The notes beneath the pieces are model-generated. The model was not told the DNA's origin. It did no database searches and was given only the letters and a program-made list of their open reading frames with translations. A DNA stretch of 64,000 bases. It comes from Acidobacteriota bacterium. Its GTDB lineage: Bacteria > Acidobacteriota > Terriglobia > Terriglobales > Acidobacteriaceae. Shown in pieces: positions 1 to 64,000 of this stretch. Every line of letters starts with the position of its first letter. The stretch's first letter is position 1. Where the stretch lies: positions 124,001 through 188,000 of the forward strand of contig JAJYBU010000001.1 of NCBI GenBank assembly GCA_021778845.1. Reading direction: 5' to 3'. The position numbers and the translations under genes were made by a program.

Positions 1-431
1 ATGGGTCGTCGCTGTTTGGGGCCGAACCGGAGGATACCGTGGCGGGGAAGCGTCGGCATGCGGTGATTCGGCTGGAGTTTGCGGAGGGGTTGAAGCGGGC
101 GCTGGGGGAGGATGCGCTGTGCTTCTCGGTGGACACCAAGGGCGGGCGCGTGGCGGTGAAGGGATGGAAGGATTCAGTGGACCTGACGCCGGAGGAGGCT
201 ATGACGTGGCTGGAGGATTATTGCGCTGCGTTTCTGTATACGCACGTGGATACGGAGGGGACGATGCAGGGGTTTCCGATCGACGTGGCGGCGATTTTGA
301 GGTCGACGACGGCTCGGCAGTTGATTGTGGCCGGGGGGATTAAGGCGATGGCCGAGGTGGAGGCGCTGGATGCGATGGGCGTGGATGCCGTGGCGGGGAT
401 GGCGGTGTATTCGGGGGCGATGGAGGCTTAG
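1..431 (+). CDS. hisA: HisA-type phosphoribosyl isomerase, C-terminal part (cut by window start)
   Basis: Reading frame 3 is open from the first bases, so the gene begins upstream. The visible ~142 residues match the C-terminal half of the HisA (beta/alpha)8 barrel: a VDTKGG strand end, then HVDTEGTMQG, and a final phosphate-binding segment IVAGGI followed by GVDAVAGMAVYSGAMEA. HisA isomerises ProFAR to PRFAR in histidine synthesis in the cytoplasm. HisF is a paralogue with the same fold, but the DTEGT and AVYSGA segments favour HisA. Ends in TAG. No other his gene follows; the next gene is convergent. Confidence 0.85.
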   Translation, partial: GSSLFGAEPEDTVAGKRRHAVIRLEFAEGLKRALGEDALCFSVDTKGGRVAVKGWKDSVDLTPEEAMTWLEDYCAAFLYTHVDTEGTMQGFPIDVAAILRSTTARQLIVAGGIKAMAEVEALDAMGVDAVAGMAVYSGAMEA

Positions 432-457
432 GAGCTAGCGGAGACGTTGGGCGTGGG

Positions 458-1519
458 CTAGTTGTCGGGAGTGGCGGGGAGGGCGTAGTAGCCCTTGCGG
501 GCCTGGACCGTGCGGCCGTCGCCACAGTGGATTTCGAGCCTGCGGAACTTGCCGTCGGTGGCCTGGTTGGTGGGAACGTAACTGAGCAGGTACTGGGTGC
601 GGAGTTCGTTCTGGATCTGGGTGAAGGCGGCTTCGAGTTTGGGGCCGTTGTTGCCGACGTCGATGACGCGGCCGCCGGTGTCGCGCGCGAGGCGCTGCAT
701 CTGGGATTTGCCGCTGATGGGTGTGGCGAGGGAGTCGAGGTAGGGGTGGTCGGCGATGAGGATGACGTAGACGAGGACGTTGGCCTTCTGGGCAGCCTCG
801 GTGGCGGAGGCGAGGGTCTCCTGCGAGCCCTGGTCGTTGCCGTCGGTGAGCAGGAGGATGACCTTGCGGCCGGTCTGGGACTGAAGCTTGTCGTGGGCGG
901 CGAGATAGACGGCGTCGTAGAGGAGGGTGCCGCGGGGATGCGCGGTGGGAAAGGGGCCGGAGCCGATGCCGGGCAGCCCGGAGGCGGCGCTGGCGGTGTT
1001 GATGCTGGCCTGGTTGATGGCGCGGGTGAGTTCGGCGGCGCTGCTGGTGTAGTCGGAGAGAAGATCGACGTTGACGTCGAAGGAGATGAGGAAGGCTTCG
1101 TCCTGTGGCGCGAGGACGGACTTGAGGAAGCGAGCGGCGGATTGCTGCTCGAGGGGGAGAATGCGCTGCTGGCTGCCACTGGTGTCGAGGAGAATCCCGA
1201 TGGTGAGAGGGAGGGATTTTTCCTGGGTGAGGGTCTTGATGGTCTGCGGCTGATGGTCCTCGGAGACCTGACAGTCGGAGGGGGTGAGGTTGAGGATGAA
1301 GCCGGATTTGTCGCGGACGGTGAAGTAGGCGTCGACGAGGTGGATGCTGAGTTGGAGGGTCTGGGCGGGCGGGACGTCGGAGGGCGGGAGGGATGGGGCG
1401 TCGCTGGCGGGCGGAGGAGCGTCGGGGGATGGGGCCTCCTGCGCGTGGAGCGCGGTGGCGACGGCGAGGAAGAGAGCCAGCGGGAGTGTGAGGGGGCGGC
1501 GCGCGGAGACCAGACGCAT
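458..1519 (-). CDS. Secreted VWFA-related protein (acidobacterial type)
   Basis: 353 aa with a Sec signal peptide (hydrophobic stretch to about residue 24, ALHA-QE cleavage). A Pro/Ala-rich linker (residues 27-52) precedes a von Willebrand A domain with an intact MIDAS motif DTSGS at residues 112-116 and a second acidic loop LLLTDGNDQGS near residue 226. The layout matches the VWFA-related family that is strongly expanded in Acidobacteria; the function of that family is not known, and metal-dependent protein binding outside the inner membrane is inferred. Convergent with hisA. Start taken at the ATG before the signal peptide; its ribosome binding site is weak. Confidence 0.85.
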   Translation of the reverse strand: MRLVSARRPLTLPLALFLAVATALHAQEAPSPDAPPPASDAPSLPPSDVPPAQTLQLSIHLVDAYFTVRDKSGFILNLTPSDCQVSEDHQPQTIKTLTQEKSLPLTIGILLDTSGSQQRILPLEQQSAARFLKSVLAPQDEAFLISFDVNVDLLSDYTSSAAELTRAINQASINTASAASGLPGIGSGPFPTAHPRGTLLYDAVYLAAHDKLQSQTGRKVILLLTDGNDQGSQETLASATEAAQKANVLVYVILIADHPYLDSLATPISGKSQMQRLARDTGGRVIDVGNNGPKLEAAFTQIQNELRTQYLLSYVPTNQATDGKFRRLEIHCGDGRTVQARKGYYALPATPDN

Positions 1520-1794
1520 AGTGAGTATTAGACGCCAGAGGAGAGGCTCGAGGGAAGATTCCGGCGCGCGGAGGTTGGGACGGGAATGTGGCGAGGAGGA
1601 TGCTCGCCGGACTGCGACGTAACGCGCAACGAAGCAGGGGCCAGATGCGTCTGACGGAATGAGGGGGAGCGCAGGAGGGGCGGTTGCAGAGAAGAAACGT
1701 GGAATGGGTGCAGCGATGGCTGCAGACTGGTAGTCTCAAGAGAGCGCCTAATTTGCGCAGCGGGCTGGATGGCCTGCGAAAGAGGAATTAACGG

Positions 1795-3144
1795 ATGAAG
1801 TTGGGTAAGCAAAAGATATGGGTGGGTGGACTGGCGATGGCGCTGGCTGCCGTGGGTGGTCGGGCGATGGCGCAGAGTGCGCCGGCGGAGACGCAGCTGG
1901 CGGACCAGAGTGTTCCCAACGCTCCGCAGCCGCAGATGCTGCCGAATCTGCATTCGATGACACCAGTGGCGGCGGCGGTGCCGGCGGCTCCTGTGGCCGC
2001 GCCGAAGGCTGCAAGCGCGAGCGGAGGACCAGGCAGTTCGCTGCCTTCAACGTCGGCAGCGGCGGTCCAGGCTGAGGACCAGAACCAGGGACTGCCTCCG
2101 GCTTCGACCGCGAGCGCAGCCAATACGCTGTCAGTAAATGTGCAGTATCACCAGATTCCGTTTACGGTGAAGGACTCGAAGGGACACCTGGTTCCGGGGC
2201 TGACGTGGCGCGATGTGCGGGTGTATGAGAATGGCCTGCTGCAGCATACGGTGCTGTTTACGACTGACCCGTTTCCGCTGTCGGTGGCGCTGGTGATTGA
2301 CCAGAGCGTGACGCACGACACGATGGAGAAGATCAACGACTCGCTGGCAGCGCTGCAGGGAGCGTTCTCGCCGTATGACGAGGTTTCGGTATTCACGTTC
2401 AACAACGGGGTGAAGATGCAGACGGCAGCGACGGCGGCGCAGAGTGCGCGGCTGGGTGCGGTGCTGGAAGCTTCCAAGGGCGTGGGACGCGACCCGCTGA
2501 TGGGGATGACGGGGCCACTGTCGCATGGCTCGGTGATCAACAATATGCCGATCGATGGAGTGACCGATCCGGGGCATCAGCCGGGCTCGCTGGCGTTCAC
2601 GGTTCCACGGGAGTATCACACGCTGAACGATGCGATTCTGGAGGCGGCACAGCAGGTGGCGACGGCGGGACGCGGACGGCGGCGGATTGTGTATGTGATC
2701 TCCGACGGCAAGGAGTATGGCAGCAAGGCGACGCAGAAGGAAGTGATCAAGTACCTGCTGACCAACAACATTACGGTGTGGGCGACGGTAGTGGGCGAGT
2801 CGGCGATCTGGGGCGCTGGATTCGTGGACCGGATGCATCTGCCGCTGACCATGCGGGACGATGTGCTGCCGAAGTACACGGCGGCGACGGGTGGACAGAC
2901 GGACCCGGAGTTCCGGCCCAAGGGCATCCAGAACAGCTTCGCGAGCATTACCAACGAGGTGCGGGCGCAGTACACGGTGGGCTACTACACGCATGAGTCG
3001 CCGTTCAATGAGAGCTATCGGAAGACTGAGGTTCGGGTGCTGAAGCCGGGGCTGACGATCATCTGCAGGGATGGATATTATCCGTCGGCTGCGGATAATA
3101 CACGCGCGAGACCGGTGTCTGCATCCCAACCGGCACCGCAGTAG
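1795..3144 (+). CDS. Secreted VWFA-related protein with altered MIDAS motif
   Basis: 449 aa. The signal peptide ends at AMA-QS (residue 26), followed by an Ala/Pro-rich region to about residue 110, then a VWA-related domain. The metal site position reads DQSVT (169-173) rather than the usual DxSxS, so metal binding may be weakened; the later ISDGKEYGS acidic loop (about residue 302) is kept. Same family as the divergent gene at 458-1519, with an intergenic gap of 275 bases between the two starts. The next gene starts 4 bases after this stop, so the two are probably co-transcribed. Confidence 0.85.
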   Translation: MKLGKQKIWVGGLAMALAAVGGRAMAQSAPAETQLADQSVPNAPQPQMLPNLHSMTPVAAAVPAAPVAAPKAASASGGPGSSLPSTSAAAVQAEDQNQGLPPASTASAANTLSVNVQYHQIPFTVKDSKGHLVPGLTWRDVRVYENGLLQHTVLFTTDPFPLSVALVIDQSVTHDTMEKINDSLAALQGAFSPYDEVSVFTFNNGVKMQTAATAAQSARLGAVLEASKGVGRDPLMGMTGPLSHGSVINNMPIDGVTDPGHQPGSLAFTVPREYHTLNDAILEAAQQVATAGRGRRRIVYVISDGKEYGSKATQKEVIKYLLTNNITVWATVVGESAIWGAGFVDRMHLPLTMRDDVLPKYTAATGGQTDPEFRPKGIQNSFASITNEVRAQYTVGYYTHESPFNESYRKTEVRVLKPGLTIICRDGYYPSAADNTRARPVSASQPAPQ

Positions 3145-3148
3145 AACG

Positions 3149-4042
3149 ATGACGCTGACGATCCACGAAAATGCGCTGATTGCGCTGACTGCCGCCGCCT
3201 CCTGGGGCGGCGGTGATTTTTCCGGGGGCATGGGGGTGAAGGCCTCGGGCGGCCATGTGGCGGGTGCGATCCGGTTCGTGATGCTGGCGTATGGGATGAG
3301 CCTGGTGGTGCTGCTGGGGATGCTGTGGGCGCAACATGCCGGGCTGCCGCACGGGGATGCTGTGGGCTGGGCGGTGGTGGGCGGCGTAACCGGGGCGCTG
3401 GGGCTGGTGGCGTTTTATATTGCGTTGAGCAGGGGAGGGATGGGGGCTTCCGCCGCGGTGAGCGGTTTGCTGGCGGCGGCGATTCCGGCGGTGGTGTCGA
3501 GCGTGATGGAAGGCGCTCCGGGAGCGATGCGGCTGGCGGGATTTGCGCTGGCGGGTGGAGCGATCTGGCTGATCGCGGCGGGAGAGACACCCGAAAGTGG
3601 CGGCGAGAGCAGAGGAACGATGATGCTGGCGATCTTTGCGGGAGTGGCGTTTGGGGTTTACTTTGTCGCTCTTAAGATGACCAACCCGCTGGGGCTGGTG
3701 ATGCCGATGGCGATTGCGAGGACGAGCAGCCTGGTGCTGTGCGCGGTGGTGATGGGGGTGATGAGCGTCATGAGGCCGACCGGGGCGAAGGACACGGGCG
3801 GGATGCGGTGGTGGGCGGGGTGGAAGTGGGCGCTGGGCGTGGCGCTGCTGGATACGGGAGGGAATGTGCTGTTCATGGCGGCAACGCGGCTGGGGCGGCT
3901 GGATGTGGCGTCAGTGCTGGCGAGTCTTTATCCGGCGGGGACGATCCTGCTGGCGGCGTGGTATCTGCATGAGCGGCCAACGCGACGGCAGGGGCTGGGG
4001 ATGGCGGCTGCGCTGGCGGCGGTGGTGATGATTACCCTGTGA
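3149..4042 (+). CDS. EamA/DMT-family transporter
   Basis: 297 aa, about ten predicted membrane helices in two repeats, as in EamA drug/metabolite exporters. The first repeat opens ALTAAASWGGGDFSGG; the second contains GGNVLFMAATRLGRLDVASVLASLYP, the typical last-repeat signature, followed by a short helix and a basic tail. The start is set at ATG 3149, four bases after the preceding stop; an upstream in-frame extension would overlap the VWA gene and lacks a helix. Substrate cannot be told from sequence. Confidence 0.85.
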   Translation: MTLTIHENALIALTAAASWGGGDFSGGMGVKASGGHVAGAIRFVMLAYGMSLVVLLGMLWAQHAGLPHGDAVGWAVVGGVTGALGLVAFYIALSRGGMGASAAVSGLLAAAIPAVVSSVMEGAPGAMRLAGFALAGGAIWLIAAGETPESGGESRGTMMLAIFAGVAFGVYFVALKMTNPLGLVMPMAIARTSSLVLCAVVMGVMSVMRPTGAKDTGGMRWWAGWKWALGVALLDTGGNVLFMAATRLGRLDVASVLASLYPAGTILLAAWYLHERPTRRQGLGMAAALAAVVMITL

Positions 4043-4077
4043 GTCGGCAGAGAGATTGATGCGAGGCCGCAAAGGAA

Positions 4078-4114
4078 AAGAGCGACGGCCGCAGGATGGG
4101 CGGGCGTCGCTCTT
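4078..4114. terminator. Hairpin between convergent EamA and tatA genes
   Basis: Perfect 10-bp inverted repeat AAGAGCGACG / CGTCGCTCTT (4078-4087 and 4105-4114) with a 17-base loop. The A-rich run just before it (4071-4079) becomes a T-rich tail on the minus strand, so it best fits a terminator for tatA transcription; it may act on both strands. Confidence 0.55.
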
Positions 4115-4165
4115 GAGGTTGCACGAGGAGAATACTGGCGGCTGTGAGCCTACGATGTCGAGGCG

Positions 4166-4399
4166 TCAGGCGGTGGGGGGCTTGGTGGCTTCGTCCGGCT
4201 TGGTCGTGACGTTGTGCGCCGTGTCGGCGGGCTTGACGTCGGCCTTGACGTCGTCGTTGATGCCCTTCATGCCTTCTTTGAATCCGCGCAGACCTTCACC
4301 GAGACCCTTGCCGAGCTCTGGCAGCTTCTTGCCGCCGAAGAGAAGAATGGCCAGCCCCGCCAAGATGATGAGGTGCCAAGGTTGAAATAAATCACCCAT
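4166..4399 (-). CDS. tatA: Twin-arginine translocase subunit, TatA/E type
   Basis: 77 aa. One N-terminal transmembrane helix (PWHLIILAGLAILLFG, residues 7-22), then the FGGKKLPELGKGLGEGLRGF amphipathic helix that defines TatA/E, then an acidic tail. TatA oligomerises in the inner membrane and exports folded proteins carrying RR signal peptides. The start is placed at the MGDLF codon; the longer frame upstream adds unrelated residues. tatB and tatC are not in the window, so this is a stand-alone copy. Confidence 0.92.
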   Translation of the reverse strand: MGDLFQPWHLIILAGLAILLFGGKKLPELGKGLGEGLRGFKEGMKGINDDVKADVKPADTAHNVTTKPDEATKPPTA

Positions 4400-4693
4400 A
4401 CAAAATCTCCCTACTGCCGCCCACACGATCCACGGACGGCGACGATTTATTGTCGCACGATCCACGGGGAATGTCCGTTCGCGCGACGGCTGTCTCTGAT
4501 AGAACGCCGGGGACGGGGTTTTGGATGCAAAAGCGAGGCGTGGGGAGCGAGCTTGAGGGCTGGACGGTATATCCTTGGAGAGACGCACCGGAACATCCTC
4601 GCAAGAGGCTTCGCGACAACCTCGGATGAGGCCACGCAACGGAGCGGAAACCGATTGACCCGCGCTGCTCAGTTGAGCCCGCCTACGAGGAAG

Positions 4694-5515
4694 ATGCTGC
4701 AACCGATTAAGAAGACCTTTTACTCTGCTACCCGCGCGATGAGCTGCGCGACGACCCTGAGCGTGTTCCTGAGCCTGGCCCTGGCTGCAAGCGTTGGGAC
4801 GACAAGCGCTATGGCGCAGGATTCAAGCTCGACGACGCCGGACTCGCAGTCGAGCAGCCAGACGCAGAAGCCGATCGCAGCACCCGGGACCGTTGCCTTA
4901 TCGAGGGCCACGGCTGCGGCGCTGGAACCCTATACCGGACCGAAGTACGATAACCGCTGGGAGGTCTACGGCGGACTGCTGTATATGAACGGCCAGGCCG
5001 GGCAGAATACTCCGGTGCGCTATGACATGGGCGGCGGCGAGGCGATGGGTACGTACTGGTTGACGAAAAAACTAGGCGTGGCGGCGGATTATCGCTTTGG
5101 CGCTGGAACAACGCCGGTCATCAGCCGGTTCTACAACCGCGTGCTGGTGATGCAGAATATCTTCTCCGGCGGCGTGCAGTATCGCGGACCCAAGGACCGC
5201 TATGCGGCGGTCGATTTCCATGCGCTGGCCGGTGGAACGTACGGGATTTTCAACTATGCGGTGAATCACTATCCCGGCGGAAGCCCGGTGAGCGCCTGCC
5301 CGGCGCAGCAGCAGCCGGGCCAGGTGGGTAACCTGGGTCTGTACTGCAACCACATGGCGCCGTATGGTGCGCTGGGCGGCAGCATCGACTTCAATGAGAG
5401 CGGCAAACTCGCGATCCGGCTGCAGCCGGATCTGACCTTCGAGCACTTCGGCACGGAGCTGCGCGAGTACTTCTCGATCTCGATGGGCGTGGTGTACCGG
5501 ATGGGAAAGAGATAA
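4694..5515 (+). CDS. Outer-membrane beta-barrel protein
   Basis: 273 aa. The signal peptide runs to about residue 38 with cleavage near AMA-QDSSS, then a Ser/Thr/Gln-rich linker, then alternating aromatic strands (WEVYGGLLYMNG, YGALGGSIDF, REYFSISMGVVYRMGKR) ending in a charged C-terminal strand, as in small outer-membrane barrels of the OmpA/OmpW-like fold. The start at ATG 4694 is chosen because it directly precedes the signal peptide. The two Cys residues about 15 codons apart in the centre may form a disulphide. Function unknown. Confidence 0.75.
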   Translation: MLQPIKKTFYSATRAMSCATTLSVFLSLALAASVGTTSAMAQDSSSTTPDSQSSSQTQKPIAAPGTVALSRATAAALEPYTGPKYDNRWEVYGGLLYMNGQAGQNTPVRYDMGGGEAMGTYWLTKKLGVAADYRFGAGTTPVISRFYNRVLVMQNIFSGGVQYRGPKDRYAAVDFHALAGGTYGIFNYAVNHYPGGSPVSACPAQQQPGQVGNLGLYCNHMAPYGALGGSIDFNESGKLAIRLQPDLTFEHFGTELREYFSISMGVVYRMGKR

Positions 5516-5550
5516 ACGCAGGGGATAGAGCGTAGAGGATAGAGAAAGCG

Positions 5551-5586
5551 AAACGAGAGGCCCTCCTTGCGGAGGGCCTCTCGTTT
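5551..5586. terminator. Strong bidirectional terminator between barrel gene and glgC
   Basis: Perfect 16-bp stem (5551-5566 with 5571-5586) closed by a TTGC loop, with an A run on the left arm and a T run on the right arm. It lies 35 bases after the barrel-protein stop and 22 bases beyond the glgC stop, so it can end both convergent transcripts. Confidence 0.9.
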
Positions 5587-5608
5587 TCCAGTCCGTGCCT
5601 GCTTATTG

Positions 5609-6859
5609 TTAGCTTTGGAGGAATTCGGGGGAGACAGGGTTTTCGTAGGCGGAGTAATCGCGGGTGACCACGGTGATTCCGGAGGGGGTGACGAAGTAGT
5701 GCTTCTTGTCTTCGTTGGTGTCGTAGCCGATGACGGCGCCGTCGGGGATGTGCGCGTCGCGGTCGATGATGGCGCGGCGGATGCGGCAGTGACGGCCGAT
5801 GTTGACGTGGGAGAAGATGATGCTGGAGTCCACGTCGGCGTAGCTGTTCACACGCACGTCGTGGGAGAGCACGGAGTTGCGGATGACGGAGCCGGAGATG
5901 ATGCAGCCGGCGCTGACGATGGAGTTGATGGCCATGCCGGTGCGGCCGGGTTCGCCGAAGACGAACTTGGCGGGAGGGTACTGGTAGGCGCGGGAGCGCA
6001 TGGGCCAGGCCTTGTCGTAGAGATTGAAGATGGGGGCTACGGCGGAGATGTCCATGTTGGCTTCGTAGTAGGCATCGAGCGTGCCGACATCGCGCCAGTA
6101 GAGAGCGCGCTGCTTGTTCTCGTCGACGAAGTTGAAGGCGTTGACCTTGAAGCGGCCGAGCAGCTTGGGGAGAATGTCGTGGCCGAAGTCGTGGCGGGAG
6201 TCGGGGTCTTCGGAGTCCTTGACGAGTTCGGGCAGAAGGACGTCGGTGTTGAAGAGGTAGATGCCCATGGAGACGTCTACCATGTCGGGGTTGAAGGGGG
6301 AGCGGATGGCGGTGGTCTTGGGCTTCTCGACGAAGCCGACGACCTCGCCGTTGCGGGCGACCTCGACGACACCGAACTCGAAGACCTGCTCGGGGGTGAC
6401 GGGCAGGGTGGCAATGGTGACGTCGGCACCGGAGTCGACGTGCTGCTGCATCATGAGGGCGTAGTTCATCTTGTAGATGTGGTCGCCGGAGAGGATGAGT
6501 ACGTAGCGGGGCTCCTCGGAGCCGATGGAGTATATGTTCTGGAAGACGGCGTCAGCGGTGCCCTGATACCAGCTTTTGGATACGCGCTGCATGGGGGGCA
6601 GAATCTCGATGAACTCACCGAGTTCGCTGGCGACGACCGATCCCCAGCCCTCACGGACGTGGCGGTTGAGGGAGAGTGCCTTGTACTGGGTGAGGATGTA
6701 GACGTGGCGCAGGCCGGAGTTGATGCAGTTGGAGAGGGTGATGTCGATGATGCGGTACTGGCCGGCGAAGGGGACTGCAGGCTTGGCGCGATCGCGTGTT
6801 AGCGGAAAGAGCCGCTCCCCAGCACCACCGGCAAGCAAAATACCTAACGTATCTCTCAT
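5609..6859 (-). CDS. glgC: Glucose-1-phosphate adenylyltransferase
   Basis: 416 aa. Makes ADP-glucose from ATP and glucose-1-phosphate, the committed step of bacterial glycogen synthesis. N-terminal nucleotidyltransferase domain with GGAGERLFPLT and the following KPAVPF segment; C-terminal left-handed beta-helix region with the hexapeptide-like IISGSVIRNSVL and NIGRHCRIRRAII. The start at MRDTLG has a good GAGGAAG site six bases upstream; an extra 20 codons upstream look non-coding. Ends near a shared terminator. A glucan phosphorylase (15.8-17.6 kb) supplies the degradative side. Confidence 0.97.
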   Translation of the reverse strand: MRDTLGILLAGGAGERLFPLTRDRAKPAVPFAGQYRIIDITLSNCINSGLRHVYILTQYKALSLNRHVREGWGSVVASELGEFIEILPPMQRVSKSWYQGTADAVFQNIYSIGSEEPRYVLILSGDHIYKMNYALMMQQHVDSGADVTIATLPVTPEQVFEFGVVEVARNGEVVGFVEKPKTTAIRSPFNPDMVDVSMGIYLFNTDVLLPELVKDSEDPDSRHDFGHDILPKLLGRFKVNAFNFVDENKQRALYWRDVGTLDAYYEANMDISAVAPIFNLYDKAWPMRSRAYQYPPAKFVFGEPGRTGMAINSIVSAGCIISGSVIRNSVLSHDVRVNSYADVDSSIIFSHVNIGRHCRIRRAIIDRDAHIPDGAVIGYDTNEDKKHYFVTPSGITVVTRDYSAYENPVSPEFLQS

Positions 6860-6983
6860 ATCCAGCTTCCTCGAACGGTTGTGCGATGTGAAGTTCGCAT
6901 GCAACCTGCTGGGATGCATGTTACGGCATCCATGACGCCCGAGAGTATCAGCGCAGAGAAATTCTTGGCAAATCGCGAGCGGT

Positions 6984-7397
6984 CTAGGCGCCCGGAGGAG
7001 GGTCTTCGCTGGCCGAACTGCCGTCGTCCGCAGGGCCGCGCTCGGACTCTTCGGTGGTGATGCGCAGGGATTTCAGGAACGTGAGGTCGTGGCGCGTGAA
7101 GGTGCCATCGGCGAGCTCGTTGTCCTCTTCGACCTCTGCGTCCTCGGCGTCATTCTCGACCTCGTTGAGGCCGATGGTGGCTTCGAGCATGAGCAGAACG
7201 TCGAAGCCCTGCTCGCGAATCTCGCGCACGACGCCTGAGATCTGATCGGACTCGCTCACCGACTCGTGGATCGCTTCGCCCAGTTTCTGGATAAGGTCTT
7301 TGACCTGCTGATTCAATGCCACCTCCCCGTCGTTGGGAAGCCGGGTCTTTGCGAGCAAGCCCTGCTTCTCCAATGCTGCAATGCCCATCCCACGCAT
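6984..7397 (-). CDS. Conserved hypothetical acidic protein
   Basis: 137 aa, not recognised as a named family. The N-terminal half is predicted helical (EVALNQQVKDLIQKLGEAI, then a Ser/Glu-rich helix and REIREQGFDVLLMLEA). The second half is strongly acidic, with a later ordered segment HDLTFLKSLRI and a disordered Pro/Gly tail. No signal peptide or membrane helix, so cytoplasmic. The start MRGMG is preferred because AGGGA lies about seven bases before it; an upstream ATG at 7445 adds 16 residues. Lies upstream of glgC on the same strand, 124 bases away. Confidence 0.6.
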   Translation of the reverse strand: MRGMGIAALEKQGLLAKTRLPNDGEVALNQQVKDLIQKLGEAIHESVSESDQISGVVREIREQGFDVLLMLEATIGLNEVENDAEDAEVEEDNELADGTFTRHDLTFLKSLRITTEESERGPADDGSSASEDPPPGA

Positions 7398-7538
7398 TGG
7401 GTATTCCCTGCCAGAGATCGGCGGGAACGGCAGCTGCGGGTACATTCGTTGCTACTACAAGATTACGCTGATGCAGTGGTAGAAGCCAAGCCCCGCGATG
7501 GCTCGGGATATGAAAAGATTACCCGGGCGCGTTGAATG

Positions 7539-7682
7539 CTAGACAAACCTCGGCTCATCGGAGGAAGCGTCGTCCAGGTAGTACGCCGGCTCCTCCATGG
7601 GCCGCACCCGCTTGGAACTCCACACCAGGAATCCTGCCGCCGCTGCAGCCATTCCGCCTACGAACCAGACCAGCTTTTTCAT
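7539..7682 (-). CDS. Small single-pass membrane protein
   Basis: 47 aa: MKKLVWFVGG, an Ala-rich helix and a WSSKRVRP stop-transfer, then an acidic/aromatic tail EEPAYYLDDASSDEP. A purine-rich AGGGGGCAGGG stretch directly upstream of the ATG is a strong ribosome binding site and decides this start within a longer open frame. Type I single-pass topology predicted; function unknown. Confidence 0.6.
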   Translation of the reverse strand: MKKLVWFVGGMAAAAAGFLVWSSKRVRPMEEPAYYLDDASSDEPRFV

Positions 7683-7847
7683 ACCCTGCCCCCTCTTCCT
7701 AAACATTATCCGATAGAACCAACTGAACTGCAGTGTTGGACGCATAAGCCGAGGTACTGTTTGTGGTCCGCTTGCCTGCCGGAAGAAGGAGAAGCCGCGG
7801 CGAGGACGCGGCGGAGAGGGGCAGGATGCCGGTACACTGGAAGCACT

Positions 7848-8333
7848 ATGGACAGGGTACGTTTCGGTCGCGCACTGGGGTACGGCGCCCGCCATGCGGC
7901 GAAGACGCTGCTACAGGCGGCGGATGCGGCGAGCACTCCGGGGCCGGCGCGGCCGGGTGGTACGGGCAGCGCGAGTGCTCCGGCGGGCACGCCGAATCCG
8001 GGCCAGACGCAGGCGGCACGCGTCGCCAAGCAAGTGGTGCAGGCACAGCAGACGGTGGCCACGACGAAAAAGCATGCGGGGAAACTGGGAAGATCGGTGT
8101 GGACGCCGCTGGCGCGATTCTCGAGCGTGGTGTGGCTACAGGTGACGGGGTTGTTCTTCGCGCTGATTGCGATGTTTCTGGCGCAGGGAGCATGGAACGA
8201 ACGAGGAGCCTGGCGGCTGCCCCTGGGGTCGCATGCGGCAACGAAGTTCTATGTGCTGGCCGTGGCGTTTGCGACGTTTGCCTACTTTGCGGTGAGCAAC
8301 TTCGTGCGGGCGCATCGGCGAGATCGGGCCTGA
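7848..8333 (+). CDS. Two-helix membrane protein, unknown function
   Basis: 161 aa. A basic N-terminus, an Ala/Pro/Gly/Thr-rich low-complexity stretch (residues about 23-70), a helix rich in Gln/Ala (QAARVAKQVVQAQQTVATT), then two hydrophobic segments (VVWLQVTGLFFALIAMFLAQ and KFYVLAVAFATFAYFAV) and a basic end. The start at ATG 7848 is the first Met after non-coding-looking sequence. It lies 128 bases before gcvT on the same strand; no functional link is evident. Confidence 0.7.
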   Translation: MDRVRFGRALGYGARHAAKTLLQAADAASTPGPARPGGTGSASAPAGTPNPGQTQAARVAKQVVQAQQTVATTKKHAGKLGRSVWTPLARFSSVVWLQVTGLFFALIAMFLAQGAWNERGAWRLPLGSHAATKFYVLAVAFATFAYFAVSNFVRAHRRDRA

Positions 8334-8414
8334 GCTGGCGACGAGTGTTTCGAGCGGCGACGGGAGGGGCGGTTCGCCGGGGACGGGCGCGGTTTGGTAT
8401 CGTTTGAGGGGAAT

Positions 8415-8443
8415 GTGAGCGCGTGAAAACGTGCGCGGCTCAC
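8415..8443 (+). promoter_or_regulatory. Hairpin in the gcvT leader
   Basis: GTGAGC (8415-8420) pairs with GCTCAC (8438-8443); three further pairs form inside after one bulged base. It ends 18 bases before the gcvT ATG, close to the ribosome binding site, so it could affect initiation. It does not resemble the glycine riboswitch core. Speculative. Confidence 0.3.
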
Positions 8444-8461
8444 CGGAAAAGGCAGAATTTT

Positions 8462-9646
8462 ATGACGGATACGAACTCGACCCTTGCTGCTGTGGCAGCA
8501 CCTACGCCGCTGCGCCGGACTGCGCTGCATGCAACCCACCTTGCGCACAAGGCACGCATGGTCGACTTCGGCGGATGGGATATGCCGGTGCAGTACAGCG
8601 GGCTGATTGACGAGCACATGGCGGTGCGGACCGGGGTGGGCGTGTTCGATGTGTCGCACATGGGCGATATTCAACTGCGCGGACCAAACTCGCTGGCTGC
8701 GGTGCAGAAGCTGCTGATGAATGACGCGACGAAGCTGCAGGTGGGGCAGGCGCACTACTCGGCGATGCTGTATCCCAATGGCACGTTCGTCGATGATGTG
8801 ATTCTGCATAAGCTGAGCGAGAACGATTACCTGATCGTGATCAACGCCGGCACGCGCGAGAAGGATGTGCAGTGGGTGCGGAAGACGATTGGCAGCATGA
8901 GCGGGCTGCACATCACCGACGTGAGCGACTTCTACACGCAGATCGCCATACAGGGACCGAAGGCGCAGGCAACGCTGCAAAAGCTGACCGGAGTGGACCT
9001 GGCACCGATTAAAAACTACTGGTTCACGTGGGGGCAGGTGTGCGGTCTGCACAATGTGCTGATCGCGCGCACGGGCTATACGGGCGAGGATGGGTTCGAG
9101 ATTTACATTCCGGCAGACGAGGCGACCAGCGCGCGGGTGTGGGCGGAGGTGCTGAAGGCTGGCGAGGAGTTTGGTGCGATTCCGTGCGGATTGGGCGCGC
9201 GCAATACGCTGCGACTGGAGTCGGCGATGGCGCTGTATGGGCATGAGATTTCTGACTCGCTGAATGTGTGGGAGGCGAACCTGGGGCGGTATTGCAAGAT
9301 GGATAAGGGCGTCGATTTTGTGGGGCGCGAGGCGTTGCTGAAGGTGCAGAACGACGGCGGACCGACGAAGCGACTGGTGGGGCTGGAGATGATCGAGCGC
9401 GGGATTGGGCGCGACGGGTATCCGGTGTTCTCGCTGGAGGGCGAGCGGATTGGCGAGATCACCAGCGGATCACCGGCACCGTTTCTGAAGAAGAATATTG
9501 CGCTGGCGTATGTGCCGATGGCGTTCGTTGAGCTGGGGACCGAGGTTGCCGTCGAGGTCCGCGGGCAGAAGGTGAAGGCGCAGGTTGTGCCCACGCCGTT
9601 CTACAAGCGGGCGAAGACGGCTACGGCTCCAGTTGCGAATGGCTGA
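8462..9646 (+). CDS. gcvT: Aminomethyltransferase (glycine cleavage T protein)
   Basis: 394 aa. Transfers the methylene group from aminomethyl-lipoyl H protein to tetrahydrofolate, releasing ammonia. Shows the GcvT folate-binding fold: [11 protein letters not shown] and [10 protein letters not shown] near the N-terminus, [14 protein letters not shown] in the middle, [11 protein letters not shown]-type segment (here [15 protein letters not shown]) and the [19 protein letters not shown] barrel domain at the end. ATG 8462 has AAGGCAG upstream. First of four collinear gcv genes; a hairpin lies in its leader. No glycine riboswitch motif was seen upstream. Confidence 0.97.
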
Positions 9647-9785
9647 GTGTGGGCTTTGTGCGTTTATCAGCCGGCGATATCCGGTGTTCGCTTTCCACCG
9701 CTGCGCTGCCTACAATTGGCTAAGAACAATTTCAGTCTCAGAGTCATAGAACCTATCTACCCAAGAGTTAATTTAACGAGGAATC

Positions 9786-10172
9786 ATGAGCTATCCCGAG
9801 AACTATCGTTACGCCAAATCGCATGAATGGCTGCTGCTGGACGGCGACACCGCGACGGTCGGCATTACGGACTACGCGCAGGAGTCGCTGGGCGACATCG
9901 TGTTTGTGGAGTTGCCGAAGGTTGGGCAGGAGATTGAGGCTGGAGCGACGTTCGGCTCTGTTGAATCGGTGAAGGCGGTGAGCGATCTGTACTCGCCGGT
10001 GAGCGGCACGGTGACGGCGATCAATGAGGCGCTGAACGGGGCGCCGGAGACGATCAATACGGCAGCCAACGAGACCTGGATTATCAAGCTCGCGGTGAAG
10101 AACGCGCCAGCGGATGGTCTGCTGAGTGCAGCCGAGTATGAGAAGTTTGTGGCCGAAGAGACGGGGCACTAG
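9786..10172 (+). CDS. gcvH: Glycine cleavage system H protein
   Basis: 128 aa, the usual family length. Carries the lipoyl arm that shuttles between P, T and L proteins. The lipoylation loop GSVESVKAVSDLYSPVSG places the modified lysine at residue 63, followed by the conserved SGTVTAIN hairpin. An AACGAGGAATC sequence before the ATG serves as ribosome binding site. 139 bases after gcvT and 76 before gcvPA on the same strand. Confidence 0.97.
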   Translation: MSYPENYRYAKSHEWLLLDGDTATVGITDYAQESLGDIVFVELPKVGQEIEAGATFGSVESVKAVSDLYSPVSGTVTAINEALNGAPETINTAANETWIIKLAVKNAPADGLLSAAEYEKFVAEETGH

Positions 10173-10182
10173 AGAGATTTGC

Positions 10183-10225
10183 GATCCCACCCGTCCGCAG
10201 AAGCGCGTACGGATGGGGCACCCGG
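10183..10225. repeat. Candidate dispersed hairpin repeat between gcvH and gcvPA
   Basis: A GATCCCACCC start and GGATGGGGCACCCGG end bracket an imperfect stem (CCGTCCGC against GCGTACGG, one mismatch). From memory this looks like intergenic palindromic elements common in Terriglobia genomes, with constant ends and variable stem. Only one copy is seen in this window, so repeat status is inferred, not shown. Confidence 0.4.
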
Positions 10226-10248
10226 AATGTGGGTGAGAGAGGTTGTGT

Positions 10249-11652
10249 ATGCGTTATTTGCCGAAGTCGCCTGCTGACCGCGAGGCTATGCTCGCTGAGA
10301 TTGGCGTGCCGTCGATTGAGAGTTTGTTTGAGACGATTCCTGCGGAGTATCGGCTGACGGAAGATTTGAAGATTCCGCGGCAACATTCGGAGTCGGAGAT
10401 TCTGGAGCGCTTCCGCGCCTTTGGCTCGAACCTTGCCAGCGGCGATGCGGAAGAGTTGGCTGTGCAGCCTGCCGGGAGGCTGTTTGCGAGCTTCCTCGGC
10501 GCGGGAGCGTATCGGCATTACCGGCCGGTGATCATCGATTCGCTGGTGCAGCGCGGAGAGTTTCTGACAAGCTATACGCCATACCAGCCGGAGATCTCGC
10601 AGGGCACGCTGCAGGCGATGTTCGAGTTCCAGACGATGATCTGCGAACTGACGGGGATGGAGATTGCGAATGCGAGCATGTATGACGGCTCGACAGGTGC
10701 GGCGGAGTCTGTGCTGATGGCGTGCCGCGTGACCGGGCGACAGGGTGCGGTGGTCGCGCGGACCGTGCATCCGGAGTACCGCGAAGTGCTGGCAACGGTG
10801 ACCCGGCATCAGGAGATTTCGATTACGGAGTTCGGCTATATCGCCGACACCGGGAGGGTGGATCTGGCCGCGCTGGAGGCGGCGATTACAGACGAGACGG
10901 CATGCGTGCTGATCCAGTCGCCGAACTTCTTTGGGACGATTGAGGATGTGGCCGCCATTGCGGAGATGGCGCATAAGAAGGGTGCGCTGCTGATCGTTTC
11001 GATTGCAGAGGCGGTTTCGCTTGGCGTGGTGAAGGCTCCCGTCGAGGCGGATATTGTTTCGCTGGAGGCGCAGAGCTTTGGCGTTGCTGTGGGCTTTGGT
11101 GGGCCGTACTGCGGCGTGATTGCCTGCAAGGAAAAGTTCCTGCGGCAGATGCCGGGACGGCTTGTTGGCGAGACGAAGGACACGAATGGAAAGCGGGGAT
11201 GGGTGCTGACGCTGAGTACGCGCGAGCAGCATATCCGACGCGAGAAGGCTACGTCGAATATCTGCACGAACCAGGCGCTGGTTGCGCTGATGGTGACGAT
11301 CTTCATGACGGTGTATGGCAAGCAGGGTCTGCGGGAACTCGCGGAGCAGAATCTGGCGAAGGCGGCTTACCTGCGGAAGGCGCTGCTGGATGCAGGTGCG
11401 ACGACAAAGTTCGATGGCACGCCGCGGTTTCACGAGTTCGTGCTGACGACGAAGGAATCAGCCGCAGCGGCGAATGCGAAGCTGCTGGAGAAACAGATCG
11501 TAGGCGGGCTGGCGCTGGCGAAGTGGTATCCGGAACTGGGTGAGGGAGCGACGCTGTGGTGCGCGACCGAGATGACGACCAAGGCGCAGATGGACGCAGC
11601 CGCGGCGGTGATCGCAGGTGTTCGCGAGCAAGAACTGGTAGGAGCGAAGTAG
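10249..11652 (+). CDS. gcvPA: Glycine dehydrogenase (decarboxylating) subunit 1
   Basis: 467 aa. N-terminal-half subunit of the split P protein; with GcvPB it forms the PLP enzyme that decarboxylates glycine onto H protein. Typical features: [15 protein letters not shown] start, [28 protein letters not shown], and [12 protein letters not shown] followed by [11 protein letters not shown]. The start at ATG 10249 has GAGAGAGG six bases before it; a TTG two codons earlier is less likely. Its partner gcvPB follows after one intervening small gene. Confidence 0.96.
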
Positions 11653-11654
11653 TT

Positions 11655-11999
11655 ATGGACATCAGCGCGATTGAGGGGCAGGAGCTGACGGCGGTGGAGT
11701 TTGTTGGCGACTATCTGCGGCTGCGCTTTGATGGGCCGATGCTGACGCTGTATGGGTGGCCACATATTTTGCTTGCGGATTTTTCGATTGCGTATGGAGA
11801 ACCGGAGTATCGAAATGCGCTGTGCGCGCAGATTGGCGAGATGGTCGCGAAGGCGGCGCTGGATGAGATGGAAGCGCTGACTGTGGAGTTTGAAAGTGGC
11901 ACCGTGATTGCGCTGAGCCTGCGAGAAGAAGAGTTGGATGGGCCGGAGGCTGGGAGTTATTCGGCTGATGGTTCGGGCATGGATGAAGAGGATTTTTAG
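11655..11999 (+). CDS. Hypothetical protein between gcvPA and gcvPB
   Basis: 114 aa, no recognised domain. Begins MDISAIEGQELTAVEFVGDYL and continues as alternating strands (LRFDGPMLTLYGWPHIL, TVEFESGTVIALSL) separated by a helix (NALCAQIGEMVAKAALDEME), then an acidic disordered tail. The composition fits a small soluble alpha/beta protein. It starts 2 bases after the gcvPA stop, so it is almost surely translated from the gcv transcript. Its place inside the operon suggests a role with glycine cleavage or simple hitch-hiking; neither can be decided here. Confidence 0.75.
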   Translation: MDISAIEGQELTAVEFVGDYLRLRFDGPMLTLYGWPHILLADFSIAYGEPEYRNALCAQIGEMVAKAALDEMEALTVEFESGTVIALSLREEELDGPEAGSYSADGSGMDEEDF

Positions 12000-12010
12000 C
12001 CTGGATACAA

Positions 12011-12039
12011 AGCAGATCCTTCGCTTTGCTCAGGATGAC
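12011..12039 (+). repeat. Dispersed 29-bp repeat, copy 1
   Basis: AGCAGATCCTTCGCT followed by TTGCTCAGGATGAC. A second copy with 27 of 29 identical bases lies on the opposite strand at 46914-46942; the differences are two adjacent bases in the middle. Sits in the gap before gcvPB. Similar elements are, from memory, frequent between genes in Acidobacteria. Confidence 0.75.
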
Positions 12040-12113
12040 AACGCTGAGGAAGTATGGGAGCTGAGCGAACGCACAATCCAAGTGGCAGAGTTTGAGCGTT
12101 GGCAGGAAGAGGA

Positions 12114-13622
12114 ATGATGGCAGATAAGTTTGTTGGAACGCCGAAGAAGGCTACGACGCATGTGAATCAGAATGAAGACTTGATTTTTGAGAAGTCTTCG
12201 GCGGGAAAGAAGGCGTATCGGCTGGCGCAACTGGATGTGCCGGCGGTGGACACGGCTTCCCTGCTGGGAAACACGATGCGGACTGATGGGTTGGGCGTGA
12301 TGCCGGAGCTGAGTGAGATTGAGATCATTCGACACTTCACGCGACTTTCAACGTGGAACTACGCGATTGATCTGGGGATGTATCCGCTGGGGTCGTGCAC
12401 GATGAAGTACAACCCAAGGATTAATGAGGCGGTGGCGCGGATTGAGGGATTGGCCGAGGCGCATCCGTATCAGCCGGAGTCGCTGAGCCAGGGCGCGCTG
12501 GGAATCATGAAGCTGCTGAGCGAGTGCCTGATTGAGATTACGGGCATGGACACGATTACGCTGCAGCCGGCGGCGGGGGCGCAGGGGGAGTTTACCGGGA
12601 TCCTGATGGTGAGGGCGTACCACGAGGCGAAGGGGAATGCGCGGAAGAAGATCATCATTCCGGACTCGGCGCATGGGACGAATCCGGCGACGGCCGCGAT
12701 GTGCGGCTATGAGGTGGCAAACCTGAAGTCGAATGCGCTGGGGATGGTGGATCTTGCAGAGCTGGAGCGCATGGTGGATGAGGATGTGGCCGCGCTGATG
12801 CTGACAAACCCATCGACCATCGGCGTGTTCGAGAGCGACATCCACAAGATCGCGGATATCCTCCATGCGAAGGGAGCGCTGCTCTACATGGATGGCGCGA
12901 ATATGAATGCGCTGTGCGGGAAGACGCGGCCGGGTGATTTCGGCGTGGACGTGATGCATCTGAATCTGCATAAGACGTTTTCGACGCCACATGGTGGCGG
13001 TGGGCCGGGGTCGGGGCCGGTGGCCTGCAAGAAGATTCTGGAGCCGTTTTTGCCGACGCCGGTGGTGAAGACGAATGCCGATGGATCACTGCGGCTCGAC
13101 TACAACCGGCCGCAGAGTGTGGGACGTGTGCGGGCGTGGTATGGGAACTTCGGGATGTTCATTCGAGCGCTGGCGTACATCCTGGCGAATGGGCCGGACG
13201 GGCTGCGGCAGACGACTGAGGACGCGGTGCTGAATGCGAACTACCTTCGCGCCAGGCTGGATGGGACGTTTGACCTGCCGTTCAAGTCACCGTCGCTGCA
13301 TGAGGTGGTGTTCAGCGACAGACTGCAGGCCAGGAACGGCGTGAAGACCGGCGACATGGGCAAGCGGCTGATCGACTACGGCTTCCATGCGTATACCGTC
13401 AGCTTCCCAATGGTGGTGCATGGGGCGATGATGATTGAGCCGACCGAGAGCGAGAGCCGCGAGGAGCTCGATCTGCTGGTCGACGCGCTGAAACAGATTG
13501 CGCGGGAGGCGGAGGAGAATCCGGAGGTGGTGCAGACGGCTCCACATACGACGCGGATTCAGCGACTGGATGAGACGACGGCGGCGAGAAAGCCGGTGCT
13601 TCGCTGGAAGGCTCCGGCTTAG
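12114..13622 (+). CDS. gcvPB: Glycine dehydrogenase (decarboxylating) subunit 2
   Basis: 502 aa. C-terminal-half, catalytic subunit of the split P protein. The PLP lysine lies in HLNLHKTFSTPHGGGGPG. Other family segments: MYPLGSCTMKYNPRINE, LQPAAGAQGEFTG, IPDSAHGTNPA and MTNPST-like LTNPSTIGVFE. The start is ATG 12114 or the adjacent ATG 12117, behind AGGAAGAGGA; the two cannot be told apart. Completes T-H-P1-P2; the lipoamide dehydrogenase (L protein) is not in the window. Confidence 0.96.
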   Translation: MMADKFVGTPKKATTHVNQNEDLIFEKSSAGKKAYRLAQLDVPAVDTASLLGNTMRTDGLGVMPELSEIEIIRHFTRLSTWNYAIDLGMYPLGSCTMKYNPRINEAVARIEGLAEAHPYQPESLSQGALGIMKLLSECLIEITGMDTITLQPAAGAQGEFTGILMVRAYHEAKGNARKKIIIPDSAHGTNPATAAMCGYEVANLKSNALGMVDLAELERMVDEDVAALMLTNPSTIGVFESDIHKIADILHAKGALLYMDGANMNALCGKTRPGDFGVDVMHLNLHKTFSTPHGGGGPGSGPVACKKILEPFLPTPVVKTNADGSLRLDYNRPQSVGRVRAWYGNFGMFIRALAYILANGPDGLRQTTEDAVLNANYLRARLDGTFDLPFKSPSLHEVVFSDRLQARNGVKTGDMGKRLIDYGFHAYTVSFPMVVHGAMMIEPTESESREELDLLVDALKQIAREAEENPEVVQTAPHTTRIQRLDETTAARKPVLRWKAPA

Positions 13623-13684
13623 CCTGCTACGCTGATGCCGGACACGGCGGCGAAGGAGTGGTAGGGACTGCGACGAAGCGTGCA

Positions 13685-13716
13685 GCCTCGTCGCTGAGCA
13701 GGCTCAACGACGAGGC
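13685..13716. terminator. Hairpin between convergent gcvPB and DUF2911 gene
   Basis: Perfect 9-bp inverted repeat GCCTCGTCG (13685-13693) and CGACGAGGC (13708-13716), 14-base loop, in a 125-base convergent gap. No clear T run follows, so it may be a weak terminator or a repeat arm. Confidence 0.4.
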
Positions 13717-13747
13717 CGCTGCGAGGCGGGGACGGACGTAAGCAGCG

Positions 13748-14332
13748 TTATTTTGCGGCTTCGATCTTGACGGACTCGTCGGTGGTCTCCCACTTGATGT
13801 GGAGTTCGGTGGAGTTCTTCTTCGTGTTCTCAAAGCTGATGGTCATGGACTCCTGCGGCGCGGGGAGTTTGGCACCGTGCATGGGGGTGCGGCCGAGGTC
13901 ATTGCCCTCTGGGTAGGGAATGCCCCACTCACCGGTCTTCTTGCTGACGATCAGCAGCCAGGGCGTTCCGGGTGCGGCTGGCAACGTGAAGAGCGTATAG
14001 CTGCCGGCGGGGACGGTCAGGTCACCGATCTTGAGGTTGCCGGTGGTGACAAGGCTGGTGGCGGGGTTGGCGCCAGTGCGCCATTCCTTGCCATAGGGCA
14101 CGAGGCCCCCCATGATGACGCGGCCGCGCATGGCAGGCGAGTTGTAGTGGATGGTGATCTTCGCGCCGTCGAGCGAGACGTCGGTCATGGCGGCTGGGCT
14201 GAGCATCGGCTTAGCGGGAGCGGCGCTGGGCTTGGCCGGCATGTCCATTCCACTCATCTGGGCTGAGGCGCCGAGCGTTGCGGCGAAGGTGAGGGCGAGG
14301 ACGAGAGCAGTGCTGCGGACAGGAGTCTTCAT
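13748..14332 (-). CDS. Secreted DUF2911 protein
   Basis: 194 aa. Signal peptide with cleavage near ASA-QMSG, a Met/Pro/Ala-rich linker, then the DUF2911 core: ITIHYNSPAMRGRVIMGGLVPYGKEWRTGANPAT in two parts, DLTVPAGSYTLFTLP, and WGIPYP. Such proteins are common in Acidobacteriota and Bacteroidota; no activity is established. A final beta segment ELHIKWETTDESVKIEA closes the fold. Predicted periplasmic. Convergent with gcvPB. Confidence 0.88.
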   Translation of the reverse strand: MKTPVRSTALVLALTFAATLGASAQMSGMDMPAKPSAAPAKPMLSPAAMTDVSLDGAKITIHYNSPAMRGRVIMGGLVPYGKEWRTGANPATSLVTTGNLKIGDLTVPAGSYTLFTLPAAPGTPWLLIVSKKTGEWGIPYPEGNDLGRTPMHGAKLPAPQESMTISFENTKKNSTELHIKWETTDESVKIEAAK

Positions 14333-14412
14333 GGTTGCTATGCTACTCCCAAGCCGTTGATTCCTGACAGTAGTCTCCGCGACGGACGGGGTTTCTGCTA
14401 GGCTAGAAGCAT

Positions 14413-14489
14413 GCGCCCGTAGCTCAGCTGGATAGAGCGGCAGCCTCCGAAGCTGTAGGTCAGAAGTTCGAATCTTCTCGGGCGCACCA
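14413..14489 (+). tRNA. tRNA-Arg (anticodon CCG)
   Basis: 77 bases including encoded CCA. The acceptor stem GCGCCCG pairs with CGGGCGC (14479-14485), discriminator A. D arm GCTCAGCTGGATAGAGC, anticodon loop CTCCGAA giving CCG at the anticodon (reads CGG, Arg), and a T loop containing TTCGAAT. All four arms form. It is not followed by an integrase gene. Confidence 0.96.
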
Positions 14490-14532
14490 TCTCCCCTCCT
14501 CCCAACTTAAATCCATGGTCCAACTTCGCACT

Positions 14533-15282
14533 TCAACCCCAGGCGTCGACGGTGACGGGGCGTGTGCCTTCGCGGCGGAAGCGATGGAGTAGTTGCGCGG
14601 TGGCTTGAACGGTCGCGCGGCGATCGACGCCGATGGCCTTCTGGTGTCCGTCGTGCAGCAGGATGTTGGCTCCGGTGTGATGGAACCGCGCTCGGCGGCG
14701 ACCCTTCTCAACGTGGGCCAGGATGCGTTCTGCGCTGATGGGCTGCCAGTCGAATCCCATCACGTTCCACTGCACGAGCTTGAGGCCCAACTCCTCGGCG
14801 GCGCGGAAGACCATGGGGCGGCGCGCTCCGTGCGGTGGGCGGAGGTAGTGGACGGGAGCACCGATCGCGTCTTCAAGAGCCTCGTTGCAGGCGCGGAGTT
14901 CTTCCCGGATGATGCGGGAGGATTGAAAGCTGAGCCAGGGGTGCGTCTGGGTATGGTTGCCGATGAGGTGGCCTGCGGCGTAGACGCGGCGCACGATCTC
15001 CGGCCTCTGGCGGACAAAGCGGCCGATCATGAAGAAGGTCGCGCGGGCGTTGTGGTGGTCGAGGAGATCGAGGAGTTGGTCGGTCGCGGCGTCGTTGGGA
15101 CCGTCGTCGTAAGTGAGCGCTGCCTCGCGGGGGTCGGCGCCCGCGACGATGGTGTGGCCGAAGAGCTGCGATCCCGGGCTTAGCCCCGCATAGGTCAGAG
15201 TAGCCGCAGCGGCAAAGCCGGCCAGCGACGCAGCACCAATCGCCAGTTCCGGCGCGACACGCGAGATGCTCGGGCTGATCAT
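14533..15282 (-). CDS. Polysaccharide deacetylase family protein
   Basis: 249 aa. An N-terminal hydrophobic segment (ELAIGAASLAGFAAAATLTYAG) suggests membrane anchoring or export. NodB homology domain motifs: TYDDGP (catalytic base and metal Asp), HTQTHPW (metal His pair), RPPHGARRP, and LLHDGH near the end. Removes N-acetyl groups from cell-wall or exported polysaccharide; the substrate is unknown. The start ATG lies two bases after the bcp stop, so the two genes share an operon. Confidence 0.9.
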   Translation of the reverse strand: MISPSISRVAPELAIGAASLAGFAAAATLTYAGLSPGSQLFGHTIVAGADPREAALTYDDGPNDAATDQLLDLLDHHNARATFFMIGRFVRQRPEIVRRVYAAGHLIGNHTQTHPWLSFQSSRIIREELRACNEALEDAIGAPVHYLRPPHGARRPMVFRAAEELGLKLVQWNVMGFDWQPISAERILAHVEKGRRRARFHHTGANILLHDGHQKAIGVDRRATVQATAQLLHRFRREGTRPVTVDAWG

Positions 15283-15284
15283 GC

Positions 15285-15740
15285 TTACTTCTTCAACAGC
15301 GCAAGGACTTCTTCGGCGTGGCCTTCGGGCTTGACCTTGTTGAACTCGTGGATAAGCCTCTGGTCGGGACCGATGACGTAGGTGGTGCGCTCGATTCCGG
15401 TGACCTTCTTGCCGTACATATTCTTCTGCTTGATGACTCCGAAGCGGTTGCAAATGGTCTGGTCTGCGTCGGCGAGCAAGGGGTACGGGAGGTCGTACTT
15501 GTCGGCGAACTTCTTCTGCGCCTTGACGGTATCGCGGGAGATGCCGAGGACGACGACTCCGGCCTTCTGGAGCTTTTTGAAGTGGTCGCGAAAGCCGCAG
15601 GCCTCGATGGTGCAGCCAGGCGTGTCAGCCCTGGGATAGAAGAAGAGTACGACAGGCTTGCCGGCGAAGTCAGTGAGGCTGACGGTGTTGCCGTCCTGGT
15701 CGGGCAGGGTGAAGTCTTCTACTACGTCGCCTACTTGCAT
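15285..15740 (-). CDS. bcp: Thiol peroxidase, Bcp/PrxQ type
   Basis: 151 aa. Thioredoxin-dependent peroxiredoxin that reduces hydrogen and organic peroxides in the cytoplasm. The peroxidatic Cys43 is in FYPRADTPGCT and the resolving Cys48 in EACGF, the five-residue spacing typical of PrxQ. The thioredoxin-fold start DFTLPDQDGN is clear. It is followed by the deacetylase gene after two bases. Confidence 0.96.
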   Translation of the reverse strand: MQVGDVVEDFTLPDQDGNTVSLTDFAGKPVVLFFYPRADTPGCTIEACGFRDHFKKLQKAGVVVLGISRDTVKAQKKFADKYDLPYPLLADADQTICNRFGVIKQKNMYGKKVTGIERTTYVIGPDQRLIHEFNKVKPEGHAEEVLALLKK

Positions 15741-15794
15741 GAATCATCTCCTGAACGCTGTCGTAGCCGTTTGGCCGCTGCGACGGGTTTCGGT

Positions 15795-17585
15795 TTAGGC
15801 CAGCACAGACTGGGGCGCTTCGTCGTCGATGATGACCTGGTTGGAGGCCGCAATCGAAGCAGAGGGCGGGAAGTAGGCGTTCGCAACATACTGGCCGAGC
15901 ATGCGATGGGTATTGAAGTAGGTGCCGTTGATGGCGATGCAGTGGCGGCGCAGACGCGCCCAGCGGGCCTTGTCGGCGAACATGGGGGCAACGGCGTTCT
16001 CGAGCTTGTCATAGACGCGCTCGGCTTCGATGCCCTCGTTTTCGCAGTTCTCGATGGCCCAGCCGGTGATGCCCTCCGCACATCCCTCTACCCACCAGCC
16101 ATCGAGCACGCTGAGGCTGGGCACGCCGTTGAGCGCTGCCTTCATGCCGCTGGTGCCCGATGCTTCGTAGGGCCGAAGCGGGGTGTTGAGCCACACATCC
16201 ACGCCGTTGGTGAGTTGCTCGCCGAGGTCCCAGTCATAATTTTCGAGGTACAGGACACGCAGCTTGCTGGACTCAAGTTTGGCGGCAACCGAGAAGATAT
16301 CGCGGATGAGGCCCTTGCCCGCGTTGTCGGCAGGATGCGCTTTGCCAGCCATCAGGATCTGCAGTCCGCCAATGCGATCGGCGATCTCGATGAGACGCTC
16401 GGGCGAGTGCAGAACGAGGTTGGCGCGCTTGTAGGTGGCCACGCGCCGCGCGAAGCCCAGCGTCAACACCTTGGGGTCAAGCTCAACGCCCGTCCGCTGC
16501 TTCACGGTTGCGAGCAGGCGCAGCTTGCTGGGTGCATGTGTGGCCTCAATGACCTCAGGCTCGATGCCGTAGACCGAGCGGAAGTACTGATTGTCGTGAC
16601 GCCACTCGGGAACTTCCCTGTCGAGCAGTTGCTGGAAGGGCTGCGAGAGCCAGGTCGCCGCGTGCACGCCGTTGGTGATCGAGTGCACGGGATACTCCGG
16701 GAACATCTGCTGCGAGACCTTGCCGTGCAGCATGGCGACACCGTTGACGTAACGCGAGAAACGCAGCGCGACATAGGTCATATTCAGCAGGTCGTTGTGC
16801 AGGCAGCCGAAGCGTTCGATGACCGAGGAGCGGTCAGGACCAAGCACCTGCATCATCTGGTCGAGCCCGAATTTATCGTGACCTGCGGGGACCGGCGTGT
16901 GTGTGGTGAAGACGCAGGTCTGCTTGACGGCCTCAGCGTCCGCCTCGGTGGCGGTGTGCAGGGGTGAGGGTGCGACACGCGACTCCAGAAGGCCGATAGC
17001 CAGCAGCGCGGCGTGGCCCTCGTTCATGTGGCAGACCTCGGGCTCACAGCCCAGAGCGTGCAGGAGATGAATTCCGCCGAGGCCGAGAATGGCCTCCTGG
17101 CAGAGCCGGTAGTATGTGTCGCCGCCATAGAGATGGTCGGTGAGATGACGGTCCCAGGGGTCGTTTCCTTCAACGTCCGCATCCAGCAGGAACACAGGGA
17201 TGATGTGGCCAGTCACGCCCACCACATCGAAACGCCAGGCACACAGGGTAATTTCACGGCCCTGCAGGAGGATCGTGATGGTCTGGTTGGCCGAGGGCAG
17301 CGTGGACTCCGGCGACCATACGACGTCACTCTCGGACTGCTGTCCATTGGCTTCCAGATGCTGCTCAAAGTAGCCGCGGCGGTGCACCAGCGAGACCGCA
17401 ACGAGGGGAACTCCGGTGTCCGCGGCTGAGCGCAGCGAGTCGCCAGCCAGCATGCCCAGGCCGCCCGAGTAGGTCGGCAGAGTCTTGGCGAGGGCGATCT
17501 CCATGGAGAAGTACGCAATTTTGCGGCCCGATATGTCGAATACGGGGGAGTGAGGATCGGCGTGGCGGGGAGATGTAAGACTCAT
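15795..17585 (-). CDS. glgP: Alpha-glucan phosphorylase (GT35)
   Basis: 596 aa, shorter than E. coli GlgP and matching the compact alpha-glucan phosphorylase family. Releases glucose-1-phosphate from glycogen or maltodextrin. Features: AYFSMEIALAKTLPTYSGGLG at the N-terminus, CHMNEGHAAL, TTHTPVPAGHDKF, and the PLP-binding EASGTSGMKAALNG with its lysine. Cytoplasmic. Paired in function with glgC. The upstream 252 bases to the next gene hold no ORF and probably its promoter; the ribosome binding site is weak. Confidence 0.93.
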   Translation of the reverse strand: MSLTSPRHADPHSPVFDISGRKIAYFSMEIALAKTLPTYSGGLGMLAGDSLRSAADTGVPLVAVSLVHRRGYFEQHLEANGQQSESDVVWSPESTLPSANQTITILLQGREITLCAWRFDVVGVTGHIIPVFLLDADVEGNDPWDRHLTDHLYGGDTYYRLCQEAILGLGGIHLLHALGCEPEVCHMNEGHAALLAIGLLESRVAPSPLHTATEADAEAVKQTCVFTTHTPVPAGHDKFGLDQMMQVLGPDRSSVIERFGCLHNDLLNMTYVALRFSRYVNGVAMLHGKVSQQMFPEYPVHSITNGVHAATWLSQPFQQLLDREVPEWRHDNQYFRSVYGIEPEVIEATHAPSKLRLLATVKQRTGVELDPKVLTLGFARRVATYKRANLVLHSPERLIEIADRIGGLQILMAGKAHPADNAGKGLIRDIFSVAAKLESSKLRVLYLENYDWDLGEQLTNGVDVWLNTPLRPYEASGTSGMKAALNGVPSLSVLDGWWVEGCAEGITGWAIENCENEGIEAERVYDKLENAVAPMFADKARWARLRRHCIAINGTYFNTHRMLGQYVANAYFPPSASIAASNQVIIDDEAPQSVLA

Positions 17586-17837
17586 GATTTAGGGGAGATC
17601 CTCTTTCCAGGCCAGGTTCCTGACCCAGACGGTAACAATGCGATCAGAAAATTCATCGACAAAAATAGGTCGTCCGATCAGTGGATATCCCAATCGGGCT
17701 TCCATGCTCGAGAATTTCCTGCACCTATAGTTTATCAAGGTTTAAACAGAGAAAGTGAGCTCGTGAACCGATTTCGCTACCCAACCGAGCTATACAGGTT
17801 GGCGCGTGGATGAGCTCAAAATCGGATGCTGGATTTG

Positions 17838-18128
17838 CTAAATGCTCTTGAAGCCGAACTTCATGGCCAGGCCCAGAATGAAAGCCAGCATGAGCGCGAC
17901 GGTAGAGTTCAGCCAGGCAGGATGAATCCGCTTGCGCGCGGTCGCGATCAGCAGGAGAAGCACGTAGAGCGCGAGCATCAGCAGCACACCGTCGTATACG
18001 AAGACGCGTCCGGCTCCGATGCTGAAGCTGAGCTGAGGCATCACGTTGAAGGCGGGAAGCAGCGATCCAACGAAGAAGACGACAAGATAGAGGAGGAACT
18101 GTAGAACGATCGATAGAACACGCTTCAT
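17838..18128 (-). CDS. Small integral membrane protein
   Basis: 96 aa with three predicted membrane helices: VLSIVLQFLLYLVVFFVGSLL, VYDGVLLMLALYVLLLLIA and STVALMLAFILGLAMKF. A basic loop ARKRIHP between helices 2 and 3 suggests a cytoplasmic loop. No family recognised. Stands alone between glgP and the adenosine deaminase-like gene on the same strand. Confidence 0.7.
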   Translation of the reverse strand: MKRVLSIVLQFLLYLVVFFVGSLLPAFNVMPQLSFSIGAGRVFVYDGVLLMLALYVLLLLIATARKRIHPAWLNSTVALMLAFILGLAMKFGFKSI

Positions 18129-18204
18129 CGGACTTCCCTTCTTGCTGCAAAGCGAATCGTTGCTGCTGCAAGATTCAGTCTAGCGCAGCAGGAGGAGGTG
18201 GAGG

Positions 18205-19824
18205 CTAGTGGATGGACGACTCGAAGAAGGCGAAGCGTTGCTCGAGCGCCCACTGCTCGCCGGCCTTCTCGTTCGCGCTGAGGAAGGCGGCGCAGGCGGA
18301 GGATGGTTTACTGGCAGCGGTGATGGCAGCGTTGCACGCCGGGATGCGGTGGACGAAGTCGTCGGGCGCGGCCCACAGGCTTTTGCCTTGCAGGAAGGAG
18401 TGCTCGAGCGAGGTGCGGGCGGAGCGTTTGAGCTCGAGGTAGGTGAGGCCCTGCTCGTCGACGCCGCGGACGTACTCGTGGGTGAGATCGATGCGGGAGA
18501 CGCCTTCGTCGTCGGTGGAGAGCGCCCAGGGGACGTGCGCGGCCATGTAGGCGTGGAGCGGGTGCGCGCTGCCTTCGATACCGAGAATGACAGCGTTGGA
18601 GGTGAGGTTGATCTCGACCATGATGTGCTGCCCGGCCATCTCTTTGAGCAGCGCCTCGGGGCGGTCTTCGTAGAGGACGTCGACGCCGTGACCGATGCGC
18701 TGCGCGTGGCCGAGATCGATGGCCTCGCGGATGTGGAAGCTGAGGCCGGCGGGCGGGACCAGGCCAGGCGCGAGTTCGCCAGCGTGGAGCGAGATGTGGA
18801 CCTTGGGATAGATGCTGTGCAGGTAGTCCAGCATCTGCATCTGGAGGTGATAGTCGCGCATGGAGAGGTAGCCGTCTTCGGGCATCACGAAATTAATGCC
18901 CACCACGTCGGGATCGGCTGAGGCCACTTCAAAGCCGAGGAGGGTTTGTGCGAAGACCTGCTCGGGCGGAAAGCCGCGCAGGATCTGGTAGAGCCAGTGG
19001 ATGCGAACGTGGCAGGCGGGAGCTTCGCTGGTGGCGGCGCCGCAGTGCTCGATGACGTTGCGCGCGGCTTCAGCGTCGGCAAACTCCTTCTCATCGATGG
19101 CGACTTCGTCGCGGAGGCCGGCGGTAAGGAGCTGGTCGCGCAGATGAGCGAGCTCGGCGGACGTGACGCTGTGCTCAGCGTCCGTGGGCCAACCGATGAG
19201 GTTGCCGAGGCCCTTGGCGTTGCTGAACGTCGGCGTCTGCATGATCTCGAGGTACTGCTCGTTTTGTGATGCGGCGCGCGTCGCAACTTCGTCCAGCCAC
19301 TCACCGGCGTTGTTCTTGAGGCCGCCAAAGCGATCGAAGGTGGCAAAGAACTGGTCGTGGCCGTCGATGCCCTGGGTGGGAACAAAGGAGCGCATGGAGA
19401 AGCTGTCAACGAGGTCGTCATACAACGGCTGATGGTGGAGCGCGAAGGTGGCAGTGACCTGGCCGGGGGCGCAGTGGTTGGGCTGGTCGAGTTGGGGCGT
19501 GGCGAAGCGGGCAGCGCGTTGCCCTTCAGGAGTAGCGGGGGCTCCGTGCGCGAAGAAAGCGACGCAAAGGCCCTCGCGCGCCGCTTCGGAGATGAAGGTC
19601 TCCGCGTAGACCGCGCCGGAGAGATGCATGTGGAGATCGGCTCCCTTGGGCATGGGCTTGAGGAAGGCGTAGAGTTCGCCAGGACCCACCTTTTTTGCGG
19701 CTTCGAGAACGCGGCTGGCGTGGGATTCGCCAGGGGTAAGGGCAGTGGGTGGCTGCGTTTGAGCCACGGCGCAACAGAAGGTGGTACTGATGAGAAATCC
19801 GAAAACAAGATGAGCGCGGATCAT
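18205..19824 (-). CDS. Secreted adenosine deaminase-like amidohydrolase
   Basis: 539 aa. Signal peptide (LVFGFLISTTFCCAVAQ) then an adenosine/AMP deaminase domain. Zinc and catalytic motifs are in order: DLHMHLSGAVYAETF (HxH), SLHAGELAP, RIGHGVDVLYED and STDDEGVSR (metal Asp). It is longer than cytosolic Add (~330 aa), with about 100 extra residues after the first motif, as in secreted growth-factor-type deaminases. Probable use: purine-nucleoside salvage in the periplasm or outside. The start is the ATG preceding the signal peptide; the longer open frame runs through a tRNA gene. Confidence 0.87.
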   Translation of the reverse strand: MIRAHLVFGFLISTTFCCAVAQTQPPTALTPGESHASRVLEAAKKVGPGELYAFLKPMPKGADLHMHLSGAVYAETFISEAAREGLCVAFFAHGAPATPEGQRAARFATPQLDQPNHCAPGQVTATFALHHQPLYDDLVDSFSMRSFVPTQGIDGHDQFFATFDRFGGLKNNAGEWLDEVATRAASQNEQYLEIMQTPTFSNAKGLGNLIGWPTDAEHSVTSAELAHLRDQLLTAGLRDEVAIDEKEFADAEAARNVIEHCGAATSEAPACHVRIHWLYQILRGFPPEQVFAQTLLGFEVASADPDVVGINFVMPEDGYLSMRDYHLQMQMLDYLHSIYPKVHISLHAGELAPGLVPPAGLSFHIREAIDLGHAQRIGHGVDVLYEDRPEALLKEMAGQHIMVEINLTSNAVILGIEGSAHPLHAYMAAHVPWALSTDDEGVSRIDLTHEYVRGVDEQGLTYLELKRSARTSLEHSFLQGKSLWAAPDDFVHRIPACNAAITAASKPSSACAAFLSANEKAGEQWALEQRFAFFESSIH

Positions 19825-20051
19825 GCTCAGTTGCCTTTCCAATGCTTTAAGTGCTCCAAGAATACCGCAGGCGGCTCTGGAGTTTGGCGCGAGGCCATGA
19901 GGGTTGCTATACTGTGGTTCGACGTTCTCGAAGGATCTGTCGTCCGACATATCCGCATTTCCCTTCCCCACAGGCAGGCGAAGCTGAGACGCACGAGCCC
20001 GGCGGGCGATCTTGGCTGCCCGAGGGGCGCGCTCGCGCGAAAGAATGCCAA

Positions 20052-20126
20052 GGCCAGATAGCTCAGTGGTAGAGCGCGGCCCTGAAAAGGCCGGCGTCGG
20101 CGGTTCGATCCCGTCTCTGGCCACCA
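20052..20126 (+). tRNA. tRNA-Phe (anticodon GAA)
   Basis: 75 bases including CCA. The acceptor GGCCAGA pairs with TCTGGCC (20116-20122). Anticodon stem CGGCC/GGCCG with loop CTGAAAA gives GAA, so phenylalanine; T arm GGCGG-TTCGATC-CCGTC. An integrase fragment begins about 130 bases after its 3' end, so this tRNA is the likely attachment site of an island. Confidence 0.96.
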
Positions 20127-20142
20127 CTTTATAATCATTGAC

Positions 20143-20180
20143 TTGCAAGCATATTTAGAGAATTGCAAGATATTTGCAAG
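20143..20180 (+). repeat. Three TTGCAAG direct repeats downstream of tRNA-Phe
   Basis: TTGCAAG occurs at 20143-20149, 20163-20169 and 20174-20180. Their place between the tRNA 3' end and the integrase remnant is where recombinase arm-type sites are normally found, but the sequence is short and chance is possible. Confidence 0.35.
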
Positions 20181-20222
20181 AGCGCGATGCTGACCTGTCG
20201 ACATGCACGAACTCCAGGTTAG

Positions 20223-20248
20223 CGCCCTCCGCCCTCCGCCCTCCGCCC
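20223..20248 (+). repeat. Short tandem repeat, unit GCCCTCC
   Basis: Three full 7-bp units of GCCCTCC plus a partial one, directly before the integrase-like frame. Such tracts can vary in length by slippage. Confidence 0.7.
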
Positions 20249-20257
20249 GAAAACCCA

Positions 20258-20452
20258 GACCGTTCCGTCAACACCCGCCACTCCGCCAAGTGTGGCAAGA
20301 AGAACGCCCACCGTTGGAAGCGCTGCAAGTGCATCAAGTGCATTTATCTACTGCGAGATGGTAAGAACCAGACGATCTCCGCGAAGACGAGGTCCTGGGA
20401 AAAGGCTGAGAGCCGGGCACAAGAGATCCTGGATAGCTGGGATCCCGTAAAG
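20258..20452 (+). pseudogene. Truncated tyrosine recombinase (N-terminal remnant)
   Basis: The frame encodes RHSAKCGKKNAHRWKRCKC, then IYLLRDGK and ISAKTRSWEKAESRAQEILD, which I recognise as the N-terminal zinc-finger-like and SAM-like start of integrases found in acidobacterial islands. After DSWDPVK (position 20452) the frame loses all similarity and no catalytic R-H-R-Y domain follows anywhere nearby. No good start codon is present. It lies just 3' of tRNA-Phe, as expected for an integrase that had inserted there. Most likely an integration scar. Confidence 0.65.
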
Positions 20453-20738
20453 TTCTATCGGCTTCATCCCTCTGGTATTCCGCAGAAAACACGTTTCCTG
20501 CGAGCTCCAAAATCGCTCTGGAACCCCGAAGACTACCTGCTTGTCCGTGAATCTGCTGCTTGGCGGGGTGGTCTATTTTGCTCCGGCGTAGAGACGCGTT
20601 CTGAGGGCAACATCCCTTTGCCTGTCCCCTCACCGCAAACAATCTGTTATGGAAGCCAACTCACGAGGCTACCAGGGCTTGTTCGCGTGGAGCTTTAAAG
20701 GACAGATCTGAAGACCCAGCGAAGCTTTTGGTCAGAGC

Positions 20739-20963
20739 TCAAGATCCTTTGGTGTGCGATGTCCTTATGTTATTTTGCGCCTTCCTTTGTGCCTTTCGAA
20801 ACTTCTTTTGTTGTTTCTTCTGGTGTTTCAAATATCCTCGCCTTGCCTTGTACGTATTACCGTGCGTCGTACTTTGCACAGGATTCGCCGCAGCATTAAT
20901 CGCTGGAATAGCGACCGCAAAAAAAATACATAGACATAGACCCCGAGCCATATTTTTCGTCAT
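20739..20963 (-). CDS. Possible small secreted basic protein
   Basis: 74 aa. Short basic start, a hydrophobic stretch LCLCIFFAVAIPAI and an AAA-NP cleavage-like site give a convincing signal peptide. The mature part is Lys/Arg/Gln-rich (KARRGYLKHQKKQQKKFRKA). A weak GGTGA lies close to the ATG. The opposite strand is also open but reads as poor hydrophobic sequence. Lineage-specific proteins of this kind exist in Acidobacteria, but no family can be named. Confidence 0.45.
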   Translation of the reverse strand: MTKNMARGLCLCIFFAVAIPAINAAANPVQSTTHGNTYKARRGYLKHQKKQQKKFRKAQRKAQNNIRTSHTKGS

Positions 20964-21088
20964 AAGTCACCACTAAGACTGCGATGCATCGAATTCTATA
21001 TCGCGCGCGTCTGCGAATGGTACATGACGGTATGCGAGCGTCCTCAATGCTTCCCTCACGCCTGTAGCTCCACATGTAGTGACATATA

Positions 21089-21108
21089 TGTACTCGCAAG
21101 ACAGTACA
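21089..21108. promoter_or_regulatory. Palindromic putative operator of the XRE regulator
   Basis: Perfect inverted repeat TGTACT-N8-AGTACA, ending 19 bases before ATG 21128. It overlaps a second perfect palindrome, ACATATATGT at 21082-21091. XRE-type regulators usually bind such dyads in their own promoters, so autoregulation is inferred. Confidence 0.5.
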
Positions 21109-21127
21109 TTTCAGGCGGACACCTACT

Positions 21128-21514
21128 ATGTGCGCAGATCAGCCTTTGGCTTTTTTCTTTATGGCGAACTTTGCACAGCAATTGAAGGAGCTGCGGACTA
21201 CACGCAGGCTCACCCGGAACCGGCTGGCCAAGCTGCTGAACGTCAAGCCACGTGTCTACTCCCGTTGGGAGACCGGCGATGCCATCCCCCACTTCGACAC
21301 TATCGTCCGCCTCGCCGACATCTTAGGTGTCACCCTCGACGAGATGGCGGGACGCTCCGACGCTCCGCCCCAGGCTGTCATTCGGAACCTGGAACTGAAC
21401 CGCCTTTACAAGAAGGTCGATCAGCTCTCCGACGAAGACCAAAAGGCCCTCCTGGTCGTCCTCGATAGCCTCGTCAAGCGGTCACGCGTCGATCAGGTCA
21501 TGGCAGAGCAATAG
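21128..21514 (+). CDS. XRE-family transcriptional regulator
   Basis: 128 aa from ATG 21128, or 117 aa from ATG 21161 (MANFAQQL), which fits the family better; neither has a strong ribosome binding site. Cro/C1-type helix-turn-helix at the N-terminus: LKELRTTRRLTRNRLAKLL, then VKPRVYSRWETGDAIPHFDT and LADILGVTLDEMAG. The C-terminal helix (LYKKVDQLSDEDQKALLVVLDSLV) may dimerise. Lies alone in the accessory patch with a palindrome just upstream. Confidence 0.88.
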   Translation: MCADQPLAFFFMANFAQQLKELRTTRRLTRNRLAKLLNVKPRVYSRWETGDAIPHFDTIVRLADILGVTLDEMAGRSDAPPQAVIRNLELNRLYKKVDQLSDEDQKALLVVLDSLVKRSRVDQVMAEQ

Positions 21515-21877
21515 GCTCGAACGAAGCTCGATCAGGGCCGGACACCACCCGCAGCGGAGACCCTTGACGGGCGCTGGAGCGCAGGGTACTTCGCCACCGA
21601 CGCCCGCCCCTGTCTTTTCAATACGTTCACGCACAGCAACCGGTAAACGCCAGTGTTTTCGAACCTGTTAGCTGTAGCCCGCTCATTCCAGACACGTTCA
21701 CCCACGGTAACTGCTGGTTCCTCCGCAGCTCCCTTTCGGGGGTGACGTATCATACCTCAACCCGCTACCACAGGCAGCGTTGCTTTGATCCGACGGCCAT
21801 AGATGCCAGATGGAGGCCCAATACAGGCCACCTGCGGCTGCTGGGGATGGTTATGTGCTGACGGTCAGAGCTGCAAG
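21515..21877. other. 363-base gene-poor stretch
   Basis: No credible gene on either strand. It contains an imperfect direct repeat beginning ACGTTCAC at about 21623 and 21693, 70 bases apart. A 73-codon minus-strand frame is open but has no coding signature. Confidence 0.5.
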
Positions 21878-22213
21878 TTACCACGTAATGACGGCAAGCA
21901 GACCTGCTCCCAGAAGGAGCAGTCGAGAGAAACGCCTTCAAAAAAACGCCAGCACTGCGGCCAGTGCTCCCAGACCCAGCATCCAGAACACTGGATAAAG
22001 CCGGTCGAGGTCAACTGGAGTCGTCCCATGTGCAGCTCTATAGGCATGTAGCAAGAAGACGAGAAGGAATACCGTGCTCACCGCACATCCTGCTGACCCA
22101 AGCAAAAACAGCACTCTTCGCGCACCGGTGAGGGTCTTGCCCTCTCCTCGAAAACACACGCCTGCTGCTGCCAAGAGTACATGGTCCGATACGGCCATCA
22201 GCATCAGAAGCAT
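21878..22213 (-). pseudogene. Small four-helix membrane protein interrupted by in-frame TGA
   Basis: The first 91 codons encode three hydrophobic helices (SDHVLLAAAGVCF, VLFLLGSAGCAVSTVFLLVFLLHAY, LYPVFWMLGLGALAAVLAFF) and stop at TGA 21938-21940. The same frame continues for 19 codons as RRFSRLLLLGAGLLAVITW to a TAA, giving what looks like the fourth helix. A TGG-to-TGA change would explain this. Either a recent nonsense mutation or a naturally three-helix protein. Its ATG overlaps the end of the upstream minus-strand ORF. Confidence 0.4.
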
Positions 22214-22461
22214 GTTCCCCCCGTGACGGCACAGTTCAGATGCAGCGGTCCAGTGCCGTTGTCGATATGGAAGCGAGGAACCATAGTGCCGGAACTCGGC
22301 ACCTGAAAGTGCGGAGATGGCCCATAGTCGAAGAACGTAGGAGGAGCGCCCGAACTGCAGCGCATATTGTGATCGCCCTGATGGTAGGGATTGTAGTGAT
22401 CTTCACCGGGATACTGCCACGGGCCATTGCTTCCCGCTTTCATGCTGTTAAGCGTGCCCAT
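22204..22461 (-). CDS. Possible small hypothetical protein
   Basis: 85 aa rich in Gly, Pro, His and Tyr (GPWQYPGEDHYNPYHQGD, then FHIDNGTGPLHLNC). Its stop overlaps the ATG of the membrane-protein frame downstream by ten bases, an arrangement typical of translational coupling and the main reason to list it. No signal peptide or known domain. A GGAGG lies 14 bases before the ATG, too far to be convincing. The complementary strand is also open. Confidence 0.3.
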   Translation of the reverse strand: MGTLNSMKAGSNGPWQYPGEDHYNPYHQGDHNMRCSSGAPPTFFDYGPSPHFQVPSSGTMVPRFHIDNGTGPLHLNCAVTGGTCF

Positions 22462-22696
22462 GCGTTACACCAAATCCTCCAACGGCACAAAAAATCGGGC
22501 AGGCCACATTGCAACTTCGCCTACTCGAATCGAAGCTCAATCGTGCTGCGTTCAGTATCTTCAACTCCAGCCTAACGTACGCCTTCGAGATAGCGCAGGC
22601 ACCAATGGTCCTGCTAGCTTGCTTCTATAGCCAGCAACGCAAAGCAAGTCTCGGTGGCGGCCGGAAAGTGCCTTCAAAAGGTTTCTGGAAATGGTT

Positions 22697-22727
22697 CGCG
22701 GTGGCAGGACCTCATCCTGCCACCGCG
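22697..22727 (-). terminator. Strong hairpin after the porin gene
   Basis: Perfect 13-bp stem (22697-22709 with 22715-22727), 5-base loop, starting ten bases after the porin stop codon on the minus strand. The following tail is only mildly T-rich. Likely end of the cytochrome-porin transcript. Confidence 0.7.
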
Positions 22728-22736
22728 ATCTCCCGC

Positions 22737-25001
22737 TCAGAATTCGTAATGGATTCCGAGCGTCACGACGTTCCCGCGGAAGTCGCGCGGCAGCGTTGGA
22801 CCGACTGCCCCGCCTTCTCCGTAGCTGTAGTAATTCCAGTCGCCGCGGACGGACCACCCCGGACCCAACGTCCAGACTGCATCCGCATAGGGAGACTGAT
22901 AGTGAGACTGTAGTGTTCCTGGCACCTGCCTCGGGTTCAGGAATGCTGCGTTCCCATTGATTGCAGTGATGCGGTACCCGACGTCTGTACGAAGCCGGGC
23001 TGTGGGCGACATCATGAGGCCGAACGAGCCAAACTGCGTAGGTTCGTCATCATAAGCATTGCCCAGAACGGTGTTGGTTCCGCAGTCAGCGGGAGCAGCG
23101 ACCGCACCCGCGGGAGCAGGCGTTGACGCATAACAGATCCCGGTCCGCGTAAACACGTCTACGTAGCCGTAATTCAACTCAAGTCCGTAGTGCTCGGTTG
23201 GATTTAGCTGAGCAGCGAGGCCGAGATTGCGCATGTGATCCTGATGATCCACCAGCGCAGCATTATCATGTCTTTCGACATCCTCAAATGCTCCTGTTAC
23301 GGTTGCCCAGGCCTTCGGCGTCCACTCGGTGTGGAGTTGATAGTCCTGAAGCTGGCGCGGATCAAGTTGCACGTAAGCATTGTCTGCATACGCGACCTCG
23401 ATGCTTCCATCCACTTTCCATTGATCCGTCGGCCGCAGAACGACACCGAACATGCCGCCGTTCGTATGGATAACCAGCGTGTAGTCCGTCCCATTCGGCA
23501 ACGCATCGGTAGATAGTGGCATCTCCCAGCGAATCGTCTCTGCACGATAGTGATATCCGAGTGAGAAGCTAGCTCGTGGAGACGCCGTCCAGGCTAACGT
23601 CGTCTTGTTGGTCTCCGTCTTGTCGCCAAGGAAGGTGTGGGCCGCGGTAATCGAGGGCGGCTGAGGCGGTCCCGGAGGCAACGCCATGGTCGTCCCCAAC
23701 TGATCGATCTCCGACAGATTGCTGTCCCCGGGTTGACGATAGTTCCAGAAGTCGTACTGCTCAGACAAGCTGAACTTCTTCGAGATCTGCCAGACCAGCC
23801 CATAGTCTCCCGACACGCTTACACGCTTGGTCTTCGCCGTTCCGGTGATCAACCACGAGCGCAGACCCTGATTATCCTGACCCAGAAAGCTCTCGTCGAA
23901 ATTCGGGACATTGGAAGTGGCTCCCGTGTAACGAATGCGGCCATTCATCGCGATGTTCCGAATACTCGAACTCTGAAACCGGAACTCTTCGGTCGGGAAC
24001 AGCGTCCGAGTTGGAGCACTGCGTGAAAACTGTATCCACGCCGAGCACGTTGGGTTGATGGTCGGTGGGTTCGTCGTGCTGTCCTGGATGGCTGGTGCAC
24101 CACCGCACGTTGGCGCAGACACCTGGTCGTAACCCAGGCTCACCGGCGTCCCGTCGGGTAGTTGGAAATTTAGTCCCGTCAGTTGCTGCGTGGTGTTGCC
24201 CTTGTAGTGAGTTACATACTCCTGGAACGTCAGCATCGTTCGCACGAATGGTTTCCAGTCGATGGCTCCAATCCAGCTATCGGTGCTGTTACGCCAGTTC
24301 TGCAGGAACTGTGCCTCTGATCCATTGTGCATCGACGTGAAGCTTGGACCCTGATTGATGTTCTGCGCATAGCCTGCGCGGATGCTCACCTTTGAAACAG
24401 GAAAGAAGGTGATATTCGTATCGGTCATGCGCCGAACCGTATTGAACAGGTGAGCGGCTTGCTCCACCTGCGGAAACGTGTAGCCGTTGGAGGTCACGCC
24501 CGCAGGAATCAGCGGATTGTCCAGCAGGTCATAGTCGAAGTACTCGCGGTCCCGGCGGAACTGGCCCGTAAAGTCGTAGAGTTTGCCCTTCGACATTCGC
24601 AGGATGGTGAAGTTCTCGGGATCACCTCCATAACCCGTGTTGGCGGTAAACAACTTGTCGAACAGCAGGTGCTTCGATCCCGGTACGGCATTCATCTGCA
24701 TGGACTGCTTCAGAATGCGCGGACCGGACTGCAGGTTGATCAGCGTGTCATACATGGGGCCGCTCCCCGAGTAACTGACAATGTGGCCGCCAAGATCGAA
24801 CACCTGCTTAACGGTATAACCGAACTCGGTTGTCTGCCGCGATGCTACTTTACTCTGCGCTGCTGTGCTCTGCGTTACCGTGCTCTGCGCGACCGCGCAG
24901 GTAGCAAGCAACAACGCGGCGACTCCCATGCTCCCGCCAGTACGAACCATCTTCCGGACAGAGAAGCCATCAAACAACGAAGGTATATTTTTGCTTTTCA
25001 T
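22737..25001 (-). CDS. MtrB/PioB-like outer-membrane porin of a porin-cytochrome pair
   Basis: 754 aa. Signal peptide (MGVAALLLATCAVAQS) then a long run of amphipathic strands with many Tyr/Trp and Asn-Asp turns, ending in VTLGIHYEF, a classical outer-membrane C-terminal strand with terminal Phe. The size and its place directly after a decaheme cytochrome gene fit the MtrB family, whose 26-strand barrels sheath an MtrA-type cytochrome. Twelve bases separate the genes. The N-terminal CxxC of Shewanella MtrB is absent. Inferred role: conducting electrons across the outer membrane. A TonB-type receptor is unlikely, as no plug domain is seen. Confidence 0.75.
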   Translation of the reverse strand: MKSKNIPSLFDGFSVRKMVRTGGSMGVAALLLATCAVAQSTVTQSTAAQSKVASRQTTEFGYTVKQVFDLGGHIVSYSGSGPMYDTLINLQSGPRILKQSMQMNAVPGSKHLLFDKLFTANTGYGGDPENFTILRMSKGKLYDFTGQFRRDREYFDYDLLDNPLIPAGVTSNGYTFPQVEQAAHLFNTVRRMTDTNITFFPVSKVSIRAGYAQNINQGPSFTSMHNGSEAQFLQNWRNSTDSWIGAIDWKPFVRTMLTFQEYVTHYKGNTTQQLTGLNFQLPDGTPVSLGYDQVSAPTCGGAPAIQDSTTNPPTINPTCSAWIQFSRSAPTRTLFPTEEFRFQSSSIRNIAMNGRIRYTGATSNVPNFDESFLGQDNQGLRSWLITGTAKTKRVSVSGDYGLVWQISKKFSLSEQYDFWNYRQPGDSNLSEIDQLGTTMALPPGPPQPPSITAAHTFLGDKTETNKTTLAWTASPRASFSLGYHYRAETIRWEMPLSTDALPNGTDYTLVIHTNGGMFGVVLRPTDQWKVDGSIEVAYADNAYVQLDPRQLQDYQLHTEWTPKAWATVTGAFEDVERHDNAALVDHQDHMRNLGLAAQLNPTEHYGLELNYGYVDVFTRTGICYASTPAPAGAVAAPADCGTNTVLGNAYDDEPTQFGSFGLMMSPTARLRTDVGYRITAINGNAAFLNPRQVPGTLQSHYQSPYADAVWTLGPGWSVRGDWNYYSYGEGGAVGPTLPRDFRGNVVTLGIHYEF

Positions 25002-25013
25002 GATCGCTCCCCC

Positions 25014-25958
25014 TTACCTGAAGAAGTTGTACGCAGCATTCGATCCATGAATCTGCGTGTGGCAAGTCGTACAGGACACATACTGGAGAGCCTGGTTGTG
25101 CACCGGCCCACCCTGCTCCGAAACGGAATTGGGAAACTTCGTCAGATTCACCGCGGAGTGACACTGCAGGCATAGGGTGTTCACATTGCTTACCCGCAGC
25201 AAGCGCGGATTCGGCGATCCATGCGGCGAGTGACAACTCAGGCAACCTCGCGTCTTGACCACCGGATGCTCATACACAAACGGTCCGGCCGTATCGGTAT
25301 GGCACTTGGTGCAGATCGCATTCTGGTCCGCCGTAGCGAGCAATTGCTTGTTCTGAAATGTTCCGTGCGGATCGTGGCAGTCCGAACACTTCATCAACCC
25401 CTCGATAACCTGGTGATGAAAGGGCATGTTGAATTGCGGCTTCACATTGCTATGGCATGTGAAGCAAAGCTTCGGCTGGTCGAACTTCAACAGATTTGCC
25501 GTGGTCGTGGAGTGGTGCACGCTGTGGCAACTCGTACAACTCACCCCGGCCTCTGCATGCTTCGATTGCTCGAAGTTCGCATGCTTGCCGGCATGGCAGG
25601 TCAGGCAGGTTGTATTCACTTGGTCCGAAGTAAGCTTGTCGAACCGGCGAATCTTAGTCACATCTCCACCGCCGTCAACGTGCTCCTTCCCCGGTCCGTG
25701 ACAACTTTCACATGCTGCTCCTGGGCCGCTGTGCTCCGTTGCAATATTCGCGTGTGGATTCGAGGCGAGCTTATCGGCCACCTCCGCATGGCATCCCGCA
25801 CAGGTCTCCGATCCGACATAGTCGGTCGAATTTCCTTGAGCGGTTGCTTTGGAATTTAACGTTGACTGCTGGCCATTGCCGGCTCGCTGCGCGAGTCCGG
25901 TTCCGGAAAGTCCTGTCATAAGCAGAACAATCCCCAAGAAAACAAGCATCCTTCGCAT
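25014..25958 (-). CDS. Decaheme c-type cytochrome, MtrA/DmsE type
   Basis: 314 aa. Signal peptide ending GLAQ, then exactly ten CxxCH haem-binding sites: CAGCH, CESCH, CLTCH, CTSCH, CFTCH, CSDCH, CTKCH, CLSCH, CLQCH and CTTCH. The length and even spread of ten haems match the DmsE/MtrA family of periplasmic decaheme cytochromes. Many extra His residues (FEQSKHAEAG, VHHSTTT, PFHHQVIEG) can be distal ligands, so bis-His haems are expected. First gene of the unit with the porin. No surface MtrC-like or CymA-like cytochrome is adjacent. Confidence 0.92.
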   Translation of the reverse strand: MRRMLVFLGIVLLMTGLSGTGLAQRAGNGQQSTLNSKATAQGNSTDYVGSETCAGCHAEVADKLASNPHANIATEHSGPGAACESCHGPGKEHVDGGGDVTKIRRFDKLTSDQVNTTCLTCHAGKHANFEQSKHAEAGVSCTSCHSVHHSTTTANLLKFDQPKLCFTCHSNVKPQFNMPFHHQVIEGLMKCSDCHDPHGTFQNKQLLATADQNAICTKCHTDTAGPFVYEHPVVKTRGCLSCHSPHGSPNPRLLRVSNVNTLCLQCHSAVNLTKFPNSVSEQGGPVHNQALQYVSCTTCHTQIHGSNAAYNFFR

Positions 25959-25991
25959 GTTGAATCACCTCACCCAGCGGGCCTGGGGGGC

Positions 25992-26007
25992 ATAACGCTA
26001 GCGCTAT
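25992..26007. promoter_or_regulatory. Near-palindrome upstream of the decaheme cytochrome
   Basis: 16-base dyad around CGCTAGCG with one mismatched pair, 34 bases upstream of the cytochrome ATG. It could be an operator or part of the promoter (TATAGC on the minus strand resembles a -10). Function inferred from place only. Confidence 0.3.
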
Positions 26008-26431
26008 AGCGGGCTCGCTGAAATCATTCCTACTTGTGAATCCGGTTACATCCTTGACCCAGCGCAGCGCCCAATCAGTGAGCCATATCACATGTGTGGC
26101 CCAACAAGTCGATATCCGTTCAGCACAAATGTCATGCGCGCAGCACGTGCCTCAGGCTAGTGAAGCAACACGCGCTCGGTCGGCTACAATTACAATTCGC
26201 CAATGAACACGCATAGATTGGAGTTCACAGTGGCTCATGGCCTTGTCAATCACTCCCACTTCGAACCGAGTCCAGCCCTCGGAATATCTCTCGCTTTTCT
26301 AGCTACTATTGAGACCATGCGCGGTAATCGTTATTCGCTCATAGCCGAGCGGCCACCATCACCGCAAAACACGCGAGCGGTGCGGCGGCCTCGACGTGCG
26401 GATCGGGATATTCAGTTTGAGAAGGCTTGCG
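26008..26431. other. Non-coding gap between cytochrome promoter and efflux operon end
   Basis: About 420 bases without a credible gene. An 87-codon plus-strand frame at 26203-26466 overlaps the OMF gene and lacks coding character. The left part probably holds the promoter of the cytochrome-porin unit. Confidence 0.5.
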
Positions 26432-27775
26432 TCACGGAGTTTGAAAGGGTAGACCAAGAAGAATAGCCAGTGCCGATTGCGCGCGGTCGAGAGAGGCACG
26501 GAGGCGAATGGCCTCAGCCTGCTTTGCCTGTAGATTCGATTGCATGGTCACGTAAATCCCCTCGTCCAGATTGCCCTCGCGCATACTTTGGCCCGCTGCT
26601 TCGGCGGCCTGCTGCAAGGCCGGAAGCTGCGCGTCGAGGTCATGGAGTTGAGCCGAGAGAATGAGCGTTGCGTTCCAGACCTGGTCGGCCTGGCCGGTGG
26701 CAGCGTCCAACTGCGCCTGATAGGTCTGGCGCAGAACCTCGCGCGTGGCGCGCTGGATAGCAATCTGTCCCCGGTTGCGGTTGAAGACGGGAAGGGTAAG
26801 GGAGACCTGCGGGCCGAACGCGTTGACACCCTCGACGGGATCGCGCTCCAGTAAGACCCCTGCGCTCATGGAAGGAAACTGAGCGAGGATGGAGCGGCGC
26901 ACATTCTCTTCCTGACTCTGATAGCCGGCCTGAAGAGCAAGCAGATCGGCCCGATGATGAGGCAGCGCAGTGAGAGCCTCTTGAAACTGCGCGCGTGCAA
27001 TAGGAGCCAGAGCAATGGGGCCGATGAGGTGAAGTTCCACCTCGGGCCGAAGCCCAAGCAGTTCATTGAGCTGATGTCGCGTGAGGTTGATGTCGGTCTG
27101 GAGCAGCCGAAGACTTGCTTCCGCATCGGACAGCGCAGTGAGATCAACCGAGACAGTCGTGGAGGTTTGATCGCCACGCTGCATGGCGGCTTGATCGCGG
27201 TGGTAGCGGTCGGAGAGCAGTTGATCGCTGGCGGTGAGAACTGCGAGCAGTTCGTCGTCGGTGCGGACCTGGATGAAGAGCTCACGTGCACTCTCGGCGA
27301 TCTGCCACTCCTGCCAGAGAATGTTGAGGTTGACCTGCTTGCTGGACGCGGCCGCAGCTGCTTTCGCAGCACCACGGGTGATCAGAGCCTGAATGTCTTC
27401 GTTGAGGCCTAGCCCTCCTCCGTAGTTCAGCGCGGAGGTGGCGAAACCTGTGCTAAGTTGCGGGTCGGGCAGTAATCCTGCCTGCAGTAGTTGCGCGCTG
27501 GCGACGCCCGATTGCAGGCGTGCTGCCTTGAGATCAGGATTATTGAAAACCGCAAGCATCAGAACCGTGGTCTCATCCAGACCCTCAGCGGAGATCGGGT
27601 GGGGTGGCAACCCGGGGAGCCAGAATTGACGCGCGGGCACAGTGAGTTCCGGTGCCGACGTGAGATCGGGGGCGGTGGGAAGAGGCCTCGGATGGTAGCT
27701 GGCACAGCCGGAGAGGAGCAGCATCAAGAGACATTCGGCAACGTGGCTTCGACGGAGAACAAGGGGGTAATTCAT
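26432..27775 (-). CDS. Outer-membrane efflux lipoprotein, TolC/CusC family
   Basis: 447 aa. Lipoprotein signal peptide with lipobox LLSGC, acylated Cys at residue 24. Two OEP repeats of long coiled helices: the first around FNNPDLKAARLQSGVASAQLLQAG, the second around HHRADLLALQAGYQSQEENVR. Forms the outer-membrane channel of a tripartite pump. The start codon overlaps the stop of the RND permease by four bases (ATGA type), so the genes are translationally coupled. Last gene of the efflux operon. Confidence 0.92.
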   Translation of the reverse strand: MNYPLVLRRSHVAECLLMLLLSGCASYHPRPLPTAPDLTSAPELTVPARQFWLPGLPPHPISAEGLDETTVLMLAVFNNPDLKAARLQSGVASAQLLQAGLLPDPQLSTGFATSALNYGGGLGLNEDIQALITRGAAKAAAAASSKQVNLNILWQEWQIAESARELFIQVRTDDELLAVLTASDQLLSDRYHRDQAAMQRGDQTSTTVSVDLTALSDAEASLRLLQTDINLTRHQLNELLGLRPEVELHLIGPIALAPIARAQFQEALTALPHHRADLLALQAGYQSQEENVRRSILAQFPSMSAGVLLERDPVEGVNAFGPQVSLTLPVFNRNRGQIAIQRATREVLRQTYQAQLDAATGQADQVWNATLILSAQLHDLDAQLPALQQAAEAAGQSMREGNLDEGIYVTMQSNLQAKQAEAIRLRASLDRAQSALAILLGLPFQTP

Positions 27776-30700
27776 ATGTGGCTCTCCTTGGCGAGTTGCT
27801 TGTGGCGCAGATGGAGATAAAGCGCGGGAATGAGGTTCGTACTGAGTACAGCGCTCCAGAGAATACCGCCGAGAATGACGGCTGCGAGACCCTGTTCCGG
27901 TGCTGCTCCCTGACCCCAGCCAAGAGCCGTGGGCAGCATGCCAAGGACAGCAGTGAGAGTGGTAAGCGCGATGGGGCGGAAGCGCACATGCACGGCCTCT
28001 TCGACAGCATCCTCCAGCGCCATACCCTCGGCTTCATTGCGCCGCGCGCGATACAGCAGAACGATGCCGTGGTTCAGACCGATTCCGACCAGCGTGAGAA
28101 ATGCCACGAGCCCAATCGCATTCAGTCCGACGCGACTGACCAGCAACGCGATGGCACCGCCAGTGAACGCCAGGGGGATTTGCAGCAGGAGCAAACCGGG
28201 AATGAGCAGGCCGTCAAACTGCAGGACCATGATGGCGACCATGAGCAGAAAGGCGGCGATAGCAGCGGTACCCAGTCCAAGGGCTGCACTCTCCAACTGC
28301 GGATAGAGGCCGCCGAAATCGATGCGGTATCCGGGCGGCAGGGGGAGGCCGGCCAGCGCATGGCGAGCAGAGGCGATGGTGCTGCCCAGCGGGCCGGTGG
28401 GGGTGGCCAGAATCTCGAGTGCTCGGGCTCCGGCGATATGGCGGATCTGATTCGGCGTCGCGACCAGATGAATGTCCGCCAACTCACCGAGGGGCGTCCA
28501 TCCTGTGGTGCGAATGGGTAGGTGGGCGAGAGAGGCGACGGACTGCTGCGAAGCGTCAGCTATGCGCACATAGAGAGCGAGAGCGACATTGCCCTGCGGA
28601 ATCTGCGCGACGATCTGGCCGTTCATCAGCGGAGCAAGCTGAGCGTAGAGCTGCGCGGGCGTCATCTGATGAGAGGCTAGCGCAGCCACATTGGGCGTGA
28701 TCTGCACATTGGTCGTGAGGTAGCCGTCGTTATTGAATATCCCCGTGAGTGCGGGGATGGGGCGAAGACGCGCCACGGTCTGATCTGCAACGGTACGGAG
28801 CTCGTCGATACTGTTGCCGAAGACATCGATCACAAACGGCTGAGGAAGCCCGGAGAGACTTTCACCAACGCGTTCGATGGTGGGCGTGTCGATCGATAGC
28901 TGAACGCCAGGAGTCTGGCAGGCGTTCAGCAGCCGGTTGCCGACGCTGTCGAGGCTGTTAGCGTTAACTCCGTCCTTGAGCGTGATCTGTATCTCGCCGG
29001 AGTAGGCAGGATCGGTGTAGATGCCGCCAGACGCGGAGCCGATGCGGGCAAAGGTATGCGCAACGGCAGGGTCGGCCTGTATGCGCTTGGTCATGCTGAG
29101 GACGGCCGCTTCGGTATCCAGCAGAGAGCTGCCGGGAGGCAGGCTGAAACCGACCAGCAGAACTCCCTCGTTGGGCAACGGAAGGAAGTTAATCGGCACC
29201 AGAAACAAGCCGCCGAGGCTGAGCAGCAACAACAGAACACACGCGGTGAGACTGGCTTTTGGCCAATCGGCCACCAGTCGGAAGAGACGTTCGTTATGTC
29301 GTCGCAAAGCGTCCAACGCTCTTGCGGCCGAGGTTGGAACAGAGCGCGCTTTGGCTTTGAGAAAGCCAAGTCCCAGCGGAATGAGGCTCACGGAAATGAG
29401 CAGCGATGCGAGCAGCGAGAGCGTCATTGCGAGAGCAAATGGGATGAAGAACAGCCCGGCGATGCCGCCGACGAAGAGTAGCGGAGCAAATACCGACACC
29501 GTAGTGAGGGTGCCCGTGATGTCCGGGCCGACGATCTCCCGAAGGCCGCGCGCAATGCCGGCCCAGCGCTCATCCCCTTGCTCCCATCGATAGTAGATGC
29601 TCTCCAGAACGATAATGCCGTCATCACTGAGCAGGCCGACAGCGACAGTGAGTGCGCCAAGCGTCATCAGGTTGAGGCTCTGCCCCATGGCGTACAGCCC
29701 GGCAATGCCGAGCAGCAGCGACAGCGGAATGCTGAGTGCGAGGATCCAGATGCCGCGGCCAGCGCCCAGCACCCACAACAAAACAGCGATCGCCAGGATG
29801 CCACCGAGGAGGAGATTTCTACCCAGGTCCGCCCCGACGCTATGGACCAGATGTCCCTGGTCGTAGATGCTGACCCAGCGGACGCCGGGAGGAAGTTGCG
29901 CAAGACTGCTGGTGAGCACTTGCTTCACGCTGCGGTTGACCGGAAGCGTTGAAGCGCCCGGCTGCTTGAAGACGATCAGTGCAATGCTCGGTCGACGGTC
30001 GAGCAGCGCAGCATTGAGCGTGGGCACGGGAGCGCGGACAATGTGTGCCAGATCTCGCAGCGGGATGGGGCCGTTCGCGCTCGCGACGGCAATCTGCTCC
30101 AGGTCGTGGATGTGTCCGGGCAGGCTGCGGACCTCGATGAAGAGATCCTGATGCCCCTGCGTTAGATAGCCCCCAGGGCTGAGCAGTACCTGCTGCTGCA
30201 GGGCGTCGACAATGGCGGTAACAGGTACGCCATAGTGGTACATGGCTGCAAGATCGGGCTGAATCCACAGCGCTTCTTCGCCAGTGCCATAGACTTCGAC
30301 GCGATACACGCCGGGCAGCGCGCGCAGAGTTGGAACCACATTCGCCAGAAGCGCCTGCTGAACCTCGGCGGGAGCATCCTCAGCGGGAATTGCAAGGCTA
30401 TAGTCAGCAACCTCGTTGATGCCATTGCCCATGACCTGAGCGAAGGGCTGCGCCGACGGAGGAATCGCGGCACGCGCGCGATCGATCGCACCATTGACCG
30501 CCATCAGATCCTGCTCGGGGTCGGTGCCTTCGTGGAAGCGAATGTCGGTTTCAACAACCCCATTGCCCATGCTGGATCGCACGTCGACGAGGTTCGACAG
30601 GGACATCACTTCGCCTTCGAGTGGCCAGGCAATCTGCGACTCAAGTTCCGATGCCGTGGCTCCAGGCTCATGCGTGATGATGCTGATCTCTGGAAAGTTG

Positions 30701-30837
30701 AAGCGCGGAAGCACTTCCACTGGAATCTTCCAGTACGCATACGCCGCATACAGAATCAGCGCACCATAGATCAGTCCCCAGAACAGTGGCTGCGTGAGCA
30801 GCCGGCGGAAGGTGGTTTGCTCTTTCATCTCTGTCAT
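27772..30837 (-). CDS. RND efflux transporter permease
   Basis: 1021 aa, the usual RND size, with 12 expected helices and two large periplasmic loops. First helix near LIYGALILYAAYAYW, then the conserved PVEVLPRFNFPEI. The helix-4 proton-relay motif reads AVGLLSDDGIIVLESIYYRW, with the paired Asp residues; a second such motif, VGIGLNHGIVLLYRARRNEA, lies in the C-terminal half. Closest to heavy-metal or solvent-type RND pumps by layout; the substrate is not certain. Adaptor five bases upstream, channel overlapping downstream. Confidence 0.93.
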   Translation of the reverse strand: MTEMKEQTTFRRLLTQPLFWGLIYGALILYAAYAYWKIPVEVLPRFNFPEISIITHEPGATASELESQIAWPLEGEVMSLSNLVDVRSSMGNGVVETDIRFHEGTDPEQDLMAVNGAIDRARAAIPPSAQPFAQVMGNGINEVADYSLAIPAEDAPAEVQQALLANVVPTLRALPGVYRVEVYGTGEEALWIQPDLAAMYHYGVPVTAIVDALQQQVLLSPGGYLTQGHQDLFIEVRSLPGHIHDLEQIAVASANGPIPLRDLAHIVRAPVPTLNAALLDRRPSIALIVFKQPGASTLPVNRSVKQVLTSSLAQLPPGVRWVSIYDQGHLVHSVGADLGRNLLLGGILAIAVLLWVLGAGRGIWILALSIPLSLLLGIAGLYAMGQSLNLMTLGALTVAVGLLSDDGIIVLESIYYRWEQGDERWAGIARGLREIVGPDITGTLTTVSVFAPLLFVGGIAGLFFIPFALAMTLSLLASLLISVSLIPLGLGFLKAKARSVPTSAARALDALRRHNERLFRLVADWPKASLTACVLLLLLSLGGLFLVPINFLPLPNEGVLLVGFSLPPGSSLLDTEAAVLSMTKRIQADPAVAHTFARIGSASGGIYTDPAYSGEIQITLKDGVNANSLDSVGNRLLNACQTPGVQLSIDTPTIERVGESLSGLPQPFVIDVFGNSIDELRTVADQTVARLRPIPALTGIFNNDGYLTTNVQITPNVAALASHQMTPAQLYAQLAPLMNGQIVAQIPQGNVALALYVRIADASQQSVASLAHLPIRTTGWTPLGELADIHLVATPNQIRHIAGARALEILATPTGPLGSTIASARHALAGLPLPPGYRIDFGGLYPQLESAALGLGTAAIAAFLLMVAIMVLQFDGLLIPGLLLLQIPLAFTGGAIALLVSRVGLNAIGLVAFLTLVGIGLNHGIVLLYRARRNEAEGMALEDAVEEAVHVRFRPIALTTLTAVLGMLPTALGWGQGAAPEQGLAAVILGGILWSAVLSTNLIPALYLHLRHKQLAKESHI

Positions 30838-30842
30838 GGCGA

Positions 30843-31937
30843 TCAGTCCGGAATCTGGTATTGCTCAGCGATGCTGGAGTGGAAGAGCAGGTACGCGTTG
30901 TTGACGACGACCTGAGCGCCGCTTGCGAGGCCACTCTCGATGAAGGTGTTCCAGCCCTCGGCAGGACCAGGGACAACCGCTTGCGGACGGTCACCTTGAG
31001 GGGTGTGGACCATTACCCACCAACTGCCCTGATGCATGATCAGAGCACGCGTAGGAACGGCGACCAGGCGACTCGCTGGAGCGTCAAGCGTGACCATGCC
31101 GGCCTCGCCATTAAGCCACGGCGACTGCTGGTGCAGCGGAACCACAGCCACCGACTCACCGCTGCCGGCCGTTACAGGACCGAATACAGCAGTGACTTTG
31201 ACCGGTATGGCTGAAGTTCCGTCCGCCGGCTGAAAGCGCCCCGTCATGCCGACACGAACCGCCTGGAGGTCGGAGCCAAAGAATGTTGCGCGAACCCAAA
31301 GGCTGCGACTAGGCTGCAGCGTCACCATCGTCTGCCCCGTGTTGACCCATTCCCCGTTGGCGGTGTTCAGTGCGAGCACGATCGCGTCGGTCGGTGCGGA
31401 GAGCGTCTCCATCTGACGAACGGCGGCGAGGCGCGAATGCGCGTTGTCAACCGCCGTCTGAGCCTGGGCGATACTGCTCTCCGCCTGGTGCACGGCCTCG
31501 CGGGTGCTCAGGTGAGACTGCAGTTGCTGTTGCTGGATCGCCAGAGATCTCTGCGCCGTACTGAGTTGAGATTGCGCGCTACGCAGATCGGCCTCGCTCT
31601 GCATCTGCAAAGAACGCAGATTCGGGCCGTTCAGGTGAGCCAGCACCTGTCCCGCATGAACACTCGCTCCGGGAAGGACATGCAGGTCGGCGATCACTCC
31701 CGCCTGCGCGGCGTTGATGGGCAGCAGGCTGATCGGCTCTACCTGCCCATAAGCTTCCAGATGTGGGGTCAGCGTCTGGAGTTGGACGCTGACCCAATCC
31801 TTGTCAGTCGACTGCGCTGCAGTGGCTGGAACGACGGCAATCAACGCCAGCGCCGCAGCTAATGGAAACATGCCGGGCCATGCGCTGAAGCGCAACGCCC
31901 GTTGCGTACACGGAGAAATCATTCGATTCATGGTCAT
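30843..31937 (-). CDS. RND efflux periplasmic adaptor (membrane fusion protein)
   Basis: 364 aa. Signal sequence in residues 15-42. Order of domains: barrel-sandwich half (LEAYGQVEPISLLPINAAQAG), alpha-hairpin (residues about 105-170, QSEADLRSAQSQLSTAQRSL), second lipoyl half (APTDAIVLALNTANGEWVNTG), beta-barrel and membrane-proximal domain. Links permease and outer channel. ATG is preceded by CAAGGATGACC. A 15-base palindrome lies just upstream. Confidence 0.92.
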   Translation of the reverse strand: MTMNRMISPCTQRALRFSAWPGMFPLAAALALIAVVPATAAQSTDKDWVSVQLQTLTPHLEAYGQVEPISLLPINAAQAGVIADLHVLPGASVHAGQVLAHLNGPNLRSLQMQSEADLRSAQSQLSTAQRSLAIQQQQLQSHLSTREAVHQAESSIAQAQTAVDNAHSRLAAVRQMETLSAPTDAIVLALNTANGEWVNTGQTMVTLQPSRSLWVRATFFGSDLQAVRVGMTGRFQPADGTSAIPVKVTAVFGPVTAGSGESVAVVPLHQQSPWLNGEAGMVTLDAPASRLVAVPTRALIMHQGSWWVMVHTPQGDRPQAVVPGPAEGWNTFIESGLASGAQVVVNNAYLLFHSSIAEQYQIPD

Positions 31938-31945
31938 CCTTGAAA

Positions 31946-31960
31946 ACCTGCCATGCAGGT
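31946..31960. promoter_or_regulatory. Palindrome before the efflux adaptor gene
   Basis: ACCTGC-CAT-GCAGGT, a perfect 6-bp dyad ending nine bases from the adaptor start codon, next to its ribosome binding site. Candidate operator or translation-control hairpin. Confidence 0.35.
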
Positions 31961-32048
31961 CGGTGTGTCAACGAAACATCCGGACACGGACACATAGTCC
32001 GTTCGGCGCGGATATTGGGATAAATGGACACAGGGGGGCTAAGGATGC

Positions 32049-32399
32049 CTAGATTCGAAGCGGAAGCGGCAACTGGAACGCTGCAACTGTGGGGCGAGAG
32101 TTGGACCTGGGCCAAGCGATGGTAACCGACGGCGTTCCCTGCAGCATGGAGAGCACCACGCGACTCCATGGCCAGCGCACGGATTTCACCAGCGTGGTTC
32201 CTGCGCTCGCCACCAGCAACAGCGTCACAAGGACACCGCGTGACCCGAGATGCGCAAGATTGTCCAGATGATCGCGGCACTCGAAGACCGGGTTCACGAT
32301 CAGGAACAGGACAAGAGACAGCAACAAACACGCAACAAGGCGCTGAGCCCAGGAGGGGCCTGCAGGGGTCGCGCATCGCATGCTGGCTACTCGACGCAT
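32049..32399 (-). CDS. Small two-helix membrane protein leading the efflux operon
   Basis: 116 aa. Two hydrophobic segments (LVACLLLSLVLFLIVNPVF and GVLVTLLLVASAGTTLV) joined by a loop with ECRDHLDNLAHLGSRG, rich in His, Cys and Asp, then a basic tail. I recall similar proteins beside metal-type RND operons in Acidobacteria, but cannot name a family. 111 bases separate it from the adaptor on the same strand. The His/Cys/Asp loop could bind a metal (inference). Start uncertain: no clear ribosome binding site at either candidate ATG. Confidence 0.6.
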   Translation of the reverse strand: MRRVASMRCATPAGPSWAQRLVACLLLSLVLFLIVNPVFECRDHLDNLAHLGSRGVLVTLLLVASAGTTLVKSVRWPWSRVVLSMLQGTPSVTIAWPRSNSRPTVAAFQLPLPLRI

Positions 32400-32497
32400 C
32401 AGAGCGCCAGCATATCATAATCAACGATTCAACCTCGCATCCGCCATCACGGCGTAGCCAATCCCGATGCCCTGGTTAGGCTGTGGAGGGAGACGCG

Positions 32498-33706
32498 TTA
32501 CTTCTCCTGCAATGTTCCAATGAAGGCCTCTGTAACTGCCTCACCCTTGCCTTCGAGCGCGCTGCGTGAGGCCATCACCACGATCATCATCACCACAGCC
32601 GCAGCCAGAGGAACCCCCAGCCCTGCACGCAGCGAGTGCGCCCACGTAGATACTCCTCCCGTGGCGAGTGGCAGCAGCGATGCCCCCACGCCTGCGATGG
32701 CAAACACCGTTGAGTTCTCGCGGTGCCGCAACGCCGCAGCCAGCACCAGCGGATATACCGGCCCTGCCGCGAGCCCCAGAACTGCGGCTGCCACCATCGT
32801 TGCCATACCCGCCGGCCATGCAACCAGCAGCACCAGCGCCGCGGTCATCGAGACCATACTCGCCCCGAGCACAGCGCGCTCCGGCAACCGTGCCGCCCAT
32901 TTCGTCGAGTGCGCCACACGGCTTACCAGCGATCCCACCCACAGAAACGTTGCAGCTCCAATCGTGATCCCCAGTGAATCTCCCGCACGCTGGGCATACG
33001 CGGTAAGCCAGCCTCCGGCCGCAGCGTCCACGCCCGTAGCTCCAAAGATCAGCACTAGCAGCGGCCACGGAATCCCCAGAACTCCGCTCCCTTCACGGGT
33101 ATTCCTCCCCACAGGAATCCTGGCCTCCACAGCCGTCGGGCTGTCTTCCATCCAGTTCCCCCATGCTGCCGCCACCACAAAGAAGACAGCCACGCCATCC
33201 AACACATGCTGAGCGTGAAGGATGGCTTGCCTCTCCCCGAACGAAGTTCCCCGCGCCGCATGCAGTGCTATCCATGGTCCCAGCGCCGCACCAATCGCCC
33301 ACACCAGGTTCAGCCGCGTGAGCACCAGTCGTCTCTCAACAGGAAAGCGCTGAGATAGCAGTAGACTGATCGACGTCATCGTCATCGACAAGCCAAGCCC
33401 ATAGAGTGCGATCGCGCTGTAGGCTGTCCATCGTCCCGCCCACCCGAGGCACAGCGCACCGGCGGCGGTCACCAGAGCCCCTCGAGCTATCGAGCGGTTC
33501 ATTCTTCCGCGCGCCAGGTAGGACCCTAGCGTTCCCATCGTGTAGAAGCAGAACAGCAGCACGCCCCCGCGGGCGTCACTCATCACCCATTGCCGCAGCA
33601 GCAGGGGCAGGATCGCCCCCGGAATCGTCAGCGCAACCCCGGTTGCACCAAACCCCACATATAGCGGAGTTTTGCGCCGAACATCCTTCCACATCCCGCG
33701 GCTCAT
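32498..33706 (-). CDS. MFS transporter
   Basis: 402 aa with about 12 predicted helices. First helix YVGFGATGVALTIPGAILPLLL; the second half restarts at PWPLLVLIFGATGVDAAAGGWLTAYAQ. Resembles fucose/glucose-type or YfkF-like major facilitator permeases; substrate unknown. The start MSRGM is favoured by GGGGAG five bases upstream; an earlier ATG adds 14 residues without support. Confidence 0.85.
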   Translation of the reverse strand: MSRGMWKDVRRKTPLYVGFGATGVALTIPGAILPLLLRQWVMSDARGGVLLFCFYTMGTLGSYLARGRMNRSIARGALVTAAGALCLGWAGRWTAYSAIALYGLGLSMTMTSISLLLSQRFPVERRLVLTRLNLVWAIGAALGPWIALHAARGTSFGERQAILHAQHVLDGVAVFFVVAAAWGNWMEDSPTAVEARIPVGRNTREGSGVLGIPWPLLVLIFGATGVDAAAGGWLTAYAQRAGDSLGITIGAATFLWVGSLVSRVAHSTKWAARLPERAVLGASMVSMTAALVLLVAWPAGMATMVAAAVLGLAAGPVYPLVLAAALRHRENSTVFAIAGVGASLLPLATGGVSTWAHSLRAGLGVPLAAAVVMMIVVMASRSALEGKGEAVTEAFIGTLQEK

Positions 33707-33993
33707 CGAGGCTCCCCAATCATAATCATGTACGTCACAGATTCGCACGAGTGAAGGTCATTCGCACAGCGTCAGGTAAAACCCTGCGCCCATAGATTCC
33801 GAACCAGCAGCATCGCAACGACGCCTCCTGCGACTCACTCTATCTCTCAACCAAGTCAGTAGCCTTGCTCTTGCTCAGATTCAGCGAACACTTCCCTCCC
33901 ATCCGTATGTAGAGCGTGTACAGAATGCAACTCCAAGCGCGTAGCATTCCTATATTCAGCCGGGAGCACTATGATCACAGCAAGCAGGGTGCC

Positions 33994-34326
33994 GTGACCG
34001 AGAACTCCATCACCATTCCGCACAAGACGCGATTTCAAATCGCGATGATCCTGGCGATCCTCGCGGACGCACTCCAGATCATCCTTCTGCCCCTGTTCGT
34101 CGAGGGTGCCGAGTCGCCAGCGAATGACGTTCTCGACCTTGGCATCGGTGCAGTGCTGGTCTACCTTCTCGGCTTGCACTGGGAGTTCCTGCCCTCGTTC
34201 CTTGCCAAGCTCGTGCCCGGCGTCGACCTCGTCCCTTTATGGACCTTGTCCGTCGCGAATGTCTATCGTAAATCGAAGCAGATCGCGGGCAGTTCCGCCG
34301 ATGCCCCGCAGGCTCCCAGAGAGTGA
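33994..34326 (+). CDS. Conserved membrane protein, unknown function
   Basis: 110 aa. Probable GTG start with GCAGGG four bases upstream. Two hydrophobic segments (RFQIAMILAILADALQIILLPLF and LGIGAVLVYLLGLHWEFLPSFLA), then PGVDLVPLWTLSVANVYRKSK, a pattern seen in small acidobacterial and proteobacterial inner-membrane proteins. An in-frame ATG at 33916 would add 26 poorly coding residues. Convergent with the sugar porter. Confidence 0.7.
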   Translation: MTENSITIPHKTRFQIAMILAILADALQIILLPLFVEGAESPANDVLDLGIGAVLVYLLGLHWEFLPSFLAKLVPGVDLVPLWTLSVANVYRKSKQIAGSSADAPQAPRE

Positions 34327-34405
34327 GGGCCTAAAGTTTTTCCCTGCCATCAATCACACAAATAATCCATCGTGGCTTTGTGTCGTTGGTCATCAATGTT
34401 GTCCT

Positions 34406-36202
34406 TCAGGCTGCGGTGCCTTCGAAGTGCTGCTCAATCTCTTCGAGCGTCTTGCCTTTAGTTTCCGGCAAAAAGAAGGTCGCCGTCAGCAGGTAGATCA
34501 CCGTAAATCCCGCGAAGAGAAAGAACATCGTCGAGTAGCCGTACTTGCTCGCGACGGGCAGAAAGATCACGGCCAGGGTCGTCGACACCAGTTGATTGAT
34601 CACCAGCGCAATGCTCATCCCAATCGAGCGAATTCTCGTCGGCATCAACTCCGACAGCGCCAGCCACACGCACACCCCCGGCCCCACCGCATAGAACGCA
34701 ATGAACGAGAACAGTGCCAGCGCCACCATCGATCCATACCTGGCACTTGGAATTCGTCCTACACGCGCGCGTTCAATTCTCAGCGGCGCACTCCGCGCGG
34801 CCGTGATGCTCGCGAAGGGATTCTTGAAGAACGCCTCAACAGCATTGGACGGCACGCTCCCCTCGCGCGTAATGTGAATCGGCGCTGCGGCCGCATCATC
34901 GGACCGCACATACGTTGTCTCTCCGGTGAATCCCCCGTAGGAATAGATCACCGCCAGCGACGCGTGATCCGCCAACGATCCCGCGCCCGTAAAGCCACTG
35001 GCCGCAAGCAAGCGCGCAGCCTCGGCCGGATCAAAACGCAGCGTCAACTCCTGCTCGGGCCCCACCATGGACTGCACCGCTGATCGACACTCCAGGTCGG
35101 CTTTCTCCGTCCGCCAGAACATCCCGCCAATCACGATCAGCGTCAGCGCCAGTCCCGTGCTCCCGAGGAGCAACAAAAATCTTCGCCCTTTCTTGTCCAC
35201 CAGCATCATGCCCACAATCGTCATCAGGAAGTTCACCGTCGTGAACAGCACATAGCCCCAATGCGACGCCAGATCCGAAAGTCCGCTCTGCAGCAGGATG
35301 CTCGTGTTGTACCCGATGATCGAGTTCACGCCCGTCGCCGTATTGCAAAACAGAATCACGCAAGCCAGCAGAAACGGCACCACGTACTTCCGTCGCAGCA
35401 GCGAATCCGTATGCTCCTGCGCGACATCCCGCTGTGCCGAGGTCGCCTTCATCTCGGACAATTCAAGCTCGGCACCCGCCCGCGTGCGCGAGCGCAGCAG
35501 CGATGCCAGCGCCGCCTCCTGCCTGCCCTTGCGAAACAGCCAGCGCGGCGACTCGCCCACAAAAAAACTTCCCACCACAAACACAATTCCCGGCGGCAGC
35601 GAGATCCAGAAGATGTGCCGCCACGCCTGGTCCTTCACATGAAACAGCGTGGCCGCGCTCGCCGTCGCAGCAACGGCCTCCACGCGATAGCTGTAATAGA
35701 TTCCGATCAGCGCCGCCGCCACAATGCCGAACGTAAGCAGCCACTGGAAGATCCCCGTCCCCTTGCCGCGATTCGACGATGGCAGGCACTCCGCGAGATA
35801 CAGTGGCACCACCACCCCAATAAACCCGCCACTCATCCCTTGCAGCAGCCGTCCCAGAAACAGCGGCCCATACCCATGCGACAGCGCAATCAGTGGAATG
35901 CTCACCACGAAGATCAATCCACTCAGCGTCATCACCGGCTTGCGCCCCAGCCAGTCCGCCGTCACACCCGCAAAGATCGTCGAGAGCACACTGCCCAGCA
36001 GCACCGCCGCCACAATCACCGAAAGCTGCGCCGCATCGAGGCCCGATGTGGCTTCGAGATAAGGCAGCGCGCCGCCGATAATTCCTACGTCCACTCCATA
36101 CAGCAACCCGCCAAGCCCTGCTACGCAAAGCAGCAATATGTTGTAGCCGCGCCGTCCACCTTCGATCGTCTCCGAAGCAACTACAGTCGATTCCTCATGC
36201 AT
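34406..36202 (-). CDS. Sugar-porter family MFS transporter with a large inserted domain
   Basis: 598 aa; ordinary sugar porters have about 450-500. Family motifs: DVGIIGGALPYL in helix 1, ADWLGRKP, GRLLQGMSGG, PLYLAECLPSSNRG, GESPRWLF, and the final LPETKGKTLEEIE. Between helix 9 (about residue 362) and helix 10 (about residue 492) lies an extra segment of some 125 residues, WRTEKADLECRSAV to RIPSARYGS, hydrophilic and predicted to be extracytoplasmic. Likely proton-coupled hexose or polyol uptake; the role of the insertion is unknown. Confidence 0.9.
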   Translation of the reverse strand: MHEESTVVASETIEGGRRGYNILLLCVAGLGGLLYGVDVGIIGGALPYLEATSGLDAAQLSVIVAAVLLGSVLSTIFAGVTADWLGRKPVMTLSGLIFVVSIPLIALSHGYGPLFLGRLLQGMSGGFIGVVVPLYLAECLPSSNRGKGTGIFQWLLTFGIVAAALIGIYYSYRVEAVAATASAATLFHVKDQAWRHIFWISLPPGIVFVVGSFFVGESPRWLFRKGRQEAALASLLRSRTRAGAELELSEMKATSAQRDVAQEHTDSLLRRKYVVPFLLACVILFCNTATGVNSIIGYNTSILLQSGLSDLASHWGYVLFTTVNFLMTIVGMMLVDKKGRRFLLLLGSTGLALTLIVIGGMFWRTEKADLECRSAVQSMVGPEQELTLRFDPAEAARLLAASGFTGAGSLADHASLAVIYSYGGFTGETTYVRSDDAAAAPIHITREGSVPSNAVEAFFKNPFASITAARSAPLRIERARVGRIPSARYGSMVALALFSFIAFYAVGPGVCVWLALSELMPTRIRSIGMSIALVINQLVSTTLAVIFLPVASKYGYSTMFFLFAGFTVIYLLTATFFLPETKGKTLEEIEQHFEGTAA

Positions 36203-36254
36203 AGTTCGTGGCGTCTCCAGTGCAAGTGCAGGGAACCATCTCCCGCTTCACAAT

Positions 36255-36392
36255 TCACTTCAGGTCGGTCAGCAGTCGCAAGACATTGTCGCGATACACC
36301 GTCACGTTCGGACCGATATCGGGCATCCCCATCACCCGCTGGAATACAGCAGCAGGAACGCCAAACCATCCATTGAAATAAATCACGTCTCA
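36255..36392 (-). pseudogene. Possible C-terminal remnant of an unidentified gene
   Basis: A minus-strand frame of about 43 codons, YFNGWFGVPAAVFQRVMGMP then DIGPNVTVYRDNVLRLLTDLK and a stop, reads like the natural end of a larger enzyme. Stops lie directly upstream and no longer frame exists. Located in the 391-base gap between two MFS genes. Family not identified; it could also be a chance ORF. The rest of the gap holds nothing I can support. Confidence 0.3.
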
Positions 36393-36593
36393 TTATCCTG
36401 TCATAATTATTGCCAGACGCAAACGGATATCTCCGCGCCCCACTTTATCGCCGCCGCTCGATGGACTCCGGACCGACACCCCTCCCCACACCTGCACGCC
36501 TGGACGCAGCCCTCGCCGCCGCACCCTCACCCCGGCCGGCCTACTGCCTACGGAAACATCCCACCACATCGCTCGTGCAACTGCACACGCGCT

Positions 36594-37940
36594 CTACACC
36601 ACGTCATCCAAGGCAAGGCCATTCGTCTCCGGCCCCAGATACATGCCGATAAACGTGATCATCGCTCCGATCACAAGGATCACCGCAGGCGACAGCCATA
36701 AGTCATTGCCCTCGATCGCCTTGACGAACGGTATCTTATGCGCCCACCACACATAGATACTGAACCATGCACCAATCAGCGCGCCGGACGAATAGCCAAA
36801 GCCCAGGCCCACAGCGCGCCTCTTGGTAGGAAACCGCTCCGATAAATACGCCGGAAGCATACCCCACGCCAGCTTGCACATCGCAGCCATCACCGTACCC
36901 GCTACCGCCAGCGGGACATTCTTCGCCATCACAGCATGATGCAAAACAAAGAAGGTAGGTATTCCAACAAGCACCAGAACAAAGGAGTACACAAGTGTCA
37001 GTCTCCTTCTGCCCAGATAGTCTGAAATCCATCCATAGAAATTATATCCAAGGAAGGCGAGGAATAGAGCAAACCCATAGATCCAGGCAAAGGTCGTTGT
37101 ATCAAATCCCTTGCCATGCATGGTTAATATCTCGGGCAGAAATCCATAGACGGAATAATCAGTAAGAAACAGTCCGCACATCACAAGAAAGACCTGCAGG
37201 AACGTCCACAGCGCGGGTCTTTTAAACAGACTAAAGAAAGGTGCCTTTTCAATGTCACCCTTCTCAATAGCCACCATAAACACTGGCGATTCTCTCGTAT
37301 AGAACCGAATTAATAACCCTGCCAGCACTGGAACGACACCGGTGGCAAATGTAATTCGCCAGCCGATCGTCAGCATGGCATCTTTACCCAGCACCATACT
37401 GATGAGCGCAAAAACAACGGCTCCAAACACATAGCCCAGTGGAAACCCCGACTGCACAAACCCACCCACGCGGCCCCGAATATCTCTGGGGGAGAACTCG
37501 ATGGCGAAGGTGTGTCCTACGGCATATTCTCCGCCAAATAAAATACCCATAAATAATCGAAGCAGTGCGAATAAAAACCATGCCAGTGCTCCGACGCTAT
37601 GGTATGTCGGCAGAAAGGCCGCAAGCAGTGAACAAACGCCCACGCCCGAGATCGTAATCATCAGCAGCTTCCTTCTGCCGATCTTGTCCCCATAATGCCC
37701 AAAAATCGCAGACCCCAGCGGCCTGCCCGCCATGGTAATCGAGTAGGTAAGAAGGATGACGATATATCGCCACGCCGGGCTACCAGCGCTAGACGTAAAT
37801 ATCTTGGTCAGGATCGGCGCCATCACCAGGACCAGCGCCATGTCGTAGGAGTCCAGCATAAAGCCGATCCACTGGCCATACATTGCTGGATAAAATCCCT
37901 TTGGGAACCGCGCAGGCTCCTGGGTCACAGAATGACTCAT
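36594..37940 (-). CDS. MFS transporter, metabolite:H+ symporter type
   Basis: 448 aa, 12 helices. Motifs of the metabolite:H+ symporter branch (ShiA, ProP, KgtP relatives): GFMLDSYDMALVLVM in helix 1, GHYGDKIGRRK, LFGGEYAVGHTFAIEF, and a repeat of the motif as DYLGRRRLT. Probably imports an organic acid or related anion. MSHSV start with GGAGAG five bases upstream. Stands between the sugar porter and the bd-like cytochrome operon. Confidence 0.88.
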   Translation of the reverse strand: MSHSVTQEPARFPKGFYPAMYGQWIGFMLDSYDMALVLVMAPILTKIFTSSAGSPAWRYIVILLTYSITMAGRPLGSAIFGHYGDKIGRRKLLMITISGVGVCSLLAAFLPTYHSVGALAWFLFALLRLFMGILFGGEYAVGHTFAIEFSPRDIRGRVGGFVQSGFPLGYVFGAVVFALISMVLGKDAMLTIGWRITFATGVVPVLAGLLIRFYTRESPVFMVAIEKGDIEKAPFFSLFKRPALWTFLQVFLVMCGLFLTDYSVYGFLPEILTMHGKGFDTTTFAWIYGFALFLAFLGYNFYGWISDYLGRRRLTLVYSFVLVLVGIPTFFVLHHAVMAKNVPLAVAGTVMAAMCKLAWGMLPAYLSERFPTKRRAVGLGFGYSSGALIGAWFSIYVWWAHKIPFVKAIEGNDLWLSPAVILVIGAMITFIGMYLGPETNGLALDDVV

Positions 37941-38269
37941 GTGTCTCTCCAAGATGAAATGCGGGAGGAAAGAATACTACTCCATCCAATGCATCTCAGA
38001 ATGTGATCGCAGACATCATTTGTGCCGGTCCAACCTCGACTGCCCGCGAGGTCCCTGCGCCCATGTCCACTCCGAAGGTTGCGAACCCAAGGCCCGCTGC
38101 AACTTCAGCACCCTCGCCCGACCCTGCCTCGCGCACTCTATTCCACGACAAACTCGTCGCCGATCTCCATACTCCCCGGTACAATTCAGCGTAGACACGG
38201 GCTAACCTCGCAGCCTCCAAGCCCTGCGGAGCATTGCTCCCAGTCATCGCCCGTACGAGAGGAAGCATC
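37941..38269. other. Divergent promoter region, 329 bases
   Basis: Lies between the MHS transporter (minus) and the bd-like cytochrome operon (plus), so it must hold both promoters. Both strands carry short open frames (63 and 91 codons) that overlap each other and show no domain; I do not call them. Confidence 0.5.
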
Positions 38270-39874
38270 ATGAACTATCCGATCTGGGACGTAGCCTTTG
38301 GCGCCGGCCTCCTCATCGCGCTCGTCGCCGGTCTCCACGTCTTCGTCTCCCACTTCGCCGTCGGCGGCGGCCTCTTTCTGGTCCTCACCGAGCGCAAGGC
38401 CCGCAGAACCAACGACGCCCCCCTGCTCAACTGGCTCAAGTCTCACACCAAATTCTTCGTCCTGCTCACCGTCGTCTTCGGAGCCGTCAGCGGCGTAGGC
38501 ATCTGGTTCACTATCGGCCTCATCAGTCCCACCGCCACCAGCGATCTCATCCACATCTTCGTCTGGGGCTGGGCTATCGAGTGGGTCTTCTTCTTCATCG
38601 AAATCACCGCCGCTCTCCTCTACCTCTACGGCTGGGACAAACTCGACCCCAAACTCCACGAGTGGTACGGATGGATCTACTTCATCGCCGCCTTCGCCAG
38701 CCTTGTCGTCATCAACGGCATCATCACGTTCATGCTCACCCCCGGCAGTTGGATCGACGTCCACAAATTCTGGATCGGTTTCTTCAACGCCACCTATCTC
38801 CCCGCCACGTTTTTCCGCACTGCCATCTGCATCGCTCTCGCCGGCATCTACGCTCTGCTCACCGCGAGCGTACAAAAAGACCTCGACCTCAAAGCTCGCA
38901 TCGTACGCTGGGGAGCGCTCTGGACGGTCCCCGCCCTCATCGCGCTTCCACTCTTCGGCTGGTGGTATATCCGCGAGATCCCCGCAGCCATCTTCGCCAG
39001 CGCGCGCGGCCCAATGCCCACCGCCACGCACTACGCATTTCTTGCCTGGACGCTCCTGGCTGTCACCTTCGTCCTGACCCTCTGGGCGCTGCTCCGCCCG
39101 AAGCATCTGCATCTCGCCTTCGCTCTGCTCGTAGCCCTCGTAGCCCTGGGCGCCATGGACTCCTTCGAGTTCGTCCGCGAAAGCGTCCGCAAGCCCTTTG
39201 TCATCGAGAACTATCTCTACGACAACTCCCTCTACGCCGCTGCCATGCCCGGCGACGGCGGCTTCACTATCGACAACCTAAACACCGTCGGAGTCCTCAA
39301 TGCGGCCACCTGGGTTCAGCACCGCACCATCACTCCCGGCAACCAGGTCAGCGTTGGCCGCGAGGTCTTCCGCGTCGAGTGCCAGGCCTGCCACACCCCC
39401 AACCACTATCGCGGCATCCATCAACTCATCGAGCAGCGCCAGTGGGATCCCACCACCGTCCATGCTATGCTGAGCGGCCTGGCTCTCATGCACAACGGCG
39501 TGATGCCGCCCTTCGCCGGCACCGATGCCGAACGCGACGCACTTGCCGCATACGTCAACTCCCTCCAGACCATCACCCCCAACCCCGCCACCTTCACCAA
39601 CGGCAAACTCGTCTTCGAGAACTACTGCTCCATGTGCCATCAGGACCGCACTGACGACATGCTCTTCACCAGCCTTGCCCCCGATCCCAAAGTCGCAGCC
39701 GACTCGCTCAAGGACCTGACCATTCTCTTCCCCCTTATGCCTGACCTCAAGCTCTCCGAAGCCCAGCGCACATCGCTCGTCCAGTGGATCAACACCCAAC
39801 GACCCGCGGTCCAGCATACGATGAACCACCCCCCGGCCAATCGACCCAGCCCAGCGTCCGAAGGAGGCAACTAG
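38270..39874 (+). CDS. CydA-like subunit fused to two c-type haem sites
   Basis: 534 aa. The N-terminal ~330 residues are membrane helices of the cytochrome bd superfamily: GLHVFVSHFAVGGG in helix 1 carries candidate haem His ligands, and AIEWVFFFIEITAALLYLYGW matches the two-Glu helix of CydA. The GRQPW motif and long quinol loop of CydA are not seen, nor an obvious counterpart of the b558 His. The C-terminal part has CQACH and CSMCH, two mono-haem cytochrome c units with Met candidates (MHNGVMPPF and LFPLMPDL). Good GAGAGGAAG before ATG. Second subunit starts two bases after the stop. Proposed: cytochrome c- or other-donor oxidoreductase, not a normal quinol oxidase. Confidence 0.8.
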   Translation: MNYPIWDVAFGAGLLIALVAGLHVFVSHFAVGGGLFLVLTERKARRTNDAPLLNWLKSHTKFFVLLTVVFGAVSGVGIWFTIGLISPTATSDLIHIFVWGWAIEWVFFFIEITAALLYLYGWDKLDPKLHEWYGWIYFIAAFASLVVINGIITFMLTPGSWIDVHKFWIGFFNATYLPATFFRTAICIALAGIYALLTASVQKDLDLKARIVRWGALWTVPALIALPLFGWWYIREIPAAIFASARGPMPTATHYAFLAWTLLAVTFVLTLWALLRPKHLHLAFALLVALVALGAMDSFEFVRESVRKPFVIENYLYDNSLYAAAMPGDGGFTIDNLNTVGVLNAATWVQHRTITPGNQVSVGREVFRVECQACHTPNHYRGIHQLIEQRQWDPTTVHAMLSGLALMHNGVMPPFAGTDAERDALAAYVNSLQTITPNPATFTNGKLVFENYCSMCHQDRTDDMLFTSLAPDPKVAADSLKDLTILFPLMPDLKLSEAQRTSLVQWINTQRPAVQHTMNHPPANRPSPASEGGN

Positions 39875-39875
39875 C

Positions 39876-40994
39876 ATGATCAACCCCAGCATGGTTCCCA
39901 CGCTCGACCCCAATCCCCTCCCCGCGCCCTACTGGGTCTTCAAGCTCCTGCTCCTGGTCACCTTCTTCCTCCACATGCTCGCCATGAACTTTATGATGGG
40001 TGGCGCATTCATGGCAATCGCCGCGCGATTCAGCTCCAACGGCAGCGAATACCGCAACCGCATCTTCGTGGACGTAGCGAAAAAAATCCCCACGTTGCTG
40101 GCCGCCACCATCACCCTCGGCATCGCTCCACTGCTCTTCGTGCAGGTCATCTACGGCCAGTACTTCTACACGTCGAGCATACTCATCGCGTGGCCCTGGT
40201 TCTTCGTCATCATCCTTCTTATTGCGGCCTACTATGGCTTTTACTTCGTCGCCTACAAAGGCAAGCGACGGCCCGGCGCTGCTGGATTCGTCCTGCTGGC
40301 CAGCCTCGCGCTGGTGCTCTTCATCGGCTTCATCTACTCCAACAACGTCACACTCATGCAGGTCCCCTCGCACTGGGCGGCCAAGTACTTCGCCAACCCC
40401 TCGGGCTGGAATCTCAACCTCTCCGAGCCCACGCTGATCCCGCGTTATCTTCACTTCGTCACCGCGGCCATCGCCGTCGGCGGCATCCTGCTCGTGCTCC
40501 TCGCGCTCGCTCGCTGGAAGCATGATCGCGACTACGCGCGCCACCTCTTCCAGTTCGGCGGTAAGGCCTTCATGTACGCCACCATGGCTCAGTTCCTGGT
40601 CGGCATGTGGTTCCTGGTCAGCCTGCCCCGCGATCTCCGCATGCTCTTCATGGGCGACAACACTCCTGCCACGGTTCTCTTCTCCGCAGGCCTCCTTGGC
40701 ACCGTCGCCGCTATCTTCCTCATGTCCGACGCCCTGCGCAAGGACAACATCCGCGTCGCAGCTTATGGCGTCACAGCCCTCACGGCCTTCATCATCCTCA
40801 CCATGGTCATCATGCGCGACATCCTCCGCGATGCCTACCTCGAGCCTTACTTCCACCCCCACCAGTTCCCCGTCCAGACCCAGTGGGCCGTCTTCCCCCT
40901 CTTCCTTGTGCTCTTCCTCGGCGGCGTAGCTCTCTGGCTCATCATGCTGAAACGCTACGGCCTTTTCACGAGCACCAAACCCACCGACATCTAG
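39876..40994 (+). CDS. Membrane subunit II of the bd-like, c-haem complex
   Basis: 372 aa, about nine predicted helices. FFLHMLAMNFMMGGAFMAIAARF and RYLHFVTAAIAVGGILLVLLA each hold a His in a CydA-like helix context, and TLGIAPLLFVQVIYGQYFY is a strongly conserved-looking segment. It looks more like a second CydA-type protein than like CydB. The ATG lies two bases after the previous stop, so translation is coupled and a 1:1 complex is expected in the inner membrane. No maturation gene (cydC/D) adjoins. Confidence 0.75.
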   Translation: MINPSMVPTLDPNPLPAPYWVFKLLLLVTFFLHMLAMNFMMGGAFMAIAARFSSNGSEYRNRIFVDVAKKIPTLLAATITLGIAPLLFVQVIYGQYFYTSSILIAWPWFFVIILLIAAYYGFYFVAYKGKRRPGAAGFVLLASLALVLFIGFIYSNNVTLMQVPSHWAAKYFANPSGWNLNLSEPTLIPRYLHFVTAAIAVGGILLVLLALARWKHDRDYARHLFQFGGKAFMYATMAQFLVGMWFLVSLPRDLRMLFMGDNTPATVLFSAGLLGTVAAIFLMSDALRKDNIRVAAYGVTALTAFIILTMVIMRDILRDAYLEPYFHPHQFPVQTQWAVFPLFLVLFLGGVALWLIMLKRYGLFTSTKPTDI

Positions 40995-41057
40995 TACCCC
41001 GCCTCTCGTAACTAGATGTTCGACGCATACCGCCACCGCTGTCACCGACACCGGATC

Positions 41058-42242
41058 TCAAGCCACGCGCCCGATCCCCACTCCAATCACATACGTCACA
41101 GCGCCTTCCAGCGCTCCAACAAACGTCATCTCCAGCCCACTGCTCCACCACGACCGAATCGTAATCAACGACTTCGCCGCGCCCACCGCAAAGTGCGCCA
41201 GCAACGAAACGATCGCAGCCACCACAATCGCCGGTACGCCCGCCAGAAAGAAGAACGGAATCACCGGTATCAGTGCTCCCACAGCCGTGGACAGCGCACC
41301 CGACGTTGCCGAAACCCACGGATTGCTCAGGCCCTCCTCACTCACATGCAGCCGTTCCCGCGCCAGCGCCTCCACCAGTTGTTCTTTCTTCTCCGCAATG
41401 TGGCCCACAAAGTGGTCCGCATCTTCCGCCGACAGCCCCCGCACCTGATATGTCAGCGATAGCAACTCCCGCGCCTCGGCCTCATTGTTCTCCACCGCGT
41501 CGCGTTCGCGCGCATACTCCGCCTCATAGATCTCGCGTTCGCTCTTGGCCGCCAGGTAAGCTCCCGCTCCCATCGAGAGCGCACTGGCAACCATGCCCGC
41601 CAGCCCCGCAATCAACACAAACTTGCTGTTGCCCAGCGTCGCTCCCGACACGCCCGACACAATCCCAAAGATCGCGCCCAACCCATCATTCACGCCATAG
41701 ATCGCATCGCCAATCCAGCTCGCCGCTCTCGGCTGGCCCCGCTCCCGCTCCGCCACCAGCTCGTCGAGCGCCTGCTGCGCCACCTCCGGCTCCAGCGGCG
41801 TCACCGGCAGATGGTGCCGAATCAGACCACCCAGCGTCAGGTAGTGGTCCGCCTCATCGGCAATCACCTCTTTCAGAATCTTGATGCTCTCCTCATCGCC
41901 CAGTTCGCGAATCTGTTTCCCGTAGCGAGCAATGTCGCGGCTCTCATCCAGCTCCAGGCGCCGCAACGCCAACTCATGCCCGCCAATGCGGTTGGCCAGC
42001 GAATCCGCCTCGCCCGTCTCCGGCCCGTCGTACCTCGGAATCGCCGCGCCGAGCACCGTCATCCGCGTCGCCCAAAGGTCCGCGTGGTGTTTCTCCGCCA
42101 GCGCCAGGTTGCGCAGCGTCCGCCGCCGCTGCGGGTCGCTCTCCTGCTCGGCCAGCGTGCGGTACGTGTGATATCCCCGCATCTCCGCCTGCCAGTTGCT
42201 GGAGAGCGCCTCGATAAGCTGTGCTGAATACTTGTCATTCAT
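41058..42242 (-). CDS. mbfA: Membrane-bound ferritin, MbfA type (ferritin-like plus VIT1/CCC1)
   Basis: 394 aa. N-terminal ferritin/rubrerythrin-like domain (residues about 5-150) with the carboxylate-His patterns EMRGYHTYRTLAEQE, EKHHADLW and EVIADEADHY for a di-iron site. C-terminal VIT1/CCC1 transporter domain beginning SWIGDAIYGVNDGLGAIFGIVSG, with the GAGAYLAAKSE segment and about five helices. Such fusions export iron and protect against iron and peroxide stress. ATG 42242 preferred over an in-frame TTG six codons upstream. Confidence 0.9.
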   Translation of the reverse strand: MNDKYSAQLIEALSSNWQAEMRGYHTYRTLAEQESDPQRRRTLRNLALAEKHHADLWATRMTVLGAAIPRYDGPETGEADSLANRIGGHELALRRLELDESRDIARYGKQIRELGDEESIKILKEVIADEADHYLTLGGLIRHHLPVTPLEPEVAQQALDELVAERERGQPRAASWIGDAIYGVNDGLGAIFGIVSGVSGATLGNSKFVLIAGLAGMVASALSMGAGAYLAAKSEREIYEAEYARERDAVENNEAEARELLSLTYQVRGLSAEDADHFVGHIAEKKEQLVEALARERLHVSEEGLSNPWVSATSGALSTAVGALIPVIPFFFLAGVPAIVVAAIVSLLAHFAVGAAKSLITIRSWWSSGLEMTFVGALEGAVTYVIGVGIGRVA

Positions 42243-42357
42243 AAAGAATTTCCGCCGCAATCATTAGGGATATCTGCGCTGTCTTTCGGTGGGTCCATTC
42301 AATTCTCGCTTAACCTATTGCCGTGCGCTGTGACGGGTTGCACTCAATCTCCAACCT

Positions 42358-44067
42358 TTACCCCCGCCCTCCCGGCGCCCGTTCCGCCGCCGCCGACCGC
42401 TTCACCAGCCGTCTCACCTTCTGCGGCGACATCGCCAGCTTCTTCGCCACCCTCGAAATCTTCTTTTCCTCCCGCAGCCACACCCTCGGAATCACCAACT
42501 GTGCAAACTGTTCGGTCACCTCCTGAAAGCTCTTCCCCGTAATAATCCCCTGCGACCACGCGCGCAGCGTATCCTCGATCCCCACCACCTTCAGCAGCTT
42601 GGCCTTCAGCGCATTCAACTCCTCCACCGCATAGTCCGCGTCCTGCGGCTCCAGCAGTCCCGACGCCGCATCCACGCACCGCTGCGCCAGTTCATAGTCA
42701 TGAAAAAAATTATTTGCCGCCGTCTCTCCCAGCGCCACATACGCATTCAGCAGCACGCGTTTATTCTCGGTCGACTGTGCAAGTCTCACCGCCTCCATGC
42801 AGTGCTGCTTCGCCAGCCGCGCATAGTCCGGAATCTCCTGCGCCGACCCCAGCAACTCTTCCACCCGCGCATTCTCAATCATCCCCATCAGCGTGCACAC
42901 CCTGGCACGCAGCAGCAGATTATGATTTGCCTCCGCTATCTCCAGTGCCTGCGCAGCCTCCCTCGACGCCCTCCCCAGATCCCCCACATCCAGATGCAGA
43001 TACCCCGCGTTTAATAACGCCGACCCCAGGCCGCTATGCTCCCCATGGAGCATGCAAATCTCCTTCGCCCGCTCCAACTCCGCAATCGCGCTCCGATACA
43101 ACTCCTGATACTGCCGATGAAACTCCCTCAGCCTCGAACCAGCAGCCGTATCACCCCTCCCCGTCCTCTCCCGCCGCGCCGCCGTCACGTCGATATGCCG
43201 CTTCAACTGCGCCGCCAGCAGCCGCTTCACAAAGCTCAGATTCGTCATCGCGCGCGCCAGGTTCGTATGGTTCGGGTGGCTGATCTCATACAGCGCTACC
43301 GCGCGTTCAAAGTGAGTCACAGACAGCGCGTAGTCCCCGTGCCGGCGCACAATCCTTCCCCGTGCCGACTCGATATTCCCCAGCGCTATCCAATGGTCTG
43401 TCTTCTCCAGCCCCTTCTCCGCCTCGCTCAGCATCTGCAGTGCCCCCGCGCTGTCCCCATGCTGAAACACAATCCACGCCTGCTGAATCTTGATAATCGC
43501 CACCAACGCCTCCGACTCAGGCAACGTCTTCGCAATCTCCAGCGCCGCCCCCAGATGTTCCCGCGCCATGTCATAGTCGGCCTTCTTCCGGTGCGCCCTC
43601 CCCTTCCACAAATTCGCCAGCGCCCTCAACTCCGCATCCAGCACCATGCTCTCCATCACCAGCAGGCTCCCCAGAATGCGAATCGCCCCATCTGCGTCAT
43701 CGCTCGAAAGCGCATAGAACGCCTCGGTCATCCGCACCCGCACATACGCAGCCACGCCCAGGTCCTCGCGCGCCAATCCCTTCAACGCGTCCAGCCGCTC
43801 GCGCAGCAACTGCGCATCACGGTAGCCCACATCGACCCACTGCGCGAGCATCAGCAACACCTCCGCCCCATGTTTATCCTTCGGCTCCAGCGCCCTCCAC
43901 GCTGGCTCCGCGCGATCCAACAGTCCGATGCCCTCCGCGATCCGCCGCCGCCGCAGGCAGTCCACCAAATCCGCAAACCAATCCCCTGAGGCCGCCACCG
44001 GCTTTGAACCACGTCTTACCTCAACCTCTTTGCGAGTCTTCGCTTCGCCAACCTTCGCATCCTTCAT
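42358..44067 (-). CDS. TPR protein with C-terminal helix-turn-helix, divergent from aceA
   Basis: 569 aa from the ATG preceded by GGAGG seven bases upstream (an upstream ATG at 44130 gives 590 aa). Many tetratricopeptide-like helical pairs from about residue 60 to 480 (ALANLWKGRAHRKKADYDMA, ALGNIESARGRIVRRHGDYA, GSALLNAGYLHLDVGDLGRA). The end, REEKKISRVAKKLAMSPQKV followed by RRLVKRS, is a Fis-type helix-turn-helix. Divergent from isocitrate lyase across a short gap, so a regulator of aceA is a reasonable inference. No receiver or ATPase domain. Confidence 0.75.
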   Translation of the reverse strand: MKDAKVGEAKTRKEVEVRRGSKPVAASGDWFADLVDCLRRRRIAEGIGLLDRAEPAWRALEPKDKHGAEVLLMLAQWVDVGYRDAQLLRERLDALKGLAREDLGVAAYVRVRMTEAFYALSSDDADGAIRILGSLLVMESMVLDAELRALANLWKGRAHRKKADYDMAREHLGAALEIAKTLPESEALVAIIKIQQAWIVFQHGDSAGALQMLSEAEKGLEKTDHWIALGNIESARGRIVRRHGDYALSVTHFERAVALYEISHPNHTNLARAMTNLSFVKRLLAAQLKRHIDVTAARRERTGRGDTAAGSRLREFHRQYQELYRSAIAELERAKEICMLHGEHSGLGSALLNAGYLHLDVGDLGRASREAAQALEIAEANHNLLLRARVCTLMGMIENARVEELLGSAQEIPDYARLAKQHCMEAVRLAQSTENKRVLLNAYVALGETAANNFFHDYELAQRCVDAASGLLEPQDADYAVEELNALKAKLLKVVGIEDTLRAWSQGIITGKSFQEVTEQFAQLVIPRVWLREEKKISRVAKKLAMSPQKVRRLVKRSAAAERAPGGRG

Positions 44068-44175
44068 CGTCCTGCCTCCATATCCTTCCGCAACGGTCGC
44101 AACGTCCACCTTCCGCCTCAACCGATCCATGGCACACTTTGTTCACTAGCACATTTCGTACTACCTCACCTTGCC

Positions 44176-44189
44176 ATTGCTCTCGCAAT
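44176..44189. promoter_or_regulatory. Dyad in the aceA / TPR-regulator intergenic region
   Basis: ATTGC-TCTC-GCAAT, a perfect 5-bp inverted repeat in the divergent promoter region, 52 bases before the aceA ATG. Possible binding site for the divergent regulator. Short enough to occur by chance. Confidence 0.3.
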
Positions 44190-44241
44190 CCACTCTACTC
44201 CGAAGTAAGCAGACCACCCCACCTGAACCAAGGAGTATCCG

Positions 44242-45552
<1,311 letters not shown>

Positions 45553-45579
45553 CTCCCCCCAACCATTTCGACCTTCCCA

Positions 45580-45617
45580 AGCCACCCTCAAAACCATCCG
45601 GGGGTGGCTACTTTTTT
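45580..45617 (+). terminator. Rho-independent terminator of aceA
   Basis: AGCCACCC (45580-45587) pairs with GGGTGGCT (45602-45609), followed by a six-T run at 45612-45617. It lies 27 bases after the aceA stop and argues against a dxr start upstream of it. Confidence 0.85.
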
Positions 45618-45693
45618 CAAGTCGCCCCCGCCCCGTCTCCTTCCCACCTCAATTCATGACTCCCACAGTCCGCACAGGACTAAAATAAACATT

Positions 45694-46869
45694 GTGAAGA
45701 AGATTGCCCTCCTCGGCTCGACCGGCTCGATCGGTCGCAGCACGCTAAGCCTCTGCGAGTCGCACCCCGACCGCTTTCATCCCATCGCGTTCGCTGCCGG
45801 CTCGAACCTCGACGTCGTCTTCGCCCAGTGCCAGCGCTGGCGTCCGCAGGTCGTCTCCGTCGCCACCGAACCCCTCGCCGACAGACTCTCCACCCGCCTC
45901 GCCGCCGCCGGCATCACCGGCATCGAAGTCGTCCACGGCACCGCCGGCACCGTCCGCGTCGCCACCCTTCCGGCCGTTGACTTCGTCGTAGCCGCCATCG
46001 TCGGTGTCGCCGGCCTCGAAGCCACCTACGCCGCCGTTCTCTCCGGCAAGACCATCGGCCTGGCCAACAAGGAGTGCATGGTAGCCGCTGGCGACCTCAT
46101 CCTCACCGCCGCCCGCGAGCGCAATGTAGACCTCCTCCCCATCGACTCCGAGCACAACGCCATCCACCAGTGTCTCCGCGCCGGCACCGCCGCCGAGGTC
46201 AAACAGATCTGGCTCACCGCGTCAGGCGGCCCGTTCCGCAACACCCCCCTCTCCGAGTTCGACCGCATCACCCCCGCTGAGGCCCTCAAGCACCCCACCT
46301 GGGTCATGGGCCAGCGCATCACCATCGACTCAGCCACCATGCTCAACAAGGGCCTCGAAATCATCGAAGCCTGCCGCCTCTTCAACCTTCCCCCCTCTCA
46401 GGTCCGCGTCACCGTCCACCCTCAATCCACCATCCACTCGCTCGTCGAGTACATCGACGGCAGCATCCTCGCGCAGATCTCCGTCACCGACATGCGCCTC
46501 CCCATCCTCTACGCCCTCTCCTGGCCCGACCGCGTCGCAAGTGACCTCACCTTCGACCTGGCCGCCCTCTCGCACCTCGACTTCCAGCCCCCCGATCCAA
46601 CGCGCTTCCCCTGCCTCCGCCTCGCCTACGAAGCCGCTGCAGCCTCCCAGAATCACTGCATCGCCCTCAATGCCGCCGACGAAATCGCCGTCGCAGCCTT
46701 TCTCAAGGGCCAACTCTCCTTTAATGGCATCCCGCGTACAATCGAACGCGTGCTTACGCTAACCACCTCGGGCTCTCCTGCGTCCATCCCAGAGGTCCTC
46801 ACCGCTGATCTAATGGCCCGGCAGCAAGCCAGAGAGCTAATCGCGGCATCTCATATGGTGTCCTCCTGA
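45694..46869 (+). CDS. dxr: 1-deoxy-D-xylulose 5-phosphate reductoisomerase
   Basis: 391 aa. Second step of the MEP isoprenoid pathway: converts DXP to MEP with NADPH. NADPH motif GSTGSIGRSTL at the N-terminus, metal and substrate site LPIDSEHNAIHQ, then LTASGGPFRNTP and HPTWVMGQRITIDSATMLNKG. The GTG start at 45694 directly precedes KKIALLGSTGS; the open frame further up runs through the aceA terminator. The ribosome binding site is weak (AGGA about 15 bases away). Followed by rseP after 114 bases, a common pairing, but without uppS and cdsA. Confidence 0.96.
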   Translation: MKKIALLGSTGSIGRSTLSLCESHPDRFHPIAFAAGSNLDVVFAQCQRWRPQVVSVATEPLADRLSTRLAAAGITGIEVVHGTAGTVRVATLPAVDFVVAAIVGVAGLEATYAAVLSGKTIGLANKECMVAAGDLILTAARERNVDLLPIDSEHNAIHQCLRAGTAAEVKQIWLTASGGPFRNTPLSEFDRITPAEALKHPTWVMGQRITIDSATMLNKGLEIIEACRLFNLPPSQVRVTVHPQSTIHSLVEYIDGSILAQISVTDMRLPILYALSWPDRVASDLTFDLAALSHLDFQPPDPTRFPCLRLAYEAAAASQNHCIALNAADEIAVAAFLKGQLSFNGIPRTIERVLTLTTSGSPASIPEVLTADLMARQQARELIAASHMVSS

Positions 46870-46913
46870 GCCTCTCGGCCGAGTTGTCGTCCAGAGTCTC
46901 TCTTTTATCAATG

Positions 46914-46942
46914 GTCATCCTGAGCGCAGCGAAGGATCTGCT
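46914..46942 (-). repeat. Dispersed 29-bp repeat, copy 2
   Basis: Reverse complement of the element at 12011-12039 with 27 of 29 matching bases. Located in the dxr-rseP gap, 41 bases before the rseP ATG. Confidence 0.75.
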
Positions 46943-46983
46943 TCACCGAATCGCCGCAATACCCAAAGGCTCCCAGTAGTTCC

Positions 46984-48378
46984 ATGCATATCCTCTACGT
47001 CGTCATCGAATTCGCCATCGTCCTCGGCCTCCTGGTTCTCATCCACGAACTCGGCCACTTCATCGTCGCCAAGCTCTGCGGCGTCCGCGTCGAAACCTTC
47101 TCCATCGGCTTCGGCACCCGCATCGTTGGCTTCCGCCACGGCGACACCGACTACCGCATCTCCATCCTCCCCCTTGGGGGCTACGTCAAGATGGCCGGCG
47201 AACTCGGCGGCGACGGCGCTCCCATCAATAGCTCTGCGCTAAATGGGGGCAGCCTGCTTGACCAATCAGGCATCTCCTCCGGCGACCTCACCTCCAAGCC
47301 GCGCTGGCAGCGCGTCCTCATCGCTCTCGCCGGGCCCGTCTCCAACTTCCTCCTGGCCTTCATCCTGCTCTTCCTCGTCGCCCACTATCACCACGAAGTC
47401 GACCAGTACCTCAACTCCCCCGCCACAGTCGACTACGTCCCCCAGGGAACCCCCGCCGCTCAGGACGGCCTCGCCGCCGGCGACACCATCACCCGCTTCA
47501 ACCGCGTCCACAACCCCACCTGGAACCAGATCTTCGACGAGTCGGCCCTTAATCTCAATCGCCCGCTCCCTATCGCTTTCACCCACAACGGCAGCACCGT
47601 CACCGCCACCCTCACCATCTCCGTGCCCTCTAACACCGAGTTCGGCATCGAGGACATCGTGAACGTCGGCCTCATCCCCCAGATGGACCCCGGCCCCATC
47701 AGCGTGCTCAGTGTCGCCGCCGGTTCACCCGCAGCACGCGCGGGTCTCCAACCCGGCGACCAGGTCGTCAGCATCAACACCCTGCATCCCCACTCTGTTC
47801 CCGCCCTGCTCGCTTACCTGAAAGATAATAAGGGTGCCACGGACACGCTCGGCGTCCTGCGCAACGGCCAACTCCTCACTCTCACCGCAACGCCCGAAAA
47901 AATGGAGACTCCCGGCGCCGGCGACCAGTACCGCCTCGGCTTCACCTATCGCCCGCCCCCGGCTGACATCGAGCGCCTACCCATCGGCAAGGCCCTCAGT
48001 CAGTCCCTCACCGACAATCGCGAAGGCTCCATGCTGATCCTGCGGGTCATCAAGGGGCTCTTCACCCGCCACGTCGCCGTCAATCAAATGATGGGCCCGG
48101 TCGGCATCGCCCAGCAGATTGATCTCGCCACCCAGATGGGCATCTGGCCGCTGCTCAATCTGGTCAGCGTCATCTCCCTCAACCTCGGCATTCTCAACCT
48201 GATGCCCTTCCCCCTGCTCGACGGCGGCATGATCTTCTTCCTCATCATCGAAAGCATCATGCGTCGCGACGTCAACCAGCAGTTCAAGGAAGTCATCTAC
48301 CAGGTAGCCTTCGTCTGCATCATCCTCTTCACCTTCTTCATCATCTTCAACGACATCTCAAAGCTCCATCTGCACTAG
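46984..48378 (+). CDS. rseP: RIP metalloprotease RseP
   Basis: 464 aa. Site-2 protease of the inner membrane that cleaves anti-sigma factors and leftover signal peptides. Zinc motif HELGH at residues 21-25 in the first helix; GGYVKMAGE after it; two PDZ-like regions (VDYVPQGTPAAQDGLAAGD and VLSVAAGSPAARAGLQPGD); third zinc ligand in NLMPFPLLDGG; final helix VIYQVAFVCIILFTFFIIF. Full length. A palindrome covers its stop codon. Confidence 0.96.
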   Translation: MHILYVVIEFAIVLGLLVLIHELGHFIVAKLCGVRVETFSIGFGTRIVGFRHGDTDYRISILPLGGYVKMAGELGGDGAPINSSALNGGSLLDQSGISSGDLTSKPRWQRVLIALAGPVSNFLLAFILLFLVAHYHHEVDQYLNSPATVDYVPQGTPAAQDGLAAGDTITRFNRVHNPTWNQIFDESALNLNRPLPIAFTHNGSTVTATLTISVPSNTEFGIEDIVNVGLIPQMDPGPISVLSVAAGSPAARAGLQPGDQVVSINTLHPHSVPALLAYLKDNKGATDTLGVLRNGQLLTLTATPEKMETPGAGDQYRLGFTYRPPPADIERLPIGKALSQSLTDNREGSMLILRVIKGLFTRHVAVNQMMGPVGIAQQIDLATQMGIWPLLNLVSVISLNLGILNLMPFPLLDGGMIFFLIIESIMRRDVNQQFKEVIYQVAFVCIILFTFFIIFNDISKLHLH

Positions 48379-48397
48379 CAGCAATTGCTGCTAGTGC
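48372..48397. repeat. Perfect 26-base palindrome over the rseP stop codon
   Basis: The sequence reads the same on both strands around a central AATT (half-site GCACTAGCAGCAA). The rseP TAG (48376-48378) lies within the left arm. It could form a hairpin in the transcript ending both ways, but lacks a T run. May be a protein-binding dyad or a terminator variant. Confidence 0.7.
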
Positions 48398-48457
48398 CAG
48401 CTTCCAGCTTTTCCATCTCGCTGCGACCACCCCCACCGTCATCCATAGCAGAGCGGA

Positions 48458-48489
48458 AAAAATTTGCTTCTGCCTTTAGCTCGAAGCTA
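48458..48489 (-). terminator. Possible terminator after the DHH gene
   Basis: On the minus strand GCTTC pairs with GAAGC (12-base loop), followed by AAATTTTTT. Short stem but good T run, directly after the stop of the DHH phosphoesterase. The flanking AGCTTCTAGCTTGTAGCTT segment is internally repetitive. Confidence 0.45.
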
Positions 48490-48493
48490 CAAG

Positions 48494-49486
48494 CTAGAAG
48501 CTGCTTTTCAGCTCCGCCACAATCTCCCTCACCGCGGCTCTAGCCTCCTCTTCCCTTTCCACCGGGAAGCTGATCGCCCCCACGCGCGCATGTCCCCCGC
48601 CCCCGTACCTCTCGCAGATCGCCGCAATATTTGCTAGTTCGCACGCCCGCCTTGTCGTCCACGGATTCGTCCCCACACTCACCTTGGTCCGAAAGCTCGA
48701 CTTCGACAGCCCCACGTTATACGTTCCCTGCGGAAACAAATAGTACGGAATAAATTTGTTGTATCCCTCCGTTGGCTGGTCCGTAATATCAAACGAAATC
48801 ACGCCGTCGTCGCACACTGCGCGCGCGCGAATCAACTCCAGCGCCGCAAGATGCCGTTCCATCAGCGGCCCCAGCAACTCCTGCACAAACGGCTGTTCCA
48901 GCACCTGCTGCAGAGGCATCTCCGTCAGCAGCGGGATAAACTTCATCGACACCGACTCCCCATCCACCTCCGGCGCGCTCTCAATAATCATCGTCAACTT
49001 CATCGCCGGCTCGGCCATCTCCACCGCGGCCTTCGCGCTCTCGTACTTCGCGCCGTCCACAATATCGGCCCAATGGATCAACTCATTCAGCGGAGCAACG
49101 TCCATGCCAAACTTCGTGCTCGCAATATGCGCAATCCAGCTTGTGCAACTTGTATACGTCGGATCGAAGAACTGCCGCATGGTCTGGCTTCCATCCGACT
49201 GCCCACGTCGAAACGTCTCCTCATCCTTCGGAGTCATAAACGCCGACAGGTGATGATCGAACCACCACGTCACCCGCGGCGACGCCGAATACTTGAAGTC
49301 CACAATCGCATTCTCGCCCTGCGCATCGAACCAGCTCTCGTCATACAGCGCCCCGGCCCGATGCACCAGCCCGTGGTAGTCATACCGGTTGGCGGTCCGC
49401 ACACACTCTCGATGAAACCGCGTAAACAGCGCCGCCGAGCAGGCTCCATCGAAACATTTATCGTGATAAAGCACTCTACAGTTCAC
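48494..49486 (-). CDS. DHH-family phosphoesterase
   Basis: 330 aa. Metal motifs in order: YHDKCFDGACSAA near the N-terminus, AIVDF, then the defining FDHHLSAF, and the C-terminal DHHA1 signature YGGGGHARVGA. Related to NrnA-type nanoRNases and other short-oligonucleotide or cyclic-dinucleotide hydrolases; the exact substrate is not clear. The GTG at 49486 is preferred because GGGGAG lies about five bases before it; a GTG seven codons upstream is the alternative. Cytoplasmic. Confidence 0.85.
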   Translation of the reverse strand: MNCRVLYHDKCFDGACSAALFTRFHRECVRTANRYDYHGLVHRAGALYDESWFDAQGENAIVDFKYSASPRVTWWFDHHLSAFMTPKDEETFRRGQSDGSQTMRQFFDPTYTSCTSWIAHIASTKFGMDVAPLNELIHWADIVDGAKYESAKAAVEMAEPAMKLTMIIESAPEVDGESVSMKFIPLLTEMPLQQVLEQPFVQELLGPLMERHLAALELIRARAVCDDGVISFDITDQPTEGYNKFIPYYLFPQGTYNVGLSKSSFRTKVSVGTNPWTTRRACELANIAAICERYGGGGHARVGAISFPVEREEEARAAVREIVAELKSSF

Positions 49487-49619
49487 ACGTACTCCCCAAA
49501 TCTTCACCTAACCCCACCAGCATACCCGTTCTCCACCATCCAACTCTGGCGTCCACATCGTATCATCATCAAAACTCCAGTACGGCCCGCATCCGCACCG
49601 CCAGAGGATTCCGAAGCAC

Positions 49620-50708
49620 ATGCACCCAATCCCTCAGCAACCCTCCCCCGAAGAACTCCCCACCCAGCCCGCAATCCAACCCTCGCCATCCGTGCAGGAC
49701 TCCACGCCGGGCGAGAGCCTCTTCTACGGCGTCTTCGGCCTGCGCGCTGGCTGGAGCCTCCTGATCTACTTCGCCATCATCGCCGCCATTATTGGCAGCG
49801 TCTTCTTCGTCAGCCACCACATCCAACTCCAGCGCCAGCACGCCGCCGCCATCGCCGCCGCCAAAGCCGGCAAACCCGCCCCCCCGCTCGAACCCCTCTT
49901 GCCCAAGGCATCGGCCGGTAAACCCACCCCCATCATCGGCATCACCTTCGCCGAACTGATCACCTTTTCTGCCTTCCTACTCCTCAGCGCGTTCATGGCC
50001 GTCATCGAGCGCCGCAACCTCTCCGTCTTCGGACTCGGCGGCGACCATCCCATCCGCCGCTGCCTCACCGGAGCCTTCTGGGGCATTCTCCTCATCTCCC
50101 TGCTCATCGTCACCCTCCACACCTTCCACCTGCTCACCTTCGACCACCTCCTCGACCACGGCCTCTCCATCTTCTACTGGGGAGCCATCCAACTCTTCGC
50201 CTTTCTCCTCGTCGGCCTCACCGAGGAGTACACCATGCGCGGCTATCTCCAATTCACGCTCACCCGCGGCATGGTCTCGCTCGGCAACCGCATCTCCCCA
50301 GCGCATGCCCGCACCATCGCCTTCTGGATCGCGGCCGTCATCACCTCCACCCTCTTCTTCGTCCTCCACACCTCCAACGCCGGCGAGAACTGGCTCGGCC
50401 TGGTCGGAGTCTTCCTGGCTGGGGTCGTCTTCATCTTCGCCCTCTGGCGCACCGGTTCCCTCTGGTGGGGCATCGGCTTCCACATGGCATGGGACTGGGG
50501 CCAATCCTTCCTCTACGGCGTCCCCGACTCCGGCACCCTCATGGAGGGCCGTCTCTTCGCCACCCACTCCCAGGGCAACCCCATCCTCTCTGGCGGCACC
50601 GTAGGCCCCGAAGGCAGCATCCTCTGCATCCCCGTCTTTCTCTTGATCATTCTGATCCTCCTCTACACCCACCCCTCCCCGCAGCCACCACTGGAACCTC
50701 TCTCCTGA
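49620..50708 (+). CDS. CPBP-family intramembrane protease
   Basis: 362 aa, about eight helices. Pro/Gln-rich N-terminal tail, then a TM region. CPBP (Abi, PF02517) motifs: EEYTMRGYLQF (EExxxR), STLFFVLHTS (FxxxH) and GIGFHMAWDWGQS with its His and Asp. Possible roles include processing of prenylated-like or peptide substrates; in bacteria often linked to bacteriocin immunity, which cannot be shown here. Ends 39 bases before the acylase gene on the same strand, so possibly co-transcribed. Confidence 0.88.
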   Translation: MHPIPQQPSPEELPTQPAIQPSPSVQDSTPGESLFYGVFGLRAGWSLLIYFAIIAAIIGSVFFVSHHIQLQRQHAAAIAAAKAGKPAPPLEPLLPKASAGKPTPIIGITFAELITFSAFLLLSAFMAVIERRNLSVFGLGGDHPIRRCLTGAFWGILLISLLIVTLHTFHLLTFDHLLDHGLSIFYWGAIQLFAFLLVGLTEEYTMRGYLQFTLTRGMVSLGNRISPAHARTIAFWIAAVITSTLFFVLHTSNAGENWLGLVGVFLAGVVFIFALWRTGSLWWGIGFHMAWDWGQSFLYGVPDSGTLMEGRLFATHSQGNPILSGGTVGPEGSILCIPVFLLIILILLYTHPSPQPPLEPLS

Positions 50709-50747
50709 CGCCATCGCGCCCCACATCGCCTAAAATCTCACTAGGCC

Positions 50748-53531
50748 ATGATCCCTCCCACCCCCGAGCACCCCCACCTCCCCCCGACGACCTCACTCGC
50801 AGCACCTGCACCGCACAGGCTCCGCCAAATTTTCCTCACCATCGGCAGCCTCGCCGGCCTCCTCGCCGTTGCCCTCGTCATCGCGGCCATCGTCCTCCGC
50901 CACGACCTCCGCGCCAGCCAACCCGTCCTCGACGGCACCCTCCCCGTCTCCGGCCTCGCCGCGCCCGTCACCATCACCCGCGACACCCAGGGCGTCCCCT
51001 CCATCCACGCCCGCACCCTCGACGACCTCCTCTTCGCGCAGGGCTATCTCACCGCCTCCGACCGCCTCTTCCAGATGGACGCTCTCCGTCGCCACGGAGC
51101 CGGCACCCTCGCCGAAATCCTCGGCCCCTCGCTCATCCCCCATGACCGCGAGCAGCGCTATCTCCAACTCCGCGCCGCCGCCGACCGCGCCATCACCACG
51201 CTCCCTCCCGACCAGCTTCACCAGCTCCAGGCCTACGCCAACGGCGTCAACGCCTTCATCTCCACGCACAACGGCACCGGCTCCCACCCCAACACCCTGC
51301 CTATCGAGTTCCACCTCCTCGACTACGCTCCCGATCCCTGGACCCCGCGCGACTCGCTGCTCATCGCCATCGTCATGGCCCAGGACCTCACCACCGGTTT
51401 CCCCACCAAGCTCAACCGCGAAGCCCTCGCCACACGTCTCCCCGCCAGCCTCCTCGCCGACCTCTACCCCGTCGGCTCGTGGCGCGACCAGCCTCCCACC
51501 CAAGGCACCCCCGATCTCACCACGCCCTCCTCCCCCATCGAGCAGATCCCCCTCGACAAAACCCAATCGTCCGTCAGCCCCGCGGACCTACTCACCCTCT
51601 CTGCCGATCTCAGCGCCCATCGCTGCGACGGCTGCCGCGCCGGATCCAACAACTGGGCCGTCGACGGAGCCCACACCTCCACCGGCGCGCCGCTCCTCTC
51701 CAACGACATGCACCTCGGCCTCACCGCCCCCGACATCTGGTACGAAGCCGCCCTCCACGCCGACGGTCCCAATCCGCTCAACGTCGAAGGCTTCACCCTG
51801 CCCGGCGTTCCCTTCGTCATCGTCGGCCGCAACGCCAACGTCGCCTGGGGCTTCACCAACTCCGAAGCCGACGTCCAGGACATTCTCATCGAGCACCTCC
51901 GTGGCTCCGGCCAGAACGCCGAGTACGAGCGCCCCGACCACACCTGGGCCCCCGTCGCCCACCATCCCGAACTCATCCGCGTCCGCGCCGGCAGCAATCT
52001 CACCCTCGACGTCCTCACCACCACCCACACCATCGGCAGCACCTCCATCCAAACCCCGATCATCTCCCCACTCCTCAAATCCGAGCACCGCTCCCTCGCC
52101 CTTGCCTGGACCCTCTACGACCCCTCCACCCTCACCGCTCCCATGTATGCCATCAATACCGCAGCGGACACCGCCTCACTCGTCGCTGCCTTCAGCAGCT
52201 TCAGCATCCCCTCCCAAAACCTCATCTACGCCGACGCCCACCACATCGGCTATCACCTCCTCGGCCGCATCCCCATCCGCGGCCCCGCCATCCAGCGCCC
52301 TCGCTCCGCCGAGCCCGTCGTCCTCCCCAACCCCACCTCCGCCGAAGACGAAGCCGACGAATCCGGCGACACCCAGTCTTCCTCGATCACACCTCTAACG
52401 CAGTCGCCTCAACCGCAGCGAGGTGCAGTGGTTGCCCCTCCACTTCCCTCCTCATCTCTCACCACCTACACCATCGGCTCGCCCATCTCCCCCGTCCCCG
52501 TCGACGCCCTCGACCCCGCGCAGGCATGGTCCGGCTACATCCCCTACGACGCGCTGCCCTCCGTCCAGGACCCCGCCTCCGGCATCCTCGCCACCGCCAA
52601 CGCACGCATCACCCCCGACGACTACCCCTACGCCGTCTCTCTCGACTGGTCCGACCCATATCGCGTCGAGCGCATCCACCATCTCCTCGCCACGGCAATC
52701 GCCAGCGGCACCCCACTCACCCCCGACGCAATGCTCCGCATCCAGACCGACGTCCGCTCCGAGTTCGATCTCCTCGTCGCCCAGCGTCTCGCCTACGCCC
52801 TCGACCACTCCTCGCTCACACACAAGGACCCGCGCCTCCTCCAGGCCGCCAACCTCCTCCGCAACTGGAACGGCGACCTCACGCTTAACTCCTCCGCCGC
52901 CACCATCGTCGCCGTCGTCGAACCCCAGCTCTGGCCCATGCTCCTCGGCCCCCAGCTCCAGGCCTACAATCAGGCTCACGGCCACGTCTACCTCAGCAAC
53001 GAGCAACTCACGGCCCTCATCCACATCTACATCTGGGAAGAAGACCGCACCGCCCTCGAACAGATCATCCAGAACACACCCGCCCGCTGGCTCCCGCCCG
53101 CCTTCGCCAACTGGAACGACTTCCTCACCACCGCCGTCGAGCGCGGCCTGGGCGCAGCCAACGCACCCCACGACCTCGACACCTTCCCCTATGGCCCGCA
53201 CCACCCCGTCGACATCGCCCACCCAATCTTCGGCAGCCACTCCCCCGTCAGCACGCTGCTCGGCGTAGCCACCGGCACCGGCCTGCATCCCAACAGCGGC
53301 GACGCCACCACCATCAAGGCCACCGGCCACGCCTTCGGCCCCAGCGAGCGCTTCACCGCCGACCTCTCCAACCCCGACAACACCCGCGCCAACATCACCA
53401 CCGGCGAGTCCGGCAACCCCGCCAGCCCCTGGTTCCTCGACCAGTTCCGCCCCTGGCTCAACGGCACAACCTTCACCCTCCCCCTCGACCACCCCACCAT
53501 CACTCACACCCTCACGCTCACCCCGCAATAA
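50748..53531 (+). CDS. Penicillin acylase-family amidase (Ntn hydrolase)
   Basis: 927 aa, typical for this family. Membrane anchor or signal at residues 27-48 (IFLTIGSLAGLLAVALVIAAIVL in two parts), alpha chain with TRDTQGVPSIHARTLDDLLFAQGYL, then the self-cleavage site CRAGSNNWAV with nucleophile Ser300, and beta chain with LLSNDMHLGL, and NVAWGFTNSEADVQD. A Ser/Pro-rich insertion lies near residues 525-570. Hydrolyses side-chain amides; physiological substrates may be acyl-homoserine lactones or phenylacetyl compounds (inference). Periplasmic side expected. Confidence 0.92.
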   Translation: MIPPTPEHPHLPPTTSLAAPAPHRLRQIFLTIGSLAGLLAVALVIAAIVLRHDLRASQPVLDGTLPVSGLAAPVTITRDTQGVPSIHARTLDDLLFAQGYLTASDRLFQMDALRRHGAGTLAEILGPSLIPHDREQRYLQLRAAADRAITTLPPDQLHQLQAYANGVNAFISTHNGTGSHPNTLPIEFHLLDYAPDPWTPRDSLLIAIVMAQDLTTGFPTKLNREALATRLPASLLADLYPVGSWRDQPPTQGTPDLTTPSSPIEQIPLDKTQSSVSPADLLTLSADLSAHRCDGCRAGSNNWAVDGAHTSTGAPLLSNDMHLGLTAPDIWYEAALHADGPNPLNVEGFTLPGVPFVIVGRNANVAWGFTNSEADVQDILIEHLRGSGQNAEYERPDHTWAPVAHHPELIRVRAGSNLTLDVLTTTHTIGSTSIQTPIISPLLKSEHRSLALAWTLYDPSTLTAPMYAINTAADTASLVAAFSSFSIPSQNLIYADAHHIGYHLLGRIPIRGPAIQRPRSAEPVVLPNPTSAEDEADESGDTQSSSITPLTQSPQPQRGAVVAPPLPSSSLTTYTIGSPISPVPVDALDPAQAWSGYIPYDALPSVQDPASGILATANARITPDDYPYAVSLDWSDPYRVERIHHLLATAIASGTPLTPDAMLRIQTDVRSEFDLLVAQRLAYALDHSSLTHKDPRLLQAANLLRNWNGDLTLNSSAATIVAVVEPQLWPMLLGPQLQAYNQAHGHVYLSNEQLTALIHIYIWEEDRTALEQIIQNTPARWLPPAFANWNDFLTTAVERGLGAANAPHDLDTFPYGPHHPVDIAHPIFGSHSPVSTLLGVATGTGLHPNSGDATTIKATGHAFGPSERFTADLSNPDNTRANITTGESGNPASPWFLDQFRPWLNGTTFTLPLDHPTITHTLTLTPQ

Positions 53532-53694
53532 GCCGCGCTCTCAACCAACGCCGGTCTGCCTTCATCCTTGCGCACAGCGGAATTTCCGCTCCGCAAGCCC
53601 CTGCCCGCGTTCAGACCAAAATCATCCCCGCATTTTGTTCATCCGCCGCAAGCCCCCGCGCCCGTCGCCCCCACAGGCCCTACACTCTAGTCAG

Positions 53695-54222
53695 ATGCGT
53701 CTCCACTTTCACACCGAGCAGAAGCTCCCCTACCCCATCGAGGCGGTCTTCGCCTTCTTCGCCGACCCGGCCAATCTCCCCCGCCTCATGCCCGCCTGGC
53801 AGCGCCCTCGCATCGACCACGCCACCTTCGTTCCACCCCCGCCACCCCACGAACCCTTCCCTGGCTCCGACCGCATCACCGCCGGTTCCGGCACACGCCT
53901 CAGCCTCACCATCCGCCCCATCCCCTTCTCGCCCATCCGCATCCCCTGGGACGCGCTCATCGAAGACTTCCGCTGGCTTCACGGCTTCTGCGACGTCCAA
54001 CTCCGCGGCCCCTTCCGCTTCTGGCGTCACTGCCACACGGTCGAAATCCACCGCAGCGGAACCCTCCTCCGTGACGACGTCGAGTACGATCTCCCCCTCG
54101 GCCCCCTCAGCCTGCTCGCCGACAAGCTCTTCGTCCACCGCCAGCTAGCTGCAACCTTCCGCTTTCGCCAGCGCCGCACCCTCGAACTCCTGGCCCAGCA
54201 GGACAGCGCGCAGTCAGCGTAA
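53695..54222 (+). CDS. SRPBCC/START-like ligand-binding protein
   Basis: 175 aa. Opens with QKLPYPIEAVFAFFADPANLP, the standard start of polyketide-cyclase-like SRPBCC proteins, and ends with a long helix (LADKLFVHRQLAATFRFRQRRTL). The middle WRHCHTVEIHRSGTLLRDDVEY strand pair fits the family. A Pro-rich insert PPPPPHEPFP is present near residue 50. The start ATG 53695 is set at this domain. Ligand unknown. Confidence 0.87.
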   Translation: MRLHFHTEQKLPYPIEAVFAFFADPANLPRLMPAWQRPRIDHATFVPPPPPHEPFPGSDRITAGSGTRLSLTIRPIPFSPIRIPWDALIEDFRWLHGFCDVQLRGPFRFWRHCHTVEIHRSGTLLRDDVEYDLPLGPLSLLADKLFVHRQLAATFRFRQRRTLELLAQQDSAQSA

Positions 54223-54231
54223 CCTGCGCCA

Positions 54232-56103
54232 CTAAACCCCAACCACCTTCTTCAGCAACGGCCGCACCCTCGCCATCGCAGCTTCGGCCGTCAGCCCATA
54301 CTTCTCCCGCAGCGCCTCCACCTTGCCGTGCTCCACAAACTGGTCCGGCCAGCCCACCCGCACCACCGGCACGTCGATCCCCTGCGCGTTCAAGCTCTCC
54401 AGCACCGCCGACCCAAAACCGCCAGCCAGCACATGATCTTCCATCGTGATCAACACCTCACACCGCTGGCCGTACAGCGCAACGCACTCCGCATCCACCG
54501 GCTTGGCAAACCGCGCATTGATGACCGCAACGCTGTGCCCTTCGGCCTCCAGCATCGCCGCCAGCCGCCGCGCATCGGCGACCATATTCCCCAGCGCAAA
54601 CACTGCCACCTCGCGCCCGTCCTGCAGCACCTCGGCCTTCCCAATCTCGAGCGCCACCGGCTTCGCCTTCACAGCCACTCCCGGCCCAATTCCTCGCGGA
54701 TACCGGATCGCGCTCGGCCCTGGCTGCCCCAGCGCGGTAAACATCATGTCCTGCAACTCGTCCTCATCCTTCGGGTCCATGTGGATCAAATTCGGAACCC
54801 CGCGCAGATAGCTGATGTCGAACAGCCCATGATGCGTCGGCCCGTCATCTCCGCTCAGCCCGCCGCGGTCCATGCAGAACACCACCGGCAGATTCTGCAG
54901 CGCGACATCGTGCACAATCTGGTCGAACGCCCGCTGCAAAAACGTCGAGTAGATCGCGCAGAACGGCCGATAGCCCTTCGTCGCCATCCCCGCGGCAAAC
55001 AGCACCGCATGTTCCTCGGCAATTCCCACATCGAAGTACCGCTTCGGATGATGCGGCCGAAACAGATCCAGTGCGGTTCCATTCGGCATCGCCGCCGTAA
55101 TCGCGACCACCTTGCCGTTCCCATCCGCCAGCTTCGTCAAGCTCTCGGCAAAGATCTCCGAGTACGTCTTCTGGCCCGCCGACTTCGTCTCGCCCGTCTC
55201 CGGATCATACGGTCCCAGCCCATGAAACTTCTTCTGCTTCTCCAGCGCAGGCTGAAACCCGCGGCCCTTCTGCGTCAGCGCATGCAGCACCACTGGCCGC
55301 TGCTGCTTCTTCAAAAACTTAAACGTCTCCACCAGCATCGGAAGGTTGTGCCCATCCACCGGCCCATAGTAATTGAGCCCAAACTCCTCAAAGATCATCC
55401 CTCGCCCGACGATCCCCTTGGCCGCCTCCTCCGCCTTGCGCGCAATATGCAACGCCGCCTTGCCGCCAAACCTCTCCACCAGTCCCGCCGCCCGATCATG
55501 CAAACTCACATACGTCGGGTTCGTCGCAATCTTGTGGAAGTACTCCGCAATCGCTCCAACATTCTTGTCAATCGACCACTCATTATCGTTCAGCACAATA
55601 ATCAGCCGCTTCGTCGACGCCACATTATTCAGCGCCTCAAAGCTGATCCCGTTGGTAAACGCCGCATCCCCAGCCAGCGCCACCACATGCTCATCGCCGC
55701 CGCTCATATCCCGCGCCACGGCCATTCCCAACGCCGCACTCAGCGCCGTACCTGCATGCCCGGCTCCAAACGAATCATGCTCACTCTCGGTCCGCAGCAT
55801 GAAGCCGTTCAGTCCGTCCGGCTGCCGAATCGTATCGAACTCCCCCTCGCGCCCCGTCAGCAGCTTATGCACGTAGCTCTGATGGCTCACATCAAACACA
55901 AAGCTGTCCCGCGGCGTATCGAAGACATAGTGCATCGCAATCGTCAGTTCCACCACGCCGAGGTTCGGCCCAATGTGCCCGCCCGTCTTGGCCACGCCCA
56001 CAATCAGCCGCTCGCGGATCTCCTCAGCCAGCAGCCCAAGCTCAGCCACGCTCAGCTTCTTCACATCCGCCGGCGATTTAATTCTGCTTAAATACTTACT
56101 CAT
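54232..56103 (-). CDS. dxs: 1-deoxy-D-xylulose-5-phosphate synthase
   Basis: 623 aa, normal for Dxs. First MEP pathway step: pyruvate plus glyceraldehyde-3-phosphate to DXP with thiamine diphosphate. GHIGPNLGVVELTIAMHYVF, the TPP motif VALAGDAAFTNGISFEALNN, DIGIAEEHAV-like VGIAEEHAVLFAAGMA (catalytic Glu), and the transketolase C-terminal domain. The MSKYLSRI start has GGGG seven bases upstream; 31 extra codons upstream are non-coding in character. Convergent with the SRPBCC gene. Dxr is about 8 kb away. Confidence 0.97.
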   Translation of the reverse strand: MSKYLSRIKSPADVKKLSVAELGLLAEEIRERLIVGVAKTGGHIGPNLGVVELTIAMHYVFDTPRDSFVFDVSHQSYVHKLLTGREGEFDTIRQPDGLNGFMLRTESEHDSFGAGHAGTALSAALGMAVARDMSGGDEHVVALAGDAAFTNGISFEALNNVASTKRLIIVLNDNEWSIDKNVGAIAEYFHKIATNPTYVSLHDRAAGLVERFGGKAALHIARKAEEAAKGIVGRGMIFEEFGLNYYGPVDGHNLPMLVETFKFLKKQQRPVVLHALTQKGRGFQPALEKQKKFHGLGPYDPETGETKSAGQKTYSEIFAESLTKLADGNGKVVAITAAMPNGTALDLFRPHHPKRYFDVGIAEEHAVLFAAGMATKGYRPFCAIYSTFLQRAFDQIVHDVALQNLPVVFCMDRGGLSGDDGPTHHGLFDISYLRGVPNLIHMDPKDEDELQDMMFTALGQPGPSAIRYPRGIGPGVAVKAKPVALEIGKAEVLQDGREVAVFALGNMVADARRLAAMLEAEGHSVAVINARFAKPVDAECVALYGQRCEVLITMEDHVLAGGFGSAVLESLNAQGIDVPVVRVGWPDQFVEHGKVEALREKYGLTAEAAMARVRPLLKKVVGV

Positions 56104-56362
56104 CCTCGAACCCCGCGGACTTTGCAGCTTTACCGGAACAGGACGCAAACCCCATCTCCCCAGTGTACCAACCTCCGCCCAAATTCCGACGCTCATGGCG
56201 ACATCGTTTCTCCCAACTGCTTGCTGTCGTCAACCTCGCCCTCGAAATCATGCCGCGCCGTCAGCAGCCATCCGCTCCATCGCATCCCTCGTTCATCCCA
56301 TTTTCCCCATCTCCGCAAACGCGCTTGCGCTTGCACCTATTCCTCGGCTTACTATGGTCGGC

Positions 56363-57472
56363 ATGAGATATATCTCCAACGCTCTCGGCCTCGCAACGCT
56401 CGCGCTCTTCTCCGCCGCGCTCTTTTTCACCGCGTTCGCTCCTCCCGTGCAGGCCCAGCAGTTCACGCTCCCCCTCTGGCCCCACGCCACCCCGGAGCCC
56501 CCCCAAACCACCGCCCCTGAGGCCGACGTCACCAAGCCCACCGACCATCTCCTCAGCGGCCACCGCACCGCCCGCCTCACCAACATCACCGTACCCACGC
56601 TCACCGTCTTCCTTCCGCACGATCACAACACCGATGCCGCCGTTCTCGTCTTCCCCGGCGGCGGCTATCAAATCCTCGCCTGGGACGGCGAAGGCCTCGA
56701 CCCCTGCCACTGGCTCAACTCCCTCGGCATCGCCTGCATCCTGGTCAAGTACCGCGTCCCCCAGCCCGTCGGCGAAGCCGGCCACTATCCCGCCGACCCC
56801 TCTGACCTCGAAGATGCCCAGCAGGCCATGCGCATCACCCGCGCTCATTCCGCAGAGTGGCATATTGACCCCACCCACATCGGTGTCATGGGCTTCTCCG
56901 CCGGCGCCAATCTCGCCGTCCTCCTCTGCACCCATCCCCGCGACACTCACGTCGAATCCACCCCCGCCGCACCTGACGTAGACTCCCACGTCAGCGCCCG
57001 CGCCGACTTCGCCATCCTCGCCTACCCCGCCTACCTCGTCGCTCCCCCCGACAAAAAGGAACTCTTCCCCGCGTACACCCCTAACGAGTTCACCCCCGCC
57101 ACCTTCCTCATCCAGGCCGAAAACGATGGCGGCTATGGCCGGAACGCCCTCGTCTACTACCAGGCCCTCATGGACGCCCACATCCCCGCCGAGCTGCACT
57201 ACTACGCCACCGGCGGCCACGGCTTCGGCATGCACCCCATCGACGCCCCCGAAGAGAACTGGCCCAAACTGGCCGCCAAGTGGCTCCGCTCCATCAATAT
57301 TCTCCCGCCCAAACCGGAGCATCACCCCGGCAGCGGAACCCCGGCCCCCTGCTCCATGCCGCAGCCCCCTCCCCCCGGCCATCCCGTCAACTCCAACACC
57401 CCCTCCAACCCCAACATCATGCCCAACGCAAACTCCAACCCCAACCCCAACTGCTGGTCCACCCAGCCCTGA
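56363..57472 (+). CDS. Secreted alpha/beta hydrolase (esterase-like)
   Basis: 369 aa. Signal peptide ending PVQA-QQ. Oxyanion segment VFPGGGYQILAWDGEG, nucleophile elbow GFSAGANLAV, Asp in an AENDGGY loop, and catalytic His in ATGGHGFGMH: a full triad of the BD-FAE/acetyl-esterase type. The last ~50 residues form a Pro- and Asn-rich low-complexity tail (PNANSNPNPN). Probably removes acyl groups from plant polysaccharides. The ATG nine bases earlier (56354) is an equal candidate. Confidence 0.87.
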   Translation: MRYISNALGLATLALFSAALFFTAFAPPVQAQQFTLPLWPHATPEPPQTTAPEADVTKPTDHLLSGHRTARLTNITVPTLTVFLPHDHNTDAAVLVFPGGGYQILAWDGEGLDPCHWLNSLGIACILVKYRVPQPVGEAGHYPADPSDLEDAQQAMRITRAHSAEWHIDPTHIGVMGFSAGANLAVLLCTHPRDTHVESTPAAPDVDSHVSARADFAILAYPAYLVAPPDKKELFPAYTPNEFTPATFLIQAENDGGYGRNALVYYQALMDAHIPAELHYYATGGHGFGMHPIDAPEENWPKLAAKWLRSINILPPKPEHHPGSGTPAPCSMPQPPPPGHPVNSNTPSNPNIMPNANSNPNPNCWSTQP

Positions 57473-57532
57473 CCCCTCACCCCGCCGCAGCCGTGAATAG
57501 CCATAGCCATGGCCACGGCCAGCGCCCGTCGG

Positions 57533-58966
57533 CTAAGCCTCCACACCCTCCAACACCGCCGCGCTCGCCGCCTCTGTCCCGAACGCGCCCTCCCACTTCG
57601 CGATCACCACGCTCGCCAGGCAGTTCCCCACCACATTCACCGTCGTCCTCGCCATATCCATCAGCGCGTCGATCCCCAGAATCACAAAGATCGGCTCCAC
57701 CGGAAGATGGAACGAAGACGCCGTCGCCAGCAACACCACCAGCATCGCCCGCGGAACCCCGGCCACGCCCTTGCTGGTCAGCATCAGCGTCACCATCATC
57801 ACCAACTGCTGACCAATCGACAGGTGCATCCCCGCCGCCTGCGCCACAAAAATACTCGACACCGCCAGATACAGCGTCGAGCCATCCAGATTGAAGCTGT
57901 ACCCCGCCGGAATCACAAACGCCACAATCCGTCGCGGAACCCCCAGCGCCTCCATCTGCTCCATCGCGCTCGGCAGCGCCGCCTGGCTGGTCGAAGTCGC
58001 AAACGCAATCGTCGCCGGCTCCGCCACCGCCGCCAGAAACCGCACCACCGGCACGCGGAACAGCAGCGCCACCGGCAGCAGCACGCACACCCCAAACACC
58101 ACCAGCGCTCCATACAGTGTCGCCAGCAGCTTGGTCAGGTTCACCAGGATGCCCAGCCCCATGTGGCCCACCGTGTACGCCATCGCCGCCCCCACCGCCA
58201 CCGGCGCAAAGTACATCACCACATTCGTCAACCGGAACATCACCTCGCTCAGGCTCTCGCACAGCCTCAGCACCGGAGCTCGTTTGGCCTCACTCACCGT
58301 CGCCAGCGCAATCCCGAACAGCAGCGCGAACACCGCCACCTGCAGGATCTGTCCCTCGACCATGCTCTTCGCCAGGTTCTCCGGAAACACATGCAGCAGC
58401 ACGTCATCCCACCGCGTTGCCACCGGCGCCTGAACCCCCACAGAACCGGGTGCCCCAGGTCCGGACTCTCGGACCTGGGCCTGAGCCGCCATCCTCAACC
58501 CCACTCCCGCTCTGCTCACATTGATCGCCACCAGCCCCACCACCAGCGCCAGCGTCGTCACCACCTCGAAGTACACCAGCGCCTTCAGCCCCATCCGCCC
58601 GACGCTCTTCAGATCCCCGTGCCCTGCAATCCCCACCACCAGCGTCGCCAGGATCAACGGAGCCACGATCATCCCAATCAGCCGCAGAAAAATATCCGAC
58701 AGCACCCGCAGATGCACTGCCGCATGAGGCGCATCGAACCCCAGCTCCGCGCCCGCCAGCATCGCCACAAAGATCCACGGCGTCAGACTCCGGCGCCGCC
58801 ACGCAAATACCATCAGCAGCACCAACCCTGCCCACCGCACGCTCATCGCCACCGCCTGCGGAGCGCCCATCACCCCCAGCGCAACTCCAGTCCCCAGCAC
58901 CGCCGCTCCCGTCGCCATCACCATCAGGCCGCTCTTTTTCACGCCATCTTCCATGGCCCGAAGCAT
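57533..58966 (-). CDS. Dicarboxylate/amino acid:cation symporter
   Basis: 477 aa. DAACS (GltP/DctA) family, eight helices and two re-entrant loops. Ser-rich hairpin 1 reads ATSTSQAALPSAMEQ, then the helix-7 signature PAGYSFNLDGSTLYL, and SKGVAGVPRAMLVVL. Takes up C4-dicarboxylates or glutamate with Na+ or H+. An Ala/Gly/Pro stretch (RESGPGAPGSVGVQAP) sits in the large loop near residue 170. Start set behind GGGAGGGA about ten bases before ATG 58966; ATG 58954 and 58993 are alternatives. Confidence 0.92.
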   Translation of the reverse strand: MLRAMEDGVKKSGLMVMATGAAVLGTGVALGVMGAPQAVAMSVRWAGLVLLMVFAWRRRSLTPWIFVAMLAGAELGFDAPHAAVHLRVLSDIFLRLIGMIVAPLILATLVVGIAGHGDLKSVGRMGLKALVYFEVVTTLALVVGLVAINVSRAGVGLRMAAQAQVRESGPGAPGSVGVQAPVATRWDDVLLHVFPENLAKSMVEGQILQVAVFALLFGIALATVSEAKRAPVLRLCESLSEVMFRLTNVVMYFAPVAVGAAMAYTVGHMGLGILVNLTKLLATLYGALVVFGVCVLLPVALLFRVPVVRFLAAVAEPATIAFATSTSQAALPSAMEQMEALGVPRRIVAFVIPAGYSFNLDGSTLYLAVSSIFVAQAAGMHLSIGQQLVMMVTLMLTSKGVAGVPRAMLVVLLATASSFHLPVEPIFVILGIDALMDMARTTVNVVGNCLASVVIAKWEGAFGTEAASAAVLEGVEA

Positions 58967-59001
58967 ATCAGCCGCGTCCCTCCCGACGTACAATTCTTCT
59001 C

Positions 59002-59637
59002 ATGCGCCGTTCCACCCCCACCCTTCTGCTCTGCGCCGCAACCCTCTTCCTCCCCGCCTGCGTGCACGCCCAAACAGGCGGACAGACAGCGTTCCAGGCC
59101 GTTCCTCCGCCCACCACCGTCAATCCGTCGAACATCCCTGCCATCGGCTCCTCCACCAACCCAGCCGCCAACCCAGCCGCGAACCCGAAGAAGCTGCCAT
59201 TCACCTACACGCCCCTGCCCACCGCCAAGCTATCCCCCGGCGTCCTCGAACTCCTCAAGCTCGAAGGCGACTTCTCCGCCGCCGTCACCGCGGGCGGTGG
59301 CCACGTCTTCAGTTCCTGGTTCGCCGACGACGGCGTCACCCTCAACAACGGCCAGCCCGCCGTCCGCGGCCACTCCGCCATCGCCGCCATCGCCAACTGG
59401 GACCCCGCCCAGTACAAGCTCAGTTGGTACGCCGAAGGTGCGCAGATGTTTGCCTCCAACGATGCCGGCTTCACCTGGGGACACTACGACGCCACCACCA
59501 TCGCCAAGGACGGCAAATCCACCACCCTCACCGGCCGCTACATCACCTTCTGGAAGAAGGTCGGCGGCAAATGGAAAGTGGCCCTCGACGCCAGCGCCAA
59601 CGAGCCGCCACCCACCAACGGCCTCCCCACCCCATAA
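59002..59637 (+). CDS. Secreted SnoaL/DUF4440-like protein
   Basis: 211 aa. Signal peptide ending VHA-QT, a Pro/Asn/Ala-rich linker with a twice-repeated NPAANPAAN-like unit (residues about 50-62), then an NTF2-like domain: FSAAVTAGGGHVFSSWFADDG, NGQPAVRGHSAIAA, and the strand pair GRYITFWKKVGGKWKVALD. Such domains bind small molecules or act as isomerases; no catalytic pair can be named. Divergent from the symporter with a very short gap (35 bases). Confidence 0.83.
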   Translation: MRRSTPTLLLCAATLFLPACVHAQTGGQTAFQAVPPPTTVNPSNIPAIGSSTNPAANPAANPKKLPFTYTPLPTAKLSPGVLELLKLEGDFSAAVTAGGGHVFSSWFADDGVTLNNGQPAVRGHSAIAAIANWDPAQYKLSWYAEGAQMFASNDAGFTWGHYDATTIAKDGKSTTLTGRYITFWKKVGGKWKVALDASANEPPPTNGLPTP

Positions 59638-59711
59638 ACAGATCGGATGCCGCATGTCTCGCATCTAACCCATGGGAGTCACGCCATAGCTTCCACAGGA
59701 CGATTTGCCCT

Positions 59712-60203
59712 ATGAGCACCGCTGCCATCCATCCCCAGACCCGCATGGGCCACGTCCATCTCCGCGTGGCCGACCTCGACCGCGCCCTCGCCTTTTACCA
59801 CGGCGTCCTCGGCTTCGAGATCACGCAGCGCCTCGGCAACTCAGCGGCCTTCCTCGCCGCCGGCGGCTACCACCACCACATCGGCCTCAACACCTGGGAG
59901 TCGCTCGGCGGCCAGCCTCCGCCGCCCGGAACCACCGGCCTCTATCACCTCGCCGTCCTCTACCCCACGCGCGCAGCCCTGGCCGACGCCCTCCGCCGCC
60001 TCCTCGCCGCCCACATCTCCCTCGACGGCGCAGCCGATCACGGCGTCAGCGAAGCCCTCTACCTCCACGACCCCGACCACAACGGCGTCGAACTCTACTG
60101 GGACCGCCCCGAATCCCAATGGCCCAAGGACCCCCAGGGCAACCTCGCCATGTTCACCCACCCCCTCGACCTGCACGGCCTCCTCGCCACCCCGGAACTC
60201 TAG
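59712..60203 (+). CDS. VOC-family (glyoxalase/dioxygenase-like) protein
   Basis: 163 aa. Vicinal oxygen chelate fold: MGHVHLRVADLDRALAFYHG with first metal His, GYHHHIGLNTWES with the second, GLYHLAVLYP and the last VELYWDRPESQW with Glu. Resembles the N-terminal half of CatE-type catechol 2,3-dioxygenases. Metal-dependent lyase, dioxygenase or resistance role undetermined. Follows the DUF4440 gene by 74 bases. Confidence 0.88.
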   Translation: MSTAAIHPQTRMGHVHLRVADLDRALAFYHGVLGFEITQRLGNSAAFLAAGGYHHHIGLNTWESLGGQPPPPGTTGLYHLAVLYPTRAALADALRRLLAAHISLDGAADHGVSEALYLHDPDHNGVELYWDRPESQWPKDPQGNLAMFTHPLDLHGLLATPEL

Positions 60204-60265
60204 CCCGTAACGGTAGCCCTCCCGCAGCAGGGTGGTCCACCTCCTGCTGCGCAGGACATAAATAC

Positions 60266-60295
60266 AACGGGCGGACTCTTTCGAGTCCGCCCGTT
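60266..60295. terminator. Bidirectional terminator between VOC gene and rpoC
   Basis: 13-bp perfect stem (60266-60278 with 60283-60295), loop TTTC, followed by AGTTTT on the plus strand and GTATTT on the minus strand. Lies in the convergent gap and can serve rpoC and the VOC gene. Confidence 0.85.
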
Positions 60296-60338
60296 AGTTT
60301 TGCGTTGGCGCGAAGCGTCTCTCGCCGTCCGCGTAGGA

Positions 60339-64000
<3,662 letters not shown>

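Follow-up and report, generated by a model that had tools for sequence, protein, structure and literature searches.

The locus comprises a tight two-gene operon on the forward strand of the window, i.e., the whole stretch of 64,000 nucleotides analyzed here, which stems from a Granulicella-like soil acidobacterium. The gene for subunit I has its ATG at 38270 and its stop codon at 39872-39874, and the gene for subunit II starts with an ATG at 39876 and has a stop that ends at 40994, with one base separating the two. By reading the sequence, a likely ribosome-binding site was assigned to each gene, and a scan for promoters and terminators at the operon yielded nothing useful. The features are as follows:

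38260..38263, + strand: AGGA, likely ribosome-binding site of subunit I
38270..39874, + strand: subunit I gene, 534 aa, eight-helix CydA-type membrane core and two cytochrome c domains
38336..38338, + strand: H23, counterpart of the haem d ligand H19 in E. coli CydA, His in 85/85 rows with a residue there
38579..38602, + strand: E104 to E111 in TM3, matching E99 and E107 of E. coli, both in 86/86 aligned homologues
39167..39196, + strand: end of TM8 by alignment, with E300, R303, E304 and R307-K-P309 (degenerate GRQPW)
39332..39565, + strand: first cytochrome c domain (residues 359-432), CQACH at 39380-39394, axial Met412 at 39503-39505
39587..39805 (ends approximate), + strand: second cytochrome c domain with the CSMCH motif (39626-39640) and a probable axial Met, Met490 (39737-39739)
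39861..39867, + strand: AAGGAGG, likely ribosome-binding site of subunit II
39876..40994, + strand: gene of subunit II, 372 aa, a protein with nine helices that is paralogous to subunit I (CydA'-like) and lacks a c motif and a conserved Glu pair

Both subunits occurred together in the same 15 of the 200 genomes of the class that were searched, the host genome counted in, and in 74 of the 80 loci fetched their genes lay side by side. One of the genomes possessing the operon is that of Granulicella sp. L46 (locus L071), apparently an isolate. Besides a canonical CydAB, the host genome has three genes of the COX1 family, and genes for cytochrome b, NrfD-family and cytochrome c assembly-family proteins are present as well.

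Membrane core and haem domains of subunit I

Pfam identified Cyt_bd_oxida_I in subunit I with E=4.8e-12 (best stretch residues 15-230), and the PF01654 score of 45.6 bits against a cut-off of 26.2 places the protein within the bd superfamily. The CydA-family score was 42.3 bits vs. 481.8 bits for the genome's own CydA, and profile comparison with CydA resulted in E=2.9e-7, matching over 157 columns only. A search of PDB sequences with residues 1-351 returned one weak CydA match (9r2g_A, E=1.2e-4). AF2 models were produced from 14 sequences for subunit I (mean pLDDT 74.0, with low to moderate confidence in the c-domain part) and from 13 for subunit II (mean pLDDT 79.8). Over 301-305 residues, the predicted fold of subunit I matched that of E. 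coli bd subunit I (Z 27.7); ranks 1-10 were taken by the ten listed entries for bd oxidases (Z 26.2-27.7), followed by a row with Z 17.1. Pfam matches and fold thus bear out the proposal of an earlier note on this DNA that the complex belongs to the bd superfamily and carries fused c-haem domains. No match of subunit I to the haem-copper oxidase family COX1 was obtained in a Pfam scan to E=1.

By alignment, the oxygen-site residues of CydA, i.e., the equivalents of H19, E99, E107 and E445, are invariant in the subunit I family, including the two-Glu helix and the N-terminal His that the earlier note had already recognized. The roles of these four residues in E. coli CydA are those given in the accessible parts of PMC8324918 and PMC6853902. 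The correspondence of H23, E104 and E111 was derived from alignments that included the genome's own CydA. E304 is the probable counterpart of the Glu preceding GRQPW, taken as the haem b595 ligand E445, a match based on the RKP/RQP motif outside the confident part of the alignment and made without superposed coordinates. At this end of TM8, E300, R303, E304, R307 and P309 each occurred in 86/86 rows and K308 in 78/86. The spacing of the Glu pair in TM3 is 7 in subunit I vs. 8 in all 24 CydA sequences taken from the window's family. The earlier suggestion that the reaction may not be standard oxygen reduction is not favored, as the oxygen-site equivalents are invariant; the active site chemistry may differ, given the lack of b558 and an invariant Glu (E300) at the position where CydA has Trp.

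The earlier note had also stated that subunit I has no GRQPW quinol-loop motif. Literally this holds true, but in the alignment GRQPW is located at the end of TM8, downstream of the Q-loop region and not within it, and subunit I shows a degenerate R-K-P-[FY] there. It is the whole periplasmic Q-loop between TM6 and TM7 that is absent, seen as a gap in the alignment with CydA, and the modelled TM6 (residues 205-235) and TM7 (248-275) are only about 12 residues apart. In addition, TM5 (columns matching residues 172-202), where the b558 ligand His186 would be expected, contains no His in any of the 86 rows, and no conserved Met was found at the TM7 position matching the second b558 ligand, Met393. 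As both the TM5 His and a conserved TM7 Met are missing, we consider the b558 site lost. The alignment of haem ligands that the earlier note had called for thus revealed neither an intact Q-loop nor the b558 ligands and, together with the model, indicates that the quinol site of subunit I is lost, as had been supposed.

Both c domains follow helix 8. Here, Pfam detected two stretches of Cytochrome_CBB3 (E=2.8e-15) and likewise two of Cytochrom_C (E=4.3e-08), and the two motifs named in the earlier note were confirmed, CQACH at residues 371-375 and CSMCH at residues 453-457. In the first domain, C371, C374 and H375 were conserved in 86/86 rows and M412 in 85/85. In the second domain, the counts among rows with a residue at the position were 58/58 for C453, 58/59 for C456, 59/59 for H457 and 56/59 for M490. 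Lys and Arg residues were more numerous inside than outside in 86/86 rows (11 vs. 3 in the window's subunit I), with the loop limits set by hand from the AF2 model. According to this positive-inside charge count, the c domains of subunit I are periplasmic.

Identity of subunit II

Subunit II is recognized by no Pfam or NCBIfam model, as no match occurred up to E=1, and searching PDB sequences gave chance-level matches only. Its profile matched that of subunit I with E=1.9e-13 over 280 columns, whereas the match to canonical CydA was weak (E=0.015, probability 3%) and CydB was not matched (E=0.13). A control comparison of the CydA and CydB profiles was also null (E=0.15), and the profiles would therefore still be compatible with a CydB origin of subunit II. 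Foldseek ranked a CydB chain first (1.0e-4), the CydA chain of that entry reaching 1.8e-4, and in the structure comparison CydA was the best chain within the ten bd entries listed. An assignment of subunit II to CydB (PF02322) found no support in the Pfam scan or in the profile result, Foldseek alone placing CydA and CydB level. The profile comparisons indicate that subunit II is a paralogue of subunit I and no recognizable CydB, and in this sense its earlier description as CydA-like rather than CydB-like was right.

Relation to known bd-type oxidases

Cytochrome bd is generally taught as a quinol oxidase. Murali, Gennis and Hemp reportedly named an OR-C family within the cytochrome bd superfamily in 2021 (ISME J). 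We take OR-C to be defined by a CydA-type core without a quinol site and with a fused c-type haem domain, and with this definition the window's subunit I agrees, likewise having a CydA-like core, no quinol site and fused c-type haem. Judged by its sequence, the window's enzyme is probably a two-haem member of this already named kind. In their available parts, PMC13189123 and PMC10839748 list OR-C as a named subfamily of the published cytochrome bd classification. For Chloracidobacterium thermophilum and Thermoanaerobaculum aquaticum, note c to Table 2 of PMC5900883 recorded in 2018 that their bd-like subunits come ‘with a cytochrome C domain’. These also belong to the Acidobacteria and combine a CydA-like catalytic subunit with cytochrome c; the table footnote from which they are known here gives no number of c-haems (PMC5900883). 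The earlier note had regarded divergent bd families with c-haem domains as poorly characterized. As far as the literature could be searched, no biochemistry of the OR-C kind was found; the novelty is, however, lower than assumed, as OR-C has been named and the acidobacterial precedents date from 2018.

Fold, oxygen-site residues and the presence of two large subunits are common to the window's enzyme and canonical CydAB (qOR). In contrast to CydAB, it has no Q-loop, no b558 ligands and no recognizable CydB, c-haems have been added, and the ninth helix of CydA is missing from subunit I. A CydA paralogue as second subunit is shared with CydAA' and with OR-N (Nitrospina, Nitrospira); subunit II conforms to the CydAA' type in this respect, its direct match to canonical CydA being only E=0.015. 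OR-N presumably has no fused c domain, and subunit I departs from it by its two c domains and eight helices. The bd-like protein of Nitrospina has 14 helices, three of which replace the Q-loop, and the available part of PMC3578206 mentions no fused c domain, whereas the window's subunit I has 8 helices and two c domains. For OR-N bd-like oxidases, a cytochrome c donor has been proposed (PMC10839748, in the part available).

Electron donor and probable function

Since the quinol-binding part was lost and two cytochrome c domains were gained, a cytochrome c is the probable donor. In the window's own clade, no conserved donor-revealing neighbor beyond subunit II occurred among the neighbors listed, which covered part of the 80 loci; clustering of neighboring open frames (pairs 25-85% identical) otherwise gave response regulators of a generic type and, in close relatives, the VIT1-type exporter. 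At ten loci (L150-L159), representing the ten best phylum matches to the subunit I of locus L030, a cytochrome b gene was located upstream of the c-haem subunit I in each case (nine called by motif, L151 by reading its frames), and a Rieske motif was visible in five within the 1.5 kb fetched. Pfam confirmed four sampled cytochrome b proteins and one Rieske protein. At L029 and L030, the Rieske motif was visible with a wide pattern and missed by a narrower one. It is in relatives of L030 that these bc-linked operons occur, and the subunit I of L030 shares only about 43% identity with that of the window. These relatives' loci suggest that the donor is likely a c-type cytochrome or a Rieske/cytochrome b complex, in line with the earlier expectation of a c-type cytochrome or another carrier, and the bc-linked clusters make the donor question directly testable.

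In our view, the enzyme is probably a member of the cytochrome bd superfamily, of the OR-C kind, that serves respiration as a cytochrome c:O2 oxidoreductase. This reading builds on the computed fold, residues, charge-count topology, gene pairing, co-occurrence and quinol-site loss; what it says on the haems, the substrate O2, the donor, the path of protons and the direction in which electrons flow goes beyond these results and is inferred. Periplasmic electrons would be delivered by a c-type cytochrome, itself reduced by the cell's bc-type complex or alternative complex III, and would enter via the two c-haems near the C-terminus of subunit I. From there they would pass directly to the di-haem oxygen site (b595 and d positions) in the CydA-type core, with neither b558 nor a quinol site involved, and O2 would be reduced to water with protons drawn from the cytoplasm. 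Subunit II would be a haem-poor CydA paralogue in the place of CydB. Against this reading, the host already has CydAB and three COX1-family genes, the bc-linked evidence stems from the relatives of L030, the neighbors listed for the window's own clade point to no donor, and at L150, which shares its genome with L029, a further small open frame is located between the cytochrome b gene and subunit I. A widespread branch of cytochrome c-fed bd enzymes would alter how respiratory chains and energy yield are inferred for Acidobacteria and many uncultured phyla.

The same architecture and electron entry might serve protection and not respiration with O2, cytochrome c then feeding an enzyme that acts on NO or peroxide or scavenges O2, which we regard as unlikely. 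The other terminal oxidases of the host would agree with such a role, as would a rubrerythrin-VIT1 metal exporter that adjoins the operon both here and at several close loci of the Granulicella type; for such oxidases of anaerobic Acidobacteria, the accessible part of PMC5900883 also names the scavenging of O2 and the reduction of NO. However, the exporter association is confined to near relatives, the oxygen-site residues are those of CydA, and the bc-linked relatives look respiratory. It is quite improbable that the enzyme is a quinol oxidase with a new quinol site elsewhere, e.g., in subunit II, and with accessory c-haems: the archaeal CydAA' of Murali 2021, also consisting of two CydA paralogues, reportedly oxidizes quinol, but here Q-loop and b558 are both missing and the first c domain is kept in 86/86 rows. 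Hardly to be expected is reverse flow, in which a membrane dehydrogenase would oxidize a small substrate and its own c-haems would take up the electrons, a scheme proposed for the membrane urate oxidase PuuD; the layout is alike (8 helices, N-out/C-out, C-terminal cytochrome c; PMC4562309, as far as available), but the high-spin haem residues of CydA are retained and profile comparison lent no significant match (PuuD set vs. subunit I E=0.32, vs. CydA E=0.14, vs. subunit II E=0.033 over 15 columns; a wider PuuD set vs. subunit II E=0.0013 with probability 19%, one weak signal). A PuuD-like dehydrogenase thus found no support, and Urate_ox_N (PF06181) matched neither subunit I nor any protein of the host genome.

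Some relatives encode the bd-type c-haem subunit in one cluster with Rieske and cytochrome b, and quinol electrons would therefore pass through a Q-cycle and then directly to a bd-type oxygen site. We tentatively propose, as a possibility less likely than its opposite, that OR-C enzymes supply the oxidase half of a respiratory unit made up of bc and bd, and that the window's two-haem form is a stand-alone version, in which the second c-haem docks a soluble or complex-bound cytochrome c. Such a unit would be a bd-type oxidase with an up to doubled energy yield, an estimate based on textbook stoichiometry, and would make soluble cytochrome c dispensable.

Gene pair and its distribution

The two genes are a real, conserved two-gene oxidase of the cytochrome bd superfamily with two c-haem domains, which is of an already named kind. 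The most likely function is cytochrome c-fed O2 reduction, as a prediction. The pair and its flanking genes, both unrelated to it, are arranged as follows.

38270-39874, + strand: subunit I gene, one base before the subunit II gene
39876-40994, + strand: subunit II gene, second of the pair
36594-37952, - strand: MFS transporter, upstream neighbour
41058-42260, - strand: rubrerythrin-VIT1 fusion, metal exporter-like, downstream neighbour

The rubrerythrin-VIT1 fusion is convergent with the operon and has been retained next to it in several close Granulicella-type loci. The window also encodes an MFS protein of the sugar-porter family (598 aa; 34409-36202, - strand). Its transporter-model matches stop at about residue 368 and restart at about 494, a gap suggestive of an additional segment of about 100 residues.

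Searches of 200 class genomes, one per subunit, found subunit I (E<=1e-10) in 15 and subunit II (E<=1e-6) in 15, the window's genome counted, with all 15 genome handles identical. The chance of this is about 7e-23 under independence of genomes, which genomes are not. The two draws were taken as the same because the visible handles without a match agreed too. In one genome (G075), the two matches lie on separate contigs. Peptide patterns matched 480 contig stretches, 445 of which encode a relative, and the best 80 of these served as the locus set. In 74 of the best 80 loci, subunit II is the next gene after subunit I, in the same orientation (truncated in L037, where the contig ends), and in the other six (L049, L057, L059, L067, L091, L092) the contig ends within 164 bases. 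The hosts belong to Acidobacteriota, Calditrichota, Ignavibacteriota, Zixiibacteriota, Armatimonadota and Methylomirabilota, among others. Of the named relatives, the one nearest to subunit I comes from a Granulicella MAG (L033; 92% identity in the best segment, 95% over 320 core columns). Two loci carry a tandem subunit I pair before a single subunit II (L075:5378-9087 and L101:9950-13719), the copies falling into different parts of the tree.

Murali 2021 is reportedly the defining paper for the OR-C subfamily. OR-C profiles were used in an ISME J 2024 study (PMC11707229), and OR-N is described as likely cytochrome c-using and uncharacterised (ISME Commun 2024, PMC10839748). In the passages and listings covered by the literature search, no biochemical study of any OR-C enzyme was found.

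Fold and haem sites of subunit I

Pfam identified a Cyt_bd_oxida_I domain (4.8e-12) and two cytochrome c stretches in subunit I, and from residue 19 to 177 its profile matched canonical CydA (E=2.9e-7). In an AlphaFold2 model built from 14 sequences (mean pLDDT 74.0, pTM 0.65), the c domains follow eight long helices (10-46, 50-85, 98-120, 127-155, 176-199, 205-235, 248-275, 282-314). When this model was compared by VIA-align, ranks 1-10 were ten bd oxidase entries, each matched through the CydA-type chain (Z 26.2-27.7, 297-312 residues, rmsd 3.2-3.7), with alternative complex III and polysulfide reductase membrane subunits below them at Z <=17.1. Foldseek was concordant (9r2g_A, E=2.2e-7).

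According to PMC8324918 and PMC6853902, cytochrome bd (E. coli numbers) binds b558 through His186 and Met393, b595 through Glu445, and haem d through His19 and, on its opposite face, Glu99; b595 and d are swapped in G. thermodenitrificans. Subunit I was aligned with 24 CydA sequences from the window's family, and conservation was counted over 86 sequences (the window, 82 from the best 80 loci, and the three relatives L028-L030; a 192-aa fragment from L068 was left out). H23, the H19 counterpart, is His in 85/85 sequences with a residue there, and E104 and E111, the counterparts of E99 and E107, occur in 86/86. E304 in VREsvRKPF, likewise kept in 86/86, aligns with the Glu of AExGRQPW in a region outside the confident local match. 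The latter Glu would be E445, judging by the motif and the Trp394/Glu398 spacing of four in PMC8324918. Four residues ahead of this E445-equivalent Glu, where CydA has Trp, all 86 sequences have Glu (E300). The two Glu residues of TM3 are spaced by 7 in subunit I versus 8 in 24/24 CydA of the family; as the wider E. coli geometry is ascribed to an inserted Leu101 in PMC6853902, E104 may lie closer to the iron, by analogy with G. thermodenitrificans.

None of the 86 sequences has a His at the columns of window residues 172-202 (TM5) or shares a conserved Met at the M393 position, indicating that the b558 site has been lost. The Q-loop is also absent, the TM6-TM7 linker comprising about 12 residues. 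In the ligand-mapping alignment with CydA, subunit I has neither an intact Q-loop nor intact b558 ligands. The earlier note had described subunit I as lacking a GRQPW quinol-loop motif. The missing Q-loop bears this out, but GRQPW itself sits outside the Q-loop, and a degenerate RKP[FY] stands in its place.

c-haem domains and subunit II

The first c motif (C371-x-x-C374-H375) is present in 86/86 sequences and M412 in 85/85. For the second, among sequences with a residue there, the counts are 58/58 for C453, 58/59 for C456, 59/59 for H457 and 56/59 for M490. This conservation and the Pfam stretches confirm the proposed fusion of two c-type haem domains to subunit I. Arg+Lys counts of the loops, whose limits we set from the model, are higher inside than outside in 86/86 sequences; by this loop charge the end of helix 8, and therefore the c domains, are periplasmic. 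Attachment of c-haem takes place in the periplasm.

Two CXXCH motifs occur in 57 of the 86 sequences, one in 28 and three in a single one, from Desulfobulbaceae (L104:8281-10056). The midpoint-rooted tree gathers 26/28 one-haem sequences and a single two-haem sequence (L070) on one side of a fork whose support, 94/83, narrowly misses the tool's mark. The two remaining one-haem sequences lie inside the two-haem group; L067 is truncated by its contig end and L057 stops 125 bases short of its own. Given the starred branches, the two-haem label must have changed five times or more, which means that either the second c-haem was repeatedly gained or lost, or some counts are artefacts.

Searched up to E=1, neither Pfam nor NCBIfam recognised subunit II. 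Its profile matched that of subunit I, at E=1.4e-8 when 13-14 sequences were used and at 1.9e-13 over 280 columns when the sets were enlarged; comparison with CydA gave E=0.015 and with CydB E=0.13. A CydA-CydB control under identical settings gave E=0.15, and therefore a sequence signal to CydB is expected to be missing even between true structural relatives. The model has nine long helices (pLDDT 79.8, pTM 0.81), and the best chain was CydA in all ten bd entries listed (Z 25.0-28.4), although Foldseek placed a CydB chain first (1.0e-4 vs 1.8e-4). The suggestion that subunit II is CydA-like rather than CydB-like holds insofar as it is a paralogue of subunit I, and we read it as CydA'-like and probably haem-poor. 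H33, at the place of subunit I H23, is found in 76/76 sequences, and no Glu is conserved at >=70%. A divergent subunit II (L031:9938-11284) carries a C-terminal CSNCH motif of its own.

Urate_ox_N-type membrane domains occur in 36/121 class genomes. No CXXCH was found in 18 such proteins from 20 loci (L180-L199), and their profile match to subunit II was weak and non-significant (E=0.0013, probability 19%).

Electron donor

The strongest donor evidence is linkage to Rieske and cytochrome b genes, which is direct only for the relatives L028-L030 and L150-L159. L029 (4391-9049) and L030 (5788-9849) share the order subunit II, Rieske, cytochrome b, subunit I; in L029, cytochrome b is separated from subunit I by a short open frame of about 136 codons. 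In L028, at a contig end, the frame directly upstream of subunit I resembles the end of cytochrome b, judged by eye. The three form a single clade (100/100). Subunit I of L030 was matched in 82/396 phylum genomes (E<=1e-60), and its ten best matches, L150-L159, are 47-71% identical to it; L150 is from the same genome as L029 (G103). A cytochrome b gene lies upstream of subunit I in 10/10 of these loci, nine by motif and one (L151) by frame reading, and the stretch of about 1.5 kb retrieved per locus contains a Rieske motif in 5/10 (L151, L152, L154, L155, L159). Pfam confirmed one Rieske gene (L030) as well as the four cytochrome b genes sampled (L030, L151, L152, L159). Subunit I was picked up by motif in eight of the ten loci, and there it has a single CXXCH. 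Judged from sequence, the subunit I c-haem probably substitutes for the c subunit of a Rieske/cytochrome b complex in these bc-linked relatives.

For the window's two-haem clade, whose donor we infer, no conserved neighbour was found among the neighbour ORFs listed around the best 80 loci. The association in the relatives is the most useful and possibly new lead. The draft genome of the window (3.77 Mb, 79 contigs) also encodes a canonical CydA with adjoining CydB and three COX1-family genes. It further contains three genes of the cytochrome c assembly family, two cytochrome b C-terminal domains and two genes of the NrfD family; on contig C45, one of the latter lies about 6 kb away from a COX1 gene.
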